A stretch of 64,000 bases of DNA from an uncultured Caulobacterales bacterium (lineage in GTDB: Bacteria; Pseudomonadota; Alphaproteobacteria; Caulobacterales; Maricaulaceae), in the NCBI GenBank assembly GCA_937928165.1, contig CALFVT010000009.1, forward strand, positions 62,001 through 126,000, read 5' to 3'. A program made the translations under genes and the position numbers. The first letter of the stretch is position 1. Each line of letters opens with the position of its first letter. The notes under the pieces were generated by a model. That model searched no databases and was not told the origin of the DNA. It saw nothing but the letters and a program-made list of their open reading frames with translations. Shown here piece after piece: positions 1 through 64,000 of the stretch.

Positions 1-2532
1 TTATCAACATCAGTGTTTGTGGTAGGATGCAGCGGTGGCTCGCCCGAAGGGGCTTTGGATGAAAAATCCAGTGTATCATCTCAAGTTTTGGCCGCTGAAG
101 TGGACGCCGTTACCCCGGCACTTAAGCCTGAAAAATCTATTATTAGGCCCCGTAATTGGCCCGCCGTTAAGACCGCGCCGCTAGACCCTAAAGTCGAGGC
201 GCGTATCGATGATATTATTTCAAAAATGACCCTTGAGCAAAAAGTAGGTCAAGTTTTGCAAGCTGATAGTAATGCGGTGACCCCGGAAGAAGTTAAAACC
301 TACCGTCTTGGTTCTGTCTTAAGCGGCGGAAATTCAGCCCCCGGTGATCTGCCTTATGCAAATGCGCCGGCATGGATTAAGGCTGCTGATGAATATTATG
401 CCGCTTCGGTTGATCCGGAAGGCGTTGAAGTTGCTATTCCAATGGTATGGGGCATTGACGCCGTTCATGGTCATGCAAACCTAACGGGCGCGGTTGTTTT
501 CCCGCATAATATCGGTTTGGGCGCTGCCAATGATCCTGATCTTTTAAAACGCATTGCCGAAGTTACGGCAACGGAGCTAAGCGTGTCGGGCCATGACTGG
601 ACATTTGCGCCGACATTAGCCGTGCCGCAAAATGACCGCTGGGGACGGGCTTATGAAGGGTTTTCTGAATCGCCTGAAATCGTTAAATCTTATGGCGGAG
701 CTATTGTTCGCGGCCTTCAAGGAGAGAAGGGTACGGATGGGTTTATGGCTGACGGAAAAGTCATATCCAGCGCGAAGCATTTTCTTGGGGACGGCGGAAC
801 AGAAAACGGCGTTGACCAAGGGGACGCGCGAATTACGGAAGCCGAGTTGCGGGACATTCATTTAGCTGGCTACCTCACAGCGGTTGCGGACGGTGCGCAG
901 TCTGTCATGGCAAGTTTTTCCTCATGGGATGGTCAGCCCATGCACGGGCAAAAAGAGCTTTTAACAGATGTTCTAAAAGGGCGAATGAATTTTCAAGGGT
1001 TTGTTGTGGGCGATTGGAATGGTCATGCCCTTATTCCGGGTTGTACGGCGACAGATTGCCCGCAGGCGCTTAATGCAGGTCTTGATATGTATATGGCGCC
1101 TGACAGCTGGAAAGGGCTTTACGAGTCCTTGCTTATACATGTGAAATCAGGCCGGGTTCCAATGGTGCGCCTTGATGATGCAGTTCGCCGAATTTTACGA
1201 GTTAAGATTAACTCAGGCGTCTTTGAAAAACCCAAGCCTAGTGCGCGCAAATATTCAGGACAAACAGCCTTGCTTGGCTCCCAAGCCCATCGTGATGTCG
1301 CCCGAGAAGCTGTGCGTAAATCTATGGTGCTTTTAAAAAATGATAATCAACTGCTTCCCCTGAAGGCGGGATCAAATATTCGCGTTGTTGGTAAGGGCGC
1401 AGATAGCATTGCTAAGATGGCCGGAGGTTGGACGTTATCTTGGCAGGGCGGTAAACATACAAATGATGAGTTCCCCAATAGCCAAACTATTTTAGCCGCT
1501 ATTCAAGAGGCTGCCGCCGCTGCGGGGGGGCGCGTAAGCTTTGACCCTGATGGGACATCTGCGCCGGGGGACGCTGATGTAGTAATTGCGGTTTACGGCG
1601 AAGACCCTTACGCGGAGTTTCAAGGTGACCGTGAGAATGTAGATTTTACGCCGAATGATTTCGACCCGCAAAATCTGAAAGCCTTCAAAGAGGCGGGCGT
1701 GCCGGTAGTATCTGTTTTCTTATCCGGGCGACCTTTATGGACAAATCCCGAATTTAATCTGTCTGATGCTTTTGTTGCCGCTTTTTTGCCAGGTAGTGAG
1801 GGCGGCGGTGTGTCGGATTTATTATTTCAAACTGAACCAAGCTATGACTTTACAGGACGGCTCTCTTTTTCTTGGCCAAAACTTGCAACTCAAAGCAAAT
1901 TAAATGCCTATCATGCAAATTATGATCCCTTATTTAAATTAGGTTACGGGCTTAGCTATAAAGACGACAAAACGTTAGGTGAGTTATCAGAAGAGAGCGG
2001 AATTATTAGCGGTCCGGGCGGTGCGAAAGGTATTTTCTTTGAAAAGGGAGCCAGCCCGCAACCATGGCGTTTGGCGGTTAACGGTACGAATATTGAAACA
2101 ATCCCCTATATCGACGGCAAAATAGATCTCGCTGGCTATGACCACACCGCCCAAGAAGATGGCCTTCGCGTGGACTTTAAAGAAGGCGACAATATTTTCT
2201 CAATTTCTTCACGTTATGGCCATGATTACCAGCGCGAAACAAATGGTGCGATGGAGTTGTCTTTCATGAGTAAAGTCATCAATGGGTCGTCTTCTGCGCA
2301 ATTAGCTTTGGGATGCCCGGAGACAGGCGCTTGCGAAACTTTCCGCTCTGTAACTTTGACCCCTGAGTGGCGCGAAACCCGTATATCTTTAAAATGTTTT
2401 GACCGCGCCGGTGCGCAAATGGGGCAGCTTAAACAAGCTTTTGCTCTACAAGCCCCTGCTGGTACAAGCATTGCTTTGTCAAATATTCGCTTAAAAGAAG
2501 AGAGCGCTGCGGGTATTCGCTGCGAGAATTAA
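1..2532 (+). CDS. GH3 family beta-glucosidase, lipoprotein (5' end outside window)
   Basis: Glycoside hydrolase family 3 exo-acting beta-glucosidase, expected to release glucose from beta-glucans or oligosaccharides in the periplasm. The reading frame is open from base 1, so the true start lies upstream. The first visible residues (LSTSVFVVGC) look like the end of a lipoprotein signal peptide with a VVGC lipobox, implying lipid anchoring. The GH3 N-terminal barrel shows WGIDAVHGH and the nucleophile motif VVGDWNG (Asp codon at 1012-1014). A second alpha/beta domain follows (KSMVLLKNDNQLLPL; GRPLW). The last ~150 residues resemble the C-terminal beta-sandwich of ExoP-type GH3 enzymes. It is convergent with the gluconokinase gene, with 3 bases between the two stop codons. 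The family assignment is firm; the exact substrate (laminarin, cellobiose or other) cannot be read from sequence. Confidence 0.93.
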   Translation, partial: LSTSVFVVGCSGGSPEGALDEKSSVSSQVLAAEVDAVTPALKPEKSIIRPRNWPAVKTAPLDPKVEARIDDIISKMTLEQKVGQVLQADSNAVTPEEVKTYRLGSVLSGGNSAPGDLPYANAPAWIKAADEYYAASVDPEGVEVAIPMVWGIDAVHGHANLTGAVVFPHNIGLGAANDPDLLKRIAEVTATELSVSGHDWTFAPTLAVPQNDRWGRAYEGFSESPEIVKSYGGAIVRGLQGEKGTDGFMADGKVISSAKHFLGDGGTENGVDQGDARITEAELRDIHLAGYLTAVADGAQSVMASFSSWDGQPMHGQKELLTDVLKGRMNFQGFVVGDWNGHALIPGCTATDCPQALNAGLDMYMAPDSWKGLYESLLIHVKSGRVPMVRLDDAVRRILRVKINSGVFEKPKPSARKYSGQTALLGSQAHRDVAREAVRKSMVLLKNDNQLLPLKAGSNIRVVGKGADSIAKMAGGWTLSWQGGKHTNDEFPNSQTILAAIQEAAAAAGGRVSFDPDGTSAPGDADVVIAVYGEDPYAEFQGDRENVDFTPNDFDPQNLKAFKEAGVPVVSVFLSGRPLWTNPEFNLSDAFVAAFLPGSEGGGVSDLLFQTEPSYDFTGRLSFSWPKLATQSKLNAYHANYDPLFKLGYGLSYKDDKTLGELSEESGIISGPGGAKGIFFEKGASPQPWRLAVNGTNIETIPYIDGKIDLAGYDHTAQEDGLRVDFKEGDNIFSISSRYGHDYQRETNGAMELSFMSKVINGSSSAQLALGCPETGACETFRSVTLTPEWRETRISLKCFDRAGAQMGQLKQAFALQAPAGTSIALSNIRLKEESAAGIRCEN

Positions 2533-2535
2533 TTT

Positions 2536-3042
2536 TTAAAATGAATTATTTAATCGGTGAATATAAACCGTAATCTGGTTAAGGATTGCGGTTTTTGTTT
2601 GATTGGAATTTACATCAAGGCCGCCTTTGGGCGGGGACCATGCGTTAAATTGACTGTCCATAAGGGCGGGCGGCATGAAGTGATCGCGCGCCTGCATACG
2701 CTCTAGGGCTCGGGCAGGGCTTAAGTTAAGTTTAATCCAAATAATCTTCCGTGTAATATCTGATATTAATTTGTTTTGAACGAAGCTTGTCAGGGCGGAG
2801 CATGATAGGATTAAGGCATGATCTGGGGCGTTATTCACGTCTTTGCAAATAGTGTTTATCCATGTTTCGCGGTCATTATCTGTGAGTGGTTCGCCGCTGG
2901 ACATTTTTTTTATATTGGCCGGAGGGTGGTAATCATCTCCTTCTAAAAAGGAGAGCGATAATTGATCCGCAAGAGCGCGTCCAATCGTTGATTTGCCAGA
3001 CGCGGATACGCCGCAAATTATAATAACATAGGGCAGGCTCAT
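2536..3042 (-). CDS. gntK: Gluconokinase (GntK/IdnK type)
   Basis: Phosphorylates D-gluconate with ATP to 6-phosphogluconate, feeding the Entner-Doudoroff or pentose phosphate route. The protein is about 168 residues, normal for the family. The P-loop GVSASGKST is near the N-terminus, followed by the family signature EGDDYHPPANIKKM with substrate-binding His and Asp, and later the ARDHFMP segment. I chose the ATG at 3042 because it forms a 4-base ATGA overlap with the stop of the upstream gene; a start 15 bases further out is possible. It is co-transcribed behind the DUF6445 gene. Its presence beside a beta-glucosidase and a TonB receptor supports a sugar-use role for the locus. Confidence 0.9.
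   Translation of the reverse strand: MSLPYVIIICGVSASGKSTIGRALADQLSLSFLEGDDYHPPANIKKMSSGEPLTDNDRETWINTICKDVNNAPDHALILSCSALTSFVQNKLISDITRKIIWIKLNLSPARALERMQARDHFMPPALMDSQFNAWSPPKGGLDVNSNQTKTAILNQITVYIHRLNNSF
2566..2596 (+). terminator. Rho-independent terminator of the GH3 gene, inside the end of the gluconokinase gene
   Basis: A 10-base-pair stem (AACCGTAATC with GATTGCGGTT, one G-U pair), an 8-base loop and a T5 run form a good intrinsic terminator for the rightward GH3 transcript. It lies inside the last codons of the leftward gluconokinase gene, so these bases serve as both terminator and coding sequence. Confidence 0.7.
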
Positions 3043-3728
3043 GACGGGCGGTCCCATAAGAACGTATTAAGGGTTATGCGTGCCGTCTTAAGGGTAATAT
3101 TATCTGTTGTCCCGTTTGGGATGCAACCTGAATGTAAACTTTGCCCGCGGTATATAATTGCGCGGTCAGGGCGAGCTTTGACTTCACCAATCATCTCATA
3201 GCGGGGGTCATTCCCGTAAAAATATTGAGCTTTGGGGACACCAAACTCATCATTATCCGCTTCAAGACCTCTGCGGTAAGACTCGGCGCGGGCCTTTGTG
3301 ATTGTCTCGAACCCTGTCCTCCGGTGCCGATAAAAGGCTGTGCCAGCATCTTTATCCCCTTGGATATAATGAAGCAGTGCGAAAAGTGTTGGCTCATGCC
3401 CGTCGTAATGGGGCAAGCGCTGTCCTATAGCTAATTTTTCGGGGGGACGATTGACAACTGCATACATACAGCTCTCTATATCAAGGCCATGACTAAGGCC
3501 AAAAACAGATGACATAATTTCTGGAAGTTCTACGCGGCGAAGGCTTAAATAATTTTTATCCCCCGTTGCCTGCAAGCCCGGGTAATAGGCGCTTGCAGGC
3601 GTATAATATTGTGATTTTCCATGACTTAACAAGAGGTCTAATTTCTCACTAAAATTATCCATGATGATAACCGGTTCTTTTTCTTGCCCGAAATTTTCAA
3701 CAGAATATGTAAAACTGGAAACTGCCAT
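3039..3728 (-). CDS. DUF6445 family protein with 2OG-oxygenase-like residue pattern
   Basis: A 229-residue cytoplasmic protein with no signal peptide. It resembles the DUF6445 proteins often found with tryptophan-halogenase-like genes and TonB receptors in proteobacterial carbohydrate loci. Read directly: a central LPHYDGHEP segment (His107, Asp109), a distal LHSG (His199), and a basic residue soon after (Arg217 in ARITLN). This spacing matches the HxD...H...R/K pattern of Fe(II)/2-oxoglutarate oxygenases such as prolyl hydroxylases, so an oxygenase fold is a reasonable inference; activity is unproven. It is the first gene of a leftward two-gene operon with gntK and is divergent from the halogenase genes, sharing a 134-base control region that holds a LacI-type dyad. 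Confidence 0.72.
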   Translation of the reverse strand: MAVSSFTYSVENFGQEKEPVIIMDNFSEKLDLLLSHGKSQYYTPASAYYPGLQATGDKNYLSLRRVELPEIMSSVFGLSHGLDIESCMYAVVNRPPEKLAIGQRLPHYDGHEPTLFALLHYIQGDKDAGTAFYRHRRTGFETITKARAESYRRGLEADNDEFGVPKAQYFYGNDPRYEMIGEVKARPDRAIIYRGQSLHSGCIPNGTTDNITLKTARITLNTFLWDRPS

Positions 3729-3795
3729 TTAATGCCTAAAATAACCTCGTAGAGCTGTGCGGATTTACCCCATCTATATGCGTCTATGATATGAT

Positions 3796-3809
3796 TGACA
3801 ACCTTGTCA
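3796..3809. promoter_or_regulatory. LacI-type operator dyad in the DUF6445/halogenase divergent control region
   Basis: TGACAACCTTGTCA is an almost perfect 14-base palindrome (only the central pair breaks symmetry). It sits between the divergent DUF6445 and halogenase genes, just downstream of a TATGAT hexamer (3785-3790, repeated at 3790-3795) that could be a -10 element for the rightward transcript. The same dyad occurs in front of the TonB receptor. The TGACAA half-site with a central CG/CC step is typical of LacI-family sugar repressors. No regulator gene is in the window. Confidence 0.6.
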
Positions 3810-3862
3810 GACTTGCGCTTTACTCGGGTAAGCGCTGAAAATGCGAGTCATAGGGAGACAAA

Positions 3863-5380
3863 TTGAAAAAGATTATTATCATAGGCGGCGGAACTGCGGG
3901 TTGGATGAGTGCCGCAGGTATATCATCCATGATGGCAGGGCTTGATCTCGATATTACGTTGATTGAATCTGAAGCGATTGGCGTTGTTGGAGTTGGCGAA
4001 GCAACCTTGCCGCACATTAAATTTTTCAATGAAACGATTGGTATTAATGAGGCCGAATTTATGGCGGCAACCTCAGCGACCTTTAAACTTGGAATCGAAT
4101 TTGTTGACTGGGGACGATTAGGGGATAGTTATATCCATCCTTTTGGTGAGTTTGGATTGGCCAATGCAGGTGTGCCCTTTCATCAATATTATAACAAGAT
4201 GAGCGATCAGTCAGATATCGGATCTTTGCAAGATTATTCTTTGCCGATTATGGCCTGCCGCGCTGGGAAGTTTGAACCGCCTTCACAAGACCCGCGGTCT
4301 GTTAAATCAACCTATCGTTATGCCTATCAATTTGACGCGATTAAATATGCGCCTTTTCTCCGCCGCCATGCAGAAGCGCGCGGCGTTACGCGAATCGAAG
4401 GCAAGGTCACCGAAGTTAAGCTTGATGCTGAAAGCGGTGATATTCAACGGCTGCGGCTTGAAAACGGGCGAGAGGTGAAGGGTGACTTATTTATTGATTG
4501 CACAGGGTTTTACGGCCTTTTAATTGAAAAGACCCTTAAGGCGGGCTATGATAAATGGACGAAATGGCTCCCCGTTGACCGCGCTGTTGCTGTTCCGTGT
4601 AAAAGCACGGGGCCGCTTTTGCCTTATACCCGGGCAACGGCAGATAAAGCCGGATGGCGCTGGCGTATCCCCTTGCAACACCGCACCGGAAACGGGCATG
4701 TTTATGCGAGTGATTTTATCTCTGATGAGGATGCACGGGATTCATTGATTGAAAACCTTGAAGGACAGATGTTATCAGAGCCGCGCCTGCTTCGATTTAC
4801 AACAGGAAAACGCCGTAAGCTCTGGATCAAAAATTGCGTAGCTATTGGGCTCTCGGGCGGATTTTTAGAGCCGCTGGAGTCGACCTCTATCTATCTTATC
4901 CAAGAAGGTATAACCAAATTGATTGAGTTATTTCCGCGCCGTAGCGGGTTCAATATTGACCGCGAGGAATATAACCGTTTGATGGATATTGAATTTGAAC
5001 GTGTTCGAGATTTCCTTATTTTACATTATCATGCCACGGAACGTGATGACACGCCGTTTTGGAATCATATGCGGCGGCTTGATATTCCCGATAGTTTGGC
5101 TGAAAAGATGGAGCTTTTTCGCTGCCGTGGCCGTGTGGCGAAATATGATCTAGGTTTGTTTTTAGAGCCAAGCTGGGTTGCGGTTTACATGGGCCAAAGA
5201 TTTGCGGCGCAAGATTATGATCGCCGCGTTGATCTATTGCCCCAAGACAGTGTATCGTCACATATGAACGGGCTTCGAAATTTAATGGCGCAGACGGCGG
5301 CTAAAATGCCGTCCCATCAAGCCTATATTAAAAAACATAACATGCGAAGCCCTCACGGGGCTGTGACCTCGGCCTCTTAA
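3863..5380 (+). CDS. Flavin-dependent halogenase (tryptophan halogenase family), copy 1
   Basis: A 505-residue enzyme of the flavin-dependent tryptophan halogenase family, which uses reduced FAD, oxygen and halide to halogenate an electron-rich substrate. Visible motifs: the FAD-binding GGGTAGWM (residues 8-15), GVGEATLP (43-50), FKLGIEF with Lys75 at the position of the essential lysine of PrnA/RebH, the family signature GWRWRIP (264-270), and GGFLEPLEST (332-341) holding the conserved glutamate. Length is normal. The start is TTG, supported by AGGGAG 5 bases upstream and no nearer ATG. It is the first gene of a rightward operon and its stop overlaps the next start by one base. The substrate is unknown; relatives in such loci (e.g. 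BrvH of Brevundimonas) act on indole-like compounds in vitro, and a role in carbohydrate uptake loci is unexplained. Confidence 0.9.
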   Translation: MKKIIIIGGGTAGWMSAAGISSMMAGLDLDITLIESEAIGVVGVGEATLPHIKFFNETIGINEAEFMAATSATFKLGIEFVDWGRLGDSYIHPFGEFGLANAGVPFHQYYNKMSDQSDIGSLQDYSLPIMACRAGKFEPPSQDPRSVKSTYRYAYQFDAIKYAPFLRRHAEARGVTRIEGKVTEVKLDAESGDIQRLRLENGREVKGDLFIDCTGFYGLLIEKTLKAGYDKWTKWLPVDRAVAVPCKSTGPLLPYTRATADKAGWRWRIPLQHRTGNGHVYASDFISDEDARDSLIENLEGQMLSEPRLLRFTTGKRRKLWIKNCVAIGLSGGFLEPLESTSIYLIQEGITKLIELFPRRSGFNIDREEYNRLMDIEFERVRDFLILHYHATERDDTPFWNHMRRLDIPDSLAEKMELFRCRGRVAKYDLGLFLEPSWVAVYMGQRFAAQDYDRRVDLLPQDSVSSHMNGLRNLMAQTAAKMPSHQAYIKKHNMRSPHGAVTSAS

Positions 5381-6489
5381 TGACAGCGCCGATTCGTAAT
5401 ATTACCCTTATGGGAGCGCCATTATCATGTGCGCTTGCCGCTGCCATGATCGCAGCGCGTTTACCCGCTGGTGCCTGTTATTTGGATGTTGTTCTGACAG
5501 GGTCAGACGTAAAAGACATTATTTACTCACGGCCCGATATTCGCCACGTCCACCAACTTTTGCAAATCACCGAAGGGGAGCTGCGCCAAAAAGCTGGCGC
5601 GCAAATGGTGATGGCGCTTCCTTATAGGTCTGGGTCAAAAGGCATTATCCAAGCGCCTCTTGGGGCTTATGGAATGCCGCGCCGAGGCTGTGAGTTTCAG
5701 CATTACTGGCGGCGTGCTTTCGCGGTATCAAAGGCGCAGGACATGAAGCATTATAACCTCGCTTTGCGGCTTCATGATGCAGGCTATGTTATTGCGGATA
5801 CACCGCCGGACCTTCCTATTCTTGACCCAGCCTATAAATTTGATACCAAGGCATATGGCAGGCTTTTAATGGCGATTGCCCGTGAGACTGCGCCGCTTAA
5901 TATTTATAACAATAAGGATGTTGTTTTAAAGGCAGGCCAACACGGGATCTATAACTTAGAGCTTTCAGGCCAAAATTATAGCGCAGACTTAATTCTTGAT
6001 ATGCGCATTGAAAGTAAACCCCAAAATAAATGGATGATGAATTATCTTCCTATCGATATTGATGACCATTTACCTGGAGTCTTGTTGCACCAGGTGAAAA
6101 CAGCTATTGAGCGGCTTTTTTCATTATGGCCAGATACAGCCTATAATGCTGCTGAGCCGCGTGAATATAACCGCCTCACAGCGGAGCATATTGCACATAT
6201 TGATGATATGCGGGCCTTACTGAGTGGTGATGAAAAGCTTGCATTAAGGCGTGAGCGGATTCGCCGTAAAATTAATCTATTTCAAAGCCGTGGACGTTTG
6301 CCTCTGGAAGACTATGATGTTTTTACCAAAGCAGAGTGGATAAGTGTTCTTCGCGGGGTCGGTGTCATGCAGATGGGTTATGACCGGCTGGCAGACCGCG
6401 AGTCGATAAGTGATATCCAGCTATGGCTGGAGACATTAAGCCTGAATATTGATAGGCAGATAATGGCGCTGAAAGGCGGTGTGAGATGA
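5380..6489 (+). CDS. Degenerate halogenase-like protein lacking FAD and catalytic motifs
   Basis: A 369-residue intact reading frame between halogenase copies 1 and 2, overlapping the first by 1 base (TAATG) and the second by 4 (ATGA). By eye it aligns with the halogenases in several places: FDTKAYGRLLMAIARE with the FDAIKYAPFLRRHAEA region, KWMMNYLPID with KWTKWLPVDR, REYNRLT, and a C-terminal FQSRGRLPLEDYDVFTKAEWISVL segment. However, the Rossmann glycines are gone (LMGAPLSCA instead of IIGGGTAGW), the catalytic-lysine position reads Val77, GVGEAT is absent, and about 100 residues including GWxWxIP and the GGFxEP motif are missing. It probably cannot bind FAD or halogenate. Its retention as an open, translationally coupled frame suggests a structural or regulatory partner role. 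It is not recognisable as any named family. Confidence 0.75.
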   Translation: MTAPIRNITLMGAPLSCALAAAMIAARLPAGACYLDVVLTGSDVKDIIYSRPDIRHVHQLLQITEGELRQKAGAQMVMALPYRSGSKGIIQAPLGAYGMPRRGCEFQHYWRRAFAVSKAQDMKHYNLALRLHDAGYVIADTPPDLPILDPAYKFDTKAYGRLLMAIARETAPLNIYNNKDVVLKAGQHGIYNLELSGQNYSADLILDMRIESKPQNKWMMNYLPIDIDDHLPGVLLHQVKTAIERLFSLWPDTAYNAAEPREYNRLTAEHIAHIDDMRALLSGDEKLALRRERIRRKINLFQSRGRLPLEDYDVFTKAEWISVLRGVGVMQMGYDRLADRESISDIQLWLETLSLNIDRQIMALKGGVR

Positions 6490-8018
6490 ATATAAATCAT
6501 AAGCAGGCACCGCCAGTGCGTAATGTCATTATTGTCGGCGGCGGTACAGCGGGCTGGATGACGGCTGCGGCTTTGTCAAAATATCTTGGTAAGACTCCAG
6601 TGACAATTACGCTTATTGAGTCGGAACAGATTGAAACTGTTGGCGTAGGAGAGGCAACGATCCCTGCGATTTCACAATTTAATTCCATATTGGGCGTTGA
6701 TGAATTTGAGTTTTTAAAAGCAACCCAAGGAACTTATAAGCTGGGGATTGAGTTTGAAAATTGGGGTCATATTGGCGAGAGCTATTTTCACCCTTTTGGT
6801 GTTCACGGTTTTGACCTTGAAGGGATTGATTTTCATCATTTTTGGACGCGCCATAAAGAACTTGGCAGCACGGAGCCTTTGCAAAATTATTCTTTAAATA
6901 CGCGCGCTGCCCATATGGGGAAGTTTATTCGTCCAGAGAAGCAACATGGTAGCGTCATTAACCGGCTGAAATATGCCTTTCATTTCGATGCACTGCTTTA
7001 TGCTAAGTTTTTACGCCGTTATTCAGAAGCGCGCGGCGTTACCCGTCATGAGGGTCTTGTCGATAAAGTCGATGTTCGTCCCGAAAGCGGTTTTATTAAC
7101 AAGATAGGACTGAAGGACGGACGTGAATATGCAGGTGATCTCTTTATTGACTGTACAGGTTTCCGCGGTGTGTTGATAGAGGGTGCACTTAAGAGCGGCT
7201 ATGAAAACTGGCATAAATATCTCCCGGTTGACCGCGCAGTTGCGGTTACAACGGCCCGAACAGATACGCCGGCTCCTTTTACACGGGCAACGGCATATGA
7301 CGCCGGCTGGCAGTGGAAAATCCCGCTTCAATACCGTGATGGTAATGGCTATGTTTATTGTCATGATTATTTGTCCGAAGATCAGGCGGAGGTTGACTTT
7401 CGCGCCCGTCTTACAGGCGAGCTTTTGAAAGAGCCTAAACACCTGCGCTTTACAACAGGGCGGCGTAAAAAGTTATGGAATAAGAATTGTGTGGCAATCG
7501 GTTTGTCAGGCGGGTTTATGGAGCCGCTTGAATCGACAAGTATCCACATGATACAATCGGGCATATCAAAATTGATTGCCTTATTCCCATCCAGAGACAT
7601 GCCCCAAACTGAACAAGATGAATATAATCGTCTTCTGCATGATGATTTTTCTCATATTCGAGACTTTCTTGTGCTGCATTATGTGGCGACGCGCCGTGAT
7701 GATAGCCCGCTTTGGAATTATGTTCGCAATTTAAAACTTCCGGATAGTCTGGCTTATAAAATGGAGCTATTGGCAGGGAATGGCCGCTTCTTTAAATATG
7801 ATGCGGAGCTATTTGATGTGACAAGCTGGCTGGCTGTTGCTGCGGGTCAAGGTTTTGCACCTAAGGGTTATAATCCGCTCGTTAAAGGCCTAAGTGATAG
7901 TAATATTTCTCAGAGTCTTGCCAATATGCGCGATGTGATTGAAAAAGCCGTCACGGCCATGCCGCCGCATATAGATTTTGTGAACCGGTTTTGTAAAGCG
8001 GGCCCTGTTCATGTATAA
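6486..8018 (+). CDS. Flavin-dependent halogenase (tryptophan halogenase family), copy 2
   Basis: A 510-residue halogenase-family protein. The N-terminus carries GGGTAGWM (residues 18-25), then GVGEATIP (53-60), YKLGIEF with Lys85 at the catalytic lysine position, GWQWKIP in the middle and GGFMEPLEST in the C-terminal half, so every expected FAD and catalytic motif is present. It starts inside the stop of the degenerate paralogue (ATGA), indicating coupled translation. It is clearly a paralogue of copies 1 and 3 but diverged along its full length, so the three are old duplicates or separate acquisitions rather than a recent amplification. The substrate is unknown. Confidence 0.9.
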   Translation: MNINHKQAPPVRNVIIVGGGTAGWMTAAALSKYLGKTPVTITLIESEQIETVGVGEATIPAISQFNSILGVDEFEFLKATQGTYKLGIEFENWGHIGESYFHPFGVHGFDLEGIDFHHFWTRHKELGSTEPLQNYSLNTRAAHMGKFIRPEKQHGSVINRLKYAFHFDALLYAKFLRRYSEARGVTRHEGLVDKVDVRPESGFINKIGLKDGREYAGDLFIDCTGFRGVLIEGALKSGYENWHKYLPVDRAVAVTTARTDTPAPFTRATAYDAGWQWKIPLQYRDGNGYVYCHDYLSEDQAEVDFRARLTGELLKEPKHLRFTTGRRKKLWNKNCVAIGLSGGFMEPLESTSIHMIQSGISKLIALFPSRDMPQTEQDEYNRLLHDDFSHIRDFLVLHYVATRRDDSPLWNYVRNLKLPDSLAYKMELLAGNGRFFKYDAELFDVTSWLAVAAGQGFAPKGYNPLVKGLSDSNISQSLANMRDVIEKAVTAMPPHIDFVNRFCKAGPVHV

Positions 8019-8033
8019 ATTACAGGCCTTTAC

Positions 8034-9542
8034 ATGATAGAAAAATTAGACAAGCTTATAATCCTTGGGGGCGGCACTACAGGCTGGATGACGGCTGCGG
8101 CCCTCGGCACTTTGCTTAAAGGTACGGGAACGCAGATCACTTTGGTTGAATCTGAAGCGATTGGAACTGTGGGCGTAGGCGAAGCGACGATTCCGCCGTT
8201 AATAGCTTTTAACGAGATGTTGGGCGTTGATGAAAACCAATTTGTTCGCGAAACACAAGCAACGTTTAAATTAGGTATTGAATTTATTGACTGGTATAAG
8301 CTTGGGCATAGCTATATCCATCCTTTTGGGGATTTTGGTATCGATTTTGATGTTCTCCCCTTTTACCAATATTGGGCTAATCTAAATAGCCAAGGCTTGG
8401 CGGGGGATCTTTTTGATTATTCTCTTATGGTGCAAGCTTGCCGTGCAGAAAAGTTTATGCGTCCATTAACAGACCGTCCGCAATCGGCCTTGTCGGGTAT
8501 TAATTACGCCTTTCAATTTGATGCTGGCCAGTACGGAGCCTTTCTTCGCCGCCATGCAGAAGCAAAGGGGGTGCAGCGCGTTGAAGGACGGATTAATAAG
8601 GCTATACAAAATGCTGAAACGGGGCATGTTGAAACCCTGCATTTAGATGATGGACAAACGCTCTCTGCCGATTTCTTTTTTGACTGCTCGGGCTTTCGCG
8701 GGCTCTTAATAGAAGACACGCTTAAGGCCGGTTATGAAGATTGGAGTGAGTGGCTACCTGCAAACCGCGCTGTGGCCGTTGGCTGCACAAAAACCGAAGA
8801 GCCGATTCCCTATACCAAGGCGACGGCGCAAAATGCCGGTTGGCAGTGGCGTATTCCCCTCCAGCATAGAACGGGAAATGGTTATGTCTATTGTAATGAT
8901 TTCATTAGTGATGACGAAGCGGCGCAAACTTTATTGAGCAATCTTGATGGTGAGCCTTTAGCTGATCCAAAGTTTCTGCGTTTTACAACGGGACGGCGAA
9001 AGAAATTTTGGGATAAAAATGTCGTGTCCTTGGGATTAGCCGCAGGCTTCATGGAGCCTCTGGAATCGACGAGTATTCATCTTGTGCAAACAAGTCTTGC
9101 ACGGTTTATGTCCCATTACCCTGATAAGCGTATTTTACAATCTGATATCAATGCCTTTAATGAGAAAACTATACTTGAATATGAACGGGTTCGCGACTTC
9201 CTTGTTCTGCATTATTCGGCTACGCTACGTGACGATACGGCGTTCTGGCGTCATTGTCAGGCTTTGCCGCGCAGTGAGCATTTGAACCGTAAAATCGAAC
9301 AATTTTCGCAAAGCGGGCGTATATTTGAAGCGCCGTCTGATCTCTTTAGTACAGCGAGTTGGTTGGCGGTCATGTATGGGCAGGGAATTGCGCCTAAAGG
9401 CTATAATAAAGTGACGGATAAAGCACCTTTGGATGTGATCCAAAAACGAATCAATTACATCCAAGATGTTATTATGAAATCTGTCGGCGTTATGCCGGGT
9501 CATAGTGAGTTTATTGCGGCTCACTGCCAAGCGGATATCTAA
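8034..9542 (+). CDS. Flavin-dependent halogenase (tryptophan halogenase family), copy 3
   Basis: A 502-residue third intact paralogue. GGGTTGWM is at residues 12-19, followed by GVGEATIP, FKLGIEF with Lys79, GWQWRIP and AAGFMEPLEST. The ATG at 8034 follows copy 2 after a 15-base gap, making it the last gene of the four-gene run. One difference from copies 1 and 2 is Thr for Ala in the nucleotide-binding turn and AAGF for SGGF before the EPLEST motif. A gene for the flavin reductase these enzymes need is not present in the window, so reduced FAD must come from elsewhere. Confidence 0.9.
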   Translation: MIEKLDKLIILGGGTTGWMTAAALGTLLKGTGTQITLVESEAIGTVGVGEATIPPLIAFNEMLGVDENQFVRETQATFKLGIEFIDWYKLGHSYIHPFGDFGIDFDVLPFYQYWANLNSQGLAGDLFDYSLMVQACRAEKFMRPLTDRPQSALSGINYAFQFDAGQYGAFLRRHAEAKGVQRVEGRINKAIQNAETGHVETLHLDDGQTLSADFFFDCSGFRGLLIEDTLKAGYEDWSEWLPANRAVAVGCTKTEEPIPYTKATAQNAGWQWRIPLQHRTGNGYVYCNDFISDDEAAQTLLSNLDGEPLADPKFLRFTTGRRKKFWDKNVVSLGLAAGFMEPLESTSIHLVQTSLARFMSHYPDKRILQSDINAFNEKTILEYERVRDFLVLHYSATLRDDTAFWRHCQALPRSEHLNRKIEQFSQSGRIFEAPSDLFSTASWLAVMYGQGIAPKGYNKVTDKAPLDVIQKRINYIQDVIMKSVGVMPGHSEFIAAHCQADI

Positions 9543-9851
9543 TGTCGGCACAGTAAAACGCTGGGTTTGCAGCTAAAATTATTTAAGATATAGCTCTGTT
9601 TCGATCAATATGGTGGCATCATAGGTGACATGCTGTGAATATCGTAAAAAATTAGGGTTAAACTTGTGTAATGTGACGTTGAAGTCACACTATCAAAAAG
9701 AATAAATTTTTTGTGTTTGGAGGAATTGACTTAAAACCATGAGTTTTGCATTATGTTGACAACGTTGTCAGGCTGGCAACATACGCATTATGTATAAAAT
9801 TAAAAAAATATGCGTTTATTTTTTTAACCGCGCTTTGGCGCAACGGGGATT
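9543..9851 (+). promoter_or_regulatory. 309-base control region in front of the TonB receptor
   Basis: No gene is visible here. It holds a plausible sigma-70 promoter: TTGACT at 9726-9731, a 17-base spacer, CATTAT at 9749-9754. A LacI-type dyad sits immediately downstream, over the expected transcription start. The rest is AT-rich with no strong terminator after the third halogenase gene, so some read-through from the halogenase operon into the receptor is possible. Confidence 0.5.
9757..9770. promoter_or_regulatory. LacI-type operator dyad in front of the TonB receptor
   Basis: TGACAACGTTGTCA is a perfect 14-base palindrome, 2 bases after the putative -10 hexamer. It differs by one central base from the dyad at 3796-3809. 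A second, overlapping dyad (GTTGTCAG / CTGGCAAC, 9764-9780) extends the site and could hold a second dimer. The position fits repression by a LacI-family regulator. Confidence 0.65.
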
Positions 9852-12800
9852 ATGATTATGAATCGTTCAAGACGTATTCCGTCAAAAGAAAATCTTAGAG
9901 TATTACTCGCCGGAGCGTCAGCTCTCGCGTTAAATCTATTCACATTAGCGCCTGTTTATGCGCAGGATGCCGATACGGTGGATGATGCAACTGATGAAGT
10001 TATTGCAACGGGTATTCGTCAATCCATTATTGATGCGTCTGACATTAAACGTAATGCGGATACATTTGTTGATGCGATTACGGCGTCTGATATTGGCGCG
10101 CTTCCTGATCGATCTGTCTCAGAAGCCCTGCAGCGGGTTCCGGGGGTTAATACACTACGATTTGCGGCCCCGAATGACCCTGATCACTTTGCGGTTGAGG
10201 GTAGCGGCGTTGTTATTCGCGGCCTTCCTTTTGTACGCTCAGAGCTTAATGGCCGGGATGTATTTGGCGCGAATACAGGCGGAGTTTTGGGGTTTGAAGA
10301 TGTATCGCCTGAGCTTTTGAGCACAGTGAAGGTCTTTAAAAACCAATCGGCGGACCTGATTGAGGGCGGTATTGCGGGTACGATTGATCTTACGACACGT
10401 GTGCCATTTGATAAAGAAGGCCCGCAAGTCGCCTATTCACTCGAGCTGAATTATGGTGATAAAGCTGAGCGGGTTACGCCGTCAGGCTCTTTCTTGCTTT
10501 CTAATACATGGGAAACAAAAGCGGGTAAATTTGGCCTCTTGGGTAACTTATCTGCATCAGAATTAATTTCACGTGCAGATAGTACGCAGATCGCGGCTTT
10601 TGAATTGCCTGATCCAAATCAAGACATTAATAACGGTGTTGGTGCCAATCAACTTATTCCGGCGGGTGCAGGTATTCGTCAACAGGATTTTGAACGGGAC
10701 CGCCGCGGTATTGCTTTAGCAGGCCAATGGGAAAGCCCCGATCAAAAATGGCTCGCCACAGCACAATTCCTCCGCTCGGACTCGACTCTGGAATGGGGTG
10801 AAAATGTTGTTCAAACTCAAGCCGACGGTACGCAGAATACGCGTGGTAACGGAAACTTCTTGGTTACAGATGCTGTATTTGATGACGAAGGGGTTTTCCA
10901 AACGGGAACGATTACTGATAATACGCAGTGGCGCGGGCCAAATGCGACGGCGGCATTATTACCAAGTAGCGGCGGGCAACAACAAGCCAGCACACGTAGC
11001 TTCCTAGAGGAAGATGAAACAACTGATTACGGCTTTAACCTTAAATATGCACCGACTGATAATTTGCGTTTTAACTTTGATGCGCAATATATCGACTCGT
11101 CTAATGAAGTGTCGCAAGTCGAAGTCATTCGGTCTTTCTTTTCCCGGGTTCGTATTGGCGAAGAAGAAAACGGTGTTCCGTCAGTGGAATTTCTTGTCCC
11201 CGATGGGGCGCCCGATAATTTCTTCGAATTGCCTTCGAGCCAGTTTATTCGCGCACTTGCCGACCAAAGAACATCTAATGATGCCGAATCTTTGGCTTTT
11301 AGAGGTGATGTTGAATATGATTTCTCGAATGACGGTTGGCTTAAATCAGTACGCGCGGGTGTGCGTTATTCCGATCAAGACACAGATATTCGCGAATCAG
11401 ACTTTAACTGGGGAAATATCTCCGAAGTTTGGACAGGCCGCGATATCAACGGGACAGCTTTTGGCCCGGGTACGAATAATGATTTTAATGATGTTGAGTC
11501 GATCTTACTCTTGGGCGGCAACACAAATCCGGCGCTTAATGATGCGGTTAATGGTTTCTTTGGCCCGGTAGGGTTTAATGATTTCCAGCGCGGCGCAGAC
11601 AATACGCCCGGATTTAACTCTATCCTCGCCTTTACAGGCCCTGGTGCGCGTGACTTTGAAGCCTTTGAGCAATTCCGCCGTGATTTGATTGCCGCAATAC
11701 CTCCAGGAACGCCTACGGGTACGCGCGCGTTTTGCGGTGCAGGCTTTGTCCCGCTTGCAGACCGGCAATGTACGAATGGTGACCAAATTATTCCGGGAAC
11801 GCCGTTTACAGAATCCGAAGTTACGAATCTATCGCGTGAAAACTTTGCCGCCTATACACGGTTTGATTTTGGTTTTGATAATATTGGCGGTTACGGTTTT
11901 ACCCTAGATGGTAACATAGGTATCCGTTATGTTCGGACCGAACGTGATATTGATACAGTGCAGCTTTTGCCCGCGTTTGATGGTTTGTTCAATCAAGCAA
12001 CGATTGATGCTAATGCAGTTGGTGGACCACTTGATCCATGTGATCCAAATGAGCCGAGAAACGCTGGCCAACAAATACCCGGTGCCTGTACGCTCGACCT
12101 TGCTGCTCTCCAAGGTATATTCGGTAATGGTAATGTTGTCAGAGTGCCAGTTAATGTCACTTATGATGAATGGCTCCCAAGTTTTAATGCAAAACTAGGG
12201 ATTACGGATGATCAACTTGTTCGTTTTGCCGTCTCCCGGACGTTAACGCGGCCTAATTCTGATGAAGTTAATCAACGACCGTCTATTGGTACACTACAAG
12301 ATACGGTCGGTGCAGGGCAGTTTAACACCTTTGGCGGGTTCCTTGGTACGTTTTCTGGGAATGCACAATTATTGCCGCAAACTGCCTGGAATTTTGATCT
12401 GTCTTATGAGTGGTATTTTAACGACTCTGGCTCCATCACCCTATCTGGTTTCTACAAAAATATAAATAACTTTGTGACGCAGGGCGCATTAACGGTACCA
12501 AATCCAGATGGCGGTGACGTCGTGATTGATGGCAATCCGATTCTCTTTAATACGAATGTTAATTCGGAAGAAAATGCCGAAATAACGGGTTTTGAGGTGG
12601 CTTACCAACAATTTTATGACTTCTTACCGGGCCCATTATCAGGACTTGGCGCGCAAATTAACTACACATATATTGACGCTGAAGGGGTTCCGTCACTTGC
12701 TGATGAAGCCTTATTCGTCGGGCCAGCCAGTGACGGTCTTAATCCAGCCGGTGTTAACTTTGACGTTGATGACGGAATTTTCCCGCGCGTGTCAGAGCAT

Positions 12801-13118
12801 AATGTCAATATAATTGGTCTTTATGAAAAAGGCCCGTGGCAAGGCCGGGTGGCTTATAACTGGCGCGATGATTTCTTGGTAACGCCGCGAGATGTGATTT
12901 TCCCATTCTCGGCTATTTACCAAGAAGCGACAGGTCAAGTAGATGCTTCAATTTTCTATGCGGTCAATGAGAACGTCCGTATTGGCTTCCAAGGGGTCAA
13001 TATCTTGGATGACATTACTGAAACCACTCAAACTATTCGTGAAGATGGCTTACGTGCTCCGCGATCCTTTATTCGAAGTGATCGCCGATTCTCTGCTATC
13101 TTACGGGCAACATTCTAG
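9852..13118 (+). CDS. TonB-dependent receptor, probably for oligosaccharide uptake
   Basis: A 1088-residue outer-membrane receptor. A signal peptide ends near APVYAQ-DAD (about residue 38). A TonB-box-like DEVIATGIR follows, then a plug domain (DRSVSEALQRVPGVNT; GLPFVRSELNG), and a long 22-strand-type barrel ending in aromatic-rich strands with a terminal Phe (RFSAILRATF). The type with the IRQSI...DIGALPD plug is common in alphaproteobacterial carbohydrate loci. ATG at 9852 and 9858 are both possible; GGGG at 9845-9848 is better spaced for 9858. It is preceded by its own promoter and LacI-type dyad and followed by a strong terminator, so it is a single-gene transcript tied to the halogenase locus through the shared operator. 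The ligand is inferred from context only. Confidence 0.93.
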   Translation: MIMNRSRRIPSKENLRVLLAGASALALNLFTLAPVYAQDADTVDDATDEVIATGIRQSIIDASDIKRNADTFVDAITASDIGALPDRSVSEALQRVPGVNTLRFAAPNDPDHFAVEGSGVVIRGLPFVRSELNGRDVFGANTGGVLGFEDVSPELLSTVKVFKNQSADLIEGGIAGTIDLTTRVPFDKEGPQVAYSLELNYGDKAERVTPSGSFLLSNTWETKAGKFGLLGNLSASELISRADSTQIAAFELPDPNQDINNGVGANQLIPAGAGIRQQDFERDRRGIALAGQWESPDQKWLATAQFLRSDSTLEWGENVVQTQADGTQNTRGNGNFLVTDAVFDDEGVFQTGTITDNTQWRGPNATAALLPSSGGQQQASTRSFLEEDETTDYGFNLKYAPTDNLRFNFDAQYIDSSNEVSQVEVIRSFFSRVRIGEEENGVPSVEFLVPDGAPDNFFELPSSQFIRALADQRTSNDAESLAFRGDVEYDFSNDGWLKSVRAGVRYSDQDTDIRESDFNWGNISEVWTGRDINGTAFGPGTNNDFNDVESILLLGGNTNPALNDAVNGFFGPVGFNDFQRGADNTPGFNSILAFTGPGARDFEAFEQFRRDLIAAIPPGTPTGTRAFCGAGFVPLADRQCTNGDQIIPGTPFTESEVTNLSRENFAAYTRFDFGFDNIGGYGFTLDGNIGIRYVRTERDIDTVQLLPAFDGLFNQATIDANAVGGPLDPCDPNEPRNAGQQIPGACTLDLAALQGIFGNGNVVRVPVNVTYDEWLPSFNAKLGITDDQLVRFAVSRTLTRPNSDEVNQRPSIGTLQDTVGAGQFNTFGGFLGTFSGNAQLLPQTAWNFDLSYEWYFNDSGSITLSGFYKNINNFVTQGALTVPNPDGGDVVIDGNPILFNTNVNSEENAEITGFEVAYQQFYDFLPGPLSGLGAQINYTYIDAEGVPSLADEALFVGPASDGLNPAGVNFDVDDGIFPRVSEHNVNIIGLYEKGPWQGRVAYNWRDDFLVTPRDVIFPFSAIYQEATGQVDASIFYAVNENVRIGFQGVNILDDITETTQTIREDGLRAPRSFIRSDRRFSAILRATF

Positions 13119-13163
13119 GGTTTACTTAGCCTAGACATAGAAGAAAATTAGCTTCCCCCCTTG

Positions 13164-13191
13164 GGCTCTCCTTCATAGGAGAGCCTTTTTT
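13164..13191 (+). terminator. Strong intrinsic terminator after the TonB receptor
   Basis: An 8-base-pair perfect stem (GGCTCTCC / GGAGAGCC) with a 6-base loop, followed directly by T6. It ends the receptor transcript 46 bases after its stop codon. Confidence 0.9.
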
Positions 13192-13339
13192 ATTGGAGGA
13201 GATCTAAAGCTTGACTTTGATGACGTCCAAAATATGTAAGCAAGAATTATTTGGTCAGTTTTTTGCAGGAATAGCAGCTTTAGTTTACCAGTGCGGTAAG
13301 TCACTGAGCTTTATGGGCGTCTTTATTCTGGGTTTATAA

Positions 13340-14629
13340 TTAAGGCCGGTCTGCCTCAAAACTATGGGTAACTTTAAGCTTTACGATTTGATTGCGCAGC
13401 CGCTCGAGGATTTCAAATCTATAGCCGTAAAAGGCAAAAGTCTGGCCTTCATCGGGGATGGTTTGCGCCTCATGTATGACAAGTCCGGCGAGAGTAACCG
13501 CTTCTTCGTCAGGTAAAGACCAATCGAGTGCTCGGTTTAAATCGCGTACGGGAATATCGCCGCGAGCAATGACGGCGCCGCTTTTTAGGCGCGTCAGACC
13601 CTTAATATCCGTATCATACTCATCTTTAATATCGCCGACAATTTCTTCGATGATATCTTCTAAAGTCAGCACGCCCATCAAAGCGCCATATTCATCAACC
13701 ACAAGGGCAAAATGCTCTCTTTTTTGTTGAAAGGCGCGTAATTGCTGCACGACTGATGTGGTTTCAGGTATAAACCATGGTTCACGGGCAATGCGCTTAA
13801 TATTTAAACTGGCCATATCTCCATCCGTGCGAGATAGCGCTTTAAGAAGGTCTTTCGCGTGTAAAATGCCAATGACATTATCCTTGTCGCCGCGCCATAA
13901 GGGCATGCGTGTATGACCGCTCGCTAGCACATCTTTAACAATTTGCTCCGGCGAATTATCGGCATCGACCATGGCGAGATTTTTACGGTGTATCATAACG
14001 GCTTCCACCGTGAGCTCCCCAAGTTCTAAAACGCCGATAATTTGATCGCGCGCACGTTTGGCTACATCACCTTCTTGATGCCCAAGGTCGACGGCGCCGC
14101 GGATTTCGTCCATGGCTGTGTAAGGCGAGGCTGTAATATCCACGCCAAAAAGACGGAGAGTCGCACTGACTATGGCCTGCACAACCGCAACAATCGGCGC
14201 GAGCAAAATGACGATAAAATTAATCGGACGAACAATATGAAGCGCCATTTTATCCGGCTGGCTAATTGCGTAGGTTTTGGGCAAGACTTCTGCGAAAATA
14301 ACGATGAGCGCTGTTGTAATGATTGTGGCGTAGAAAATACCCGCGTCACCCACGATAGACAGCATAAGAACAGCCATAATTGATGAGGCTAATGTGTTGA
14401 CAAAATTATTACCAAGTAAAATGGCGCCTAAGAGCCGCTCTCTCATGTTTAATAACCTACTGACAAGGCTGGCCCGTTTATCTCCGTCCTTCTCTAGCTG
14501 ATGCATGCGCGCACGTGATGCTGCGGTTAAGGATGTTTCTGACCCCGAGAAAAAGGCCGAAAATAGAAGTAGTAAAATAACGAGGCCAAATTGCAAAAGA
14601 GATTCGGTTTGTAAAAACTTATCAAGCAT
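13340..14629 (-). CDS. CNNM/CorC family membrane protein with CBS pair (HlyC/CorC type)
   Basis: An integral membrane protein of about 429 residues, from the family linked to Mg2+/Co2+ handling. From the N-terminus: a DUF21/CNNM transmembrane domain starting with FSAFFSGSETSLTAASRARM, three further hydrophobic segments up to about residue 180, a CBS-domain pair (MIHRKNLAMVD...HTRMPLWR; VVDEYGALMGVLTLEDIIEEIVG), and a C-terminal CorC/HlyC domain. I chose the ATG at 14629 (MLDKFLQ), which has AAGG about 9 bases upstream and overlaps the stop of aroB by 8 bases; a start 81 bases further out would lie deep in aroB. It is the last gene of aroK-aroB-this gene. The transported ion is not readable. 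Confidence 0.88.
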   Translation of the reverse strand: MLDKFLQTESLLQFGLVILLLLFSAFFSGSETSLTAASRARMHQLEKDGDKRASLVSRLLNMRERLLGAILLGNNFVNTLASSIMAVLMLSIVGDAGIFYATIITTALIVIFAEVLPKTYAISQPDKMALHIVRPINFIVILLAPIVAVVQAIVSATLRLFGVDITASPYTAMDEIRGAVDLGHQEGDVAKRARDQIIGVLELGELTVEAVMIHRKNLAMVDADNSPEQIVKDVLASGHTRMPLWRGDKDNVIGILHAKDLLKALSRTDGDMASLNIKRIAREPWFIPETTSVVQQLRAFQQKREHFALVVDEYGALMGVLTLEDIIEEIVGDIKDEYDTDIKGLTRLKSGAVIARGDIPVRDLNRALDWSLPDEEAVTLAGLVIHEAQTIPDEGQTFAFYGYRFEILERLRNQIVKLKVTHSFEADRP

Positions 14630-15746
14630 GGCCCAGCCTTTTTGCGGTGGAAATAAGGTAATTGCATACAGCTTGTTTATCAGCGCGGGTTTCGACAAAG
14701 GCGTCGCCAATCTTGCGGGCGAGAATGAGCGTCAAATTTGAACTCTCATTTTTCTTATCTTGCTCCATATGCCCTAAAAGGGTGTCTGGATGTTTAAATA
14801 ATTGGGCGATATCACCCGGGCGCGGCATATGTAGCTTTGTCATATGGGCTTTTAATTGGTCAATGTCACTTTGCGGGCAAAACCCTTGCTGCGCGCTGAA
14901 CTCAAATGCCATAATCATGCCGATACTAACGGCCTCGCCGTGAAGAAGGTCGCCGTCATAGCCCGCTTCAAGCTCAAGGGCATGAGCAAATGTATGACCA
15001 AGGTTTAAAAGAGCACGCCGTCCGGTTTCATATTCATCCTGCGCAACAATGTGGGCTTTGGTTTGGCATGAGGTGGCAATGGCTTTCGCTGTTATATCCG
15101 TATTAAGGGATAAAACATCTGCTCCGTAATCATCAAGCCAGTTGAAAAAGGCTGAGTCCCCTAAGAGGCCATATTTAACAATCTCTGCATATCCGGCTTT
15201 AAGCTCACGGGGCGGCAATGTTTTTAGAACATCAATATCGGCGAGAACAAGACGAGGTTGGTAGAAAGCCCCGATCAGGTTCTTACCATAAGCATTATTA
15301 ATCGCCGTCTTGCCGCCAACAGAGCTATCAACCTGCGCCAGTAGGGTGGTCGGGATTTGTATAAAGCCGCAACCTCTTTTAAAGATAGAAGCAGCAAAGC
15401 CCGTCAAGTCACCAATGACGCCGCCGCCAAAAGCTATAACGACATCTTTGCGGGATAAACCGGCTTTAAAAAAACCGTCCAAAACATGGTTTAAACCTGT
15501 AAAGCTTTTTTGGGATTCGCCAGGGGGAAGAATAATAAAACTATGGTCTATTTGGGCCGCGTCTAGGGCTTTTGATAATATATCACCGTGAAGCTGATGC
15601 ACAGTCTTATCCGTTACGATTACAGTCCGTGCGGCGGATAAGAGCGGCGCTATGATCGTGCCTGCGCGCTCTAATAAACCCGCGCCGGTTATAATATCAT
15701 AAGACCGCTTCCCCAAGGCAACGGGCACGGTTAATATTTTGCTCAT
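14622..15746 (-). CDS. aroB: 3-dehydroquinate synthase
   Basis: Converts DAHP to 3-dehydroquinate, the second step of the shikimate pathway, using NAD and a divalent metal. The protein is 374 residues, normal length. Visible motifs are the NAD-binding GGGVIGDLTGFAAS, DSSVGGKTAIN, KNLIGAFYQP, the metal-site LNLGHTFAHALE and HGEAVSIGM. It starts inside the stop of aroK (4-base overlap), the usual alphaproteobacterial aroK-aroB arrangement. Confidence 0.97.
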   Translation of the reverse strand: MSKILTVPVALGKRSYDIITGAGLLERAGTIIAPLLSAARTVIVTDKTVHQLHGDILSKALDAAQIDHSFIILPPGESQKSFTGLNHVLDGFFKAGLSRKDVVIAFGGGVIGDLTGFAASIFKRGCGFIQIPTTLLAQVDSSVGGKTAINNAYGKNLIGAFYQPRLVLADIDVLKTLPPRELKAGYAEIVKYGLLGDSAFFNWLDDYGADVLSLNTDITAKAIATSCQTKAHIVAQDEYETGRRALLNLGHTFAHALELEAGYDGDLLHGEAVSIGMIMAFEFSAQQGFCPQSDIDQLKAHMTKLHMPRPGDIAQLFKHPDTLLGHMEQDKKNESSNLTLILARKIGDAFVETRADKQAVCNYLISTAKRLGHA

Positions 15747-16417
15747 GCGCCGGCCTTAGGTTTATGCGCATCAATAGGTTGAGCCTTGTCTTGGGTTATA
15801 TTCGCAGCTTTGGTCTTGATGCTGCTTTCTTCCGTTCGGTGTATGCGGCGGCGCGGAGGGCGGCGGTTTTTATGAGCCTGTTCGGCGTTAGGATTTAAGT
15901 GCAGGTCAAGGGCCTTTATAACGCGGTTTACCGTGCGAATATGTGGGCCTTTGGCAATATTTACGGTAATATCGGCTTTAGCATAGACAGGATAGCGCTC
16001 ATCCATGAGCTTTCGGTAGGCGGCTTTGGGGTTATCCACTTTCAAAAGAGGCCGGGTGTCTTTACGGCGCACACGTTCATATAATGTATCGAAATCGCCT
16101 TTTAGCCAAACTGTAATGGAATTTTTTAATAAGACCTTTTGTGTATCAGGGTAGATAAAAGCACCCCCGCCAGTTCCTAAGATAATAGTTTGGCCTTTAA
16201 GAAGGCGCGTAATAACCCGGCATTCGCCTTCCCGAAAAGCGGCTTCACCATGGTCTTTGAAATAACCCGCGACTGTTCGCCGTGATGCAGATTCAATTTC
16301 TTCATCAGAATCATAAAACGGCAAGTTTAATTTTGCGGCCAGACGACGCCCAACCGTCGTCTTTCCAACACCCATAAGGCCAACAAGGGCTATGGGTTTG
16401 TCAATTTTAATCGGCAT
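15743..16417 (-). CDS. aroK: Shikimate kinase with basic C-terminal tail
   Basis: Phosphorylates shikimate at the 3-hydroxyl with ATP. The core shows the P-loop GLMGVGKTTVGRR, YDSDEEIE (metal/shikimate Asp), FREGECRVI, the GTGGGAF shikimate loop and the lid RRKDTRPLL. The core ends around RVIKALDLHL. After it come about 50 extra residues rich in Arg, Lys, Pro and His (NRRPPRRRIHR), likely disordered; ordinary shikimate kinases are 170-200 residues. I chose the ATG at 16417 because AAAGG stands 5 bases upstream; an ATG at 16447 is possible but lacks a clear binding site. It is coupled to aroB by overlapping ATG/TGA. Confidence 0.93.
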   Translation of the reverse strand: MPIKIDKPIALVGLMGVGKTTVGRRLAAKLNLPFYDSDEEIESASRRTVAGYFKDHGEAAFREGECRVITRLLKGQTIILGTGGGAFIYPDTQKVLLKNSITVWLKGDFDTLYERVRRKDTRPLLKVDNPKAAYRKLMDERYPVYAKADITVNIAKGPHIRTVNRVIKALDLHLNPNAEQAHKNRRPPRRRIHRTEESSIKTKAANITQDKAQPIDAHKPKAGA

Positions 16418-16617
16418 ATCTGCCTTTACCCTCTCAGGCTTTATCATATCTGTGATAAAGCGCGGACTATTTCCATGTGCCTGAACAAAAATTATAGGTC
16501 TTCGCTCTGGCTTATGTTCAAATTTATACTACTATGACGGTAAAATTAGCTTCGCTCAATAGGGCGGTGAAAATTTTTCGACAGATATAATCATTATAAG
16601 TTAATGTTGAGGCCTTT

Positions 16618-16758
16618 ATGAAAAAGCTATTAATTGCCATAATGCTCATTTTTGTTCTTATGGGCGGGATATATTTATGGTTGATGTCACAAGGTGGAGC
16701 GGAGAATGCCGATCAAACGCCGGTGATAGTAAATTTACCGCTTGATACAGGGTCTTAA
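16618..16758 (+). CDS. 46-residue single-pass membrane peptide
   Basis: A short open frame that starts with MKKLLIAIMLIFVLMGGIYLWLM and continues with about 20 polar residues. The N-terminus is one transmembrane helix or an uncleaved signal. It has a GAGG sequence 6 bases upstream of the ATG and lies 3 bases before the next gene, so it is probably the first gene of a peptide-hypothetical-xerD operon. The family is not recognised. The main doubt is its size. Confidence 0.55.
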   Translation: MKKLLIAIMLIFVLMGGIYLWLMSQGGAENADQTPVIVNLPLDTGS

Positions 16759-16761
16759 CTA

Positions 16762-18390
16762 ATGCGCCGTTTTTTGCTATCTTCTACGCTATGCCTCGCA
16801 GCTTTATCTGTCGGTATTATAGCGGATGGTCAAGTTGTTGTAGATCAGTTGAATGCGGCTCAACAATATGATTCTGAACCGCTAAACCCGAGTAATGGCG
16901 GACTTGATCCCGCTTTATGGCAAGGCGTAACGGCCTCGCAGGCTAGTGTGGCGCTGGAAGCTGTTGATTATGACGCGCTTTCGGAATTGCCTTATATGTT
17001 TATGCGGCGCGTTCTTTTATCTGCGGGCGTCCCGCCTCAAGGGGATAACGCCGCGCGGGCGGAATATTTAGCGGTTAAGACCCAGGCAAAGTTACAGCTT
17101 CAAGATTATACCGCCCTAAACAGCCTATCTAATCCGCAAAATCCGCAGCAAAGACAGGCCCAGTTTCGGGCAAAATTAGCACTGGCTTCGGGTGATATAG
17201 CGGCGGCTTGTGACGAGTCTGACCGAGAGATTGACAAGCGCGGGGCGGCTTTTTGGATGGAAATGCGTATTATCTGCCATATTATTCGGAATGAAGGACC
17301 CGCTGCGGAATTGACGCTCAATCTTATGCGTAGCCGTGATGATGCGAGCTCTGATTTTGTTGCGCTCGCCGATACGGCATTAGGGCTGCGTAAAGCCGCG
17401 CCCAAAAAGATTTCACAAAATACGGCCACCACAACGGCGCTACAAACACTTATAAATAAGGATGCAGCCATAACGGTTAATGATAATCTCGCCCTTGCTG
17501 TAGATGTACAGCGCGATCCTAATGCGCGTCTTGAGGCGATGTTTAAAACAAAGAACCGGCTGACAGTGGCGCAGGTTAAATCGATCTTTTCCTCCTTTAT
17601 TCTGACAAATGATGGCCTAGCAGGGGGCGTTAATTTTGATATTGATACGGCCTTAGATGGGTTGAATGATGATAAGATAAGAGCAAAATCTGCGGGGCAG
17701 CTTTTTGCAATGTCAATGGATTACGGTAATCCACAAGAGCTTGGACGAGCGGTAGCAGCCTTGTTAAAACTCTCAGGTGACGCTGGGTATGGGCCGCAAA
17801 TGATGCGGGTTTTATCAGACGCCCTACCTTTTATTAGCTATGAAGATCAAGCGCAACTGGATGCGCTTGGTTTTAGTTGGGCCGCTATTCGGCGCAGTGA
17901 TCTATCGGCCTTAAGAGGACTATATCAAGCGCTAGATCCAAATGATCCCTTACGTGGCCGTATTGCTTTGGCCTCTGACGCTTTGGGTAATGGGTTCTTA
18001 CTGGGTGAACTTGGCCTTGATATTGAAACGCGGCTTTTAGCAGATGAGGCCGCTCAAGATGATGCACGCCGGGATGCTTTAATTGGTCTGGCGCTAGGGG
18101 CGCGTATGTCCGATGCGGCATCAACGGCCTTTCATGCGTATAATGGCCGCGATTCCATTAACCCCCTTCATTTAGCACAGATAAACAGTGCTGCCGCAGC
18201 CAATGCGCGGGCGGCTTTATTAATTGAGATTGCAAAATCTATTGGAGGACGTGAGCTCAGTGAGCTGTCAAAACTCGAGATATATAGTTATATCAAAGCT
18301 TTGTCTACGGCGGGCCTGCCGCGCGAAGCTGGTGAACTTGCGGCCTATGACTTTATGTCCCGTATTACGGATAACCCTAACAGCGAATGA
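16762..18390 (+). CDS. Exported alpha-helical hypothetical protein
   Basis: A 542-residue protein with an N-terminal signal peptide (MRRFLLSSTLCLAALSVG, cleavage probably near residue 22). The rest is rich in Ala, Leu, Asp and Arg and reads as repeated helical pairs, similar in texture to TPR/solenoid periplasmic proteins, but no named domain is recognised. Segments such as DIAAACDESDREIDKRGAAF and DPNDPLRGRIALASDALG suggest helical-hairpin packing. It lies between aroK and xerD and its stop overlaps the xerD start (ATGA), so it is co-transcribed with xerD. Its function is unknown. Confidence 0.8.
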   Translation: MRRFLLSSTLCLAALSVGIIADGQVVVDQLNAAQQYDSEPLNPSNGGLDPALWQGVTASQASVALEAVDYDALSELPYMFMRRVLLSAGVPPQGDNAARAEYLAVKTQAKLQLQDYTALNSLSNPQNPQQRQAQFRAKLALASGDIAAACDESDREIDKRGAAFWMEMRIICHIIRNEGPAAELTLNLMRSRDDASSDFVALADTALGLRKAAPKKISQNTATTTALQTLINKDAAITVNDNLALAVDVQRDPNARLEAMFKTKNRLTVAQVKSIFSSFILTNDGLAGGVNFDIDTALDGLNDDKIRAKSAGQLFAMSMDYGNPQELGRAVAALLKLSGDAGYGPQMMRVLSDALPFISYEDQAQLDALGFSWAAIRRSDLSALRGLYQALDPNDPLRGRIALASDALGNGFLLGELGLDIETRLLADEAAQDDARRDALIGLALGARMSDAASTAFHAYNGRDSINPLHLAQINSAAAANARAALLIEIAKSIGGRELSELSKLEIYSYIKALSTAGLPREAGELAAYDFMSRITDNPNSE

Positions 18391-19358
18391 TGGATGCGCA
18401 AATAGAGCGGTTTTTAGAGATGATAAGCGCCGAACGGGGGGCGTCTGATAATACATTATCTGCTTATAACCGGGATTTAATGGATTGGTCTGAGAGTTTA
18501 CTGTCTCCGGTCGCGTCGATTACAGCGCCGGATATTGAAGAGGTTCTCGCAAGCTGGGCGGCCTCTGGCCTCTCGGCGGCGACAACGGGGCGCAAGCTTT
18601 CGGCGTTCAAACAGTTTCTAGGGTTTTTGCAATCTGAAGGGGACATTGCCGCTAACCCAGCCTTTAATATACGTGGGCCAAAACGGGGCCGGCCTTTACC
18701 CAAAGTCCTGTCTGAGGATGATGTCGAACGCCTGTTTGAAGCTGCCGAAATGGATAATAGTGTCAAAGGCATTCGCCGACAGTGCATGCTTGAAATTCTC
18801 TATGCGGGCGGCCTACGGGTCAGCGAGCTAGTGTCCCTAAAGCTTGCGCCCGTTAAGCGGGCGGCGGCTATATTGAAAATGGATGCACCGTCCCGAGAGG
18901 CGGCGCTTCGAAACGGGAATGGCTGCCTTATTATTAAGGGAAAGGGCGGAAAAGAACGGCTCGTGCCTTTGACGGAAACGGCGCTTGAAGTTATCGGAAC
19001 TTGGCTAGATGCGAGGCAAGACAGCCTACCGAAAGGGATTGACGCCAAGAAACGTGCAGAGGGTTATCTTTTTCCCTCACGCGGAAAGCTTGGCCATATC
19101 ACACGGGAGATGTTTGCGATCGACCTAAAGGCTTTGGCGATCACCGCAGGCTTGCCGCCGTCTAAGCTCTCGCCGCATGTGCTGCGCCATGCCTTTGCGA
19201 CACACTTGCTTGCACGCGGGGCAGATTTGCGCAGTGTTCAGACATTATTGGGACATTCGGATATATCGACAACGCAGATTTATACCCATATCCTTGATGA
19301 ACGGCTGAAGGCGCTGGTCTATAATGCTCACCCTTTAAGCGGTAAAAATACACCCTAG
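18387..19358 (+). CDS. xerD: Tyrosine recombinase XerD (chromosome dimer resolution)
   Basis: A 323-residue site-specific recombinase that resolves chromosome dimers at dif with XerC and FtsK. The N-terminal SAM-like DNA-binding domain (MISAERGASDNTLSAYNRDL) is followed by the catalytic domain with Arg in YAGGLRVSELV, Lys in KGKGGKERLVPL, the HVLRHAFATHLL box, GHSDISTT and the tyrosine in QIYTHI. It is the chromosomal type by length and context (next to accA and aroKB), not a phage integrase. Either of two adjacent ATG codons may be the start. XerC cannot be excluded by motifs alone. Confidence 0.9.
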   Translation: MMDAQIERFLEMISAERGASDNTLSAYNRDLMDWSESLLSPVASITAPDIEEVLASWAASGLSAATTGRKLSAFKQFLGFLQSEGDIAANPAFNIRGPKRGRPLPKVLSEDDVERLFEAAEMDNSVKGIRRQCMLEILYAGGLRVSELVSLKLAPVKRAAAILKMDAPSREAALRNGNGCLIIKGKGGKERLVPLTETALEVIGTWLDARQDSLPKGIDAKKRAEGYLFPSRGKLGHITREMFAIDLKALAITAGLPPSKLSPHVLRHAFATHLLARGADLRSVQTLLGHSDISTTQIYTHILDERLKALVYNAHPLSGKNTP

Positions 19359-19434
19359 CTTTCATCATATAGAGACTTGTTATTCACGGCGCGGGCTTTT
19401 ATGTTAACTGCGTTACAAATAAAGGCATAAGCCC

Positions 19435-20397
19435 ATGAGTTTTGCGCGAACATATCTGAATTTTGAGCGTCCCATTGCGGAGCTGGATAGTAAAATTGAG
19501 ACTTTACTTGAGCTGAAAGATGAGGCGGTTGATGTCTCTGCAGAAATTGCGCAGCTACGAGAAAAATCCGTTGAACAATTAACCCAGCTTTATCAAAAGA
19601 TAGGGCCATGGGAGAAGACCCAAGTTGCGCGCCACCCGCTGCGCCCACATTTCACGGATTACCGCAAAGGCCTTATCACAGATTTCACACCCCTGGCGGG
19701 GGACCGTAAATTTGGTGAAGATCATGCCCTCATGGGGGGACTTGGCCGTTTAGGCGGGCGGCCCGTTGTGGTTATGGGGCATGAAAAGGGAGATACGACG
19801 GAAAAACGTCTTATCCATAATTTCGGTATGTCCAATCCTGAAGGCTACCGTAAAGCGGTGCGCCTCATGGAACTTGCGGAGCGTTTTGATCTTCCTGTTG
19901 TCTCCTTTGTTGATACGGCGGGTGCGTTCCCGGGGCGCGGCGCAGAAGAGCGCGGCCAAGCGGAAGCGATTGCACGGTCTATTGATAAAGGATTATCAAT
20001 AACGTCAGCTTTTGTTTCTGTGATTTCAGGGGAGGGCGGCTCTGGCGGCGCGATTGCTATTGCAACGGCGGACAGTGTCTTAATGTTGGAACATTCGATT
20101 TATTCTGTGATTTCGCCCGAAGGCTGCGCCTCTATTTTATGGCGTGATGGTGCGCGGGCAAAAGATGCGGCTAAAGCGATGAAAATCACGGCGCAGGATC
20201 TGAAATCCTTTGGTGTGATTGATGGTATTATTGAAGAACCCATCGGCGGTGCCCATAGAGACAGGGCGGATATGATAAGCCGCGTTGGTGAGCGTATTGG
20301 GGCGGAGCTTGACCGGCTTGCGCAATTACCTCCGGCGGAGCGGGTGAAATTACGGAAAGAAAAATTCCTGAATATAGGCCGCAGCCTTTTAGGTTAA
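19435..20397 (+). CDS. accA: Acetyl-CoA carboxylase carboxyltransferase subunit alpha
   Basis: The alpha half of the carboxyltransferase that moves CO2 from biotin to acetyl-CoA, making malonyl-CoA for fatty-acid synthesis. The protein is 320 residues, the usual length. The N-terminus FERPIAELDSKIETL, the oxyanion-region PGRGAEERGQAEAIARS and EGGSGGAIAIA are characteristic. It follows xerD by 76 bases and has a terminator 26 bases after its stop. Confidence 0.97.
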   Translation: MSFARTYLNFERPIAELDSKIETLLELKDEAVDVSAEIAQLREKSVEQLTQLYQKIGPWEKTQVARHPLRPHFTDYRKGLITDFTPLAGDRKFGEDHALMGGLGRLGGRPVVVMGHEKGDTTEKRLIHNFGMSNPEGYRKAVRLMELAERFDLPVVSFVDTAGAFPGRGAEERGQAEAIARSIDKGLSITSAFVSVISGEGGSGGAIAIATADSVLMLEHSIYSVISPEGCASILWRDGARAKDAAKAMKITAQDLKSFGVIDGIIEEPIGGAHRDRADMISRVGERIGAELDRLAQLPPAERVKLRKEKFLNIGRSLLG

Positions 20398-20423
20398 CTG
20401 CAGCTTTATAAAGGTCCAAACAT

Positions 20424-20443
20424 CCGCCCTTAGGCGGGGTTTT
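20424..20443 (+). terminator. Probable terminator after accA
   Basis: A short G+C stem (CCGCC / GGCGG, loop CTTA) followed by GGTTTTGG and TTTT. It lies between accA and the convergent outer-membrane protein gene, whose stop is only a few bases beyond. Confidence 0.6.
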
Positions 20444-20447
20444 GGTT

Positions 20448-21185
20448 TTAAAAACGGGTCGAAATTCCCGTTCCGAACCAAAGTAAATTATCATTAGGCG
20501 TGATATCATTAGTGGTCGGAAAATCTAAGAAGTCCTCAGAGTTGAAGCTAAAATTTGTGCCAACATAAAATGATGACGTGTTTGTTACGCTGTAATTTAA
20601 CGATGCCGAGGCGGTGGCCCATTCGTAATCCGTACTATTATCGGAGGTGACAAAACCGGCCGTTAGGCCCAAATTAAGATTAGTTTTATCGGCGATTGAT
20701 AGGCTGCGGCTTATGGAGGCTGATAAAGTAAAGGCTTCAAGGGCGATATCGTAATAAGCCGTTATACTTGGGGATAAAGCACCGCTATGGTTGAGGCTAA
20801 AATAGCCCTCAAAGGAACTTGCATCGCCATTACCAAAATCGAACAGCCCGCCCGGTGTTTGCGGAAAGTGGTAAATTGTTGCGCCGAGTGTTGCTGATAA
20901 ATTTGGCGTAATATTCCAGCCATAACTCCCATATATATCAATCTCGTCACTGGCATTGGCGGATGATTGCCCGAGTCCAGTTGACGCCCAAGCGCCAAGG
21001 GTGAACCCGTCTTTTGATATTGAAATGCTCGGTTGAATAGCCGTATTGGCAAAGCTCACCCCGCGAAAAACATATTCGGAAACATAATCCGCTGTGACAG
21101 ATAGGCTCATATTACCGGCATGTGTGGGTGAAGATATTGCCATAAAGGCGCTCATAGCTGTTGCGGCTATTAAAAGTTTTTTCAT
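20448..21185 (-). CDS. TorF-family putative outer-membrane porin
   Basis: A 245-residue outer-membrane beta-barrel. The signal peptide MKKLLIAATAMSAFMAISSPTHA ends near residue 23. The mature start SLSVTADYVSEYVFRGVSFA and FTLGAWASTG segment are typical of the TorF/TIGR02001 family. Alternating aromatic/hydrophilic strands run to a terminal Phe (FGTGISTRF), the outer-membrane assembly signal. The permeant is unknown. It is a single-gene transcript. Confidence 0.85.
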   Translation of the reverse strand: MKKLLIAATAMSAFMAISSPTHAGNMSLSVTADYVSEYVFRGVSFANTAIQPSISISKDGFTLGAWASTGLGQSSANASDEIDIYGSYGWNITPNLSATLGATIYHFPQTPGGLFDFGNGDASSFEGYFSLNHSGALSPSITAYYDIALEAFTLSASISRSLSIADKTNLNLGLTAGFVTSDNSTDYEWATASASLNYSVTNTSSFYVGTNFSFNSEDFLDFPTTNDITPNDNLLWFGTGISTRF

Positions 21186-21370
21186 GACCTACTCCCTTTG
21201 GCGGCCTGCTACCGCGCGATCTTGATAATGGGGGTTTAGGAGCCCGTGCATATGCGGTCATTCAAAAGGCTGGCTTAATCTCGTAACTAAATGGATTTGC
21301 CTTAGATATGTGCAAATTTTTTATGGATTTGTCTGAATTATCATCGCTGTAAGGAGCTGATTTAGACATT

Positions 21371-21405
21371 ATAAAACCCACTTTTGATGCAAAAGCGGGT
21401 TTTAT
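21371..21405. terminator. Hairpin terminator downstream of secA
   Basis: A 15-pair stem with one mismatch (ATAAAACCCACTTTT / AAAAGCGGGTTTTAT), loop of 5 bases, A-rich on one side and T-rich on the other. It serves the leftward secA transcript, 24 bases after its stop. Confidence 0.8.
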
Positions 21406-21428
21406 AAATATTTATAGGGGCGCGATGG

Positions 21429-24173
21429 CTAAGCGCGGCGTCCATGGCAATGCTTGAACTTCTCCCCCGAACCGCAAGGACAGGGGCTATTACGGGAGAT
21501 GTTTTTTGTAAGCTCCGGCGCAAGCGGTTCTAGGGCTGGACCCGTGGTAACATTTGAACCTGTTCCGGATGCAATGGCATCCATCGGCCCAAGATTGGGG
21601 CGAGACTGAACGTGAGGGGCCGCTTGCTGCTGCGGTGCTTGTTGCGGTGAAGGGGGTGCCTGTTGTTGGCGCTGCATTTGTGCGTTAATTAAAAGCCGCG
21701 TCATAGTCTTGGTGACGTCCTGACGAAGATCGGTTAAAAGGTTATCAAATAGCGTAAAGCTTTCGCTTTTATACTCATTCAGCGGATCGCGTTGTCCGTA
21801 ACCGCGAAGACCGATAACACCTTTTAGGGCGTCAAGCTGTTGGAGATGTTCGCGCCAATTTGTGTCAATAACTTGCAGCAAGATTTGTTTCTCGACGCGC
21901 TGTATCTCTTCTGCCTCAATGCCGCTGGTTAAATGTGTAAAAGCTTCATCCGTTCCTTTTTTAAGGCGCTCAAGCATTTCTTCATCGGCAATGCCTTCTT
22001 CTTCTGCCCATTTGTCAAAAGGGATATCCATCGCAAGATTATCTTTGGCTGCTTGGGTCAAGCCTTTGATATCCCATTGTTCGGCATAGGCTTTTTTAGG
22101 GATATGTGTGGTGATCATATCTTCACAGACCTGATAGCGGAAATCTTCGATTACATCGGAGACATCATCATCCGTCATAAATTCAAGGCGCTGTTCAAAA
22201 ATTTGTTTGCGCTGGTCGTTCATAACGTCATCATATTTCAGAAGGTTTTTACGAATATCAAAATTTCGCTGTTCCACCCGAACCTGCGCACGTTCAACGG
22301 CTTTTGTCATGAACCGGTTTGTTAGGTTTTCACCTTCTTCCCAGCCCATTTTACCCATCATGTTTTTAAGGCGGTCACCACCAAAAATACGCATGAGATC
22401 ATCTTCTGTGGACAGGTAAAACTTAGAGCGCCCCGGATCCCCTTGACGGCCTGTTCGTCCGCGAAGTTGGTTGTCAATCCGCCGGCTTTCATGCCGCTCT
22501 GTGCCCAAAACATAAAGCCCGCCTGCCTTTAAGGCTTGCTGTTTGAGGTCGCTCACTTCAAATTCGATTTTTTCGCGCTGATGACGTAAGCCCGTTTCAT
22601 CAAGGCTGCTGTCAAGCTCTTGCTCTAGGCGCATTTCAAGATTACCGCCGAGCTGAATATCGGTTCCGCGCCCTGCCATATTCGTCGCGATTGTTACAGT
22701 GCCAGGAACGCCCGCACCAGCAACAATTTCGGCTTCTTGCTCATGGAAGCGGGCGTTAAGCACCCGGTGCTTTACGCCTTCTTGGGTGAGATAGCGGGAA
22801 ATGAGTTCTGATTTTTCAATGGAAACAGTTCCGACAAGAACAGGCTGTCCTTTGTCTTGGCAAGATCTTATTTCCTTAGTGATCGCCGCAAATTTTTCTT
22901 GTTCTGTGCGGTAAATCTCATCTTCATCATCAATACGTTGAATCGGGCGGTTGGTTGGTATCTCAAGAACTTCAAGACCATAAATATCCGCAAATTCTGA
23001 GGCTTCGGTGACCGCCGTTCCGGTCATGCCAGAGAGCTTGTCGTAAAGGCGAAAATAATTTTGAAGCGTAATGGACGCCAAAGTGACGTTTTCAGGCTTA
23101 ATGTCGGTTTTTTCCTTTGCCTCAATGGCTTGGTGGAGCCCTTCAGATAAGCGGCGACCATCCATCATACGGCCTGTGAACTCATCAATTAGGACGACTT
23201 CGTCATTTTTGACAATATAATCCTTATCGCGAATGAAAAGTTTATGGGCTTTCAAGGCTTGATTGATATGGTGAACAATGGTGACATTTTCGATGTCATA
23301 AAGACTTTCGCCTTCGAGGAGGCCGCGCTCACGCAGGATGTTTTCAATCTGCTCTGTACCCGCTTCGTTAAATGCTGCGCTGCGAGCTTTTTCATCGACT
23401 TCATAACCATCGTCATTAATTAGCGGAATAATTGTATCAATGGTTTGGTAAAATTCTGATTTATCATCGGTTGGGCCGGAAATAATCAGCGGCGTTCTGG
23501 CTTCGTCGATTAAAATCGAGTCAATTTCGTCGATGATGGCATAGGCATGGTCGCGCTGAAGCATGTCTTCGATTGAATATTTCATATTGTCACGCAGATA
23601 ATCAAAGCCAAACTCATTATTCGTACCGTAAGTAATGTCACAGTTATAGGCCTCTTTACGCTCAGGCTGATAAGCTTCGTAATTATTGATACAGTCGACG
23701 GTTAAGCCAAGAAAACGGTAGACTTGGCCCATCCATTCCGCATCTCGTTTAGCAAGGTAATCATTCACTGTTACAACGTGAACCCCGCGTCCTGTTAGGG
23801 CATTCAAATAAGCCGCCAAGGTTGAAACGAGGGTTTTCCCCTCGCCGGTGCGCATTTCTGCAATCTCGCCACGGTGTAATGTAATACCGCCGACGAGCTG
23901 TACGTCGTAATGGCGCTGGCCGAGGGTACGTTTTGCCGTCTCGCGCACTGTGGCAAATGCCTCCGGCAGAATATCGTCAAGTGTTTCACCAGCTTCAAGA
24001 CGATCCTTAAAGGCCTGTGTCTTGAGTTTTAATTGGTCGTCAGTTAGTTTGATAAAATCATCTTCCAATTCATTAATTCGATCAACGATTGGGCGGATTT
24101 TTTTCAGCTTTCGGTCATTTTCTGTACCAAATAGCTTCTTTGCGAGTCCCAGCATGTTTTGCCTTGATGTCAT
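21429..24173 (-). CDS. secA: Preprotein translocase ATPase SecA
   Basis: The motor ATPase that drives unfolded precursor proteins through SecYEG. The protein is 914 residues. Visible: Walker [23 protein letters not shown] region, [19 protein letters not shown] (Walker B and DEAD-like), [14 protein letters not shown], the [12 protein letters not shown] motif, and the C-terminal zinc finger [15 protein letters not shown] Gln/Pro-rich linker precedes the zinc finger. It is divergent from the PPIase gene, with a 154-base control region between them. The start ATG at 24173 begins [16 protein letters not shown]; the internal ATG at [10 protein letters not shown] is an alternative. Confidence 0.98.
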
Positions 24174-24327
24174 AAGCGGCCCGATATGATATAAGGCCGT
24201 ATCTTTATTATACGTTGTGGTGATTTAGGCACGCAAAGGCGTCAAGTCAATGAGCGGGGCAGGGTTTGTCTGTAACTTTCCGTAAATTCTGATAGTTTAA
24301 GACCATAGGCAAGGAAGGTTTATTAAT

Positions 24328-25263
24328 ATGCTGCTTAAACGGTCTGTTTTATTTACGGTTTTGTTCTTAGGAGCCATGTCTTGTCAAAAGCGGATTATTG
24401 CCGATCAAGAGGCCCCGTTTGGGGCTAAACTAGTCCGCCTCGGTGATGTTGAGGTTGCGGCGGTGGACGGCACGTCAATTTACCTGAGTGATGTGGAACA
24501 AGCTGCCCGAGTTAAAGGGGAGTTAACCGCTGCGCAAAAAATTGATCCGGATACGGCTTTGTTTAAGTCAACGCTAAGGGAGCTTATAGATCAACGGGTT
24601 TTAGCTTTAGCCGCAATAAAAGAATCGCTTGACCAAAGCGAGACGGCCAAACGCCGGCGCGCCGCAGTTCTGGAACAGCTTTATGGGCGCTATGTTATTG
24701 AAAATGAGCTTAAGTTAAATGTAACAGACGAGGCGGTTAAACGTCTTTTTGAAGCCCAAAAAAAACTCAACAGCCGTAGCCCTGAACGGCGCGCCCGCTT
24801 GATTGTGGTCGCAAGCCAAGAAGATGCGGATGCAGTGCTGGAGCGCCTTCAAGCGGGAGAAGATTTCGGTGTTTTAGCGGGTATCTTATCGATTGATGAG
24901 GCAACGCGGCATAAAAACGGCGACCTTGGATTTTTTTCTAAAGAAATGTTGGCCCGCCCTGTTGCTAAAGCCGCGTTTGAAACAGCCGTAAACAGTCTTG
25001 CGCCCGTCTTTGAAACGGAAGTGGGCTTTCACATATTAGAAGTAACAGGGCAGCGTAGGCCGCCGCAAAGACAGTTTGAGGATATGGAGGCAGAGTTAAG
25101 AGAATTTCTGACGTTTGAAACGATTAATAATAAAATTAAGGCACTCCGCCAACAAAGTGAAATTCGCTTGAATGTCGCGAGCGCTGTTGATAGGCCGCAG
25201 ACAGAACCGCCCGTTCCTGAGACCTTACCGATTGATGATGTTTCCAGTAATGCGCCAGAATAA
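24328..25263 (+). CDS. Parvulin-type peptidyl-prolyl isomerase, lipoprotein
   Basis: A 311-residue periplasmic folding factor of the SurA/PrsA type. The N-terminus ends in a lipobox (LGAMSC, Cys19), so it is probably lipid-anchored. A SurA-like N-terminal helical region is followed by a parvulin domain: ARLIVVASQEDADAVLERL, GEDFGVLAGILSIDEATRHKNGDLGFF and ETEVGFHILEVT. The position between secA and argJ is the common alphaproteobacterial order and suggests folding of newly exported proteins. Six bases separate its stop from the first possible argJ start. Confidence 0.88.
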   Translation: MLLKRSVLFTVLFLGAMSCQKRIIADQEAPFGAKLVRLGDVEVAAVDGTSIYLSDVEQAARVKGELTAAQKIDPDTALFKSTLRELIDQRVLALAAIKESLDQSETAKRRRAAVLEQLYGRYVIENELKLNVTDEAVKRLFEAQKKLNSRSPERRARLIVVASQEDADAVLERLQAGEDFGVLAGILSIDEATRHKNGDLGFFSKEMLARPVAKAAFETAVNSLAPVFETEVGFHILEVTGQRRPPQRQFEDMEAELREFLTFETINNKIKALRQQSEIRLNVASAVDRPQTEPPVPETLPIDDVSSNAPE

Positions 25264-25281
25264 TCACAGGTGAAAGAACTT

Positions 25282-26523
25282 ATGAGCGCATCACATATAT
25301 CGCCTTTGGCGCCTAAAAACATAGTTGACCTGCCGCCAATAGCGGGGTTTGATATGGGTGCTATCGCGAGTGGAGAACGTTATGCTAACCGCTTGGATCT
25401 ATGGGTGCTACGCGGGCAAAGCGGCACGCAAGCGGCGGGCGTTTTTACAAAAAACTCAGTGCCTGGTGTGCCGATTATCTGGTCGAAGAATGCGCTCAGA
25501 TTATCAGCCCAAGGCCCGTGCCTTTTGGTTGTTAATGCAGGGCGCGCAAATGTTTATACGGGAGAGGCTGGCCGGAAAGTTGCGAGGCAGACCGCGGAAA
25601 AGGCTGCGCAATTATTTGGAGGACAGGCAGAGCGGGTGCTTTTGGCATCAACAGGTATTATTGGCCAATGTCCCGATATAACGCCCATAAAAACGGGCTT
25701 AACCGCTATATCACAAATAATGCAGCCTCATGGCTGGGAGGAAGGCGCAGAGGCAATTCGGACAACCGACACATTTGCTAAACGCGCGAGCGTCACCACG
25801 CAAATATATGGGCAAGAGATTAGGATTAATGGTATTGCGAAAGGCTCTGGTATGATTATGCCCGATATGGCTACGATGCTTAGTTTTATTGCAACAGATG
25901 CCGCAATTTCCCAAGGTGCCTTACAAGATATTTTAAAAGATATAACTGATATTTCCTTTAACGCCATTACGGTCGATAGTGATAGTTCGACATCTGATAG
26001 CGTTATTTTAATGGCAAGCGGGGCGGCAGGTCATAAACCCATTGAAGATGCTCATGATGCGGCTTTAGATGGGTTTAAAGCTGCTTTGACAGAGCTTATG
26101 CAAGACTTAGCCCAGCAGATTGTTCGGGACGGTGAGGGGGCGACGAAGTTCTTTGAGATTAATATTGAAGAGGCAAAAGATAATGCACAGGCCCGTGTTT
26201 TTGCGCGCTCTGTTGCAAATTCACCGCTCGTCAAAACCGCGGTGGCGGGAGAAGATGCAAATTGGGGGCGGTTTATGATGGCTATTGGCAAAACGGGGCT
26301 GCCATTGGATGAAGCAAACATCAGTCTTTATTTTGGCCCGCATCTAGTCGCCCGTCATGGTGCCGTGGATGGTTCTTATAATGAAGACATTGGCGCGGCA
26401 TATATGAAAAACCAAGACTTACAAGTTACGATAAAGCTCGGTCAAGGAAAGGGTAAAGCAAAGATGTGGAGTTGTGACTTAACTCATGGGTATATTTCAA
26501 TCAATGCAGATTACCGCAGTTAA
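25282..26523 (+). CDS. argJ: Bifunctional glutamate N-acetyltransferase / ornithine acetyltransferase
   Basis: Recycles the acetyl group from N-acetylornithine to glutamate in arginine synthesis. The chain of about 413 residues is expected to cut itself before Thr in PDMATMLSF, giving alpha and beta subunits; that conserved ATML site is visible. Other markers are KNSVPGVPI near the N-terminus and SPLVKTAVAGEDANWGR. I chose the ATG at 25282; a GTG at 25270 is also in frame. Whether it can also use acetyl-CoA is not decided by what I can read. Confidence 0.95.
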   Translation: MSASHISPLAPKNIVDLPPIAGFDMGAIASGERYANRLDLWVLRGQSGTQAAGVFTKNSVPGVPIIWSKNALRLSAQGPCLLVVNAGRANVYTGEAGRKVARQTAEKAAQLFGGQAERVLLASTGIIGQCPDITPIKTGLTAISQIMQPHGWEEGAEAIRTTDTFAKRASVTTQIYGQEIRINGIAKGSGMIMPDMATMLSFIATDAAISQGALQDILKDITDISFNAITVDSDSSTSDSVILMASGAAGHKPIEDAHDAALDGFKAALTELMQDLAQQIVRDGEGATKFFEINIEEAKDNAQARVFARSVANSPLVKTAVAGEDANWGRFMMAIGKTGLPLDEANISLYFGPHLVARHGAVDGSYNEDIGAAYMKNQDLQVTIKLGQGKGKAKMWSCDLTHGYISINADYRS

Positions 26524-26579
26524 ACTTGTATTTTGTTAACCATATTTGAGAATTAGATATTAATGATTCTGGAGTAAGC

Positions 26580-27008
26580 ATGCATCAAGACGTTATATTT
26601 GTGGTTGCATGTGCTCTTGTCGATAAAGATGGGCGCGTTATGGCCGCACAACGTCCAAATGGTAAAGATCACGCGGGTTTATGGGAATTTCCCGGTGGTA
26701 AAATTGAAGTTGGAGAAACACCGGAACGCGCAATTATACGCGAATTATATGAAGAGTTATCTGTTGAACCTTGTGAGACTTGTGTGCAGCCCTTAACCTT
26801 TACATCGCATAAGACCGCAGAACGGACGATAACTTTACTTTTATATCTTTGCCGGCAGTGGGACGGTTTTGTAAGGCCAACAGAAGGACAGAGCGTTAAA
26901 TGGCTCTATCCGGACCGGCTAATGGAACTAAATTGGGTTGAGGCGGATATTCCGCTGGCCCGCTATATTAGAGATCACTTACCTAAGGGGTCTCGGTTTG
27001 TGAGGTGA
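26580..27008 (+). CDS. mutT: Nudix hydrolase, MutT type (8-oxo-dGTP diphosphatase)
   Basis: Removes 8-oxo-dGTP from the nucleotide pool, preventing A:T to C:G changes. The protein is 142 residues. The Nudix box is complete: GGKIEVGETPERAIIRELYE followed by ELSV, with the metal-binding RELYEE glutamates. The start region DVIFVVACALVDKDGRVMAAQRP is typical of MutT. A GGAG sequence precedes the ATG. It follows argJ as in related genomes. Confidence 0.93.
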   Translation: MHQDVIFVVACALVDKDGRVMAAQRPNGKDHAGLWEFPGGKIEVGETPERAIIRELYEELSVEPCETCVQPLTFTSHKTAERTITLLLYLCRQWDGFVRPTEGQSVKWLYPDRLMELNWVEADIPLARYIRDHLPKGSRFVR

Positions 27009-27010
27009 AT

Positions 27011-27217
27011 ATGGGGCTAATGTATCTAAAAATTTATACACGGTCTTTCATAGCAGATGAGAGCGGCGCAACGGCTGTTGAATATGCTCTATTGGCCTCA
27101 ATCTTATCCATTGGTGTGCTATTTCTTCTTGAATCTATTGGTAATAATATTTCAAATGATTTTATGCAAATAGGAAATGCCGTAAAATCTCAAAAGACTA
27201 ATGCAAACGTCCCTTAG
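27011..27217 (+). CDS. Flp/Fap-type pilin, isolated
   Basis: A 68-residue pilin-like peptide. The core ESGATAVEYALLASILSIG is the class IVb (Flp) prepilin motif: cleavage after Gly, then a hydrophobic stretch with the conserved Glu-Tyr. The ATG at 27011 has AGG about 5 bases upstream; a second ATG at 27020 is possible. It overlaps no tad/cpa pilus-assembly gene in this window, and stands alone behind mutT. It would need TadB/C, CpaF and prepilin peptidase from elsewhere. Confidence 0.82.
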   Translation: MGLMYLKIYTRSFIADESGATAVEYALLASILSIGVLFLLESIGNNISNDFMQIGNAVKSQKTNANVP

Positions 27218-27227
27218 ACTAAAAATA

Positions 27228-28106
27228 TTATGGCTTGAAGGCTCGGCTTAAATGGATTTTTCCGCTACCTGGTTTTAAAGGTTTTTGCTGGCTTTCATGG
27301 GGCATCCAGCCGTTTGCCCATAAAACATCATAATGCGCAATATATTGTTCGTTATCACTAAAATGAGATTTATAGGCAGTTTTAACGTGGTTCCAATAAT
27401 CGCGGTTTAGGGGCGGCGTTGATGTTGCGATAAGTGCATGGCTTTCGCCAAGGTCCCTGATGTCACTAATTAATGTTGAGAATTTTTTATAATGTACAGT
27501 TAACCTATCCCGGTCTCCGGATGTGAGGTTGAATCCGCAATGATTCAGAAGCTGAACATGTCTTTGAATATCCAGTAGAGGATGAAACCGCGCGGCAATG
27601 CCGCCAAAAAAGGCTTGGTCTGCGGCATAAAGGCTTTGGCGTAAATATCCTAAAGTTTCACCGCCAAGGCAAACAGTTATAATATGCCCATCATCAATTA
27701 TGTGGTTTTTAAGTCGCCGCAATAATCCTTGCGGATTATTTTCATTATGATGGGCCATTACCAAAATGATGAGATCAAATTTATGTTTTTTGTGTTGATT
27801 TAGGGCAAGGCTCTGCAAGCTTGAAAAGCGTAAGTTTTTAGGGCGTTTATCTGGGTTGAGATGTGGTTTTATCAATATTTCAAACCCAGATGGGCAGATG
27901 AATAGAGCCTTTTCAAATTGACGGTTAATCATTGAAATACGCTGGGCCATATCTTCGGCTATGTGGGCAAGAATGAATTGTGGGTTTTTCAACCGTTGAC
28001 GCCGCCGTGCGGCGCGCTGTTGATGCAGAGCTATACGTTTTGGATTAAAGATTTGCGGCGGCAAGCCTGGCGGTCTAGGCTGTAAGTCTATGGGGTTAGT
28101 TGACAT
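27228..28106 (-). CDS. SAM-dependent methyltransferase, NDUFAF5/BioC-like
   Basis: A Rossmann methyltransferase-like protein of about 292 residues. It opens with PPQIFNPKRIALHQQRAARR, typical of the alphaproteobacterial relatives of NDUFAF5, a complex I assembly factor. The SAM-binding region is degenerate (KALFICPSGFEILIK in place of a clear GxGxG motif), later HKFDLIILVMAHHNENNPQGLLRRL and VCLGGETLGYLRQSL. I chose the ATG at 28106 (MSTNPID) over an upstream TTG that would overlap comF. It is divergent from comF. Function in complex I assembly is inferred from family resemblance only. Confidence 0.75.
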   Translation of the reverse strand: MSTNPIDLQPRPPGLPPQIFNPKRIALHQQRAARRRQRLKNPQFILAHIAEDMAQRISMINRQFEKALFICPSGFEILIKPHLNPDKRPKNLRFSSLQSLALNQHKKHKFDLIILVMAHHNENNPQGLLRRLKNHIIDDGHIITVCLGGETLGYLRQSLYAADQAFFGGIAARFHPLLDIQRHVQLLNHCGFNLTSGDRDRLTVHYKKFSTLISDIRDLGESHALIATSTPPLNRDYWNHVKTAYKSHFSDNEQYIAHYDVLWANGWMPHESQQKPLKPGSGKIHLSRAFKP

Positions 28107-28115
28107 GAAATATAT

Positions 28116-28922
28116 ATGGGCGTTATGGCGCAAAAAATAAAGATAGAAAGCATAAAGTCTTTATCTGGGAATGACATACATGCGCCGCTGCGCCGCCTGA
28201 CGGCTCAGGGGCTTGATATTATATTTCCGCCCCAGTCTTTATGGCCGAATCTCGATGGCACTTTTAAACGCCAAATAAACTTTATTGATAAGCCACTGTG
28301 TGAAGCCTGCGGCTTTCCGTTTCAATATGATCTTGGCGATGGGGCCTTATGTGGTAATTGCAGTATAAAACATCCGGCCTATGATAGAGCCCGCGCTGCA
28401 TTTATTTATGATGACATCAGCCGTGAGCCTATTTTATCTCTTAAACACAGCGGGAAAACACATGGTTTGGCGGTTTTTGCTCAGCAACTCCGCCGTGCCG
28501 GACGCGATTTAATTACAGCGGCGGATATACTTATTCCTGTCCCCTTACACCCCAAGCGTCTACGTGCGCGCAGATTTAACCAAGCAGCGCTTTTAGCGCG
28601 GTCTTTGTCGCGGCTTACAAATATACCTTACGATACGGCGGCCTTGACGCGGATTAAATCGACTCCGACACAAGGCGGTAAGACCGCCTCTGCGCGGCGC
28701 CGTAATATGCAAGGGGCGTTTCAAGTTGTGAATGCCCATATAGGGATTATTGAGAAAAAAAATCTTATTTTGATTGATGATGTTATGACGACGGGCGCAA
28801 CCGCGCAGGCTTGCGCACGAGCCTTAAAGCGTGCAGGCGCTTTACGTGTAGATGTTTTAACGCTCGCCCGCGTTGTCAAAGATATGTCTTTAGATGAGAA
28901 CTATGTAGACACGATCTTGTGA
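28116..28922 (+). CDS. comF: ComF family phosphoribosyltransferase-like protein
   Basis: A 268-residue protein with an N-terminal four-Cys zinc-binding module (CEACGFPF...CGNCS) and a C-terminal PRTase domain with the PRPP-binding motif LILIDDVMTTGATAQ. In naturally competent bacteria ComF helps DNA uptake and early processing; its biochemical reaction is not established. The PVPLHPKRLRARRFNQAALLAR signature of the family is present. It is followed by grxC after 59 bases. Confidence 0.9.
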   Translation: MGVMAQKIKIESIKSLSGNDIHAPLRRLTAQGLDIIFPPQSLWPNLDGTFKRQINFIDKPLCEACGFPFQYDLGDGALCGNCSIKHPAYDRARAAFIYDDISREPILSLKHSGKTHGLAVFAQQLRRAGRDLITAADILIPVPLHPKRLRARRFNQAALLARSLSRLTNIPYDTAALTRIKSTPTQGGKTASARRRNMQGAFQVVNAHIGIIEKKNLILIDDVMTTGATAQACARALKRAGALRVDVLTLARVVKDMSLDENYVDTIL

Positions 28923-28981
28923 AGGGGCTTGCCGCAGCTAAAAATTACCTTAAATAAACCCATGAAAGTGAGACCCATATT

Positions 28982-29245
28982 ATGGCCCAGCCCAAAATTG
29001 AAATGTATAGTAAAGCGTTTTGCCCCTTTTGTATCCGTGCAAAAAACCTTCTTAAAAATAAAGGTATGAGCTTTATTGATATTCCAGCTTCCAATGATGC
29101 TGAAAAACGCGCAGAAATGAATAAACGCTCCGGTGGGCGTAATACATTCCCGCAAATATTTATTGACGGAAAGCATATTGGCGGATGTGATGATATTTTT
29201 GCACTTGAGCAAAGTGGTAAGCTTGATCCGCTTTTAGGGCTCTAA
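28982..29245 (+). CDS. grxC: Glutaredoxin 3
   Basis: An 87-residue dithiol glutaredoxin. The active site CPFC is in KAFCPFCIRAKNLL; TFPQIFIDGKHIGGCDDIFAL holds the cis-Pro and glutathione-binding residues. It reduces disulfides or glutathionylated proteins with glutathione. It is followed at 6 bases by the nitrilase-family gene, a common alphaproteobacterial order. Confidence 0.95.
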   Translation: MAQPKIEMYSKAFCPFCIRAKNLLKNKGMSFIDIPASNDAEKRAEMNKRSGGRNTFPQIFIDGKHIGGCDDIFALEQSGKLDPLLGL

Positions 29246-29251
29246 GCCTGA

Positions 29252-30067
29252 ATGAAACTAGCGGCCGTACAGTTATGCTCGGGCCTTGATATAATCCAAA
29301 ATATCAAGGATGCCAGTATTTTAATTCGTAACGCGGCCGCGGCGGGGGCGAATTTTATTGCCACCCCTGAGATGACTAATATAATTCAGCGCTCCGCAAA
29401 GGGGCTGCACGGCGTTATAAGCCCGCAAGAATCTGCGGCAGAAGTCGCAGCGTTTTCAAGCCTTGCCAAGGATTTATCAGTTTATCTTTTAATCGGCTCG
29501 ATGGCTTTTAAAAGTGGAAAACGGCGGGCGGTTAATCGTTCTATTTTATTTGCGCCCGATGGTCATATTGCGGCGCAATATGATAAAATCCATCTTTTTG
29601 ATGTGACGATTTCGCGGACGGAAATGTGGAAAGAGTCCTCTGTTTATGACTGCGGTGATCAAGCGGTTATGAGTGATATGGACGGGGTAAAGCTCGGGCT
29701 GTCTATTTGTTATGATTTACGCTTTCCAGCGCTTTACCGCTGCTATGCTCAGGCGGGGGCGCATATCGTCACTGTCCCCGCCGCCTTTACCGTGCCGACA
29801 GGGCGGGCCCATTGGGAAACTCTTTTAAGGGCCCGCGCGATTGAAACGGGCAGTTTTATAATTGCGCCGGCGCAGGGGGGACTCCACGAAGATGGCCGCG
29901 AGACATGGGGCCGCTCTATGATTATCGGGCCATGGGGTGATATCCGCGCCCAAGTTGATCATAATCAGCCGGGGTTTTGTATGGCTGATATTGATTTGAA
30001 TGATGTGACATCGGCGCGGTCTAAAATTCCGGCATGGAATTATGAACCAGAATATAAGGTTTTATGA
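29252..30067 (+). CDS. Carbon-nitrogen hydrolase (Nit/omega-amidase-like)
   Basis: A 271-residue nitrilase-superfamily amidase. The Glu-Lys-Cys triad is visible: Glu in ATPEMTN, Lys in YDKIHLFD, and Cys in LSICYDLRFPALYR. Relatives of the Nit1 type deaminate oxidised glutathione-like molecules, which would fit the glutaredoxin neighbour. Its stop overlaps the next start (ATGA), so it is co-translated with DUF1178. Confidence 0.92.
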   Translation: MKLAAVQLCSGLDIIQNIKDASILIRNAAAAGANFIATPEMTNIIQRSAKGLHGVISPQESAAEVAAFSSLAKDLSVYLLIGSMAFKSGKRRAVNRSILFAPDGHIAAQYDKIHLFDVTISRTEMWKESSVYDCGDQAVMSDMDGVKLGLSICYDLRFPALYRCYAQAGAHIVTVPAAFTVPTGRAHWETLLRARAIETGSFIIAPAQGGLHEDGRETWGRSMIIGPWGDIRAQVDHNQPGFCMADIDLNDVTSARSKIPAWNYEPEYKVL

Positions 30068-30504
30068 TAAAATATAACCTTATATGCAGCGCGGGCCATG
30101 AGTTCGAAGCTTGGTTTTCTTCAAGCGCGGGTTTTGAAACCCAGCGAGATAAAGGACAGATAGCCTGCATTATCTGCGGCAATGTCGATATTGACCGCGC
30201 AATTATGGCGCCACATGTTTCAACAGGTCGGCGGCAAGATGAAATTACCAAAGACCGCGCCCATAATATGCAAATGGTCAATGCGGCGGCAGACAAAATC
30301 CGCCGTGAAATTACACAAACCTGTGATGATGTAGGCAAAAACTTTGCCGAAGAAGCCAGAGCAATTCATTACGGCGAAAAACCTGTGCGGGGAATTTATG
30401 GACAAGCGGCCCCAAAAGAGGTTGCGGCCCTTCATGAGGAAGGTGTGACCGCCCTGCCATTACCCGATATTTTAATGCCAAAAGCGAAATCAAAAATAAA
30501 TTAA
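30064..30504 (+). CDS. DUF1178 family protein with Cys pair
   Basis: A 146-residue cytoplasmic protein. The N-terminus MIKYNLICSAGHEFEAWFSS and the CIICG pair a little later look like a small zinc ribbon; the ARAIHYGEKPVRGIYGQA segment is a family hallmark. Its function is unknown. The family is widespread in Alpha- and Betaproteobacteria and often follows the nitrilase-like gene, as here (4-base overlap). Confidence 0.9.
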   Translation: MIKYNLICSAGHEFEAWFSSSAGFETQRDKGQIACIICGNVDIDRAIMAPHVSTGRRQDEITKDRAHNMQMVNAAADKIRREITQTCDDVGKNFAEEARAIHYGEKPVRGIYGQAAPKEVAALHEEGVTALPLPDILMPKAKSKIN

Positions 30505-30508
30505 TCCC

Positions 30509-32116
30509 CTAAAGACGTAGCCCGTGGTCGGCCTTAATCATATCTGCGCCTTTTTCCGCAATCATAAGGCTCGGCGCGTTTGTATTACCCGAAATCAGAT
30601 TTGGCATTACCGAAGCGTCAATAACCCGAAGCCCTGACAAGCCGTGAACTTTTAACCGTTCATTGACAACGGCCTGCTCGTCTTGGCCCATTTTACATGT
30701 ACCGACTGGGTGATATATCGTATCGGCACGCGCAGATATATCGCGGCGTAGCGCGTTTTCATCATCACGATCGGATTCAAATAAAGCCTTGATGCGCGTT
30801 GATTTAAACTGCGGGGAGCGAAATATGCTTTGCGTGAATTTTACGGCTTTATAGAGCTTTTCAAAATCATCTTTTTCGCCAAAGAAATTAGGGTCAATGC
30901 GTGGCCCATCAAAAGGGTTTGCCGAATTGAGATTGACGGTGCCGCGGCTTTTCGGCCTTAAAACGCAAACATGACAGCTATAACCATGGCCGTAATGTAT
31001 CTCTCGCCCATGATCATATACAATGCCGCGTACTAAATGAAGCTGAATGTCAGGGGAAGGCTCCTTGGGGTCGATATAAATAAATCCGCCGCTTTCTGCG
31101 TAATTACTCGTCAACATGCCCGTCTTAGTTTTGCGGTAAATAAGCGCTTCTTTAAGCAGCTTAAATGTACCCTTGAAAGAAAACCCTAAATTATCGAGTG
31201 AGCTGGATTTATAAGACAAAGAATAATCAATATGGTCTTGAAGGTTCTCGCCGACCCCTGGTAGTTCATGAACTGTTTCTATACCGTGAGGCCTGAGTTT
31301 TTCTGCCCCGCCAATGCCGGATAAGAGTAGGATTTGCGCGGAGCCAAATGTGCCGGCGGATAGGATGATCTCTTTATTCGCTTTAAGGCTTAAAGGGCGC
31401 CCTTTATGGCTAACTTTTACAGCGATAGCGCGTTTGTTTTTAATGATTATTTTTTCGCATTGTGCAGCTGTGAGGATAGTTAAATTTTTACGCTGTTTGA
31501 TCGGATCCAAGAAAGCCTTGGCCGCAGAGCAACGTATACCATTTTTTTGTGTCACGTCATAATAGCCAACGCCCTCTTGTATCTCGCCGTTAAAATCATT
31601 GTTTCTGTGGATTTGATGTTCCGCACAGGCTTTAAAAAACATCTCATTTATGCCGCCGGGGGAGGGGAGTGCCATGACATTGAGCGGCCCGCCCTGGGCG
31701 TGATAGTTATTTGCGCCGGTCTCGTGATGTTGTGATTTTTTAAAATAAGGCAAAACCTCATCATAGCTCCAGCCTTTATTGCCCTGCGCTGCCCAATTAT
31801 CATAATCTTCACGGTGCCCCCGAATATAGATCATGGCGTTAATAGACGAAGACCCTCCAAGCACTTTGCCGCGTGGCTGAAACCCTCTGCGGCCATTTAG
31901 GCCCGATTGTGGTTCTGTTTCAAACTTCCAATTTCGTTTGGATTTAACATTTATAAGTCCGGCTAGCGGAATATTCACCGACCAGTGATTATGGTGTCCA
32001 CCGGCCTCTAAAAGACAGACGGATATATTAGGATCTTCCGTCAAGCGGTTTGCGGTAACGCAGCCAGCGGAGCCTGCGCCGATAATAATAAAGTCAAAGC
32101 TTTGGGCATTATCCAT
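30509..32116 (-). CDS. GMC family FAD-dependent oxidoreductase (choline dehydrogenase-like)
   Basis: A 535-residue flavoprotein that oxidises an alcohol. The N-terminal FAD fold IIIGAGSAGCVTANRL, GGSSSINAMIYIRGHREDYD and the closing YHPVGTCKMG / SGNTNAPSLMIAEKGADMI segments hold the family's conserved His and Asn. It most resembles BetA-like alcohol dehydrogenases, but betB/betI are not adjacent, so choline is not assured. It is convergent with DUF1178 and lies just downstream of ubiG, 23 bases apart. Confidence 0.9.
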   Translation of the reverse strand: MDNAQSFDFIIIGAGSAGCVTANRLTEDPNISVCLLEAGGHHNHWSVNIPLAGLINVKSKRNWKFETEPQSGLNGRRGFQPRGKVLGGSSSINAMIYIRGHREDYDNWAAQGNKGWSYDEVLPYFKKSQHHETGANNYHAQGGPLNVMALPSPGGINEMFFKACAEHQIHRNNDFNGEIQEGVGYYDVTQKNGIRCSAAKAFLDPIKQRKNLTILTAAQCEKIIIKNKRAIAVKVSHKGRPLSLKANKEIILSAGTFGSAQILLLSGIGGAEKLRPHGIETVHELPGVGENLQDHIDYSLSYKSSSLDNLGFSFKGTFKLLKEALIYRKTKTGMLTSNYAESGGFIYIDPKEPSPDIQLHLVRGIVYDHGREIHYGHGYSCHVCVLRPKSRGTVNLNSANPFDGPRIDPNFFGEKDDFEKLYKAVKFTQSIFRSPQFKSTRIKALFESDRDDENALRRDISARADTIYHPVGTCKMGQDEQAVVNERLKVHGLSGLRVIDASVMPNLISGNTNAPSLMIAEKGADMIKADHGLRL

Positions 32117-32139
32117 GAGCGTAAGTTTATACTGCGCGA

Positions 32140-32913
32140 TTATGCGGCGGGGCGGGTGGCAACCGTCACGTAATTAATTGATAAGTCTTGTGAGTGTTTC
32201 CATGTTTGGGTCAAAGGGTTCAGGCTCATGCCTTCTGCGGGCTGCGGGTTTAAATCGGCCGTGCTGAGCCAACCGCTAAGCTCTTGAGGTTTGACGAGTT
32301 TATCATAATGATGGGTCCCCGTTGGGAGCCAGCGCAAGACATATTCTGCACCGACAATGGCAAAAAGAAAGGCTTTCATTGTACGGTTAATCGTTGAGCA
32401 GATCATCAGCCCGCCCGGCTTTACCATGGCCGCACAGTCTTTGATAAAATCTGGTGGATTGGCGACATGTTCTATGACCTCCATATTTAAAACCGCGTCA
32501 AAAGCGGTTTCTTTGGCGGCTCTCATTTGTTCGATTGTGCCGTGGCGGTAATCAATATCGAGCCCCACAGTCTGAGCATGAGTCTTCGCAGTTTTTACAT
32601 TCCGCTCCAAGGCGTCAACCCCCGTGACTTTAGCCCCAAGCCGCGTTATAGGTTCACATAAGAGACCGCCGCCGCAGCCAATATCTAAAATGCGAAGACC
32701 TTTAAGGGGGAGTTCTGCTTCGGGGTCGCGGCCAAAATGCTCGCATATGCTTTGTTTTATAAAGTTAATCCGAAAGCCGTTCATAATATGAAGCGGTTTA
32801 AACATGCCCTCAAGATTCCACCAATCCTCTGCCATGCGCGAAAAACTTGCCATTTCTGCAGGATCAACAGAGACGGATGATATATGTTCGGGCTGTGTTT
32901 CGGAATAAGCCAT
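32140..32913 (-). CDS. ubiG: Ubiquinone biosynthesis O-methyltransferase UbiG
   Basis: Performs both O-methylations of the ubiquinone ring. The protein is 257 residues. The N-terminal AEDWWNLEGMFKPLHIMNGFR is distinctive for UbiG; the SAM motif LRILDIGCGGGLLCEP and MEVIEHVANP follow, then NRTMKAFLFAIVGAEYVLRW. It is divergent from lysC, the usual alphaproteobacterial arrangement. Confidence 0.97.
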   Translation of the reverse strand: MAYSETQPEHISSVSVDPAEMASFSRMAEDWWNLEGMFKPLHIMNGFRINFIKQSICEHFGRDPEAELPLKGLRILDIGCGGGLLCEPITRLGAKVTGVDALERNVKTAKTHAQTVGLDIDYRHGTIEQMRAAKETAFDAVLNMEVIEHVANPPDFIKDCAAMVKPGGLMICSTINRTMKAFLFAIVGAEYVLRWLPTGTHHYDKLVKPQELSGWLSTADLNPQPAEGMSLNPLTQTWKHSQDLSINYVTVATRPAA

Positions 32914-33040
32914 ATAAGAGCCGCCTTATGATCAGAACTTAAAATCTACATACACAAAATTTACTATTTGCGAAACTAAAACCATGCGCGTAAAAGCGCC
33001 GCGGTCACGGCTATGTGGCTATGAGGAAAAGGGTGTTTCG

Positions 33041-34288
33041 ATGGCGCGCATCGTAATGAAATTTGGCGGAACATCCGTTGCGAATATAGACCGTATTCGC
33101 CGTGTATCCGAACTTGTTGACGATGAGGTTAAAGCGGGACATGAAGTTGCCGTGGTTGTCTCTGCCATGAGCGGGGAGACCAACCGGCTCGTCGAGCTTG
33201 TTGATGTCCTTGATGGTGACGGTGATCAAGGGGGGGCTATTGAGGATGAATATGATGCGATTGTTTCCTCGGGGGAGCAGGTTACATCAGGGCTTTTGGC
33301 GATAGCTCTGCGGCGGCGCGGGGTGAAGGCCCGCTCTTGGCTAGGCTGGCAAATTCCGCTTAAAACCGATATGGCCCATTCAAAAGCAAGAATTTCTGAT
33401 ATTGAAACCTTGGCGATGGATCCGTCATTAAAGGACGGCGTTGTCGGTGTTGTTGCCGGTTTTCAAGGGGTGTCCAGTGATGGGCGAATTTCGACATTAG
33501 GGCGGGGCGGATCAGATACATCTGCGGTGGCTTTGGCTGTGGCCCTTAAAGCTGACCGCTGTGATATTTATACGGATGTAGACGGGATTTACACAACGGA
33601 CCCACGCATTGCCGAAGATGCTAGGCGGCTTGGTAAGATTTCATTTGAAGAAATGCTGGAGCTCGCATCTTTAGGGGCCAAGGTTTTACAAACCCGCTCC
33701 GTAGAGCTAGCAATGAATAATAATTTGCCTATTCGGGTACTCACAAGTTTTGCGCAGCCGGGCGAAGATAACCCAGGTACGATTGTCTGTAATGAGGAAG
33801 AAACAATGGAAGAACGTGTTGTAAGTGGCGTGGCCTATAGCCGAGATGAAGCGCAGATTACACTCTTAAGGCTAGAAGACCGTCCCGGTACCGTTGCGGC
33901 AATCTGCGGCGTTATGGCGGACGCTAATGTGATTGTTGATATGATCGTACAGGGGCGCTCCCGCGCGGAAAATGCAGCAAACCTAACCTTTACGGTGGGT
34001 AAGCGCGATTTGGAAAAAGCCCTCAAGGCGTTAGAAGCTGTGAAAGGGGATATCGGCTTTGAGGACATTATATCCGATAGTAAGGTTACAAAAGTGTCGA
34101 TTGTCGGTATTGGTATGCGTAGCCATACGGGCGTGGCAAAAACTATGTTTGATGCTTTAGCGAAACGCGGTATTAACGTGGAAGTCATTGCGACCTCTGA
34201 GATTAAGATTTCTGTCTTAATTGACGCCGAATATACTGAACTTGCTGTCCGCACCCTACATAGTGCCTTTGAGCTTGAAACGGCTTAA
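33041..34288 (+). CDS. lysC: Aspartate kinase
   Basis: Phosphorylates aspartate, the first step to lysine, threonine, methionine and diaminopimelate. The protein has about 415 residues: the kinase domain begins MARIVMKFGGTSVANIDRI and holds STLGRGGSDTSAVALA and YTDVDGIYTTDPRI; two ACT domains follow for amino-acid feedback (LLRLEDRPGTVAAICGVMAD; VSIVGIGMRSHTGVAKTMFD). I chose the ATG at 33041 since it begins the conserved N-terminus; an ATG at 32984 would add 19 unconserved residues. It is followed by ptsP. Confidence 0.97.
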   Translation: MARIVMKFGGTSVANIDRIRRVSELVDDEVKAGHEVAVVVSAMSGETNRLVELVDVLDGDGDQGGAIEDEYDAIVSSGEQVTSGLLAIALRRRGVKARSWLGWQIPLKTDMAHSKARISDIETLAMDPSLKDGVVGVVAGFQGVSSDGRISTLGRGGSDTSAVALAVALKADRCDIYTDVDGIYTTDPRIAEDARRLGKISFEEMLELASLGAKVLQTRSVELAMNNNLPIRVLTSFAQPGEDNPGTIVCNEEETMEERVVSGVAYSRDEAQITLLRLEDRPGTVAAICGVMADANVIVDMIVQGRSRAENAANLTFTVGKRDLEKALKALEAVKGDIGFEDIISDSKVTKVSIVGIGMRSHTGVAKTMFDALAKRGINVEVIATSEIKISVLIDAEYTELAVRTLHSAFELETA

Positions 34289-34367
34289 GTGCTGATTTTA
34301 TTTTAAATTTTATGTAAGAAACGCGCAATCATTTGCCTTTAGGCCGTAAGGTAGGCATATATGTTTT

Positions 34368-36653
34368 GTGAATAGAGAGACGATCATAAAACAGCCGCGT
34401 AACCTTATGGCGGCAATTCGCAAGGCGATGGAAGGAACCGAGTCGGTTCAGGAGCGCCTTGATGATTTTGTTGCGGCGATTTCAACGTCCATTAAAGTCG
34501 ATGTGGCGTCTATATATCTTATACGCGGCAACAATAATGATCTTGAGCTGTCAGCGACCCAAGGGCTTAAAAAATCGGCGGTTCATAACACGCGGCTTAA
34601 TCACGGCGAAGGCTTGGTTGGTCATGTCGCCCTAACTGCAAAGCCGCTTAGTTTAGCAGATGCGGCCTCTCATCCGCTTTTTTCATATCGTAAAGAAACC
34701 GGGGAAGACCCGTTTAAATCCTTTTTAGGTGTTCCGATTTTGCGCGGCGGGCGGGTCTTAGGGGTTCTTGTTGTTCAAAGCCGAGAGGCGCGAGAATTTA
34801 ACGAAGATGATAATGAAGAACTACTGACGATTGCCATGCTTTTGGCGCAAATTATTATCGAAGATGAGCGTACTGGCGGTAAAAAAGCGGCCCTTAAAGG
34901 AATTACGCTTGCTCAAACGAAGCCTGAAACTATTCGGGGGAAGGCCTTTGCAGATGGCCTCGCCAGCGGACAGGCAATGTTGCACATCGTGCCGCTCTCG
35001 CCCAGCGAGCGCTTATCAAAAGATATTGAAGCGGAGGAGGCTCGGCTTGAAGACGGGGTTAAAATATTACGGGCCTCTGTCGATTCTATGGTCAGTGGTG
35101 AGGCGGCGTCATTAAACCGGGCGTCTAAAGAAATTTATGAAACTTACCGTATGTTTGCTTATGACCGCCGCTGGGTGGGGCGGCTAAGGGAAGCCGTGCA
35201 TTCCGGACTAACCGCCGAAGCTGCTGTAGAGCGGGTGAGGAATGAAAACCGTGCGCGGCTGATGAAGGCCCGTGATCCTTATTTGCGTGCGCGTCTACAT
35301 GATCTTGAAGATTTGGCCAACCGGCTTATTCGCGCGCTATCTGGAGAGAATATTACGGCGGGCCAAAAAGTCTTGCCCAATGACGCTATTCTTTTTGCCC
35401 GTGACCTCGGCCCGGCGGAGCTATTAGATTATGACCGTAAAAGCCTTCGCGCGATTGTTCTTGAAGAGGGGGCAGCCTCAAGCCATACGGCGATTATTTG
35501 CCGTGCCATTGGGATTCCCCTCGTCGGGCGCGCCGATGGTATTTTGGATTTTATAGAATCAGGTGATCCTGTTCTTGTGGACGGGGAATCGGGTATTGTT
35601 AATATTCGTCCCCTTGAGACGCAGGTTCATGGTTTTCAGCTGCGTATGCGTATTCGCGGCGAGGTCAATAAAGCTTTTGAAGCGATTAAAGACCGCCCTG
35701 CTATTACCCAAGATGAGCGGCATATTAGCCTGCAGCTTAATGCAGGGCTTGTGATGGACCTTCCACAATTAGACCAATCCGGCGCGGATGGTATCGGACT
35801 TTTCCGAACAGAATTTCAGTTTATGGTGTCTAATTTTATGCCGAAGCTTAAAGAGCAAACGGACCTTTATCGGCAGGCTTTGGATAAGGCGGGAGAACGG
35901 CCTGTCACGTTTCGCACGCTAGATTTGGGCGGAGATAAAATCCTGCCTTATATGGACCCTGTGCCAGAACAAAACCCAGCCATTGGATGGCGGGCAATTC
36001 GTATTGCGCTCGATCGCCCCGGGCTCATGCGCTATCAACTGCGTGCACTCGTGGCCGCAGGGGCGGGTAAATATCTTCGCATAATGTTTCCCATGGTCAC
36101 AACTGTAGACGAGTTTACCGCCGCGAAAGCCTTATTTAGAAAAGAACTTGAGCGGGCCTCAAAATTTGGCGCAGATTTGCCAATAAAAATTGAAATTGGT
36201 GTTATGCTCGAAACTCCGGCTTTGGCATGGTCAATTAATGCTATATGTGATCACGCTGATTTTGTCTCCGTCGGGGCGAATGACCTTTTGCAGTTTTTCT
36301 TTGCCGCAGACCGGGATAATGTTCGTGTGGCCGATCGGTATGACCCGCTACACCCAGCGGCTGTATCTATGCTTAAAGATATTGCGGATGGATGCCGCCG
36401 TAATGATATACCGGTCTCAGTATGCGGCGAATTGGCAGGGCGCCCCATAGAAGCCATGGTGCTTGTCGCCTTGGGTTATAATACATTATCTATGCCGGCG
36501 ATTGGGATTGGCCCTGTGAAAAGCGCCTTATTAGCCCTTAATGCTGAAAAGCTAGCGGCCTATATAAAGCCGCTTATTTCACGGGATTCCCGCCTAAGCT
36601 CTATACGGCAAGCGGTGCATAAATTTTGCCTTGAAGAAGGTATTCCGGTTTAA
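34368..36653 (+). CDS. ptsP: Phosphoenolpyruvate-protein phosphotransferase, nitrogen PTS (EI-Ntr)
   Basis: Transfers phosphate from PEP to an HPr-type protein in the regulatory PTS. The protein is 761 residues: an N-terminal GAF sensor (MEGTESVQERLDDFVAAIST; FLGVPILRGGRVLGVL), the N-terminal EI domain, the phospho-histidine in GAASSHTAIICRAIG, then the PEP-binding barrel with GIGLFRTEFQFM, FRTLDLGGDK and GANDLLQFFFAADR. The start is GTG. Its likely partners in the window are the HPr and EIIA proteins near 47.1-47.9 kb. lysC-ptsP is conserved; the prfA-prmC pair often found next is not here. Confidence 0.96.
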   Translation: MNRETIIKQPRNLMAAIRKAMEGTESVQERLDDFVAAISTSIKVDVASIYLIRGNNNDLELSATQGLKKSAVHNTRLNHGEGLVGHVALTAKPLSLADAASHPLFSYRKETGEDPFKSFLGVPILRGGRVLGVLVVQSREAREFNEDDNEELLTIAMLLAQIIIEDERTGGKKAALKGITLAQTKPETIRGKAFADGLASGQAMLHIVPLSPSERLSKDIEAEEARLEDGVKILRASVDSMVSGEAASLNRASKEIYETYRMFAYDRRWVGRLREAVHSGLTAEAAVERVRNENRARLMKARDPYLRARLHDLEDLANRLIRALSGENITAGQKVLPNDAILFARDLGPAELLDYDRKSLRAIVLEEGAASSHTAIICRAIGIPLVGRADGILDFIESGDPVLVDGESGIVNIRPLETQVHGFQLRMRIRGEVNKAFEAIKDRPAITQDERHISLQLNAGLVMDLPQLDQSGADGIGLFRTEFQFMVSNFMPKLKEQTDLYRQALDKAGERPVTFRTLDLGGDKILPYMDPVPEQNPAIGWRAIRIALDRPGLMRYQLRALVAAGAGKYLRIMFPMVTTVDEFTAAKALFRKELERASKFGADLPIKIEIGVMLETPALAWSINAICDHADFVSVGANDLLQFFFAADRDNVRVADRYDPLHPAAVSMLKDIADGCRRNDIPVSVCGELAGRPIEAMVLVALGYNTLSMPAIGIGPVKSALLALNAEKLAAYIKPLISRDSRLSSIRQAVHKFCLEEGIPV

Positions 36654-36656
36654 AGG

Positions 36657-37613
36657 TTATAGGGCCGGAATATGGCCATTGCGATCGTAGGTTAGCGACA
36701 TGAACACATCTTCTAAATCTGGCTGTTCTGTACGTAAATCAACAATGGCGACGCCGCTGTTTTTGACATGTTCAATCAGATCGATAACGCGGGTTGTCGT
36801 ACTACGGTAATTAATTGCAATATTACCATTCGACTTGAGACTCGCATCCAAATTATATAATTCTTTTGGCAGGGCCGTTAGTTCTGTCTGGGGGGATATA
36901 ATTAATGTGCGTTGATCGAGCCGTGATAAAAGCGCTGCTGTCTCGTCATTGGCCACAATTTCCCCTTGGTCAATAATGGCAATGCGGTCGCAGAGGGCTT
37001 CAGCTTCCTCAAGATAATGCGTAGTTAAAATAATGGTTGTGCCTTTGGCGTGAAGCTCTTGGACATAATCCCACATCTGCCGGCGCAGTTCTATATCCAC
37101 CCCCGCAGTGGGTTCGTCTAAAATAAGAACGGGGGGATTATGGACCAAGGCTTTTCCGATTAAAAGCCGCCGTTTCATCCCTCCTGAGAGCTGACGCACA
37201 TAGGCATTACGTTTGTCATAAAGGCCGAGGGCTTTTAGGATTTCCTCACTACGCCGTTCAGGTTTGGGTACGCCGTAATAACCAGCCTGAATTTCAAGGG
37301 CTTGGAACGGGGAAAAATAAACATCCATCGCAATTTCTTGCGGGACAACACCAATAGAGGCACGGGCTTGGCGCGTTTGTTGCGTAATATCATAGCCGCA
37401 AATTTTTGCTTCACCGCTTGATTTAATCACAAGCCCGGCGAGGATATTAATTAACGTTGATTTTCCGGCGCCGTTTGGGCCTAGAAGACCAAAAATAGAG
37501 CCTTGAGGAATTGTTAGATTAATATTTTTAAGAGCCGTTTTTGCGGGGGCTTTCTTCGTCTTTTTATAGGTCTTTTTCAGGCCTGTGATCTCGATAGCCG
37601 GTGTCTGTGTCAT
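36657..37613 (-). CDS. ABC transporter ATP-binding protein (ABC-2 type), no permease nearby
   Basis: A 318-residue ATPase of the DrrA/NodI class. Walker A GLLGPNGAGKSTLI, signature LSGGMKRRLLIGKAL, Walker B VLILDEPTAGVDIELRR and the H-loop TTHYLEEAEAL are all present. A C-terminal extension of about 90 residues follows, as in NodI-like proteins. It is convergent with ptsP (3 bases apart), and no ABC-2 permease gene is adjacent, so the membrane partner must be elsewhere. Substrate unknown. Confidence 0.92.
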   Translation of the reverse strand: MTQTPAIEITGLKKTYKKTKKAPAKTALKNINLTIPQGSIFGLLGPNGAGKSTLINILAGLVIKSSGEAKICGYDITQQTRQARASIGVVPQEIAMDVYFSPFQALEIQAGYYGVPKPERRSEEILKALGLYDKRNAYVRQLSGGMKRRLLIGKALVHNPPVLILDEPTAGVDIELRRQMWDYVQELHAKGTTIILTTHYLEEAEALCDRIAIIDQGEIVANDETAALLSRLDQRTLIISPQTELTALPKELYNLDASLKSNGNIAINYRSTTTRVIDLIEHVKNSGVAIVDLRTEQPDLEDVFMSLTYDRNGHIPAL

Positions 37614-37742
37614 AAGGTATAACGCTTTGGGTTAAGTTATATTTTAATGCGGCGTGGATTGACGTTCACGCGGCTGTGACGTAAACCACGCATTCAAATC
37701 CTGCAAGCTGATCGGGATTCTGTGTGACGTCAAGAGGCCGTA

Positions 37743-37934
37743 ATGTCAAATAATCCTGCTGAAAACCCTGAACAAATCATCGTAACAAAAAAACGCATAT
37801 CTTGCGACGGTGGTGTCGGCGCACTTGGACACCCTAGAGTATGGATGGATATGGGGCAATCTACGGCAGTCACATGTAAATATTGCGACCGTGAATATAT
37901 ATTGGATGAAGCGGCAAGCGCAGGTGGGCATTAA
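37743..37934 (+). CDS. Small zinc-finger protein (NDUFS6-like zf-CHCC)
   Basis: A 63-residue protein with the zinc-binding pattern Cys...GHP (His)...CKYCDREYIL. It matches the zf-CHCC family shared with the mitochondrial complex I subunit NDUFS6. The ATG at 37743 is preceded by GAGG about 9 bases upstream. Its precise role in bacteria is not established; association with complex I is a family-based suggestion. Confidence 0.88.
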   Translation: MSNNPAENPEQIIVTKKRISCDGGVGALGHPRVWMDMGQSTAVTCKYCDREYILDEAASAGGH

Positions 37935-37955
37935 TAGCCTCCAGAATTAAGCGGC

Positions 37956-38894
37956 TTAACGGCTTGGATCAAAGACGTAGGTTTTCCGTATATCCCTTGC
38001 GGGTATGGGGGTTCCGTTAAGTAACTGTGGATGAAACCGCGTATGTTTTGCGGCTCGGCGGGCGGCGCGCTCAAAATCTCGGCTATAACGCGGGGCCTCT
38101 ATGGATATAAGCTCGATCAGGCCGACCCGTCCTCGTTCATCTATATTGAGGCTAAGCTCGACAACGGCGGGAATGCTCCGGCGGTAGGCGCGGCGCGGAT
38201 AATCTGGTGCGCGGTTCCTGCGAATGCGCGCAGGCGTAATGCTTTGCCGAAGCGGGGCTGGCGGGGAAAGCTCGCGCGGCGCCGGCGGAATATAGCTTGG
38301 GGTAATAGGGCGTAAAACTCGTCCTCCGGCCATTTGCGATGCGTCTATAGTGTCGGGAATAGGGCTTTTTTCCGGAATGAAGGCACGGGTGATAATGGGT
38401 GTGTCTTCGCCGTTATCAAGGGCGGCTCTAAAGGCGGTGATATCCTTGTCGCGGCTGCCAAGAAGGCTCTCGCCCCAGATAGATATATAGTGCTCAAACT
38501 CAAATTTTTTATCCAAGGGCGTCTGGTTTTCTGCAAACATAACATCTGATAGCTTGGCCCAGTCTGCAGCTTCATAATCATCCATGACCCGTAGCTGCGC
38601 TTTTGCACTATTAATAACGGAACTTTGCTTATAGCTATCGACATAGTCTAGCAATAAGGCGCGGCGAATTGCGGGGCGGTTTTCTTCTTGGATATTGCGA
38701 AAAGCAGTTGTGGCCTCGTTTTGCTCTGCCGGGTGGGCCGTAATATTTGGCGTTTGCCGAGAGGTCCAAACGGCGACAGCCAAAATAACACTAAACCCAG
38801 TTATAACTATGAGCGTTAAAAAAAAGCGCGCTTTATGCGGCGGAGCTAGATTGGCATCTTCAGGCTCTTTTATGTCATCGATAGTTTGATACAT
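37956..38894 (-). CDS. TonB-family energy transducer
   Basis: A 312-residue protein with a cytoplasmic start, one transmembrane helix at about residues 24-44 (FFLTLIVITGFSVILAVAV), a periplasmic region with Pro-rich stretch (PPAPRELSPPAPL), and a C-terminal TonB-like domain (APDYPRRAYRRSIPAVVELSLN; FERAARRAAKHTRFHP). It would pass proton-motive energy to outer-membrane receptors such as the two in this window. ExbB/ExbD are not encoded here. The linker between helix and C-domain is less Pro-rich than in classic TonB, so it may be a specialised variant. Confidence 0.82.
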   Translation of the reverse strand: MYQTIDDIKEPEDANLAPPHKARFFLTLIVITGFSVILAVAVWTSRQTPNITAHPAEQNEATTAFRNIQEENRPAIRRALLLDYVDSYKQSSVINSAKAQLRVMDDYEAADWAKLSDVMFAENQTPLDKKFEFEHYISIWGESLLGSRDKDITAFRAALDNGEDTPIITRAFIPEKSPIPDTIDASQMAGGRVLRPITPSYIPPAPRELSPPAPLRQSITPARIRRNRAPDYPRRAYRRSIPAVVELSLNIDERGRVGLIELISIEAPRYSRDFERAARRAAKHTRFHPQLLNGTPIPARDIRKTYVFDPSR

Positions 38895-39077
38895 AACATT
38901 TATTACACATTAAGCTGTGCCAAGGTCTATCCTTTTCATCATCATTACAATTATACCCCTATATAGGGCTAAAATATGGCAAACCCGTCTTTATAAAAAC
39001 AGGTGATTACCGGAATGTGCCCTTGAAAAATTCGGCTTTGGCGCACAAAACTAGGACTAATGAGGAAGTGAGTCTAT

Positions 39078-41894
39078 ATGCCAAATTCAAATGAGGTTAA
39101 CCGTCAGTCCCATGTCGTTTTGGTGGATGGGTCGGGTTATATTTTTCGAGCTTTTCACGCCCTGCCGCCTTTAACCCGTAAATCTGACGGCTTGCCGATT
39201 GGGGCGATTGCAGGGTTTTCTAACATGTTGTTTAAGCTTTTGCGCGGACAAACTGATGATGATCGACCGACTCATTTTGCGGTTATCTTTGATGCCTCCG
39301 GCCAGACGTTTCGCAATGACATTTATGATCTTTATAAGGCGAACCGCGGCGCGCCGCCAGAAGAGCTTGTCCCGCAATTTCCAATCACCCGCGAGGCCAC
39401 CCGCGCCTTTGGAGCGGCCTCCATTGAAATGAGCGGCTTTGAAGCGGATGACCTGATTGCGACCTATGCCCGTCAAGCCGAAGCTAAGGGCGCGCGGGTG
39501 ACGATTATTAGTTCAGATAAAGACTTGATGCAGCTTGTGTCCGAGCGGGTAACTATGCTGGATACGATGAAGGACCGCCGCTTTGGTATTGCGCAGGTAC
39601 AAGAGAAATTCGGTGTTGGGCCAGAGCGGGTTATTGATGTGCAAAGCCTCGCAGGGGATAGTGTAGATAATGTGCCGGGGGTTCCGGGTATCGGGATTAA
39701 AACGGCGGCCCTATTGATTAATGAATATGGTGATTTGGATACATTATTAGAACGTGCGGGGGAAATTAAGCAAAATGCGCGGCGTGAAAAACTAATTGCT
39801 AATGCGGATATGGCGCGAATCTCCCGTGATCTTGTGACGCTTAAAACCGATATTGACGTTGAGACAACCCTTGAAGACATGGCCGTACGCGATCCCAACC
39901 CAGAGGAGCTTTTTGGGTTTTTGCGCGAAATGGAATTTCGGACTCTCACGGCACGGGTCACGGCTGCTCTGGGCGAAGGCCCAACGGAGGGCCTTCGCGG
40001 TGAAGACAAGGCGGACGCTATTCCGGCGCTGTCGGAGGTTCCCGCTAATGTTTCATTTGACCGTGAAAAATATGAATGCGTTCAAGACGAGGACCGCTTA
40101 CTGGCGTGGGCGGCGCGTTGCCGTGAGGCGGGCGTCATTGCGGTTGATCTTGAGACAGATAGTCTTGATAGCGCGGCGGCGAATATGGTCGGCATATGTT
40201 TGGCGGCGTCGGATAATGAGGCCTGTTATATTCCGCTCGCTCATGTGGGCGGGGATGATATGTTTGGCGGCGGCGCACCGAAACAAATTGACAGAGATCG
40301 CGCGCTAGAGATATTAAAACCGATTTTCGAAGACCCTGCGATCTTAAAAGTTGGGCAAAATTTTAAGTATGATATCGGCGTATTTCAGCGCTACGGCGTT
40401 AACCCTGCGCCTTATGATGATACGATGCTCATGTCCTATGCTTTGGCCGGGGGGCTGCATGGGCATGGTATGGATTTTCTCTCGGAAACTCATTTTGCCC
40501 ATAAGCCGATATCGTTTAAAGAACTGGCCGGAACGGGTAAAAAGGCCAAAACCTTTGACCAAATTTCCCTCGAAGAGGCGACGCCTTATGCAGCGGAAGA
40601 TGCGGATGTTACTTTGCGCCTGTGGCGGTTTTTAAAGCCGAAACTGGGGCAAAACCAAGTGGCCACAGTGTATGAAACGTTGGAGCGAAAATTGCCTGCG
40701 GTTATTGCGGCCATGGAGAATAACGGCATTAAAGTTGACCGAGCCGTGTTGGCGCGGCTCTCCGGGGATTTTGCACAGAAAATGGCCGGACTTGAGGCTG
40801 AGGCCTATGAGCTCGCGGGAGGCGAATTTAACCTTGGTTCGCCGAAACAATTAGGCGAGATTTTATTTGATAAGATGGAACTTCCGGGCGGTAAGAAAAC
40901 CAAGACCGGCGCTTGGCAGACCGGGGCAGGCGTGCTCGAAACCCTTGCGGCGGACGGCTATAAACTTCCGCAAAGTATTTTAGATTGGCGGCATTATGCT
41001 AAGCTTAAATCTACCTATACGGATGCCTTAACAGCACAAATTAATCCTCATACGGGGCGGGTTCACACGAGCTTTTCATTGGCGTCAACCAGTACGGGGC
41101 GGCTGTCATCCTCTGATCCGAATTTGCAAAATATTCCAATTCGTACGGATGATGGGCGGAAAATCCGTGATGCCTTTGTTGCCGAAGAGGGCAATGTTCT
41201 CGTTGCGGCGGATTACTCCCAAATTGAGCTGCGGATTTTAGCCCATGTCGCTGACCTTCCGGCGATGAAACAAGCATTTGCGGATGGGATGGATATTCAT
41301 GCGCTTACTGCGTCTGAAATGTTTGGGGTGCCTGTGGATGAGATGGACCCCCAGACCCGCCGTAAAGCGAAAGCGATTAATTTTGGGATTATCTACGGCA
41401 TCTCCGCCTTTGGTCTTGCAAATAATCTGGGTATCGCGCGGGGAGAAGCGAGTGATTATATAAAGAGCTATTTTGAAAAATTCCCCGGTATTAAAGACTT
41501 CATGGATAGCTGCAAAGCAGAAGCCAAAGAGTTTGGTTATGTGAAAACCATCTTTGGCCGTAAATGCCATGTGCGCGGGATTAATGACCGCAATTTCTCT
41601 GTGCGCGGTTTTGCGGAGCGCCAAGCGATTAACGCGCCCATACAAGGGGCGGCGTCCGATGTGATGCGCCGGGCCATGATCCGTATGCCAGAAGCTATAG
41701 CGGGCATAGACGGGGCGCGTATGCTCTTGCAAGTTCATGATGAACTGGTGTTTGAAGTGCCCGAAGGCCATGCAGAGATATTAATTAAAACCGCGAAAGA
41801 CGTGATGGAAAATGCCGCTTTTCCGGCAGTCAATATCTCCGTACCTCTGGTAGTTGATGCCCATGCGGCGAAAAACTGGAATGACGCCCATTAA
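39078..41894 (+). CDS. polA: DNA polymerase I
   Basis: Replication and repair polymerase of 938 residues with all three domains. The 5'-3' exonuclease domain begins LVDGSGYIFRAFHALP and has FEADDLIATYA and SSDKDLMQLV. The 3'-5' exonuclease shows VIAVDLETDSLD, with the metal-binding Asp and Glu retained. The polymerase domain has ADYSQIELRILAH (motif A), RRKAKAINFGIIYGIS (motif B) and QVHDELVFEV (motif C). The start ATG follows AGGAAGTGAG. It is a single-gene unit, convergent with the btuB-like gene. Confidence 0.98.
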   Translation: MPNSNEVNRQSHVVLVDGSGYIFRAFHALPPLTRKSDGLPIGAIAGFSNMLFKLLRGQTDDDRPTHFAVIFDASGQTFRNDIYDLYKANRGAPPEELVPQFPITREATRAFGAASIEMSGFEADDLIATYARQAEAKGARVTIISSDKDLMQLVSERVTMLDTMKDRRFGIAQVQEKFGVGPERVIDVQSLAGDSVDNVPGVPGIGIKTAALLINEYGDLDTLLERAGEIKQNARREKLIANADMARISRDLVTLKTDIDVETTLEDMAVRDPNPEELFGFLREMEFRTLTARVTAALGEGPTEGLRGEDKADAIPALSEVPANVSFDREKYECVQDEDRLLAWAARCREAGVIAVDLETDSLDSAAANMVGICLAASDNEACYIPLAHVGGDDMFGGGAPKQIDRDRALEILKPIFEDPAILKVGQNFKYDIGVFQRYGVNPAPYDDTMLMSYALAGGLHGHGMDFLSETHFAHKPISFKELAGTGKKAKTFDQISLEEATPYAAEDADVTLRLWRFLKPKLGQNQVATVYETLERKLPAVIAAMENNGIKVDRAVLARLSGDFAQKMAGLEAEAYELAGGEFNLGSPKQLGEILFDKMELPGGKKTKTGAWQTGAGVLETLAADGYKLPQSILDWRHYAKLKSTYTDALTAQINPHTGRVHTSFSLASTSTGRLSSSDPNLQNIPIRTDDGRKIRDAFVAEEGNVLVAADYSQIELRILAHVADLPAMKQAFADGMDIHALTASEMFGVPVDEMDPQTRRKAKAINFGIIYGISAFGLANNLGIARGEASDYIKSYFEKFPGIKDFMDSCKAEAKEFGYVKTIFGRKCHVRGINDRNFSVRGFAERQAINAPIQGAASDVMRRAMIRMPEAIAGIDGARMLLQVHDELVFEVPEGHAEILIKTAKDVMENAAFPAVNISVPLVVDAHAAKNWNDAH

Positions 41895-41904
41895 TAAGCG
41901 GTGA

Positions 41905-41925
41905 TGCGGGAAGGGCCCTCCCGCA
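41905..41925. terminator. G+C-rich hairpin between convergent polA and the cobalamin receptor gene
   Basis: A perfect 7-pair stem (TGCGGGA / TCCCGCA) with a 7-base loop lies between the two stop codons. It has no T run on either side, so it is a likely but not certain bidirectional terminator. Confidence 0.5.
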
Positions 41926-41932
41926 AGTGAGT

Positions 41933-43813
41933 TTAGAAATTGGCGCTAAGCCCGACAAAGACTGTGCGGCCTGGTGCGTTAAAGCCGATGACTTCTTGGT
42001 AATCTTCATCAAATAGGTTTTCTCCGCGAACGGATAAACTGACAATATCATTCACATCATAGCGGATATTGGCCCCCAAGAGGGTAAAGCTATCAAGCTC
42101 GACATTGCTGAATATAGCGAAATCCGTATCAAACTGGGAACCTGTATGATCGAGGGTTCCTGTGAGGGATATGTCATCACGGGGCCGCCACGTGGCTTGC
42201 GCGCTAGCGGTGAAATCAGGGCGGCGAATTTCCTCCGCGTCGTCTTCTTCGGCGTCTAAAAAGGTCAAGCTTCCGCTGAGATCAAGATTACTGACGGGAG
42301 ACCACTGGGCTTCAATTTCAATGCCCTCGCGGGAGCTATCTGTGAGGCTGTTTTGAACGGTTGAGGTGAAATCGGGATTGAAAATCGTTAGGATTTCATC
42401 TTCTAGGTCAGATTGGAAATAATCCACCGAGACCGAGGCACTGCCGCCGAAAAATTCTTGGTTATAACCAATATTAAAGCCTTCGGATGTTTCTGGTTGT
42501 ATATCTGCATTGCCAATGAAAGACCCGGGGAAAAAGCCAAAAATTTCTGTTAAGGTTGGGTTTTTAACCCCTGTCCCGTAAGAGCCGTAAAGCCGCCCGC
42601 CCAAAGCCTGTAGTGCATATCCGCCGCCAATGCGCCATGTGAAAGCATTATCAAAACGGTCATTAAAATCTTGCCGCGCAGAGCCGGTTAATGTGATGGG
42701 GCCTTGGCTGAATTTGTAATCGCCGGCAACGGCGTGATTCGTGATATTATTGCTTTGGTTCTGACCCGCGCCAATACCGCCAAAATTTTCAAAATTCTCA
42801 TCTTCCACTTCGCCTAAAACGGTAAGGCTATGGCCTTGGGTGAGGTCGATTTTGCTCGCCCAATTAGCTTGCAGGCGGCGGCCCTGGGTGTCGTTTTGGA
42901 AGCTCGCATTGGGGTCGCGGGTATCGGTTTCCGTCAAAGATAGACTGATTTTATTTTCTGTTCTCAGGGCGTTGAAACGGCCTGTAATATTGGCGCGGCG
43001 ATTATCGGTTACAAGGATATTATTGGTATTATTAAGCCGTCCGTCAAAGTCGCTATCGCTATCAAAATCTGAACGTAAATTGGACGCGGCATAAAGCGCG
43101 GAGAGGTTAAGCGGGCCAAAATTTACATTATTAAGCCCGAGTGATATAGAGCGGCTATTGCTGCTGTCGTCTTCACCGTCTTGGCCCGACACATCAAAAC
43201 CATCCGTGGAAAACGCATTGCCGTTTATGGATAAAGCGGCGGTGCCAATGGGGATAACGGCGCTGACTTGGCCTTCAATGGTGTTATATGTGCCATATTC
43301 CACAGAGGCTTGATAGCGCTCTTGGCGGCTTCCGGCGCGTGTGATGATGTTAATGACGCCGCCAATGGCGTCGCTTCCCCAAAGGGCGGATTGCTCCCCG
43401 CGCAGGACTTCAATTTTTAAAATATCTTCACTGCGGATACCCGCAAAATCAAATTCGCCCGTATTGGGATTACCCGCTTCAACCCCGTCGATGAGGACAA
43501 GCACATGATTGGCCTCACTGCCGCGAACGCGAATTTGCGTAAGGTTTCCCGCCGGGCCAGAGCGCGAAACGGCTAGGCCGGGTAAGGCGCGCAGAATATC
43601 TGATAGAAAGGCTTGTCCGCGCGCTTTGATGTCCGCTTCATTCAAGATAGACGCGGCGCTGGTTAATGATGCTATGGATTGATCTGAAATACGTGAGCCG
43701 ATTGTGATAATCTCATCATCTATATTAGGCGCATTGGCTAGATTTGTTTGTGCGTGGGCCGTTAGGCTTGTGAAGAGCGAGGCAAGTCCTGCTGTTAAAA
43801 GTAAACGTTTCAT
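41933..43813 (-). CDS. btuB: TonB-dependent cobalamin receptor (BtuB-like)
   Basis: A 626-residue outer-membrane receptor, the right size for BtuB. The signal peptide MKRLLLTAGLASLFTSLTAHA ends near residue 21; a TonB box-like DDEIITIGSR follows. The plug shows RALPGLAVSRSGPAGNLTQI, the conserved RGSEANHVLVLIDGVE and RGEQSALWGSDAIGGVINI. The barrel ends in FVGLSANF. AGGAGTCGTT precedes the ATG. The cobalamin riboswitch upstream on the same strand makes vitamin B12 the likely ligand. Confidence 0.93.
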   Translation of the reverse strand: MKRLLLTAGLASLFTSLTAHAQTNLANAPNIDDEIITIGSRISDQSIASLTSAASILNEADIKARGQAFLSDILRALPGLAVSRSGPAGNLTQIRVRGSEANHVLVLIDGVEAGNPNTGEFDFAGIRSEDILKIEVLRGEQSALWGSDAIGGVINIITRAGSRQERYQASVEYGTYNTIEGQVSAVIPIGTAALSINGNAFSTDGFDVSGQDGEDDSSNSRSISLGLNNVNFGPLNLSALYAASNLRSDFDSDSDFDGRLNNTNNILVTDNRRANITGRFNALRTENKISLSLTETDTRDPNASFQNDTQGRRLQANWASKIDLTQGHSLTVLGEVEDENFENFGGIGAGQNQSNNITNHAVAGDYKFSQGPITLTGSARQDFNDRFDNAFTWRIGGGYALQALGGRLYGSYGTGVKNPTLTEIFGFFPGSFIGNADIQPETSEGFNIGYNQEFFGGSASVSVDYFQSDLEDEILTIFNPDFTSTVQNSLTDSSREGIEIEAQWSPVSNLDLSGSLTFLDAEEDDAEEIRRPDFTASAQATWRPRDDISLTGTLDHTGSQFDTDFAIFSNVELDSFTLLGANIRYDVNDIVSLSVRGENLFDEDYQEVIGFNAPGRTVFVGLSANF

Positions 43814-43934
43814 AACGACTCCTAATCCTGCGGCGTTAAAACCTGCAGGGTTTAATTAACGTGATGTCGTCATTGGTACGCAGATGCGTAATATCCATGC
43901 CATTGGGTACATCCCGCCCCACGGCGCTGGCGAC

Positions 43935-44082
43935 GTTATTGGCAGGTCTTCTGACTTCCGGGTCAAGCGGGCGTTAGCGTCTTCCCAAAACAAAATTGTT
44001 TCAGTGACATATGCTAACCCCTAATCGGTTACAGCGGCGGGAGCCGTCAGGGATTTGATAAATCTCACCCTGTTCCCTTTTT
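43935..44082 (-). promoter_or_regulatory. Cobalamin (B12) riboswitch
   Basis: Read on the minus strand, this region has in order: GGGAACAGGGTGA, the B12-box-like core GACGGCTCCCGCCGCTGTAA, a GGGAAGACGC segment, and CCGGAAGTCAGAAGACCTGCC. These are the hallmark blocks of the cobalamin riboswitch. It lies about 120 bases upstream of the btuB-like start, so adenosylcobalamin binding should reduce expression. The end coordinates are approximate. Confidence 0.92.
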
Positions 44083-44084
44083 AA

Positions 44085-44100
44085 TCTCTCATATGAGAGA
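44085..44100. repeat. 16-base perfect palindrome next to the riboswitch start
   Basis: TCTCTCATATGAGAGA is a perfect 16-base palindrome just upstream (minus strand) of the riboswitch's first conserved block. It falls where a promoter or transcription start would be expected. It could be an operator for a second regulator or a small hairpin at the RNA 5' end. Confidence 0.5.
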
Positions 44101-44146
44101 ACCAATGAGAGGGCGCTTAATTGGTTTTTAAACTCGGGTCAAATGT

Positions 44147-44449
44147 TTATCCAGCGAGCGCGTAAAGGCGTGTGCCGATGAACCAAGTGAGCCATTGAAT
44201 AATAAAGAAAATAAGAATCGGAGAGAGGTCAAGACCGCCAATAGACGGGATGAGGCGGCGAAACGGTGCCATGACGGGCTCGGTAATTCTATCGATTGCA
44301 TTATATATTTGCTGCATCATAGGATTGCGAAGATTAATAACGTTAAAGGCGACGAGCCAGCTTAGAATAATACGGGCAATAATGAGCCATAGGAATATGT
44401 TCAGGGCCGGTAATATAAAAAATACAATAAGCGATTGTGCAATCGTCAT
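44147..44449 (-). CDS. YggT family membrane protein
   Basis: A 100-residue protein with two hydrophobic segments (IVFFILPALNIFLWLIIARII and LSPILIFFIIQWLTWFIG) separated by the family's DRITEPVMAPFRRLIPSIGGLD loop. YggT proteins are linked to envelope or ion homeostasis and cell division, without a defined biochemical role. It is a single-gene unit between the riboswitch region and the divergent chvI. Confidence 0.92.
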   Translation of the reverse strand: MTIAQSLIVFFILPALNIFLWLIIARIILSWLVAFNVINLRNPMMQQIYNAIDRITEPVMAPFRRLIPSIGGLDLSPILIFFIIQWLTWFIGTRLYALAG

Positions 44450-44610
44450 GATGTTGATCTCCGTTACGGCCTCTATTTAGGGGGGCTTTGTCAGGGCTGC
44501 AAGCGCGAAACATGACAGTTTTCATAGGAAATTCGCGTTGATAAGACGAAATTAAGGCGAAAATGGCCAAAACTGTGCCATATTAAAGCTTTAGATAGGA
44601 AATCATGGCA

Positions 44611-44626
44611 GCAAGGATGTCCTTGC
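44611..44626. repeat. Inverted repeat in the chvI leader
   Basis: GCAAGGATGTCCTTGC has two 7-base arms (GCAAGGA / TCCTTGC) around TG, 44 bases before the chvI start. It could be a regulator site, for example for autoregulation, or a short hairpin in the leader. Nothing else is visible in the 220 bases upstream of chvI. Confidence 0.4.
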
Positions 44627-44670
44627 GGCTTTCATGAAGCAATCCAATAAAGCGGTAAGGGGGAGATAAA

Positions 44671-45375
44671 ATGGCAAAAATATTTCTAGTTGATGATGAC
44701 GAGAACATTTTGACGTCGGTATCCATGTTTTTAAACGAAGAGGGCTATGACGTTGAGGTGTTCCATGATGGGCATTCGGCGCTAAAGGCGCTCAAAGAGA
44801 CGCCGCCAGATTTGGCTGTTTTTGACGTGAAAATGCCGCGTATGGACGGGCTAGAACTTTTGCGCCATCTTCGCCAAAGCTCAAACCTACCAGTGATATT
44901 TTTAACCTCTAAAGATGATGAGATTGACGAAGCTATTGGGCTTAATATGGGGGCGGATGATTATATTACTAAACCGTTCTCACAGCGTCTTTTAGGGGAG
45001 CGTATTAAGGCGGTACTTCGCCGGGCGGCGTCGCAGGGTCAAACCCCGCATATGCCGCAAGAAGGCGATGATAATATTATTAAACGCGGGCGCTTGGTGT
45101 TAGACCCTAACCGCCATGCTTGTAGCTGGGATAATATGGCTGTTCGCCTTACAGTTACAGAGTTCTTAATTCTAGAGGCCTTAGCACGCCGTCCAGGTTT
45201 TGTGAAATCAAGAGATCAATTAATGGACGCGGCTTATGATGACCAAATTTATGTGGATGACCGCACGATCGATAGCCATATAAAACGCTTGCGCAAAAAA
45301 TTCAGGCGTGTTGATAAAAGTTTTGATGGGATAGAGACCCTTTATGGCGTCGGATATAAATATAAAGAAAGCTAA
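44671..45375 (+). CDS. chvI: Response regulator ChvI
   Basis: A 234-residue OmpR-family regulator. The receiver domain begins [15 protein letters not shown], with the phospho-acceptor Asp in [12 protein letters not shown] and the conserved Lys in YITKPFS. A winged-helix DNA-binding domain follows ([35 protein letters not shown]). The GGGGGAG binding site precedes the ATG. Paired with ChvG, it controls envelope and acid/osmotic stress responses in Alphaproteobacteria. Its end overlaps the chvG start by 32 bases. Confidence 0.93.
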
Positions 45376-47062
45376 AACCTTTCCCTCTCGCGTCACGCTT
45401 AAACAGCAGCGCCGTCCGCGGCGGTCTGTGCTATTCTCGCGCCTATCGCGCATGATTATAATTTCCAATCTTATTGGGTTATTTATTCTGGTTACAGGCT
45501 CTTTGGCGATGAATGAGTTCGCCAATAGTTATTTTGACGCAAAGATGGAAAATCTGTCCTCACAAGCTGAACTGATTACATCTATTTTGGGAGAAGAGGC
45601 CACGGGGGTCTCCCAAGAAGCTATTTTGAATATTGAACAGACTCGGCAAATCGTCAAACGTGTTGACTTGCCTACAGGCTGGCGTATCCGGATTCATGAT
45701 ATCAATTCGCGTCTCGTTGCAGATAGTGAAGAATTAGATGATGCTATTGAGGTGAGTGAATTGGCCCCACCGGTTAGTGCGCAAAAAGATATAAATCCGC
45801 CGCAGCAAAGGTATTCGTTGATTAAATCTGTTGATGAATGGATTGAGGCCTTACCGTGGCAAAAAGCTCGCCGTGATGCCAAACGACGCAATGTTCGCAA
45901 GGAAGTCTCAAATGCTTTAGCTGGATTATCAACGCGCCAGACCTCTTATGATGGGGATGATGTTTTAATTGCCTCTGTGAGTATCCCTATCAGGCGGGTT
46001 CAAAAAATATTAGGGAGCTTGACCATTGAAACGAATGAAATGGCGCAAGTGATTACAAAAGAACGTCAAGCGCTTTTACCTTTTATTGGTTTGGCGGTTA
46101 TGGCAGCCATCTTGTCATCTTTGGCAACCACTTTGTTTATTGCCATGCCTATTCGCCAATTAGCGCAAGCGGCAGAGACTGTGACGCGCTCGTCTGAAAA
46201 ACGGAATGAAATTCCTGATTTATCGGGCCGTAAAGATGAAATTGGCGATTTATCCGTTGTTTTAGGGGCTATGACGCGCGGTCTATATGAACGGGTTGAC
46301 GGTATCGCAAATTTTGCGGCAGATGTAGCCCATGAGATAAAAAACCCTCTGACGTCTTTGCGCTCTGCGAGTGATAGTCTTCAAGCCGCTAAGACTGATG
46401 AACAGCGCCGTAAGTTGATTTATATTATTCAAAATGATGTCCAGCGCATGAATCGTCTTATATCTGATATTTCACGCGCATCGCGGGTGGATGCGGCCTT
46501 AGCTAAGGAAGAAGTTCAGACTTTGGATTTAAATATCATGCTGCAAAGCTTATGTGATCTTTATACGTCGATTTTAACCGAAAAAGACATTTCTATGACC
46601 CATAAGCCTTGGCCAGAACCTGTTTATATTCGGGCTTATGAGGAATCATTTGCGCAAGTTTTGCGTAACCTCATAGATAATGCGATAACATTTTCACCGC
46701 AAAAAAGTGAGATCGAACTGCGGCTTGAGCAAATAGGTGAACATGTCCGTATTGATGTGCTGGATGAAGGGCCGGGGATCCCGCCCGATAATCTTGAAAC
46801 CGTGTTTGAGAGATTTTATACGGAGCGTCCTAAGGGGGCGGTTTTTGGTGCGCATTCCGGTCTTGGGCTTGCGATTTGCCGCCAAATTGTTGCGGCCCAT
46901 AAAGGCCGAATCTGGGCCGAAAACAGGGATGATAGGGGGGCGCGGTTCTCTGTCGAATTACCCGTGCAAAATGTAGAAACGAGCCATTCTGGACGCCCTA
47001 GAAAGAGCCGTGGATTGGCCCATAATAACCAAAATGAAAATAACTCGTCAAAAGCCGCATAA
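45344..47062 (+). CDS. chvG: Sensor histidine kinase ChvG
   Basis: A 572-residue membrane kinase. Two transmembrane helices ([19 protein letters not shown] and [20 protein letters not shown]) flank a periplasmic sensor region of about 190 residues. HAMP, then the H-box [16 protein letters not shown] with the phospho-His, the N-box [14 protein letters not shown]1 [10 protein letters not shown] and G2 [11 protein letters not shown] are complete. It starts inside chvI (32-base overlap), so both are made from one message. The periplasmic repressor ExoR known from rhizobia is not in the window. Confidence 0.92.
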
Positions 47063-47128
47063 ACAGCTTTGCAAGTCTGTATTTTCTTGATTAAGTAATT
47101 ATCTTAAATTTCAAATCGAGGTAAGGTT

Positions 47129-47533
47129 TTGATCGGTTTAGTTATTGTAACGCACGGGAAATTGGCAATCGAGCTGCGAAATGCAACAGAGCATGTTGTT
47201 GGCCCGCAGGCATTTCTTGAAACAGTCTGTATTGGCCCTGATGATGATATGGAACGGCGCCGCGATGATATCAGAACAGCCCTTAAACAAGTTTCACAAG
47301 ATCAGGGCGCTATTCTTTTGACGGATATGTTTGGCGGAACGCCGTCGAATTTGGCGATATCCATGCTTAGCCGCGATCAGGTTGAAGTGGTCGCAGGGGT
47401 CAATCTGCCTATGTTGATTAAACTAGCGGAGGCACGCCGTCACGCGAGTTTAACGCAAGCTGCACAAACGGCTAAAGAGGCGGGCCGGCGCTATATTGCG
47501 ATTGCTTCCGAAGTTTTGGCTGGCGATGTTTAA
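47129..47533 (+). CDS. PTS EIIA component, mannose type
   Basis: A 134-residue EIIA(Man) domain. The phosphorylated His is in VIVTHGKLAIEL (residue 9); the family's LLTDMFGGTPSNLAISML is clear. The start is TTG, supported by GAGG 7 bases upstream. Standing alone without EIIB/EIIC genes, it probably acts in regulation rather than sugar transport. It lies 66 bases after chvG, exactly where hprK is usually found in related genomes, and its stop overlaps the HPr start. Confidence 0.93.
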   Translation: MIGLVIVTHGKLAIELRNATEHVVGPQAFLETVCIGPDDDMERRRDDIRTALKQVSQDQGAILLTDMFGGTPSNLAISMLSRDQVEVVAGVNLPMLIKLAEARRHASLTQAAQTAKEAGRRYIAIASEVLAGDV

Positions 47534-47886
47534 TGATGGCTAAAAGCGCGCTTGATGATGATCTGCCTATTCATGCAACGGCATCATATGATGATGTTTC
47601 TATCTCGGTTCGGGTGACTTTAACAAATATTCGAGGGCTTCATGCGCGGGCTTCGGCTAAGTTTGTCACCTGCGGGGAAGGGTTTGAATCACGTATTGAT
47701 GTGACATCCCATAATGATGTTGGGGCAGAGACGGTCATTGCTGATTCTGTTATGGAGCTTCTCATGCTGGGGTCTGCGGTTGGTGAAGATATTACGATTA
47801 CTGTGAGTGGCCCAAAAGACGATGCCAATGCCGCGCTTTTGGCTCTTAAAACCCTCGTAGAAGATAATTTTGGTGAAGGCGAGTGA
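47533..47886 (+). CDS. ptsH: Phosphocarrier protein HPr
   Basis: A 117-residue HPr with about 20 extra N-terminal residues. The phospho-His is in GLHARASAKFV. The regulatory serine position is kept in IADSVMELLMLGSA, the stretch that HPr kinase recognises in other bacteria. It should take phosphate from the PtsP protein and pass it to EIIA. Two adjacent ATG codons are possible starts. Its stop overlaps the next start (GTGA). Confidence 0.93.
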   Translation: MMAKSALDDDLPIHATASYDDVSISVRVTLTNIRGLHARASAKFVTCGEGFESRIDVTSHNDVGAETVIADSVMELLMLGSAVGEDITITVSGPKDDANAALLALKTLVEDNFGEGE

Positions 47887-48305
47887 GATGTGTTTTTATA
47901 AGCTTGATAGGCTTGGCGGTAGGAATATTACAAGCATGCGCCTCTGGACCACCTCAGTTTAAACCGAGAAGTCAATATCCACCTGATCCATGGGTGAAAG
48001 GCTATGCGAATCCAGATGATTGTTTGGGTGGAGAAAGACTTGCTGCCAGAAACATCCCTCTGCCGGATTACCCAAATAAAGCTTTAAAGCGTGGTAATCA
48101 GGGATGGGTCATTGTAAAATTAGATATAGGCGTTGGGGGTGACGTTTTAAATGTTATATCAGAAAGATCAGTGCCGCCTGGGGTGTTTGAAAAACATACT
48201 TTAAACCAAGTGAAAACATGGCGATTTGACCCGCCAAAAGGTGGCGGCCTTCAAAACTGCCGTGTTTTGATACGTTATAGATTAGGTGTTGTGTCGCTCG
48301 CCTAA
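47883..48305 (+). CDS. Lipoprotein with TonB C-terminal-like domain
   Basis: A 140-residue protein that starts GTG in a 4-base overlap with ptsH. The signal ends in a lipobox (GILQAC, Cys19), so it is probably lipid-anchored in the periplasm. The C-terminal ~85 residues resemble a TonB C-domain: LPDYPNKALKRGNQGWVIVK, DVLNVISERSVPPGVF and VKTWRFDPPKGGG. There is no transmembrane helix to contact ExbB/D, so it cannot work as a classic TonB; binding to peptidoglycan or to receptors is possible. Its coupling to PTS genes is unexplained. Confidence 0.78.
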   Translation: MRCVFISLIGLAVGILQACASGPPQFKPRSQYPPDPWVKGYANPDDCLGGERLAARNIPLPDYPNKALKRGNQGWVIVKLDIGVGGDVLNVISERSVPPGVFEKHTLNQVKTWRFDPPKGGGLQNCRVLIRYRLGVVSLA

Positions 48306-48397
48306 TCAACTCTTGGCCATAATAATGGTGCCGTCCCCTTTAACTTCCTTGTAAAGTCTTTCTGCTATTAGGGTTGTAAAACTTAAGGTAACTTATA

Positions 48398-49471
48398 ATG
48401 ACGATACGGCCCATCATACCTGTGATATTATCTGGCGGCTCTGGTAGCCGCCTTTGGCCGCTCTCTCGTCATGCAAGACCAAAGCAGCTTTTACCGCTTT
48501 TGGGGGATAACACTATGGTGCAAGATACAGTCTTGCGTCTTCGGGGGCCGCGATTTCTTGATCCTATTTTCATCTGTAATGCAGCGCATGGTAAAATTAT
48601 TGCTCAGCAAATGAAAGATATTGCTCAGGCGGTATCAGCAATTATTATTGAGCCTATGGGCCGCAACACAGCGTCATGCGGTGTGGTTGCATCCTTGCAA
48701 GCCTTGCAACAGCAAAAAGATGCTTTGGTTTTACTTTTACCCGCAGATCACCATATAGCCGATGAGGCGGCATTTGAAAAAGCTATAATACAAGCAGCTA
48801 TCGCGGCGGATGACGGGCATATTGTCACATTTGGTATTGAACCGACGCGGGCCGAAACGGGTTATGGCTATATTGAACGCGGTGAAGCCTTAAACTCTTC
48901 CGCTTATAAAGTGAAATCTTTTCGCGAAAAGCCGAATGGTAAGACGGCAAAGACCTATGTTGAAACGGGACAGTTTTATTGGAATGCGGGCATTTTTCTA
49001 TTTTCCCCTCATGTAATGATGGCTGAAATGAAACGCCACGCTCCAGATGTTTTAACTCATTCTCAGGCCGCGTTTGATGATCTTCAAAAGGATGGTGTTT
49101 TTTATAATCTTGACAAAATATGTTTTGGGGAATGTCCGTCAATTTCGATCGATTATGCCGTGATGGAGAAAACACAACATGCAGCAACCGTTCCGGCGGA
49201 TATTGGGTGGAGTGATATTGGCTCCTATGACGCCCTGCATAAGGCTAGACAGAACGCTGATAGGATGTCTTTAACCGGTGATATAATATTGCAAGATTGT
49301 GAAAATTTATTTGTCCAAAGCGATGGTCCCTTGGTTTGTGCAGTCGGAGTTAAGAACCTTGCGATTACAGTTTCTGACGGTAAGGTTCTGGTTACGGAAC
49401 TTGAAGCTTCGCAAAATGTGAAAAACATTACTGACCGTTTAAAACAAGATGGGCGAGTTGATGATTTATAA
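48398..49471 (+). CDS. Mannose-1-phosphate guanylyltransferase
   Basis: Makes GDP-mannose from mannose-1-phosphate and GTP for surface polysaccharides. The protein is 357 residues with the nucleotidyltransferase core only: VILSGGSGSRLWPLSRHARPK at the N-terminus (the conserved GGxGxRLWPLSR signature), EPMGRNTASC, LLPADHHI and WNAGIFLFSP. It lacks the second, isomerase domain seen in bifunctional PMI-GMP enzymes. It is a single-gene unit. Confidence 0.92.
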   Translation: MTIRPIIPVILSGGSGSRLWPLSRHARPKQLLPLLGDNTMVQDTVLRLRGPRFLDPIFICNAAHGKIIAQQMKDIAQAVSAIIIEPMGRNTASCGVVASLQALQQQKDALVLLLPADHHIADEAAFEKAIIQAAIAADDGHIVTFGIEPTRAETGYGYIERGEALNSSAYKVKSFREKPNGKTAKTYVETGQFYWNAGIFLFSPHVMMAEMKRHAPDVLTHSQAAFDDLQKDGVFYNLDKICFGECPSISIDYAVMEKTQHAATVPADIGWSDIGSYDALHKARQNADRMSLTGDIILQDCENLFVQSDGPLVCAVGVKNLAITVSDGKVLVTELEASQNVKNITDRLKQDGRVDDL

Positions 49472-49687
49472 TCTAGTGCCCGGTTAAAATTTTATTTTAA
49501 AAACACAGGTTAAAATTGCAACAAGTGTAATAACACATTAAACTGCTATTTTTTCTACTTTTTTTTGTGTTTGGTATTACTATTGCATGACTATAGTCTC
49601 AAAATGAGTCATAGTGTGTAACTATAATTCTATGTGTCTCTAGGCATTATAGCTTAACACAAATCTATATGTGTGGGGAGGGTTTCG
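49472..49687 (+). promoter_or_regulatory. AT-rich control region upstream of glmM
   Basis: About 200 bases with long A/T runs (CTTTTTTTTG near 49560) and a 10-base palindrome GACTATAGTC at 49589-49598, partly repeated as GAGTCATAG at 49607-49615. No gene or strong terminator is visible. It probably holds the glmM promoter. Confidence 0.4.
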
Positions 49688-51043
49688 ATGGCTAAAAAAG
49701 CCTTTTTTGGAACAGACGGTGTAAGAGGTTGTGCGAATAAAGGGAAAATGACGCCCGATATGGTCATGCGGCTCGGCATGGCAGCGGGGAAACATTTTCG
49801 TAACGGCGGGACGCGCCGTCACTCTGTTGTTATCGGTAAAGATACGCGGCTTTCAGGTTATATGATAGAGCCGGCCTTGGTCGCAGGCTTTGCTTCTGTA
49901 GGAATGGATGTTAGCCTTTTCGGTCCGCTACCAACCTCTGGTGTATCCCTTATGACCCGTACATTACGCGCCGATTTGGGCGTGATGATTACGGCCTCTC
50001 ATAATCAATATCATGACAATGGGATTAAATTCTTTGGCCCAGATGGCCGAAAACTACATGATGATGTTGAATCCATTATCGAAAGTAATATGGATAGTAA
50101 GTGGAAAGAGGGCCTAGCTGATCCTGAAAGCCTTGGACGTGTTAAGCGTCTTGAAGATGTTCAAGCTCGTTATATTGAAATTGTGAAATCGACTTTTCCA
50201 AAATCTATGCGCCTGAATGGCCTGCGGCTTGTAATTGATTGCGCGAATGGCGCGGCCTATAAAACAGCCCCCGCGACCTTTTGGGAATTAGGCGCGGATG
50301 AAGTTATTACAATCGGTACAGAACCGAATGGCATGAATATTAATGCTAATTGCGGCTCCACCCATACGGATAGGTTATCTGCGGCGGTTCTGAAACATGG
50401 CGCTGATATGGGGATAGCACTGGATGGTGATGCGGACCGCTTGATTATGTGCGATGAAAAAGGCCATGTTATTGATGGGGATCAACTCTTGGCGCTTATT
50501 TGCACCGGTTGGTATGAGACAGGGCGGCTACTAAAGCCGGGCCTTGTTGCGACGGTTATGTCTAATTTGGGGCTAGAGCGTTATTTGAATGACCAAAAAA
50601 TGAGTTTAATCCGCACAAATGTCGGTGATCGTCATGTGGCGGCCCGTATGCGGGCGGAGGGTTATAATGTTGGCGGCGAGCAGTCTGGGCATATTTTAAT
50701 GACAGATTATTCGCCAACAGGCGATGGTACCATGGCCGCCTTACAAGTTGTTGCTGAAATTATCCGCTCTGGACGCCCCGCCAGTGAAGTTTTGCAAGTC
50801 TTTGAAGCTGTGCCGCAAGTTCTTAAAAATGTTCGCTTTGAAGGGGCATCGCCTATGGAGCATAATGACGTTGTGGCAGCTATTAATGATGGCCGCGTTG
50901 ATCTTGGAAACTCGGGCCGAATCCTTGTGCGTCCATCGGGCACTGAGCCGCTTATCCGCGTTATGGCCGAAGGGGATGATTTCGGCCAGATTGACAAAAT
51001 TACGGATTCTATTGTTGAGGTCATAAAAAAACTTGCCGCATAG
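49688..51043 (+). CDS. glmM: Phosphoglucosamine mutase
   Basis: Converts glucosamine-6-phosphate to glucosamine-1-phosphate for UDP-GlcNAc and thus peptidoglycan and LPS. The protein has about 451 residues. The start [18 protein letters not shown], the phosphoserine loop [18 protein letters not shown], the metal loop [21 protein letters not shown] and the closing [12 protein letters not shown] are all present. The ATG at 49688 has GGGGAGG at a good distance; an in-frame GTG at 49673 is unlikely. In many related genomes glmM follows ftsH; here it stands before divL. Confidence 0.96.
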
Positions 51044-51169
51044 ACGAATAAGCGGTTCTGCTTTCGGTGGCCAACATTAAACGGACTTGCCAATCTATGC
51101 CTTATAGGCGACTCAGATTCATATGAAAACGAAGTGATTCGTATGACAAGGTGAGGATGACAACGGTTA

Positions 51170-53605
51170 ATGCGGCAGGCAGCGATGATATCCCCGATGT
51201 TGACCGTTGGTTTTGCCTTTATGATTGCTGGGCTTTGCCTGTTCTTTTTGCTGAAAAATTGGTTGTCAGACCGCCCTGCCTTGCAGCGAATAAAAAAACG
51301 CCATAGCCAAAGTGAATTTCGCGCAGGTCATCTTGAGGCTATTTTATCATCATACCCGGGCATTGCGATTGTCTGGGATCAATCACCTAAACTTATTGAT
51401 GGCCTCTGGTCGACGCCGCGCTTGATGGGCTCCCCGGCAACTTTGGCGGCCTTGCAATCGGCCTTTGATTTAAAGCCTGATGCTAAATTCGCTGATGCCT
51501 TATTGACCTCCCTTTGCGCCCTTGAGGCGCGGCATATGTCGCCGAATAAAACCCTAGGCCTTCGCGGCGCAATTATGCAGCTATTGGAAAGCGGGACGCA
51601 TTTCTCCGCCGGACTTGAAATGCCGCAAGGTCATAGAGCCGATGTTGAAGGGCGAATTGCTCAAAGTCAGGCAATTTTATGGATTAATGATAATTCTGTT
51701 CGCGGCCCGAGTGAAGAATTGGCAATTAAGCGTATTGATCGTCTTGATGTTCACGAAGAGCAAGACTTGATTGCCTTTATTGAAATTTTAAATCGCGCCC
51801 CCTTTCCTGTTTGGCGCTGTAACGCCAAAGGCTATATGGTCTGGGTTAACCCCGCCTATGTTAAGGCCGTGGGAGCAAGCCGCGCCAATGATGTTATAGA
51901 AAATCAATCGCATTTGCATGAGAGTGTGACTAAGCAAATTAATGCGGCACTTTCTGGACAAGCCAAGCAAGAGAGCCAAGCGCATATTATTATTAATGGC
52001 CGCCGCCGCGCTGCGCGTATTGTCACTCTACCCGTTCCGGGCGGAGCAACAGGATTTGCGCTCGATGCTTCCGAAGCGGAGAGTTATAAAGAAACTCTTG
52101 CTCATCATGTGCGGGCCCATGATGAGCTTTTAAATAATATGGATGAAGCGATTTTAGTCTTTTCATCCAATCAGAAAATGACCTTTCGCAACCGAGCGGT
52201 TGAAAAGATATTTGCCTTGCCGGCAAACTCTATACGTTCTGACCTGACCCATAGTCAGTGGCTGGATCACATGCGCGGGGCCCGCAAATTGCCAGAGCAG
52301 CAAGATTATAGCCAATGGAAGGCCAAAGAACTGGCGCTATATTCAAACTGGCCAAAAGAAATGGTTGCAGAGCGTTGGGATTTGCCGGACGGAAAAGTGC
52401 TTAGGCTGATGCGAATGCGTGATGCGGGCGGCTCGATTAGTCTGTTATTTAGTGATATCACAGATAAAATGCGCCTGCAGCGGCAATATAATACGCTGCT
52501 TAATGTTCAAACTGCGACACTCGATAAATTAAATGAAGGTATTTCTGTCTTTGGTACGGATGGACGGCTTAAAATTTATAATTCAGCCTTTGCGAAGCTC
52601 TGGGGGCTTGCACCTGAAAAGCTTGAAGGAGAACCGCGCTTTGATGATATCATCAAAGATGTCATGCCGCTTTATCATGATAAAGTCTTTTGGCGGGAGC
52701 TTAAAGGAAGAGCCACAGACCCTGACCCGCAAATTCGCCAGCAGGTTCAAGGGGAAATCCGCCGATCCGATGACAAAGTTATCTCATGGTTGTCCAAGCC
52801 CTTGCCGGATGGGGCGACGCTAATGGCATGGGATGATGTGACTCAAGAGCGTAAAACGGAAGCCGCTTTAATTGAACGCGCCGCTGCGCTAGAAGCGGCG
52901 GATGCAATTAAATCTGATTTTGTTGCTCATGTAAGCTACCAACTCCGAACACCCCTCACGACAATCACAGGCTATGCCGATTTTCTGCAAAACGGCGGAG
53001 CGGGTGATTTATCGGATAAACAAAGCGAATTTGTGTTTGCCATACAATCTGCGTCTGAAGATCTAGGTAAAAGTATTAATGATATTCTCGATATTTCTGC
53101 GATTGAAGCCAATGTCCTCGACCTAGAGCTTGGAGATGTTGATATTTATGATCTTCTGTTTAATTCGCTCGATTATGTGGCAACAAAGGCAGATGATACA
53201 AAAAAGACCTTAAGCCTGGATTGCCCAGAAAATATTGGGGTTATTCGCGCCGATGAAAAGCGCCTTAAACAGGTTATTTATAATCTTTTAACCAATGCCA
53301 TTCGGTTTACAAAGCCCGGCGGACATATAGTACTCGGCGGACGGCCAGCAGATGGCGGCGGCGTAGAAATTTGGGTAAAAGATGACGGCGTTGGAATACC
53401 ATCGGATCGGCAACCCAAAGTGTTTGAGACGTTTCAATCCACGCGCGGCGGCGCAGGCTTAGGCCTTGCCCTTGTGCAGCGCTTTGTTGAAGTCCACGGT
53501 GGCTGGGTGGATTTAGACTCCGAAGAAGATGAAGGCACCCATGTGACCTGTTACCTACCCCCTAAAGCGCCCTATACGGATGGGCGACCTGAACTCGATT
53601 TATAA
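51170..53605 (+). CDS. divL: DivL-like cell-cycle histidine kinase homologue with tyrosine in the H-box
   Basis: An 811-residue membrane-anchored protein: one N-terminal helix (VGFAFMIAGLCLFFLL), PAS-type sensor regions (AFPVWRCNAKGYMVWVNPAY; GISVFGTDGRLKIYN), then a kinase module. The phospho-acceptor box reads FVAHVSYQLRTPLTTI, with Tyr590 where histidine kinases have His (SHELRTP), the hallmark of Caulobacter DivL. The ATPase part is intact (YNLLTNAIRFTKPGG; DDGVGIP; GAGLGLALVQRF). DivL works as an allosteric switch for CckA controlling CtrA, rather than as an ordinary kinase. The downstream tsaE-amgK-murU-addB-addA order is that of Caulobacter relatives, supporting the call. Confidence 0.9.
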   Translation: MRQAAMISPMLTVGFAFMIAGLCLFFLLKNWLSDRPALQRIKKRHSQSEFRAGHLEAILSSYPGIAIVWDQSPKLIDGLWSTPRLMGSPATLAALQSAFDLKPDAKFADALLTSLCALEARHMSPNKTLGLRGAIMQLLESGTHFSAGLEMPQGHRADVEGRIAQSQAILWINDNSVRGPSEELAIKRIDRLDVHEEQDLIAFIEILNRAPFPVWRCNAKGYMVWVNPAYVKAVGASRANDVIENQSHLHESVTKQINAALSGQAKQESQAHIIINGRRRAARIVTLPVPGGATGFALDASEAESYKETLAHHVRAHDELLNNMDEAILVFSSNQKMTFRNRAVEKIFALPANSIRSDLTHSQWLDHMRGARKLPEQQDYSQWKAKELALYSNWPKEMVAERWDLPDGKVLRLMRMRDAGGSISLLFSDITDKMRLQRQYNTLLNVQTATLDKLNEGISVFGTDGRLKIYNSAFAKLWGLAPEKLEGEPRFDDIIKDVMPLYHDKVFWRELKGRATDPDPQIRQQVQGEIRRSDDKVISWLSKPLPDGATLMAWDDVTQERKTEAALIERAAALEAADAIKSDFVAHVSYQLRTPLTTITGYADFLQNGGAGDLSDKQSEFVFAIQSASEDLGKSINDILDISAIEANVLDLELGDVDIYDLLFNSLDYVATKADDTKKTLSLDCPENIGVIRADEKRLKQVIYNLLTNAIRFTKPGGHIVLGGRPADGGGVEIWVKDDGVGIPSDRQPKVFETFQSTRGGAGLGLALVQRFVEVHGGWVDLDSEEDEGTHVTCYLPPKAPYTDGRPELDL

Positions 53606-53612
53606 CCATGTT

Positions 53613-54182
53613 ATGAAAACTTACTTTAAACAGCTTATACTCAAATATTTAAAGATAGCCCCTTTAGCTTTAGGCGCAGCATTACTCATTGGGTTTAATG
53701 GGGCCGCTCCAGCTATATCTGCGCAAGAGATAGAAAATGAAAAGGCGGCTATGGCTAAACTTGACTTTTTACGGGGTCACTGGGTTGGCCCTGGCCTGTC
53801 CTATACAGGCGTGTCCGCTGAGAGTTCCGGCACAGCACGGCCTTATGTTGATACAGAAATTATCCGTTATGATTTAGACGGTAAAATCATGCTAATTAAT
53901 GCAAGCGGACAAAGGGATGGACAAATAAGCTATCAGCTTCATACAATTATTTATTACGATGTAGATAAAGCCCGCTATATTTATACACCCTATGCCGGGA
54001 AGGCTCCGCGCTCTTTTGAATGTGATCTGGTGAACGCAGCGCTTATATGCCTGACGGAGGCTAAAACCTTTCGCCTCACATTTCAGCGCTTGCCGGATGG
54101 CCGCTGGAACGAATTTGGCGAGCGTTTATTTGGCAATATTTGGCGCAAGACTTTTGAAACCAAATTAAATTCTGCTAATTAA
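53613..54182 (+). CDS. Exported hypothetical protein, calycin/DUF1579-like texture
   Basis: A protein of about 190 residues with a signal-type N-terminus (LKIAPLALGAALLIGFNGAAP, cleavage near AISAQE). The mature part starts LDFLRGHWVGPGLSY and continues with alternating beta-strand-like segments (YQLHTIIYYDVDKARYIY), resembling small lipocalin-like DUF1579-type proteins, though I do not recognise a named family. I chose the ATG at 53613, after the divL stop; an ATG at 53580 would overlap divL. Its function is unknown. Confidence 0.65.
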   Translation: MKTYFKQLILKYLKIAPLALGAALLIGFNGAAPAISAQEIENEKAAMAKLDFLRGHWVGPGLSYTGVSAESSGTARPYVDTEIIRYDLDGKIMLINASGQRDGQISYQLHTIIYYDVDKARYIYTPYAGKAPRSFECDLVNAALICLTEAKTFRLTFQRLPDGRWNEFGERLFGNIWRKTFETKLNSAN

Positions 54183-54323
54183 AAACTTTGCTGCAGCGCT
54201 TATCTAATCAATACATAAGTTTAATTAAGAGGCAAGTTTAACTGAAACATTTAATGTTACGGTCTTTGTAATGAATGAGCCAAGTTTTTAAATTATAATA
54301 TGAATGATGAAGGCGTCGTCATC

Positions 54324-55218
54324 ATGAAAACTAATAAACTGTCTTTATCTCTTATGATTTTAATGATCACGGGCTTAACGGGCTGTCATGAAAGCGCTAG
54401 TCAGGCGAGTGTCAATACGGATATTGCTGATGTGCAATGCGCTGAAATTAGCGATACGTCAAAAATTTTGAGCGCCATAAAAATGGAGGGATTTATTTAC
54501 TTGGCGAACGTCACGGGACCAAAGAAGCGCCGCAGTTTGCAGCGAATTTTACGTGTAATCTCGCGAATATGACGAAGAAACCGACGATATTGTTATATGA
54601 AAACCAGTATTTAAATGAGCGTGTTGTTAAGGGTCTTGAGGGCGTCGAAACAACCGAAGTAGAAACCTATCTGTGTATAGCTATGGATCGTTTCTGGCGT
54701 GGAAATTCTCATGATGGCCGAGATAGTCAAGCCATGATGGAATCATTAAAATATGTTATCGCGCTAAGCTGAACAAATCTTGATATTACGATTGGGCCGA
54801 CATTTACCGGTTGGGGACAACTTGATGTTGATCCAACTGACATATCTTTGTCCATTCAAGACTTGTCTAACAATATATATGAAGTTGAAGCAAAGAATAT
54901 TCTCAAATTTAGTGAAGACTATGACAATGTTGTTGTTTTAATCGGAAGAGTGCATAGCATTAAACAAAGTGAGTATTTTGAAAAAAATGATATAAAAAAG
55001 ATTGTATGCATTTTACCTTGGCCCATGGCGGCGGCACGGAGTAGAATTGCCAAACAGACTGTAAAATCCGTGAAACGACCGGTCTTTATGAACAGCTTGT
55101 CCCTTATGCTGATGGGAAAACTTTAATTGTGCTTGATCAGAAAAACAGCGGGCTTGATGGCGCTTATGTGTTTGATAAAATAAACGCATCCCTGCTTTAT
55201 GCGGATACCCAGCAATAG
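54324..55218 (+). pseudogene. Broken lipoprotein gene with GERHGT motif (two frameshifts, two stops)
   Basis: Joining three frames gives one protein of about 298 residues. It starts with a lipoprotein signal (MILMITGLTGC), reads to GFIYL near 54500, continues after a one-base slip as GERHGTKEAPQFAANF and ILLYENQYLNERV, meets a TGA at 54769, goes on in the same frame (GPTFTGWGQLDVDPTDISL), slips again after the A-runs near 54981-55000 to HFTLAHGGGTE, meets a TAG after GGGTE, and ends with TGLYEQLVPYADGKTLIVLD at TAG 55218. The L-GE-H-GT-E-P motif resembles ChaN/Tiki-like or erythromycin-esterase-like proteins. Four lesions argue for true decay rather than a single sequencing error. Confidence 0.75.
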
Positions 55219-55245
55219 GCTGCGCCGATTCATTGAAGGCGCAGC
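55219..55245. terminator. Strong hairpin between the pseudogene and the ferredoxin gene
   Basis: A perfect 8-pair stem (GCTGCGCC / GGCGCAGC) with an 11-base loop lies right after the pseudogene's final stop and 25 bases past the end of the leftward ferredoxin gene. No long T run follows on either strand, so terminator function is likely but not certain. Confidence 0.5.
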
Positions 55246-55270
55246 TATAATCGTTTGATTTGCCGTTTGC

Positions 55271-55588
55271 CTACTGGCTTTCAGGGGTTGTGACTGTGAT
55301 CCCGTCAAGCTCGTTTGACATGATGATTTGGCAAGATAGCCGTGATGTGTCTTGCACATTTTCCGCAAAATCGAGCATGCTATCTTCCATATCATCTTTG
55401 GTTTTTAGCTTTGCGGCCCATTCGGCGCCCACATAGACATGGCAGGTGGCACAGGCGCAGGCCCCGCCGCAATCGGCGTCGATGCCGGGGATCATATTTT
55501 GCACAGCTGCTTCCATGATAGAGGTTCCCGCTTTGGCGTCAACTTCGCGGCGCTCTCCGCTATGGTCGATAAAAAGAATTTTAGGCAT
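55271..55588 (-). CDS. [2Fe-2S] ferredoxin, adrenodoxin type
   Basis: A 105-residue electron carrier. The cluster ligands are in [14 protein letters not shown] (three Cys) and LSCQIIM (fourth Cys), spaced as in adrenodoxin/FdxB proteins. It starts [18 protein letters not shown]. Such ferredoxins serve Fe-S assembly or P450/monooxygenase partners; none is adjacent. It is a single leftward gene, divergent from tsaE. Confidence 0.93.
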
Positions 55589-55661
55589 GTTATCTCCGAT
55601 TTCTGTGCTTTGGCCTTATGTATGACTTTGCAATCATTTTGCAAGCGCGTATCACTCTTTT

Positions 55662-56126
55662 ATGTCAGAGCGATTCCTTACTTATTTTGCTGCGGATGTG
55701 GCCGCGCTTATGGCATTAGGCGCAAGACTATGTCCGCTTTTAAAGACGGGGGATGTGTTAACCCTTACGGGGGAGTTAGGGGCGGGTAAAACGACCTTGG
55801 CGCGTGGGCTTATTCAATCGGCATTAGGCACGGCGCAAGATGTGCCGTCCCCGACCTATACGTTAGTGCAAAGCTATGAGCTTTCGCATTATGAGCTATG
55901 GCATTGTGATCTTTACCGGCTCGCCGCTCCTGATGATGTGTTAGAGCTTGGCCTAATAGACATGGAGGCGGATATTGTTAGCCTGATTGAATGGCCGGAT
56001 AAAATGGGCGGGCATTTAAACCCGCAAGCGCTGAATTGCCATATTACCTTCAAAGACGGTGGGCGCGAAGTTGTGCTATCGGGGCCAGCGCATTGGCGTT
56101 CGCGCCTAGAAGGGTTAGGGATATGA
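55662..56126 (+). CDS. tsaE: tRNA t6A synthesis ATPase TsaE
   Basis: ATPase partner of TsaB/TsaD in making the t6A base at position 37 of tRNAs. The protein is 154 residues with Walker A GELGAGKTTLARGL, the PSPTYTLVQSYE segment, HCDLYRLAAPDDVLELGL and LIEWPDKMG, all typical. Its stop overlaps the next start (ATGA), opening a five-gene overlapping operon. Confidence 0.95.
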   Translation: MSERFLTYFAADVAALMALGARLCPLLKTGDVLTLTGELGAGKTTLARGLIQSALGTAQDVPSPTYTLVQSYELSHYELWHCDLYRLAAPDDVLELGLIDMEADIVSLIEWPDKMGGHLNPQALNCHITFKDGGREVVLSGPAHWRSRLEGLGI

Positions 56127-57190
56127 CAATGCGCAGTGATCTTCGGGATAAGTTTTTAACGGCGGTGTCATGGGATAAAGCCGATATCGCGCCAATTCCG
56201 GGCGATGCGTCTGCGCGGCAATATTTCCGTCTCTTGCAAGAGGAGACGCCGGCGATTTTAATGGATTATAACCCGGCGGATGAGCCGTCCGGCGCAGCGC
56301 AGGATTATATGCGCCGTGCTCGGCTTGCGGGGACGAATATGAATAGCTTTGCGGCTATCGGAACAGCCCTGTATCAGCGGGGGTTTTCGGCCCCAAGAAT
56401 TATTGCGGCGGATACGCAAAACGGGTTTTTACTGTTGGAGGATTTATCTATTTCGCGCGGGCAAAATGTTTACGCCCGCCAGCTTGAAGTGGTGCCTAGT
56501 GATGAACCTATGCTTTATGAAGCCGCCGTAGATACACTGGCGGCCATATACCGCAGCAGTTTCGCCCCGCAGCTTGAATCTCGACATGGTCATTGGACAG
56601 TGCCTGTTTTTGACATAGAGGCGCAGCTTGCGGAGTTGACTTTATTCATTGATTGGTATGTGCCTGATATTGGCGTGGACTTGCCCGCGCAAGCCCTCAA
56701 GGAATGGGAGGCTATTTGGCGTCAAATGAGCGGCCTGTTATCGGCTCACCCCCACGGTCTTGCTTTGCGAGATTTTCATGCGGAGAATTTATTTTGGCTC
56801 CCACGGCGCAGCGAAACGGCTAGGGTCGGCCTGATTGATTTCCAAGACGCAGTTATAATTCACCCGGCCTATGATTTAAACTCTTTACTCGAAGATGCGC
56901 GGCGAGATGTTGACCGTGATCTGGCAGATAGGCTTATCAACCGCTTTTGCGGCAAGGCGGGCCTTAATGATGATGAAAGTTTCCGCGCTGCTTATGCCGT
57001 AATGGGAGCGCAGAGGAAATTAAAAAACATGGGCTTTCCCGTGCGCTCCGACATGCTTTACGGCAAACCGCAATATCGGGCCTTACATCCCCGGTTAAAA
57101 TCCCATCTTGCGGGTTATCTGAAACACCCGGCTTGCGCCGACCTCGCAGATTGGCTCGCCCGCTACTTACCGACAGAGGCCTTGGGGTGA
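56123..57190 (+). CDS. amgK: Anomeric MurNAc/GlcNAc kinase
   Basis: Phosphorylates MurNAc (or GlcNAc) at C1 in the cell-wall recycling route that bypasses de novo UDP-MurNAc synthesis. The protein has about 355 residues with an aminoglycoside-phosphotransferase fold: PGDASARQYFRL near the N-terminus, GFLLLEDL, the catalytic LRDFHAENLFWL and metal-binding LIDFQDAVI. I chose the ATG at 56123 for its 4-base overlap with tsaE and the standard N-terminus. Its stop overlaps murU. Confidence 0.93.
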   Translation: MTMRSDLRDKFLTAVSWDKADIAPIPGDASARQYFRLLQEETPAILMDYNPADEPSGAAQDYMRRARLAGTNMNSFAAIGTALYQRGFSAPRIIAADTQNGFLLLEDLSISRGQNVYARQLEVVPSDEPMLYEAAVDTLAAIYRSSFAPQLESRHGHWTVPVFDIEAQLAELTLFIDWYVPDIGVDLPAQALKEWEAIWRQMSGLLSAHPHGLALRDFHAENLFWLPRRSETARVGLIDFQDAVIIHPAYDLNSLLEDARRDVDRDLADRLINRFCGKAGLNDDESFRAAYAVMGAQRKLKNMGFPVRSDMLYGKPQYRALHPRLKSHLAGYLKHPACADLADWLARYLPTEALG

Positions 57191-57921
57191 GCCAAATTAC
57201 GACAGCTATGGTAATGGCGGCAGGTCATGGAACCCGTATGCGGCCTTTGACCGATGACCGTTCCAAAGCTATGGTGACGGTTGCAGGCCTACCGTTAATT
57301 GAACATATGCTGCGCCGCCTTGAAGCTGCGGGCATCGAGCGGGCGGTTGTTAATGTTCATGCCCATGCGGATCATCTCGAGGATTATCTATCGTGCCGTC
57401 AGGGGCTAAAGATCATTATATCTAATGAACGAGAAGATTTGCTGGAAACAGGAGGTGGGCTAGTCAAAGCCCTGCCGCTTTTGGGGCATGCACCAATATT
57501 AATCTGTAATATTGATGCGGTCTGGATTGAGTTTGTACCTGCCTTAAATGCGCTTATGGCAGCGTGGAATCCAAAAGTGATGGACGAGCTTTTAATGCTA
57601 ACGCCAACAGGGCAGGTCTTAGGCCTAGAGAGCCAAGGGGATTTTGATCTATCCAGAACGGGCCAGATTTCATACCGCCGCCAAAATAGGGCGTCTCATT
57701 TATATTGCGGGGTTCAAATTTTTAAACCTGAACTCGCCAAAGGCTATCCGCTTGAGCGGTTTTCGCGAAAAAAAATATGGGATAAAACCTTATCTAATGA
57801 CCGCGCCTTTGGTCATGTGATGGAAGGCTACTGGATGCATGTGGGTGATCCGCAGGCGCGGCGCTGGGCTGAAGCGGTCATAAAGCAAGCCCGTAAAGGC
57901 GGCCATAAGGGGGCGAGATAG
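57187..57921 (+). CDS. murU: N-acetylmuramate-1-phosphate uridylyltransferase
   Basis: Makes UDP-MurNAc from MurNAc-1-phosphate, the step after AmgK. The protein has about 244 residues with the nucleotidyltransferase signature MVMAAGHGTRMRPLTDDRSK, VNVHAHADHLEDYL and ICNIDAVWIE. The likely start is GTG at 57187 in a 4-base overlap with the amgK stop; an ATG at 57133 would add a basic unconserved stretch. It is followed at 2 bases by addB. Confidence 0.93.
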   Translation: MSQITTAMVMAAGHGTRMRPLTDDRSKAMVTVAGLPLIEHMLRRLEAAGIERAVVNVHAHADHLEDYLSCRQGLKIIISNEREDLLETGGGLVKALPLLGHAPILICNIDAVWIEFVPALNALMAAWNPKVMDELLMLTPTGQVLGLESQGDFDLSRTGQISYRRQNRASHLYCGVQIFKPELAKGYPLERFSRKKIWDKTLSNDRAFGHVMEGYWMHVGDPQARRWAEAVIKQARKGGHKGAR

Positions 57922-57923
57922 AT

Positions 57924-60900
57924 ATGAGCAAAACAAACGCGCATATCCCAGCCGTTATGAACATGGCGAGCGGGGTTGATTTCCTGCCGGCTTTGGCGTC
58001 GGGTCTTGATAATATATTTGGTGAAGACTTACAAAAGGGGCTAATCTTACTCCCAACCCGTAGGGCTGTTAGGGATTTATCTGATAGTTTTACGCGCCAT
58101 GCCCAAGACCAAGGGCGGGGCGCGCGTATCTTGCCGCCAATGCGCCCGCTGGCAGATATTGACCCAGATGAGCCGCCTTTTGAACCCGGCGAGCTTGCTA
58201 GTGAAGTTCTGCCAGCTGTTTCAGGCTTGCAGCGCCGTTTTGAGCTTTCAAGTCTTGTTCGCCGTTATTACGAAGCGGTATCGGGGGAGGCATTGTCTCC
58301 GGCAGTGGCTTTAACGCTCACCGATCCGCTTTTGCGAATTATTGATGATGTCGCCATGGAAGGCCGGGGGGAGATTGACCTCACAACCCTGGACGAGATA
58401 TCAGACAGAGCCGCCATACACTTTCAAACGGCGGCAGAGTTTTATAAAATCATTCAAGGCTTCTGGCCTGCGCATTTATCGCAAATGAAGCGGCTTGACC
58501 CTATGGCGCGGCGGGTGGCACTATTAAATGCACTTACACGCCAATGGACAGAACAGCCGCCAAATTACCCGGTTATTATAGCGGGATCTACGGGTACATT
58601 GCCGGCCACGGCGCGGCTCATGCGCTGCGTTATGGGCTTGCCGAAAGGCATGATTGTTCTGCCGGGGCTCGCAACGAATATGCGCCCGCGCGCATGGGAA
58701 AAAGTGAGCGCAGACCATCCGCAGTTCTCAATGAAAAGATTGCTGGATGTTTTGGGGTTAAATTTTGATGAGATATCAGACTTTATTGATACGGCAGGAC
58801 TGCGCCGCCAGATTGACGGGCAATTAAATGCAACTGCCTTAAGGGCGCGGCGGGCCGTTATCTCCGAAAGCCTTGTGCCCGTTGAGGCCACTGAAGAGTG
58901 GCTAGGCCGAATTGAGACTATACGAAAAGATTTTAAAACTGCAGACGCCTTTGATCTCGCCCGTGAAAGTTTTGCGCTAATCGAAGCGGATGACGACGAA
59001 GAAGAAGCGCTAACTATTGCGGTGATTATGCGCGAGGCGCTAGAAGACCCTGATAAAACGGCCACCCTTGTGACCCCTGATCCGGCCCTTGCACGGCGGG
59101 TGAAATCACGGCTTTACCGATGGGGCGTTAGGCTAGATTCATCTGCCGGTGAGCCTTTGGAGGAAACGCCGACGGGCGCATTTTTATCCCATATTTTACG
59201 CCTTATGAATGATCGCTATAACCCCGCTTTTCTTTCGGCGCTAATGGCCAGTCCCTTTGCTTTATTAGGCCAAGAAGCAGGCGATGCCCGGAAAGACTGG
59301 CTTGCTTTTGAAAAAGCAGAGCTACGCGGCCTGCGTAAAGATGATGATATATTGGCTAGCCTTGCGCTGATCACGTCGCTGCATCAGGCGGTGTCGCCAT
59401 TATTTGCCATGCCCGAGACGGCTCCGCTTGCAGATTGGGCGAAAGCTTTAACCCAGGCCGCCGAGAACTTGGCTCGTAGCGAGTTAAATGGAAAGCCCCA
59501 TCATGGAGCGCAGATCTTATGGCGTGGAGAAGCGGGCGAAAGCGCCGCAAGTTTACTTACGCAAATTATGGGCTATGGCAAAGCCTTAGGGCCCTTTAGC
59601 GCCGCCGAGTTTCAAGAGTTTTTACAGGTCTTGATGCGGGGCCAAGTGGTTAGGCCGCGTTTTGGCACCCATCCGCAGCTGCGTATTCTAGGCCCGCTCG
59701 AGGCCCGTATGCTCTCAAGTGATGTCACAATTTTAGGCGGATTAAACGAAGGATTATGGCCCGCTACGCCCTCCCATGATCCGTTTTTATCACGCGCGAT
59801 GCGAGAGAAATTGGGATTAACTCTGCCGGAGCGGCGCTACGGCCTCTCAGCCCATGACTTTGAAGGTCTGGCTATGGGGCCAAATGTGATTTTAACCCGC
59901 GCTAAACGGAGTGACGGCACGCCAATGGTGGCGTCTCGTTGGCTTTGGCGGCTAAAAACACTGTTTAACGGCGCTTATAGAGACGGGGCTTTGGCGGCTG
60001 AAAAAGATATAGCGGCTCAGGTGTTAGCGCCGAAAACACCCTATTTGAACTGGGCGCGCAGCCTTGATTATGTTGCGCCAGACGATGTTGTCCCTGCGCC
60101 CCCGCCTAATCCCAAACCACCGCTTGAGGCGCGCTGGCCACTGCGTGAAAATGATGTCGTGTCGGTGACAAAATTTAAAATATGGATACGTGACCCCTAC
60201 GCGGTTTATGCGCGCCATGTTTTAAAGCTCAGTCCGCTGGATGATTTGGATATGAAAATCGGCCCGCGCGAATATGGCACGGCCCTGCATAAGGCCGTAG
60301 AAAGCTTACTTAATGATAAGCTTAGCGGTCATGCCGCCAAAAACATTGCACGGCTAAAGCTTGAATTTATATCGGCTCTGCGGGCGCAGGGGTATGAGGA
60401 TTTAAATTTTATCAAAGAAGACGTTCGCCTTGATCAATTATCACAGGCCGTTATCGCCGATTTTCATGACCGCCGCGAACGGGGCTTTAAAAATATATGC
60501 GGAGAAACCGAAGGAAGATTATATTTGCCCGAATTAGACCTAACCATTATTGGGTCTCCTGACCGTATTGATAAAGGGCCTAATGGGTATGAAGTGATTG
60601 ACTTTAAGACCGGGCAGCCTCCCGGTAAAAAAGAAGTTATTGTCGGTTTTGACCCACAGCTCCCGCTTTTGGCGCTTATGATAGAGCAAGGCGCATTTAA
60701 AGGTGTGAAACCTGGGCCTGTAGATGAGCTTAGCTATAAACGTCTGCGCGGTACATCCGGCGGGTATGAGAGTTTTTCTGTGATCGAACATAGCGCGAAA
60801 CATGCATTTTCTGCACAGGATCATATCGTGAAGACCCGCGAAACTCTTAAACGACTTATGGCGCAAGCCCGGGATATTAACGCTGGCTATCCGTCGCAAA

Positions 60901-60992
60901 TTCGGCGCAAATGGGCTAATGTTTACGGGGATTATGACCTACTCGCGCGCCGTGAAGAATGGTCACAATTAACCGAGGCAGATGGGCCATGA
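57924..60992 (+). CDS. addB: Double-strand break repair protein AddB
   Basis: The nuclease subunit partner of AddA in processing DNA double-strand ends for RecA. The protein is 1022 residues, normal for the alphaproteobacterial form. The N-terminal half is helicase-like (ILLPTRRAVRDLSDSF; ILGGLNEGLWPATPSHDPFLS). The C-terminal PD-(D/E)XK nuclease motif is visible as GSPDRIDKGPNGYEVIDFKTG, followed by the QLPLLALM segment. Its stop overlaps the addA start (ATGA). Confidence 0.95.
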   Translation: MSKTNAHIPAVMNMASGVDFLPALASGLDNIFGEDLQKGLILLPTRRAVRDLSDSFTRHAQDQGRGARILPPMRPLADIDPDEPPFEPGELASEVLPAVSGLQRRFELSSLVRRYYEAVSGEALSPAVALTLTDPLLRIIDDVAMEGRGEIDLTTLDEISDRAAIHFQTAAEFYKIIQGFWPAHLSQMKRLDPMARRVALLNALTRQWTEQPPNYPVIIAGSTGTLPATARLMRCVMGLPKGMIVLPGLATNMRPRAWEKVSADHPQFSMKRLLDVLGLNFDEISDFIDTAGLRRQIDGQLNATALRARRAVISESLVPVEATEEWLGRIETIRKDFKTADAFDLARESFALIEADDDEEEALTIAVIMREALEDPDKTATLVTPDPALARRVKSRLYRWGVRLDSSAGEPLEETPTGAFLSHILRLMNDRYNPAFLSALMASPFALLGQEAGDARKDWLAFEKAELRGLRKDDDILASLALITSLHQAVSPLFAMPETAPLADWAKALTQAAENLARSELNGKPHHGAQILWRGEAGESAASLLTQIMGYGKALGPFSAAEFQEFLQVLMRGQVVRPRFGTHPQLRILGPLEARMLSSDVTILGGLNEGLWPATPSHDPFLSRAMREKLGLTLPERRYGLSAHDFEGLAMGPNVILTRAKRSDGTPMVASRWLWRLKTLFNGAYRDGALAAEKDIAAQVLAPKTPYLNWARSLDYVAPDDVVPAPPPNPKPPLEARWPLRENDVVSVTKFKIWIRDPYAVYARHVLKLSPLDDLDMKIGPREYGTALHKAVESLLNDKLSGHAAKNIARLKLEFISALRAQGYEDLNFIKEDVRLDQLSQAVIADFHDRRERGFKNICGETEGRLYLPELDLTIIGSPDRIDKGPNGYEVIDFKTGQPPGKKEVIVGFDPQLPLLALMIEQGAFKGVKPGPVDELSYKRLRGTSGGYESFSVIEHSAKHAFSAQDHIVKTRETLKRLMAQARDINAGYPSQIRRKWANVYGDYDLLARREEWSQLTEADGP

Positions 60993-63900
60993 GCGACGCG
61001 GGACTTATCCAAAAACTTGCTGCGGCTAGTGCCGCCCAAGATCATGCGTCTGACCCTGCTGGTTCACGCTTTGCGTCGGCGAATGCGGGATCGGGTAAAA
61101 CTCATGTTTTAGTCAACCGCGTTTCGCGTTTATTGATTGCGGGCGTTGCGCCCGATCACATTTTATGCCTGACCTATACCAAAGCGGCAGCAAGTGAAAT
61201 GCAAAGCCGTCTTTTCCAAAAACTTGGAACATGGTCAGTCTTGCCAGAGGCGGAGCTTGATAAAGAACTGGCTAAATTATTTGGGCGCGTAGATCACGGT
61301 ATTGCGCTCCCCACGGCGCGGGCGCTTTTTGCGAAAGCGTTAGAAACGCCGGGTGGACTTAAGGTTCAAACCATTCATGCCTTTTGTGAATTTGTTCTCT
61401 CGCGCTTTCCAATCGAAGTTGGTCTATTACCAGGCTTTGACACCCTCCAAGATGAAGAGCGGTTAGAGCTTTTGGCGCAAACGGAAATGCAGCTCTTGCA
61501 GCAGGCGCATGATGCGCCAAATAGTGATGTCGCGAAAGCCTTTCGCTTTTTTGCCGCGCAATCATCCGACCGAACCATTGCGGATTATTTTAATTGGATG
61601 GGCCATAATCTCTACGCCATAGAGCGCTGGAAATCTCAAGGCGGTTTGGCGCAGCTCGCATTGGATTTAAACTTAAGCTTAGAGATGTCGCCTCAAGATA
61701 TTTATGCGCAAAGCTGGCAAGAGACAGATCAAGACCTGCTAAGGCAACTCTGCGCGGGATTAATTAACAATAATGCCGGGACAAACCAAAGAGTCGGCGC
61801 GGCACTAGACGAAGCTTTAATTTGCCCCGACCCCGCGAAAGCTTTTGAGCTTTATAGTGATATCTTTTTTACCCAATCGGGAAATTTGCGGACCAGCATT
61901 GTTACGGCAAAAGCTGATGAATCTGCGCAAATGTTTCTTGGCGCAAAAGCCTATATGCCAACCCCAGAAGTCTCGCGGGTTTTAGCGCAAATGGATAAAA
62001 TTAAAGCGGCTGAATTACTACAGGCAACCTCTGCCTTTTATACTTTGGCTGTTCCTTTCGCTGATAAGTTTAGCGCCGCGAAAGACGCTATGCGGCGAGT
62101 GAGCTTTGATGACCAAGTGCAGCGCGTGCGCCGCTTGTTGACGCGCTCTGAAGCGGCGGATTGGGTAAGCTATAAACTTGACGGCGGCATTAGCCATATT
62201 CTTGTTGATGAAGCCCAAGACACGCCCCCAGTGCAATGGGATATTTTAGATGCATTACATGATAATTTTGATCCGTCTTCGCGCCATGAAGATACGGGAC
62301 TGGCGAAAACGTTTTTTGCTGTCGGGGATGAGAAGCAATCGATTTACTCTTTCCAAGGGGCGCGCCCAGATGTGTTTTTGGCGAAAACGCAAAGCCATGA
62401 TGACGGCGTTGATTTTAAAGCGCCGCGTATGCGAACTTCCTTTCGTTCGGCCCCCCAAGTTTTGGAATTAGTGGATGAGATATTTATTGGTGGGGCAGGG
62501 AGCGAACGTATGTTTGATACAGATAATTTTGCCCCTGCCGGGGACCATATGCGTCATATAGCAATCCGCGAAGATGCAGGCTATATAGAGCTATGGCCGC
62601 TCTCACCTTATGACCGTGAAGACGTGCCCGAAGAGGCTGGGGACTTGCGCCCCCTTGACGAGCTTGCCGCCAGTGATGCCCGCGAAGTTTTAGCGGCTAA
62701 GATTGCGGTAGAAATCAAATCATGGCTCGCGCAAGGGCGCCTTGTTTTTGACCGTGACTTAAAAGCATTACGGCCTATACGGGCCGGGGACGTAATGGTC
62801 TTAGTGCAAAAACGCGGTCCGCTTTATAAGGCACTTCTGCGACGTCTTAAAATGGCCCATGTTCCCGTGGTCGGCCCAGACCGCCTTAAATTGAAAGATG
62901 CGCTGGCGGTACAAGATTTACTGACCCTTGCGCGTTTTACCTTACAGCCCGGTGATGATTTAGCCCTAGCAGAACTTCTTAAGGGGCCGTTTTTTGGTTG
63001 GAATGATACGCAGCTTTTTGACCTGGCTTATGGGCGAAAGACTAGTTTGTGGACGCAATTACAAGCAAGTGAATCGAAGGCTGCCGCTCATGCAAGCCGC
63101 GTTTTAAAGCGGGTTTTAACCCGCGCTCTGCGTCTTGCGCCCTATGAGTTTTTTGCGCGGTTTTTGGATGATACGGACAAGAGCGGAATAAGTCATTGGA
63201 GCCGAATTTACTGCCGCCTTTCTATGGAGAGTAAAGATGCGGTGCAGAGCTTTTTAGCCCGCGCCCTCGCCCATCAGAGGCAAGGGGTTCCGTCCTTACA
63301 AGATTTCACTGCGAGTTTTGCCCTTGATGAAACGGAACTGAAGCGTGGGCTTGATAACGTCCAAGACCAAGTGCGAGTTATGACCGTTCACGGGGCCAAA
63401 GGACTGGAAGCGCCGATCGTGATTTTACCGGACGCCTCTGATCCGCCGCGAAAATCTGACCGCAAACAACCCGTCCAGCCCTATAAATCGGGCTTTGTAT
63501 TTGCGGGCTCTGCGACGCGGGGCCTAAAGCTCGCGGATGATATATTTGAAGGCCAAAGCATTCTTGAGGGGCAGGAATATCTGCGCCGGCTTTATGTGGC
63601 CTTGACCCGGGCTGAGACGGAGTTGGTTGTTTGCGGCTATGAACGGGGCGTAAGTACAAAACTTATAACATGGTATGATGATATTAAAGCTGCGCTTGAG
63701 CGGCTAGGCGGGGCCGCTTGTAAGAGCCCCTTTGGTGACGGCCTATGTTTCGGCGCTCGCGCTCAAGATGAAATAGTGCAGCTGAAACCCGCAGATGAAA
63801 CTGAATATGAAATGCCTTTATTTTTAAGCCAAATGGCTCCCGTTCTGCGCCCATCTTTACGCCGGGTGACGCCGAGCCATATGGTCGGCGGGCTAGAGGC

Positions 63901-64000
63901 TGACCCGCTTGATATGGCGCTTCATGCTGCGCCTATGCGCTCTCCGTTGATGCAAACGCCGGATAGATATCGGCGCGGAATTTTAATTCATAAACTCCTT
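60989..64000 (+). CDS. addA: Double-strand break repair helicase AddA (3' end outside window)
   Basis: UvrD-like helicase-nuclease that works with AddB. 1004 codons are present and the frame is open at the right edge, so the C-terminal part, including the nuclease domain, is missing from view. Visible: Walker A FASANAGSGKTHVLVNRV, LTYTKAAASEMQSRL (motif Ia), HILVDEAQDTPPVQW (motif II), GDEKQSIYSFQGARP (motif III), TVHGAKGLEAPIVILPD (motif V), and YVALTRAETELVV (motif VI). It starts with ATGA over the addB stop. Confidence 0.96.
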   Translation, partial: MSDAGLIQKLAAASAAQDHASDPAGSRFASANAGSGKTHVLVNRVSRLLIAGVAPDHILCLTYTKAAASEMQSRLFQKLGTWSVLPEAELDKELAKLFGRVDHGIALPTARALFAKALETPGGLKVQTIHAFCEFVLSRFPIEVGLLPGFDTLQDEERLELLAQTEMQLLQQAHDAPNSDVAKAFRFFAAQSSDRTIADYFNWMGHNLYAIERWKSQGGLAQLALDLNLSLEMSPQDIYAQSWQETDQDLLRQLCAGLINNNAGTNQRVGAALDEALICPDPAKAFELYSDIFFTQSGNLRTSIVTAKADESAQMFLGAKAYMPTPEVSRVLAQMDKIKAAELLQATSAFYTLAVPFADKFSAAKDAMRRVSFDDQVQRVRRLLTRSEAADWVSYKLDGGISHILVDEAQDTPPVQWDILDALHDNFDPSSRHEDTGLAKTFFAVGDEKQSIYSFQGARPDVFLAKTQSHDDGVDFKAPRMRTSFRSAPQVLELVDEIFIGGAGSERMFDTDNFAPAGDHMRHIAIREDAGYIELWPLSPYDREDVPEEAGDLRPLDELAASDAREVLAAKIAVEIKSWLAQGRLVFDRDLKALRPIRAGDVMVLVQKRGPLYKALLRRLKMAHVPVVGPDRLKLKDALAVQDLLTLARFTLQPGDDLALAELLKGPFFGWNDTQLFDLAYGRKTSLWTQLQASESKAAAHASRVLKRVLTRALRLAPYEFFARFLDDTDKSGISHWSRIYCRLSMESKDAVQSFLARALAHQRQGVPSLQDFTASFALDETELKRGLDNVQDQVRVMTVHGAKGLEAPIVILPDASDPPRKSDRKQPVQPYKSGFVFAGSATRGLKLADDIFEGQSILEGQEYLRRLYVALTRAETELVVCGYERGVSTKLITWYDDIKAALERLGGAACKSPFGDGLCFGARAQDEIVQLKPADETEYEMPLFLSQMAPVLRPSLRRVTPSHMVGGLEADPLDMALHAAPMRSPLMQTPDRYRRGILIHKLL

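Follow-up and report, generated by a model that had tools for sequence, protein, structure and literature searches.

Analysis of a 64,000-nucleotide stretch of Caulobacterales DNA (the window) revealed an array of four halogenase-family genes whose second member, here called x, is not debris but a conserved component of the array. The same place that x keeps among relatives suggests that this dead copy serves as a functional partner subunit. We favour, with a probability of roughly one half (0.52), the reading that this is a LacI-controlled glycan-uptake locus in which BrvH-type halogenases and a non-catalytic pseudo-halogenase subunit act together on a bulky substrate.

The four halogenase frames (3863–9542) are consecutive, all on the + strand and all recognised by PF04820. 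Inspection of the DNA agreed with the junctions given in the original prediction, namely a 1-base overlap between p1 and x (TAATG), a 4-base overlap between x and p3 (ATGA), and a 15-base gap between p3 and p4. A genome-wide search with PF04820 gave five matching stretches, two of them inside x, and no PF04820 gene was found beyond these four. The neighbours, i.e., a GH3 enzyme, a gluconokinase, a putative oxygenase (DUF6445) and a TonB receptor, are likewise those read earlier. In the translated DUF6445 protein, HxD...H residues spotted by eye would be in keeping with a 2OG-Fe(II) oxygenase; comparison with solved structures gave no significant match.

Features of the locus, with window coordinates
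Feature	Coordinates	Strand	Evidence or remark
GH3 beta-glucosidase-type glycoside hydrolase with Exop_C domain	13..2532	+	Pfam PF00933, PF01915, PF18559
Gluconokinase (GntK/IdnK type)	2536..3057	-	TIGR01313, 121.4 bits (cut-off 113.75)
DUF6445 protein, divergent from the halogenases	3039..3728	-	PF20043
Putative LacI-type operator-like site TGACAACCTTGTCA	3796..3809	.	promoter region of the halogenase operon
p1, intact BrvH-type flavin-dependent halogenase	3863..5380	+	505 aa, TTG start, PF04820 622.8 bits
p2 (x), pseudo-halogenase with the FDH fold but no catalytic residues	5380..6489	+	369 aa, PF04820 84.4 bits
p3, intact BrvH-type halogenase	6486..8018	+	510 aa, PF04820 616.6 bits
p4, intact BrvH-type halogenase	8034..9542	+	502 aa, PF04820 618.3 bits
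Putative operator-like site TGACAACGTTGTCA, a perfect palindrome, 5' of the receptor gene	9757..9770	.	motif search
TonB-dependent receptor, TonB-Xanth-Caul type	9852..13118	+	TIGR01782, 587.9 bits
Terminator-like hairpin 3' of the receptor gene	13163..13186	+	weak support, as the region has 17 terminator-like sites against 16.5 in shuffles

In p1, p3, and p4, PF04820 covers profile positions 1 to 456/457 of 458 (616–623 bits), and all three keep GGGTxGW, VGEAT, [FY]KLGIEF with the catalytic Lys, GWxWxIP, and EPLEST, in line with the motifs listed in the original prediction. Comparison of p4 with BrvH (6FRL), Xcc4156 (6Y1W), and the Pseudoalteromonas L11 halogenase (9LUQ) gave matches at 439–490 bits. 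Judged by their sequences, the three are anciently distinct flavin-dependent halogenases of BrvH type, predicted to be catalytically intact. An explanation in terms of x as a partner does not account for p3 and p4.

The window's x lacks every motif kept by the intact genes, including GxGxxG, Lys, GWxWxIP, and Glu, and still passes the family threshold (84.4 bits, cut-off 21). In other loci, x was called from four missing motifs in combination with a profile-score ratio, so that the following residue counts are partly circular: the catalytic Lys was present in 276/276 intact genes and 10/76 x, the EPLEST Glu in 276/276 and 6/76, and the second Trp of GWxWxIP in 5/76 x. Trp438 (274/276 intact, 70/76 x) and Gly423 (257/276 and 72/76) are retained in both groups. 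An AlphaFold model of x (pLDDT 91.9, pTM 0.91) revealed a BrvH-like fold with Xcc4156 and BrvH as best structural matches (Z about 31, 2.7–2.8 Å, 357 residues), x falling short of its structurally solved relatives by some 120–130 residues. The gene evolves fast, as the window's x is only 32–34% identical to the x adjoining the closest p1 relatives; due to this divergence, dN/dS could be obtained just for x of other loci, where it was 0.17–0.41 in five unsaturated pairs of relatives (the saturated pair L049/L054 was dropped, and two of the five share L048), compared to 0.04–0.29 in intact genes. Altogether, with catalytic residues lost, the fold kept, and purifying selection seen in its relatives, x is a pseudoenzyme.

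Using x as query, we fetched 20 arrays, picked because the window's x matched there, and in 20/20 of them the second gene is poor in catalytic motifs, four (L043, L048, L050, and L052) keeping the Lys. With p1 sequences as query, 80 named loci were fetched, the best 80 of at least 586 confirmed stretches; they contain 46 multi-gene runs, of which 40 carry x. It stands directly after an intact gene in 40/41 cases, the remaining one being cut by a contig end, though these loci cannot reveal an x standing alone, since an intact gene is there by design. Six of the 46 runs are without a typical x, and the partner is therefore not needed in every array; in one of the six, L126, the third gene is of intermediate type, with Lys and GWxWxIP still in place. 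The junction seen most often is a 4-base overlap (15 from halogenase to x, 9 from x to halogenase), with frame starts that were chosen mechanically, include some upstream extensions, and bias junctions towards overlap. In the tree, the p2 genes form one side of a branch with support of 100/99, and all array positions need 5 changes compared to a shuffled mean of 45.8.

A further sample was chosen regardless of x. Among these 18 genomes of the family, with runs defined as same-strand genes in which the next gene follows within 400 bases and one gene scores above 600 bits, 5/5 runs (G001, G004, G007, G011, and G017) have a low-scoring second gene. G016 has two tandems of another subfamily at 375–438 bits, with no low-scoring gene between intact ones. 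A profile search for x in genomes without any PF04820 gene was negative (0/7), the positive control, x of G004, scoring 389.8 bits. Two wider totals were rejected as counts of x: 62/398 genomes by the x profile, where intact halogenases also matched and scoring was limited to the top three candidates of each genome, and 54/99 genomes, which includes intact halogenases. Overall, an x-type gene is found in second place of arrays in many other genera, and the halogenase-receptor architecture recurs in Alpha- and Gammaproteobacteria. The cluster is thus not unusual, and of the earlier description of its degenerate paralogue the loss of catalytic motifs stands, while 'degenerate' alone misses its conservation in second place.

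With receptor and p3 removed, x divergence follows that of p1 (partial r 0.40, 0/1000 permutations), a correlation that could come from a common operon history. In the preferred reading, translation of x would be coupled to that of p1, and both would form a hetero-oligomer with x filling one seat of the enzyme's possible dimer; BrvH is described as a dimer (PMC5945002). By analogy with the dead paralogues of trypanosomatids, x might activate, stabilise, or aim the active subunit. With FADH2, O2, and bromide or chloride, the halogenases would act on a bulky substrate that bears an indole or phenol and is tied to receptor-mediated uptake.

Regarding regulation, perfect TGACAACnTTGTCA sites occur just twice in the genome, one in front of p1 and one in front of the receptor gene, and the single LacI gene of the genome (PF00356) lies 8 kb from the locus. 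A third operator-like site with one mismatch precedes gluconate-dehydrogenase-like genes. When two mismatches were allowed, the genome gave 45 + 50 matches compared to 21 + 18 in the control. Among the 20 relative arrays, an operator-like site was detected in the promoter regions of seven (random regions: mean 1.0, maximum 5 in 200 draws), and an operator of this form was not found in the other 13. Motif search thus indicates putative operator-like sites common to the receptor and accessory genes. The parts of a TonB-dependent carbohydrate utilisation locus are present, namely a TIGR01782 receptor, GH3, LacI (PF00356), and candidate inner-membrane sugar transporters; L008 has GPH-type, SSS-type, and GntP-type transporter frames, named from translations alone. 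LacI-controlled glycan uptake through the TonB receptor is the best reading of these predicted elements: in the presence of the glycan the repressor would come off, and receptor and halogenases would be co-produced. The comparison of neighbourhoods proposed earlier revealed that in relatives, too, halogenases are linked to TonB receptors, glycoside hydrolases, and LacI genes, and together with the shared operator-like sites this upholds the suggested tie to sugar uptake.

To type the glycoside hydrolases, proteins were clustered by similarity and one member per cluster was scanned against Pfam (GH3 was assigned by similarity to that of the window); the enrichment p-values treat the loci as independent, though they are not. 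Loci with x (19 from L040–L059 and 39 from L063–L142; L046, with a divergent second gene, was counted as having no x) harbored GH3 (24/58), GH10 (15/58), GH9 (10/58), and GH43 (10/58), while GH13 (25/45), GH97 (8/45), and GH31 (7/45) were found in loci without x. This association of x with beta-glycan enzymes favours the substrate first proposed, a phenolic or indolic part of an imported plant or algal glycoconjugate, or a freed aglycone, halogenated alongside sugar uptake, as cell-wall glycans can bear phenolics and BrvH halogenates indole in vitro (PMC5945002). However, BrvH-type halogenases also stand in the alpha-glucan loci just listed, so that a glycan-borne aromatic fits poorly. An aromatic substituent is not expected on alpha-glucan. 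Moreover, reading the translated locus by eye turned up no gene for aromatic catabolism, and the halogenases, inspected likewise, showed no export signal, so that an aglycone would need to enter the cytoplasm. We regard this substrate as rather unlikely.

Instead, a diffusible halogenated small molecule, such as a bromoindole-like signal or defence compound, could be made during glycan consumption, with x in a regulatory role. BrvH prefers bromide and yields 3-bromoindole (PMC5945002), and three distinct intact paralogues could modify one scaffold successively. Against this, no scaffold-making genes (NRPS, PKS, RiPP) were recognised by eye in the frames (at least 120–250 aa) of the window and L008, and the neighbours are receptors, not biosynthesis genes, which leaves such a product improbable.

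Equally doubtful is that the enzymes halogenate the TonB receptor encoded beside them, on its tryptophans and prior to export, with x helping to present it. No neighbour is more common than the receptor (90/103 loci have a receptor cluster within the stretch fetched) though the type of sugar varies, and it carries conserved W520 and W527 at the base of a long loop. In its model (mean pLDDT 76), W520 borders the long loop and W527 lies beside a low-confidence stretch; the loops are too weak to place W527, and Foldseek matches are generic TonB transporters. In a first sample, W was found at position 520 in 56/56 adjacent and 1/11 non-adjacent receptors, with Trp contents of 1.66% and 0.73%, respectively, and of 65 complete receptors close to x arrays, 64 have the W520/W527 pair. 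Further points in favour are the divergence of p3 and p1, which follows that of the receptor (partial r 0.42 for p3, 0.23 for p1), and the open active site of BrvH, which resembles that of peptide-acting MibH (PMC5945002). On the other hand, x divergence did not follow that of the receptor (partial r 0.04, 301/1000 permutations), and in a wider sample of 141 receptors, those within 3 kb of a halogenase had both Trp in 95 cases, neither in 23, and one in 5. The full pair is thus absent in 28/123, 27 of them in loci without x. Receptors far from halogenases had both in 4 cases, neither in 13, and one in 1, two of the four (L173 and L174) having a halogenase 5 kb away. L213 and L225 show the pair with no halogenase within the fetched 15 kb, and G080, the genome of L213, has no PF04820 gene anywhere while its receptor keeps the pair. 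The pair may therefore mark a receptor clade with sugar-binding loop aromatics. As it follows the receptor clade in the wider sample and persists in G080, the results on receptor Trp are mixed, and their halogenation is not claimed as the mechanism. A more elaborate protein-modifying machine, in which p1 with x and then p3 and p4 would halogenate the receptor Trp before export and so tune loop aromatics for beta-glycan, is very unlikely.

That x is a functionless decaying duplicate surviving by chance is scarcely credible: its motifs are lost, a segment is missing, branches are long, and dN/dS covers x of relatives and not that of the window, but those dN/dS values, the frame open in 20/20 arrays that all fall on one branch, the high-confidence fold, and the prevailing 4-base overlap speak against decay.

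BrvH-type halogenases are studied as biocatalysts. If they normally act with a conserved dead partner and this was omitted from assays, it could help to explain both the low activity of BrvH on indole and why the natural substrate has been missed. A direct route to inducer and substrate would be offered by the conserved array, its operator-like sites, the lone LacI regulator, and the link to beta-glycan receptors. In addition, x adds a case to enzyme evolution, an inactive copy held in place across two bacterial classes. Were receptor halogenation true, modifying an outer-membrane receptor in this way would be the natural job of part of the orphan BrvH family.

TonB carbohydrate loci of Caulobacter/Xanthomonas type consist of a receptor, glycoside hydrolase, sugar transporters, and LacI regulator with common operator-like sites; the same parts are found here, with a halogenase set including a pseudo-halogenase added. 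In pyoluteorin synthesis, PltD is a halogenase-like protein, said to be without conserved motifs, inside a halogenase gene cluster, and it belongs to an antibiotic cluster, unlike the glycan locus here. Among the matches listed from the open-access literature, in the parts accessible, neither halogenases in TonB or glycan loci nor a dead halogenase paralogue were met; the enzymes are thus of a known kind, while a conserved dead paralogue was not met within that scope. Inactive paralogues work with active enzymes in trypanosomatid deoxyhypusine synthase (PMC3663545) and in AdoMetDC with its prozyme (PMC5201418); these enzymes are unrelated, and complex and activation are reported there, whereas for x we infer both. 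MibH (5UAO) shares the fold family with x (Z 22.3) and acts on a lanthipeptide, whereas no RiPP genes were recognised here by eye. The closest likeness in fold is to BrvH and Xcc4156, whose descriptions, in the excerpts available, mention no dead paralogue, receptor, or operator, while the window has a dead paralogue in a four-gene set, a receptor locus, and putative LacI-type sites. BrvH showed low activity on indole (2.5 mU/mg), which was considered unlikely as natural substrate, and a second halogenase gene adjoins the BrvH gene, as in the multi-gene set described here (PMC5945002).

The four consecutive frames of the halogenase operon, p1, x, p3 and p4, matched the DNA and translations in coordinates and junctions, as originally predicted, and all four matched PF04820 in a Pfam scan, being the only PF04820 genes found in the 2.6 Mb genome. 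The genes claimed to be intact, p1, p3 and p4, retained every motif and are BrvH-type halogenases. The second gene, x, had been described as a degenerate paralogue; it indeed retained none of the motifs, but in relatives it is kept as the second gene and under selection, and it is predicted to be folded.

A search of 99 genomes with x revealed 54 with a match, intact halogenases counted in, and yielded 20 relative arrays, a sample biased by x itself being the query. The neighbourhood comparison suggested in the original prediction showed a divergent second-gene paralogue in 20/20 arrays and a TonB receptor gene in 18/20 stretches. The arrays comprised four halogenase genes, apart from L043 (two) and L058 (three); their second gene lacked VGEAT, GWxWxIP and EPLES throughout and kept the catalytic Lys in 4/20. 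As a counter-sample, contigs were scanned with 13 p1 sequences, and the best 80 of at least 586 stretches, from Sphingomonadales, Caulobacterales, Alteromonadales, Cellvibrionaceae, Burkholderiales, Xanthomonadales and others, revealed 96 same-strand halogenase runs. With H for an intact gene, x for the motif-less paralogue and o for a motif-less gene of another subfamily, these were HxHH (14), HxH (13), Hx (9), HxHxH (1), HHx (2) and xHH (1, at a contig end), runs without a typical x (HH 3, oH 1, oHH 1, and one HHHHH with an intermediate third gene), and single genes (H 49, o 1). Thus, x was present in 40 of the 46 multi-gene runs of these best 80 loci, which hold an intact gene by design and hence are unable to show x alone. 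An x-profile search of seven genomes without any PF04820 gene gave no match, while the positive control (genome G004) recovered its x. Among 18 family genomes chosen regardless of x, 12 carried PF04820, and wherever a same-strand run included a gene scoring above 600 bits (five runs), its second gene was low-scoring.

Some loci were organized differently. The five-halogenase run of L126 harbored a less decayed second-type paralogue (11473-13053) with Lys and GWxWxIP kept and VGEAT and EPLES absent, possibly an intermediate en route to a dead subunit. In Cellvibrio mixtus (L119:6989-14506), two different motif-less paralogues each followed an intact gene (H-x-H-x-H). A convergent pair of intact halogenases adjoining a TonB receptor, with the dead paralogue absent, was seen in L061 (with GH97), L062 (with GH13), L089, L108, L124 and L232.

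Since the window's x is only 32-34% identical to its nearest relatives and too diverged, dN/dS was determined (in-house Nei-Gojobori script) on x of five unsaturated pairs of relatives, two sharing L048. Values were 0.182, 0.224, 0.171, 0.412 and 0.293; the intact genes of the same pairs ranged from 0.041 to 0.294, each below x of its own pair. Judged from these coding sequences, x of the relatives is under purifying selection. The catalytic Lys (10/76), the Glu of VGEAT (5/76) and of EPLEST (6/76) and the second Trp of GWxWxIP (5/76) were rare in x and present in 276/276 intact proteins, counts that are partly circular as x was defined by motif loss. Structural residues were retained (Gly8 75/76, Trp438 70/76, Gly423 72/76, Asn371 65/76). 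The proposed structure prediction, run on the window's x, gave an AlphaFold pLDDT of 91.9 and pTM of 0.91 (33 sequences), and VIA-align over 357 residues matched Xcc4156 (Z 31.5) and BrvH (Z 31.1); in the model, the halogenase fold is kept. With 369 residues, x is shorter than these structures (491-493), with a gap at about profile positions 209-339.

Partial distance correlations over 55 arrays (1000 permutations) gave 0.40 for x-p1 given receptor and p3 (0/1000), 0.13 for x-p3 (14/1000) and 0.04 for x-receptor (301/1000), the latter being no sign of an x-receptor contact in these arrays. Values for p1-p3, p3-receptor and p1-receptor were 0.47 (0/1000), 0.42 (0/1000) and 0.23 (1/1000). Though limited by shared history and fast-gene noise, these correlations favour a p1-x unit. 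BrvH is reported to elute as a dimer (PMC5945002), so that the simplest model is a heterodimer, as which p1 and x would pair.

In the phylogeny of 81 proteins, taken from the window and its 20 relative arrays, position 2 formed one side of a branch (100/99), positions 1, 3 and 4 each nearly so, and all positions together required 5 changes (shuffled mean 45.8). Subgroups recurred at every position, so that by this tree the array has mostly been passed on as a whole; within the subgroups, p1, p3 and p4 of the window paired with their counterparts in L056, an array of family f5. Branches of x were long (5.1 changes per column for the window's x), and the tree program warned of some long branches meeting. 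When 209 intact genes were placed in a larger tree, p1 required 9 changes versus 49 in shuffles. The best p1 relatives among the matches listed (L063, L064, L065; 66-71% identity) were Erythrobacter, Altererythrobacter and Sphingorhabdus records, apparently of another order than the host, and horizontal transfer of the array is possible.

Regarding the substrate, 58 loci with x harbored GH3 (24), GH10 (15), GH9 (10), GH43 (10), GH13 (3), GH97 (2) and GH31 (2), and 45 loci without x, among which L046 was wrongly counted, GH13 (25), GH97 (8), GH31 (7), GH3 (2), GH9 (1), GH43 (1) and GH10 (0). Thus, beta-glycan enzymes accompany x and alpha-glucan enzymes its absence (Fisher tests; loci non-independent). 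The commonest neighbour was the TonB receptor (90/103 loci). Modification of tryptophans of this co-encoded receptor is a possible but improbable role. W520 and W527 both occurred in 64/65 receptors near x arrays (the 65th had W and Y; two further receptors in x loci, more than 3 kb away, had neither), but a second clade of receptors adjacent to halogenases lacked the pair, and one genome without halogenases had it. The original suggestion of a glycan-borne aromatic is disfavoured as a general substrate, since the type of glycan enzyme varies between loci while the receptor stays the commonest neighbour.

Genes named upstream of the window on its own contig (stretch L008) and further frames around the locus
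Feature	Stretch	Position	Location	Basis
SSS-type symporter	L008	8623	upstream of window	named from translation
Cupin	L008		upstream of window	named from translation
Gluconate-dehydrogenase-gamma-like gene	L008		upstream of window	named from translation
GMC oxidoreductase gene	L008		upstream of window	named from translation
Sugar isomerase-like TIM barrel	L008		upstream of window	named from translation
LacI regulator	L008		upstream of window	PF00356
GPH-type transporter	L008		upstream of window	named from translation
GntP-type permease	L008		upstream of window	named from translation
SMP-30 lactonase	L008		upstream of window	named from translation
IS1-like transposase frame	L008	5773-6693	contig C9, ca. 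12-13 kb upstream of window	named from translation only
XRE/ImmA-IrrE-type regulator frame	L008	4575-5768	adjoins the transposase	named from translation only
DUF6445 gene	window	3039-3728		PF20043
Additional TonB-dependent receptor frame, smaller than the first (626 aa)	window	41933-43813	not close to halogenases	BtuB-like by eye

Together with GH3 and gluconokinase of the window, we infer for the L008 genes beta-glucoside uptake, hydrolysis and oxidation via gluconate. The symporter, which is the first of the sugar genes, lies 2-4 kb from the transposase and regulator frames; the locus may have moved. DUF6445 homologues were found in 8/103 halogenase loci; on visual inspection, the window's protein has HxD...H residues that would be compatible with a 2OG-Fe(II) oxygenase. 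The LacI gene was the sole PF00356 match in the genome. Two perfect operator-like sites, TGACAACnTTGTCA, occurred genome-wide, ahead of p1 and of the TonB receptor gene, respectively; a third, with one mismatch, preceded the gdh/GMC genes, and four further one-mismatch sites lay elsewhere. At two mismatches, 45 forward and 50 reverse matches were found genome-wide (control 21 and 18). Similar palindromes (at most one mismatch) occurred in promoter regions of 7/20 relative arrays (random mean 1.0, maximum 5 in 200 draws), 6/39 named loci with x (random regions 0.6, largest 3) and 4/41 without x (0.3, largest 2).

Among the matches listed from open-access literature, covered by titles and abstract starts, neither receptor-linked halogenase arrays nor a conserved dead paralogue were treated. 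BrvH-type enzymes are already known; within that literature, we rate the receptor-linked arrays with their conserved dead paralogue as the new part.
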